Origin: Bacilli bacterium
Lineage (GTDB): Bacteria; Bacillota_I; Bacilli_A; RF39; UBA660
Direction of reading: 5' to 3'
Assembly (NCBI GenBank): GCA_017550205.1
Contig: JAFZPS010000042.1
Location: 1 to 5,859, forward strand
DNA: 5,859 nucleotides
Shown: one piece after another, positions 1 to 5,859 of the stretch
How positions within the stretch are numbered: the first letter of the stretch is position 1
How the letters are laid out: each line of letters starts with the position of its first letter
Notes under the pieces: model-generated
The model's database searches: none
What the model saw: only the letters and a program-made list of their open reading frames with translations
What the model was told of the DNA's origin: nothing
Made by a program: the position numbers and the translations under genes

Positions 1-1
1 T

Positions 2-1990
2 CCTAATATATTAGTTAATGGTACTACAGGTATTGCTGTTGGTATGGCTACTAATATTCCACCTCATAACTTAGGTGAAGTTATTGATGGATGTGTGGCT
101 TATATTGATAAACCTGAAATAGAACTTGATGAATTAATGAAATATATTAAAGGACCAGATTTTCCTACAGGAGCAATAATCCTTGGAAATAGTGGTATTA
201 GAAAGGCTTATGAAACTGGTCGTGGCTCTATCACAATTCGTAGTAAGGCTAGAATTGAAGAGGAAAATGGCAAACAATTAATTATAATTGATGAAGTTCC
301 ATATGGAATTAATACATTAGAATTAAAAAATAAAGTTGCAGAGCTTGTTCATAATAAGATAATTGATGGAATAGCTGACTATCATTCTGATTTAAAAGAT
401 GGTATTAAGATTACTATTACATTAAAAAGAGATGCAAATGCGCAAGTTGTTTTAAATAAGTTATATAAACATACTGCATTTCAAACATCTTATGGAATTA
501 TCTTCTTAATGCTTGATCAAGGTGTTCCAAAAACATTAGGATTAAAGGAAATAATTGCTAAATATATTGATTATCAAAAAGAAGTTATTATTAGAAGAAC
601 TAAATTTGATTTAGATGTTGCGGAAAAAAGAGTTCATATATTAGAAGGTTTAAAAATAGCCTTAGATAATATTGATGCTGTTATTAAAGTAATTCGTGGA
701 TCTAAAACAGATGAGGATGCAAAGAATGGCTTAATGAATGGATTTGGATTAGACGAAATTCAAGCTAATGCAATACTAGAAATGAAATTAAGACGTTTAA
801 CTGGTTTGGAAAGAAATAAAATAGAAGATGAATTAGCTGATTTATTAAAGACTATAGCTGAATTAAAAGCAATTTTAGCTAGCGAGCAAAAGGTTTTAGA
901 GGTAATTAAAACAGAATTACTTGAAATTAAACAAAAATATGCTGATGAAAGACGTACTAATATTGATATGACAGCTATTGAGTACATTGAAGATGAATCT
1001 TTAATACCAGAAGAAGAAATTATTATCAATTTAACTAAGAATGGTTATATTAAACGTCTTAGAACTGATACATATAAGACTCAAAACCGTGGTGGAGTTG
1101 GAATTAAAGGTATGACAACTAATGAAGAAGACTTCGTAGAACATTTAATTACAATGAATACACATGATTATATATTATTCTTCTCTAATAGAGGTAGAGT
1201 ATATAGAATGAAGGGTTATGAGGTACCAGAGTATTCTAGACAATCTAAGGGATTACCAATAATTAACTTATTACCATTAGAAAAAGATGAGAACATTAGT
1301 TCGATAATTAGTGTTAAACAAGATGATAGTGATGTTAAATATTTAATGTTTGCAACTAAGAATGGTATAGTTAAACGTACTGCTATTGAAGAATTTGATA
1401 GTATTCGTAAGAGTGGCAAGATTGCTATAGTATTAAAAGAAGATGATGAGTTAATTAGTGTAAGAGGTACTTGTGGAAAAAATGAAATAGTTATAGGAGC
1501 AAGTAATGGCCGTCTAGTTAGATTTAAAGAAGATGAGGTTCGTTCTATGGGAAGAAGTTCTTCTGGAGTTAAAGGAATTGAATTAGATGGAGCTCATGTA
1601 GTTGGTGCTGAAGTTGTTGATCCAGGACATATGGTATTAATAGTTACTGAAAATGGTTATGGTAAACAAACAGTTATTGATGAATATAGATTAACTCATA
1701 GAGGTAGCAAAGGTGTTAAAGCATTAAATGTTACTGAAAAGAATGGTCAAATGGCATCACTTAAGTGTTTAGATCCTGAAGTAGAACAAGATTTAATGAT
1801 TATTACTGATAGTGGTATTATTATTAAATTACCATTAGATCAAGTATCTACATTAAAACGTGCTACTCAAGGTGTTAGATTAATTAACTTGAAGGATGAA
1901 CAAAAAGTAGCTACAGTAGCTTTGGTTATTAAAGAAGAAGAATCAGATGAAACTGGGAAAGAAACCAATAATGAAGAAGTAAGTGAATAA
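2..1990 (+). CDS. gyrA: DNA gyrase subunit A, 5'-truncated by the window edge
   Basis: GyrA is the DNA breakage-reunion subunit of the type II topoisomerase that introduces negative supercoils with GyrB. The reading frame is open from base 2 and its first visible residues are PNILVNGTTGIAVGMATNIP, a hallmark of GyrA/ParC, so the first ATG at 44 is internal. About 662 residues are visible; comparison with a family length near 820 implies roughly 160 residues are missing, including the catalytic tyrosine and quinolone-resistance region. Visible parts are the rest of the winged-helix/tower region, the coiled-coil exit gate, and a C-terminal beta-pinwheel with six blade-like repeats (for example LTKNGYIKR, FFSNRGRVYR, ATKNGIVKR, GASNGRLVR, VTENGYGKQ, ITDSGIIIK). 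The GyrA box at 1082-1102 reads QNRGGVG, a variant of Q(R/K)RGG(K/R)G; with the following GIKGMTTNEEDFVEHL it favours GyrA over ParC. The protein ends in an acidic tail (EEESDETGKETNNEEVSE). gyrB is expected just upstream but is not seen. Confidence 0.97.
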   Translation, partial: PNILVNGTTGIAVGMATNIPPHNLGEVIDGCVAYIDKPEIELDELMKYIKGPDFPTGAIILGNSGIRKAYETGRGSITIRSKARIEEENGKQLIIIDEVPYGINTLELKNKVAELVHNKIIDGIADYHSDLKDGIKITITLKRDANAQVVLNKLYKHTAFQTSYGIIFLMLDQGVPKTLGLKEIIAKYIDYQKEVIIRRTKFDLDVAEKRVHILEGLKIALDNIDAVIKVIRGSKTDEDAKNGLMNGFGLDEIQANAILEMKLRRLTGLERNKIEDELADLLKTIAELKAILASEQKVLEVIKTELLEIKQKYADERRTNIDMTAIEYIEDESLIPEEEIIINLTKNGYIKRLRTDTYKTQNRGGVGIKGMTTNEEDFVEHLITMNTHDYILFFSNRGRVYRMKGYEVPEYSRQSKGLPIINLLPLEKDENISSIISVKQDDSDVKYLMFATKNGIVKRTAIEEFDSIRKSGKIAIVLKEDDELISVRGTCGKNEIVIGASNGRLVRFKEDEVRSMGRSSSGVKGIELDGAHVVGAEVVDPGHMVLIVTENGYGKQTVIDEYRLTHRGSKGVKALNVTEKNGQMASLKCLDPEVEQDLMIITDSGIIIKLPLDQVSTLKRATQGVRLINLKDEQKVATVALVIKEEESDETGKETNNEEVSE

Positions 1991-2005
1991 TTTACTTCTT
2001 TTTTT
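1974..2005 (+). terminator. Intrinsic terminator of gyrA, overlapping its stop codon
   Basis: The arm AAGAAGTAA at 1974-1982 is perfectly complementary to TTACTTCTT at 1992-2000, extended by a G-T pair (1983/1991). The seven-base loop contains the gyrA stop codon. A T run follows directly (1996-2005 is T-rich and 1999-2005 is all T). The stem is AT-rich but the placement and U tract fit a rho-independent terminator. It should isolate the downstream palindrome array from gyrA transcription. Confidence 0.75.
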
Positions 2006-2014
2006 ATGCAAAAT

Positions 2015-2030
2015 TATTTCCCGGGAAATA
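2015..2030. other. Noc binding site NBS-1
   Basis: The sequence TATTTCCCGGGAAATA is an exact match to the known Noc site. Here the perfect palindrome extends to 28 bp (2009-2036), longer than at the other sites. Its centre is 36 bp upstream of parS-1. Confidence 0.85.
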
Positions 2031-2050
2031 ATTTTGGAATAAATATATAA

Positions 2051-2066
2051 TGTTTCACGTGAAACG
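2051..2066. other. parS site 1 (one outer base differs)
   Basis: The sequence TGTTTCACGTGAAACG matches parS at 15 of 16 bases. The palindromic 14-base core GTTTCACGTGAAAC (2052-2065) is intact and only the outermost base is G instead of A. ParB binds parS as a dimer and, loaded with CTP, slides onto flanking DNA; this site should still be functional. Confidence 0.87.
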
Positions 2067-2127
2067 TTGAATAAAACTAAAATATTTTATATTAAAATAA
2101 GAAATATACTATTAATCTTTAAAAAAA

Positions 2128-2143
2128 TATTTCCCGGGAAATA
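2128..2143. other. Noc binding site NBS-2
   Basis: An exact copy of TATTTCCCGGGAAATA, preceded by an A tract (2121-2127). Its centre is 36 bp upstream of parS-2, the same spacing as NBS-1 to parS-1. Confidence 0.85.
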
Positions 2144-2163
2144 AAATAGTGATAAAGTTGCAT

Positions 2164-2179
2164 TGTTTCACGTGAAACA
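2164..2179. other. parS site 2 (perfect)
   Basis: TGTTTCACGTGAAACA, a perfect 16-base match to the ParB/Spo0J parS consensus. The downstream flank (tagatagaaat) resembles the flank of parS-3 (tagattaaaat), which suggests the sites spread by local duplication. Confidence 0.92.
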
Positions 2180-2189
2180 TAGATAGAAA

Positions 2190-2205
2190 TATTTCCCGGG
2201 AAATA
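2190..2205. other. Noc binding site NBS-3
   Basis: An exact copy of TATTTCCCGGGAAATA, 26 bp centre-to-centre downstream of parS-2. It is the one NBS that is not followed by a parS at 36-37 bp. Downstream, the right half GGGAAATAAT recurs at 2212-2221 as an isolated half-site. Confidence 0.85.
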
Positions 2206-2230
2206 ATTTATGGGAAATAATGATTAAAAA

Positions 2231-2246
2231 TATTTCCCGGGAAATA
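2231..2246. other. Noc binding site NBS-4
   Basis: An exact copy of TATTTCCCGGGAAATA, with its centre 37 bp upstream of parS-3. The segment from this site to parS-3 closely resembles NBS-1 to parS-1, including the shared flanks AATAATTT and ATATAATGTTTCACGTG. Confidence 0.85.
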
Positions 2247-2267
2247 ATTTAACAATAAAAAATATAA

Positions 2268-2283
2268 TGTTTCACGTGAAACA
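2268..2283. other. parS site 3 (perfect)
   Basis: TGTTTCACGTGAAACA, a perfect parS match and the last palindrome of the array. It ends about 50 bp before the -10 box of the SRP RNA promoter, so ParB loaded here would spread over that promoter unless blocked. Confidence 0.92.
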
Positions 2284-2311
2284 TAGATTAAAATGATTAA
2301 AAATGGAGAAA

Positions 2312-2339
2312 ATGATTTACTTTTAATATACTTTATAAT
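2312..2339 (+). promoter_or_regulatory. Promoter of the SRP RNA (and probably tadA)
   Basis: A perfect TATAAT -10 box lies at 2334-2339. The best -35 candidate is ATGATT (2312-2317) at 16-bp spacing, which is weak (3 of 6 matches to TTGACA). Transcription would start around 2346-2351, exactly where the SRP RNA helix begins. The -10 call is firm and the -35 call is tentative. Confidence 0.65.
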
Positions 2340-2350
2340 AAAATAATAAC

Positions 2351-2421
2351 GTGCAATGAAAGTGATTGAACCAGGTCAGGACGGGAACGTAGCAGCCTTA
2401 AGGTCCTCCTTTCATGTGCAC
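2351..2421 (+). ncRNA. ffs: Signal recognition particle RNA, small bacterial (4.5S-like) type
   Basis: This RNA binds the Ffh GTPase to form the SRP that targets nascent membrane and secreted proteins. The conserved Ffh-binding domain IV core is clear: CCAGGTCAGG (2371-2380), a GGAA tetraloop closed by ACG/CGT (2381-2390), then AGCAGCC (2391-2397). The ends pair: GTGCA (2351-2355) with TGCAC (2417-2421), and ATGAAAG (2356-2362) with CTTTCAT (2409-2415), with one bulged G at 2416. At about 71 nt it is a single hairpin with no room for the Alu domain found in the roughly 270-nt B. subtilis RNA, since the -10 box is just upstream and tadA just downstream. A T run (2423-2427) after the closing helix could serve as its terminator. 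Exact ends are inferred from pairing. Confidence 0.93.
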
Positions 2422-2441
2422 ATTTTTATTTGGAGGATTAT

Positions 2442-2891
2442 ATGGATCAAAAATTCTTAGATTTAGCGTTTAAATATGCTGAAAAGGCTTATAAAAACAA
2501 TGAAGTGCCTATTGGTGCAGTTATTATTAAAAATAATGAAGTAATTGGATATGGTTATAATCAAAAAGAAAAGAAAAATAGTGTTTTAGAACATGCTGAG
2601 ATTATGGCTATTAGAATGGCGTCAAAGAAAATTAATAATTGGAGATTGGATGATTGTGATATATATGTTACATTAGATCCATGTCCTATGTGTGCTAGTG
2701 CTATAAAACAGTCTAGAATTAAGAATATTTATTCTGCTTTAGGTAATTTAGATAAAGAAAATGAAAAAGTAGTTGTGGATATCTTAAAAAAAGATAAAAC
2801 TAATCCGGAAGTTAGTTTAATTTCTAATATTGAACCTGAAAAATCTAAGAAAATTTTAAATTCATTTTTTAGTATAAAAAGAGATAAATAA
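2442..2891 (+). CDS. tadA: tRNA-specific adenosine deaminase TadA
   Basis: TadA deaminates the wobble adenosine-34 of tRNA-Arg(ACG) to inosine so that CGU, CGC and CGA can be read. The 149-residue product has the zinc-dependent cytidine/deoxycytidylate deaminase fold: EVPIGAVI (21-28), the catalytic HAE motif (H51 zinc ligand, E53 proton shuttle), and PCPMC (C81 and C84 zinc ligands), with a C-terminal FFSIKRDK like the family FFRxRR end. Length is typical. The ATG at 2442 is chosen because GGAGG (2432-2436) sits five bases before it; the in-frame TTG at 2430 overlaps that ribosome binding site and is rejected. The motif reads TLDPCPMC where TLEPCPMC is usual, and the later region is less conserved (SALGNLDKEN), but all catalytic residues are present. 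The gene starts 20 bp after the SRP RNA, so it is probably expressed by read-through or from a promoter inside that gene. Confidence 0.93.
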   Translation: MDQKFLDLAFKYAEKAYKNNEVPIGAVIIKNNEVIGYGYNQKEKKNSVLEHAEIMAIRMASKKINNWRLDDCDIYVTLDPCPMCASAIKQSRIKNIYSALGNLDKENEKVVVDILKKDKTNPEVSLISNIEPEKSKKILNSFFSIKRDK

Positions 2892-2902
2892 TCATCTTTA
2901 TA

Positions 2903-2911
2903 TGTTATAAT
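2903..2911 (+). promoter_or_regulatory. Extended -10 promoter of the dnaX operon
   Basis: TGTTATAAT combines a TG extension (2903-2904) with a perfect TATAAT (2906-2911). No good -35 is visible at 16-18 bp, as expected of extended -10 promoters. A start near 2917 would give a leader of about 14 nt containing the GGAGG (2920-2924) of dnaX. It lies in the 40-bp gap after tadA, where I see no terminator. Confidence 0.55.
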
Positions 2912-2931
2912 ATAAGTGAGGAGGTTTTGTT

Positions 2932-4659
2932 ATGTATCAAGCATTATATCGTAAATACAGACCTAAAGATTTTGATTCAGTTGTTGGACAAACAGCTATA
3001 GTTCAAACTTTAAAGAATTCAATAATTAATCATAATTTTTCTCATGCTTATATGTTCTTTGGACCTAGAGGTACTGGTAAAACTACTATTTCTAAGATAT
3101 TTGCTAGAAATATTAACTGTTTAGATCCTAAAGATGGTATAGCTTGTGGTAAATGTGAACATTGCAAAGTATCTTTTTCTAAGGATTGTATTGATATTAT
3201 TGAAATAGATGCTGCATCTAATAATGGTGTTGACGAGATACGTGAATTAAAGAATAAGATTTCTTTGGTACCTAGTCAATTACAATATAAGGTATATATT
3301 ATCGATGAAGTTCATATGTTATCTATTGGGGCTTTTAATGCTTTACTTAAAACTTTAGAAGAACCTCCAGAACATGCAATATTTATTTTAGCAACTACAG
3401 ATCCTCAAAAAGTACCTGAAACTATTGTTTCTCGTTGTCAATGTTTCTCTTTTAAAAAGATATCTGTGGATACAATAAAAGAAAAACTTGAATCTGTATG
3501 TAAAAATGAAAAGATAAAGATTGATGATGAAGTACTTGAAAATATTGCAGTACTTGCTGATGGTGGATTAAGAGATGCTCTTGGATTATTAGATAAATTA
3601 GTATCTTATACTGATAAGAAGATTACTATGGATGATTTTATTTCTATTAATGGAATCATTTCTAATAAGCAATTAGATGAATTTATTGGTTATATTATGA
3701 ATGGTGATATTGCTAAGGTTTTATCTAGTATCAATGAGTTTGATAATAATGGTAAGAATTTAATTCAAATTATTTCCCAAATACTTAATTATGGTAGAAA
3801 TATAATAGTTAATTACTATTTAAATAATACTAAAACTCCTTATGATATCAATAAATTACAAGAATTTATAAACAGAGTTAACGAAAATATGTTCGATATT
3901 AAAAAGAGTGATAATACTAGAATATTCATAGAAATGTTTATATTAAAGTATATGAGTGAACATACAATATCTAGTGAAAACGTAGTTGTGGAAAAAGAAA
4001 AAGTAGAAATTAAAGAAGAAGAGAAAAAAGAAGTAGTAAAAGAAGAATCTAAAAAAGATGTTGTAGAGGAAACTGTTGAAGAGGATGAAGAATTTGATTT
4101 TTCTAAAGAATATGAAGATACTGAGGAAGAAGTAGAAGATATTCCTTTAAAATCAACTAATTCATTAGTAATATCAATGCCACAAAAGATTTTAAATATA
4201 GATGAAATAATGCAAGTTCGTGTTAATAATACATTAGCTAAGGCTGATAAAAAGTTATTAAAAGAAGAACAAAGTAATTTTGAAAAACTTAAAGATTTTA
4301 CTTTTGATCAAGAGATTGGTTATATAGTTTGTTCTTTATTAGATTCAAAATTAAGAGCTGTAAGTGATAAAAGTATGATTATTAGTTATGAATTAGATTC
4401 AAATGTACTTCAAAACATACAAGTTATAGAGAAAATAATTAGTGTATATAATAAAATAACTGAATCTGATAAAGAAATTGCTATTATTAGTGATTCAGAA
4501 TGGGATAAAGTTAAGAATGAATACATTAAAAACCTAAAAGATGGAGTAAAATATGAGGTTAAGGATGAACCAGAACCTATATTTGAAGAAATAGATAAAG
4601 ATGATATAATATCAAATAGTGCAGTGCAATTATTTGGAGATATTGTTGTAGTAGAATAA
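2932..4659 (+). CDS. dnaX: DNA polymerase III subunit tau (DnaX)
   Basis: DnaX is the ATPase of the clamp loader that places the beta sliding clamp on DNA and bridges the replicative polymerases. The 575-residue protein has the complete AAA+ module: Walker A GPRGTGKT (44-51), four zinc-binding cysteines C63, C72, C75, C78, Walker B DEVH (125-128), sensor 1 ATT (154-156), the SRC arginine-finger motif (167-169) and sensor 2 GGLRDAL (211-217). A collar-like domain III follows to about residue 345. Then comes a charged, Lys/Glu-rich linker (about 347-405) and a C-terminal domain of the tau type (about 410-570). Length is close to the B. subtilis protein. The ATG is preceded by GAGGAGG (2918-2924) at seven bases. 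No in-frame A-AAA-AAG slippery heptamer is seen, so only full-length tau is predicted. It leads the operon with ybaB/ebfC 14 bp downstream. Confidence 0.97.
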   Translation: MYQALYRKYRPKDFDSVVGQTAIVQTLKNSIINHNFSHAYMFFGPRGTGKTTISKIFARNINCLDPKDGIACGKCEHCKVSFSKDCIDIIEIDAASNNGVDEIRELKNKISLVPSQLQYKVYIIDEVHMLSIGAFNALLKTLEEPPEHAIFILATTDPQKVPETIVSRCQCFSFKKISVDTIKEKLESVCKNEKIKIDDEVLENIAVLADGGLRDALGLLDKLVSYTDKKITMDDFISINGIISNKQLDEFIGYIMNGDIAKVLSSINEFDNNGKNLIQIISQILNYGRNIIVNYYLNNTKTPYDINKLQEFINRVNENMFDIKKSDNTRIFIEMFILKYMSEHTISSENVVVEKEKVEIKEEEKKEVVKEESKKDVVEETVEEDEEFDFSKEYEDTEEEVEDIPLKSTNSLVISMPQKILNIDEIMQVRVNNTLAKADKKLLKEEQSNFEKLKDFTFDQEIGYIVCSLLDSKLRAVSDKSMIISYELDSNVLQNIQVIEKIISVYNKITESDKEIAIISDSEWDKVKNEYIKNLKDGVKYEVKDEPEPIFEEIDKDDIISNSAVQLFGDIVVVE

Positions 4660-4673
4660 AGGAGAGATTGATT

Positions 4674-4967
4674 ATGAATATGCAAGCAATGCTTAGACAA
4701 GCACAACAAATGCAAAAAGATATGTTAAAAGCAAAGGAAGAAATTGATAATAGTGAATTTGAAGGTGAAAGTTCTTTTGTTAAAGTAACGTTAAAAGGAG
4801 ATAAAACAGTTAAACAAGTAAAAATAGATGCTAAGTCTTTAGATAAAGAAGATATTGAAGCATTAGAGGATATGATTGTAGTAGCTGTTAATGATGCTAA
4901 TAAAAAAATAGATGCTGAAACTCAAAAGAAAATGGGAAAATTTGGTAATATTCCAGGGTTATTTTAA
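4674..4967 (+). CDS. ybaB: Nucleoid-associated protein, YbaB/EbfC family
   Basis: This 97-residue protein belongs to the YbaB/EbfC family (YaaK in B. subtilis), small dimeric DNA-binding proteins encoded almost always between dnaX and recR. The N-terminal helix is Met/Gln/Lys-rich (MLRQAQQMQKDMLKAKEEI), a beta-sheet core follows (SSFVKVTLKGDKTVKQVKID), then a second helical region (DKEDIEALEDMIVVAVNDANKKID), and it ends in the typical GNIPGLF. The ATG at 4674 is preferred over the in-frame TTG at 4668, because the ribosome binding site AGGAG (4660-4664) is nine bases before the ATG and only three before the TTG. The stop is two bases from the recR start. The exact cellular role of the family is still debated. 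Confidence 0.95.
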   Translation: MNMQAMLRQAQQMQKDMLKAKEEIDNSEFEGESSFVKVTLKGDKTVKQVKIDAKSLDKEDIEALEDMIVVAVNDANKKIDAETQKKMGKFGNIPGLF

Positions 4968-4969
4968 TC

Positions 4970-5566
4970 ATGTATCCAGATAGTATTAAAAATTTAGTTG
5001 AATCTTTTAAATATTTACCTGGTATTGGAGAAAAAACTGCTGAAAGACTAGCTTTTTCTATTTTAGAACTTGAGGATGAACAAATATCTATGTTTTCTGA
5101 AAGTATAAAAGATGTTAAAGAGAAAGTTCATAAATGCAAGAATTGTAATACTTTAACTGATGATGAGTTATGTTTTGTATGTAATGATCCTACTAGAGAT
5201 AGTAAGATATTATGTGTAGTTGAAGATACTAAAAGTGTTTTCTTATTTGAAAAACTTGGTATGTTTCATGGTAAGTATCATGTATTAGATGGTTTGATTT
5301 CACCACTTGATGGTATTAATCCTGAAGATATTGGTTTAAGTAAATTATTGGATCGTATTAAAAATGAGAAGTTTGAAGAGATAATATTTGCGTTTAAACC
5401 TAGTATTGAAGGTGAAACAACATCTTTATACATTAAAAGAGTACTAGAAGATATGAATATTAGAATTACTAGATTAGCTAGTGGTGTTCCTATCGGGGCA
5501 GATATGGAGTATGTGGATAGTCTTACTCTAGAAAGAGCTATTAAAGATAGAAAAGACATAGAATAG
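4970..5566 (+). CDS. recR: Recombination mediator protein RecR
   Basis: RecR works with RecO (and RecF) to load RecA on gapped DNA. The 198-residue product is full length: a helix-hairpin-helix LPGIGEKTAERLAF (16-29), a zinc finger with C56, C59, C68, C71, and a Toprim domain beginning KILCVVED (79-86) with the conserved acidic E85. The C-terminal part has KPSIEGETTSLYI and the Walker-B-like ending ITRLASGVPIGADMEYVD. Two places depart from the usual family text: AFKP where A-T-N-P is common, and GVPIGADMEYVD where GLPVGGDLEYAD is common. The start is only two bases after the ybaB/ebfC stop and has just a weak GGG upstream, so translational coupling is likely. Confidence 0.96.
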   Translation: MYPDSIKNLVESFKYLPGIGEKTAERLAFSILELEDEQISMFSESIKDVKEKVHKCKNCNTLTDDELCFVCNDPTRDSKILCVVEDTKSVFLFEKLGMFHGKYHVLDGLISPLDGINPEDIGLSKLLDRIKNEKFEEIIFAFKPSIEGETTSLYIKRVLEDMNIRITRLASGVPIGADMEYVDSLTLERAIKDRKDIE

Positions 5567-5598
5567 ATAAATACTTCATATTATTAATTGGTGATAAT

Positions 5599-5784
5599 AT
5601 GAAAATAGTGAAAAAAGTAATAAAAAGATTTATTTATGCAGCTTTTTTATTATATGGATATAATCTAATATCTGTGGAATTTAATATGATGGTTCCTATT
5701 AATTTATATAATTTAGGATTAGTTATGTTTTTAGGACCTTTTGGGTTAGTATCATTAATTTTATTTAAATATTTAATATTGTGA
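5599..5784 (+). CDS. BofA-like small membrane protein (pro-sigma-K processing inhibitor family)
   Basis: The 61-residue product has a basic start (KIVKKVIKR), a hydrophobic segment (about 11-27) and a second one (about 38-60). The stretch VPINL (32-36) followed by a helix with LGPFG (45-49) and FKYLIL aligns well with the end of B. subtilis BofA (VPINL...LGIPG...IKQFII). In B. subtilis, BofA holds the SpoIVFA/SpoIVFB complex in the forespore outer membrane and inhibits pro-sigma-K cleavage; bofA lies close to recR there, so position supports the call. This version is about 25 residues shorter, lacking the first membrane helix. No better start is visible: in-frame codons back to the recR stop include no ATG, GTG or TTG. 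The ribosome binding site is weak (GGTGA, 5590-5594). Family membership is probable; a sporulation role is inference. Confidence 0.7.
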   Translation: MKIVKKVIKRFIYAAFLLYGYNLISVEFNMMVPINLYNLGLVMFLGPFGLVSLILFKYLIL

Positions 5785-5791
5785 GGTTTGT

Positions 5792-5859
5792 ATGGATAAG
5801 TTATCAGTTGTTAAGAAAAATTATATTGATTATATAAATAAAATTATTGAGAATAATAA
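5792..5859 (+). CDS. Start of a further operon gene, cut by the window edge (possibly DNA polymerase III delta')
   Basis: The frame opens at ATG 5792 after a GAGG (5783-5786) that overlaps the bofA-like stop, and stays open for 22 codons to the edge. The visible peptide is MDKLSVVKKNYIDYINKIIE plus NN. It is mostly helical, Lys/Asn/Ile-rich, with no diagnostic motif. The layout resembles the start of HolB proteins, where a short leader helix and a segment like 'I-I-x-x-x' precede L-S-H-A-Y-L-F, and holB is often found a few genes after recR. This is only a suggestion; the following residues decide it. That the frame is a real gene is likely from spacing and ribosome binding site. Confidence 0.6.
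   Translation, partial: MDKLSVVKKNYIDYINKIIENN

Follow-up and report, generated by a model that had tools for sequence, protein, structure and literature searches.

ParB and Noc are sister proteins that are thought to act apart, ParB from parS at the origin and Noc from Noc-binding sites (NBS) over much of the chromosome. The question raised by the DNA analyzed here, in which palindromes of both kinds lie side by side in a single intergenic gap, is whether the two proteins may work at one locus. The window, by which we mean the whole stretch of 5859 bases (GC 27%), from a Bacilli bacterium, holds the features below; the palindromes are given without strand.

Palindromes of two kinds between gyrA and ffs

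2..1990, plus strand: gyrA, C-terminal 662 codons, 5' part cut by the window start (Pfam PF00521, PF03989)
2015..2030: NBS-type palindrome TATTTCCCGGGAAATA, copy 1, exact 16-mer match
2051..2066: parS-type palindrome TGTTTCACGTGAAACG, last base A>G, centre 36 bp past NBS 1
2128..2143: NBS-type palindrome TATTTCCCGGGAAATA, copy 2, exact, centre 77 bp past the preceding parS
2164..2179: parS-type palindrome TGTTTCACGTGAAACA, exact, centre 36 bp past NBS 2
2190..2205: NBS-type palindrome TATTTCCCGGGAAATA, copy 3, exact, centre 26 bp past the parS
2231..2246: NBS-type palindrome TATTTCCCGGGAAATA, copy 4, exact, centre 41 bp past NBS 3
2268..2283: parS-type palindrome TGTTTCACGTGAAACA, exact, centre 37 bp past NBS 4
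2345..2430, plus strand: ffs, small SRP RNA, the right border of the array (Rfam RF00169, 60.3 bits)
2430..2891, plus strand: deaminase gene, tadA by position (Pfam PF14437/PF00383; alternative ATG start at 2442)
2932..4659, plus strand: dnaX, the anchor for finding relatives (Pfam PF13177, PF22608)
4668..4967, plus strand: ebfC/ybaB (PF02575)
4970..5566, plus strand: recR (PF21176, PF13662, PF21175)

All seven palindromes lie inside the 354-bp gap from the gyrA stop (1990) to ffs (2345), in the order N P N P N N P (N, NBS type; P, parS type), with centre spacings of 36, 77, 36, 26, 41, and 37 bp. The original prediction had described seven palindromes of two kinds in this gap, and the letters agree: TATTTCCCGGGAAATA is present four times, always exactly, and TGTTTCACGTGAAACA three times, once with its last base altered. 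The TATTTCCCGGGAAATA palindromes we take to be NBS by the B. subtilis Noc-site consensus and the TGTTTCACGTGAAACA palindromes we take to be parS by the parS consensus; the motif identities first proposed are supported on that footing. The NBS core, ATTTCCCGGGAAAT, occurs in four exact copies, and no further match to either 16-mer with up to three mismatches was found in the whole window. From base composition at 27% GC, either 16-mer would be expected about 1.5e-6 times in a window, and we rejected a chance origin of these GC-rich palindromes, as the first reading of the DNA had done. Transcription terminators were also rejected as an explanation, because the palindromes recur as two fixed words across species and not as variable hairpins.

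Beyond recR the window encodes a BofA-like protein of 61 aa (5599-5784; PF07441, 34.4 bits against a cut-off of 26.1). BofA is a sporulation regulator in B. subtilis, and the placement of the BofA-like gene 3' of recR presumably resembles that in B. subtilis.

The best loci of a DnaX scan include uncultured Bacilli and Tenericutes, and genomes in the order of one such match, tentatively RF39, are mostly 0.8-1.7 Mb. DnaX identity to the window is 93-94% for G414, the closest relative compared, and 86% for G400, both of them in the genus of G038, which has 39 genomes. In the alignment of the window with G414, 78 of 80 motif columns are identical as against 114 of 153 spacer columns (p = 2.6e-6). 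Allowing one mismatch in the 14-bp core, we found 81 of 119 loci to carry both motifs within 2.6 kb upstream of dnaX (40 of 69 in a first set that includes the window and 41 of 50 in a second), which is not an order-wide rate because the loci were picked mainly for DnaX similarity to the window, and several of them end within the gap at contig breaks. Exact cores of both motifs are present in 71 of the 119 (35 of 69 and 36 of 50). This comparison of the gap across related genomes, which the original prediction had proposed, leaves one of its statements standing in part: the dense mixed cluster, called unusual, is real here but is not peculiar to this genome, being common in the clade. No report of mixed parS-NBS arrays was found in searches of open PMC papers, judged by title and the opening of the abstract.

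Many of the arrays consist of tandem units of one parS and one NBS each, with a unit length that differs between species (about 52 bp in L138, 126 bp in L150, 115 bp in L151, and 75 bp in L224). These four lengths are near integer helical turns, and the phasing of same-type sites over all arrays is weak. In more distant members of the order, parS alone fills the gap, with NBS found within dnaX or at about 6 kb downstream, so co-location of parS and NBS is not required across the order. Many relatives (L139, L143, L144, L148, L152, L155, L160, and others) have an NBS within the dnaX coding sequence, about +1040 to +1070 from its start, and some of these have another about 5.9-6.1 kb downstream; dnaX of the window has no internal NBS. 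Pure parS arrays occupy the same gap in some relatives, as in L212, where 19 copies at about 37 bp lie upstream of dnaX with no NBS there. Such tandem parS clusters are like the present array in place and unlike it in having neither a second motif nor helical phasing between parS neighbours.

The position near the origin that was originally predicted is supported by relatives, of which G360 serves as the example:

531.0-531.9 kb: parB, then soj
532.8-534.2 kb: noc, then rsmG, mnmG, and mnmE
542.9-544.3 kb, on the other side: dnaA, then dnaN, recF, gyrB, and gyrA (ends 551.8 kb)
552.09-552.39 kb: parS/NBS array, about 8 kb past dnaA
553.07 kb: dnaX

Helical phasing and alternation of unlike neighbours

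Spacings of about 26 bp recur in the arrays. We measured the distances between the centres of neighbouring parS and NBS and scanned them for periods of 7-15, with significance judged against jitter. In the first set, neighbours 20-80 bp apart (n = 61) gave a best period of 10.25 (p < 0.0005), and with the first peak left out the signal persisted (n = 43, p = 0.0025). Neighbouring parS-parS pairs from the same set showed no periodicity (n = 26, p = 0.49). The test was then fixed, at 20-80 bp, a period of 10.5 and a phase of about 4.7, before new species were fetched. The replication set comprised 50 new loci, 20 from a pre-named family and, as a later addition, 30 from the genus of G038; it includes the G414 array, which shares common descent with the window array of the first set. 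Here 64 distances gave a best period of 10.50 and a phase of 5.0 (p < 0.0002), with p < 0.0002 toward the pre-stated phase of 4.7 as well, p values that, like the others reported here, are optimistic because of kinship among the species. Without the first peak the replication set gave p = 0.0002 (n = 51), and widened to 20-120 bp it also gave p = 0.0002 (n = 75) with a best period of 11.0. Steric exclusion alone was rejected as the cause of the spacing, since the phasing persists without the first peak.

The result holds when related arrays are thinned out. With one array per similarity cluster (55 clusters), 88 distances gave R = 0.51 (p < 1e-4). Reduced to one value per array, 31 of 37 arrays in the first set and 31 of 36 in the second were positive, together 62 of 73 (p = 9e-12), relative to a reference phase of 5.0 that was picked after both sets had been seen; the parS-parS control treated in this way was positive in 16 of 33 arrays (p = 0.69). 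At distances of 81-200 bp unlike neighbours showed no phasing (n = 40, p = 0.51), and same-type sites in PNP and NPN units were weakly in phase (p = 0.016 and 0.09; 0.03 each for cluster representatives). The phasing is statistical and not strict (R about 0.45). In the window itself, the short unlike-neighbour spacings of 36, 36, 26, and 37 bp have phases of 4.5 to 5.5, and the fifth (77 bp) has a phase of 3.5.

A phase of about 5 in a period of 10.5 corresponds to half-integer helical turns. A ParB or Noc dimer on a 16-bp palindrome occupies one face of the DNA, and half-integer turns would thus place unlike neighbours on opposite sides. Alternation is also in excess, with 399 of 481 neighbours unlike against 267.5 ± 10.2 after shuffling, an excess that is partly inflated by tandem duplication; in 39 short arrays the count was 87 of 126 against 76.5 (p = 0.017). 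Taken together, the alternation and the restriction of the phasing to unlike, short-range neighbours suggest that occupancy of a site matters to its unlike neighbour. The original prediction had suggested a coupling of the two site types from their proximity in the gap, and phasing with alternation is stronger evidence for it than was then available.

A second ParB paralogue and the whereabouts of NBS

The parB and noc genes called for by the original prediction were looked for in relatives. ParB is present throughout two samples of relatives, one of 20 and one of 12 (11 genomes of the window's genus and G360), and ParB together with a second, Noc-like paralogue in 28 of 32 (16 of 20 and 12 of 12). 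In the 16 a distance of about 2.3-2.6 kb separates the two ParB-family genes; in the loci read, it contains ParA/Soj, and the noc-like gene lies between rsmG and soj-parB. The four relatives with one paralogue are G004 and G008, which have no NBS, and G073 and G138, where the gene is near a contig end. By extension from these relatives, the window's own genome presumably carries ParB and the Noc-like gene too.

Across 288 genomes of the order, 226 have both the Noc-like gene and the exact NBS, 35 the gene only, 7 the NBS only, and 20 neither (p = 5e-11). The matches form a bimodal list, which we divided between 1.2e-76 and 4.0e-75 to score the gene as present or absent, and six borderline genomes were counted as present (G099, G200, and G234 without NBS; G068, G169, and G239 with NBS); moving all six gave p = 9e-12, where species are not independent. 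The exact NBS 14-mer thus occurs in 233 of the 288 genomes, usually in 1-8 copies, as against 2 of 288 for a letter-reversed control. The largest number, 20 copies, is found in G214, whose Noc-like protein (L250) has K at residue 184. Of 66 NBS places in 17 draft genomes with a known dnaX place, 58 are on the dnaX or noc contig, a count that leaves out 3 of 20 genomes without a clear dnaX place (G097, G160, and G273); in six genomes, all 12 copies of the NBS 16-mer are on the dnaX contig, as judged by contig number. We therefore rejected ordinary interspersed repeats as the source of NBS, on the control and on this concentration near the origin, and the scatter of palindromes unrelated to the origin that would have counted against the original prediction was not seen in the relatives.

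Outside the order the picture differs. Of 24 genomes sampled from other groups, mainly from other Bacilli, 5 have the exact NBS 14-mer, in 1-2 copies each. An exact NBS within 30 bp of parS was found in none of 348 genomes from the order of Priestia koreensis, which is partly expected, given how narrow this criterion is (44 of our own 119 loci satisfy it) and how seldom the exact NBS core occurs outside the window's order. In a phylum sample it was found in 4 of 392 genomes, all among the 19 genomes of that sample already known to belong to the window's order, and in none of the remaining 373.

We next compared the two paralogues at the residues that set specificity. The combination Q173, K179, and R201 is present in 22 of 22 second-paralogue loci, which were picked by TIGR00180 and not by residues. 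A separate set of Noc-like proteins was chosen by a GKSQ filter and has Q173 by construction; four Noc-like proteins missed by that filter (L249, L251, L253, and L255) have Q, K, and R by eye. Noc almost invariably has K at both 179 and 184, and among NBS-specific variants about 91% carry K or R at 179 or 184 (PMC7383237). The Noc-like proteins depart from this at residue 184, which in them is mostly S, with S, A, G, N, and K across 27 entries. The ParBs of the order have R173 and mostly G201, and a ParA motif is found in 33 of 35 ParB entries and 0 of 26 Noc-like entries, where the G360 proteins are counted twice (34 and 25 distinct proteins). The best matches of the Noc-like protein among solved structures are Noc (213 bits), ParB 4umk (184), and Spo0J (174). 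In a tree, the 25 Noc-like proteins of the order group with two reference Noc (support 90/88). The grouping may reflect descent shared with Bacillales Noc, as against a separate origin from ParB, but it is blurred by long branches, and an Erysipelotrichaceae Noc is placed elsewhere in the tree; the references that passed the motif filter were three Noc and four ParB rows, two of the latter being the same protein. None of the 288 order genomes passed the 315-bit cut-off of the NCBI Noc model TIGR04285, the best listed scoring 276-294, and the list of 120 homologues gives five source names, all of them ParB-family names.

None of 25 distinct complete Noc-like proteins has the N-terminal membrane-helix motif, which 6 of 7 reference Noc proteins carry; the Noc-like proteins begin directly at the CTPase domain. 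The CTPase and DNA-binding domains are conserved, and before the C-terminal domain there is a long linker of 133 to 313 residues by our own cut. Among 16 close homologues three linker stretches are invariant, LD-LL, ITPAEKIV, and YF; in P0001 these are residues 312-316, 333-340, and 355-356, and the rest is variable. By their sequence conservation these motifs look like docking sites for a partner. An AlphaFold model (mean pLDDT 55.6, low confidence; about 73-86 for residues 91-200, the DNA-binding region) has a recognizable C-terminal domain and a mostly unstructured linker. In an Erysipelotrichaceae genome (G009) a 254-aa Noc-type protein beside ParB, L289, also has no N-terminal helix motif, so that its absence is not confined to the window's order. 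The N-terminal helix is described as necessary for Noc function in B. subtilis (PMC4331003), and purified Noc without the helix does not co-sediment with liposomes (PMC8429893).

A proposed composite centromere and its alternatives

Set beside ParABS as known from B. subtilis Spo0J/Soj and Caulobacter ParB, the relatives have in common exact parS near dnaA, a soj-parB operon, and ParBs with R173, mostly G201, and the ParA motif; what differs is that parS here alternates with NBS in an array that is compact and helically phased. With the Noc/NBS system of B. subtilis and S. aureus they share the palindrome core, the gene between rsmG and soj-parB, Q173/K179/R201, the lack of a ParA motif, and Noc as the closest solved structures. 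They differ from it in having few NBS near the origin, where those of Noc are spread over much of the chromosome except the terminus, and in a protein without the N-terminal amphipathic helix motif, with a long disordered linker carrying short conserved motifs, usually S at residue 184, and scores below the NCBI Noc cut-off.

We propose that the array is probably, though with real room for doubt, a composite origin-proximal centromere at which ParB and the Noc-like clamp load next to each other, one on each face of the DNA. ParB of the Spo0J type would nucleate on the parS palindromes and the Noc-like paralogue on the interleaved NBS. With unlike neighbours about half-integer turns apart (near 26, 36, 46, 57, and 67 bp), two dimers would sit on opposite faces and could be loaded together on what would be a two-faced array. 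As in ParABS, ParA and SMC would be recruited by ParB, and the Noc-like clamp, having no membrane helix, would bring in other partners via its short linker motifs and would mark or position the origin rather than shield the whole nucleoid. We infer that each protein binds its own site, that both are CTP clamps, and that the two site types are occupied simultaneously. The two proteins may contact each other, load cooperatively, or merely avoid one another, and the presumed output may lie in positioning the origin, in a connection to division via a linker partner, or in restraining replication as S. aureus Noc does.

One competing view, that one ParB binds both palindromes and NBS is merely a variant of parS, draws on the small difference between the motifs (4 of 16 positions) and on ParB being the paralogue present in 20 of 20 genomes. 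It would have to explain why NBS and the second paralogue occur together (p = 5e-11), why the one-ParB genomes G004 and G008 have parS arrays and no NBS, and why the paralogues carry separate specificity residues; all 17 ParBs tested favour parS over NBS (PMC7383237), and we regard this view as highly improbable. Two separate systems could instead have settled independently in one permissive origin-near gap, parS and NBS co-locating without any interaction of the proteins, and the distant members of the order that keep parS in the gap and have NBS inside dnaX or about 6 kb downstream speak for such independence. The replicated phasing of unlike sites only, within 80 bp, and the excess alternation nevertheless need a cause that involves both sites, and independence is in our judgement unlikely, while being the least unlikely of these alternatives.

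Classical nucleoid occlusion, in which Noc would spread from NBS, tether origin DNA to the membrane, and block division with parS merely nearby, fits the family membership of the paralogue with its Noc residues, its place between rsmG and soj-parB, and its conserved CTPase and DNA-binding domains, and a membrane partner on the linker could restore tethering. Against it stand the helix motif, absent from 25 of 25 Noc-like proteins and present in 6 of 7 reference Noc, and the NBS, few in number and concentrated near the origin (in 17 genomes, 58 of 66 places on the dnaX or noc contig), not chromosome-wide. We consider this role quite improbable; direct membrane tethering by the Noc-like protein, part of the original prediction, is not supported. 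A slightly poorer prospect still is that the Noc-like protein at NBS controls replication initiation or the expression of gyrA-ffs-dnaX, with the parS array as a local landmark. The array of G360 is about 8 kb past dnaA, and S. aureus Noc is described as restraining initiation (PMC5540599), but the array lies downstream of gyrA, away from the dnaA promoter, and such control by itself leaves the phasing unexplained.

Returning to the composite centromere, a more specific form of it is a heterotypic partition complex with parS on one face and NBS on the other, built by direct contact or mutually dependent clamp loading. We hold this form to be possible and put it forward tentatively; if it is true, this would be a bacterial centromere of two CTPase clamp families instead of one. 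The Noc-like lineage without a membrane helix separates DNA clamping from membrane tethering, and a small-genome clade of Bacilli with alternating, phased sites offers a natural system for the question of cooperative CTP clamp loading.
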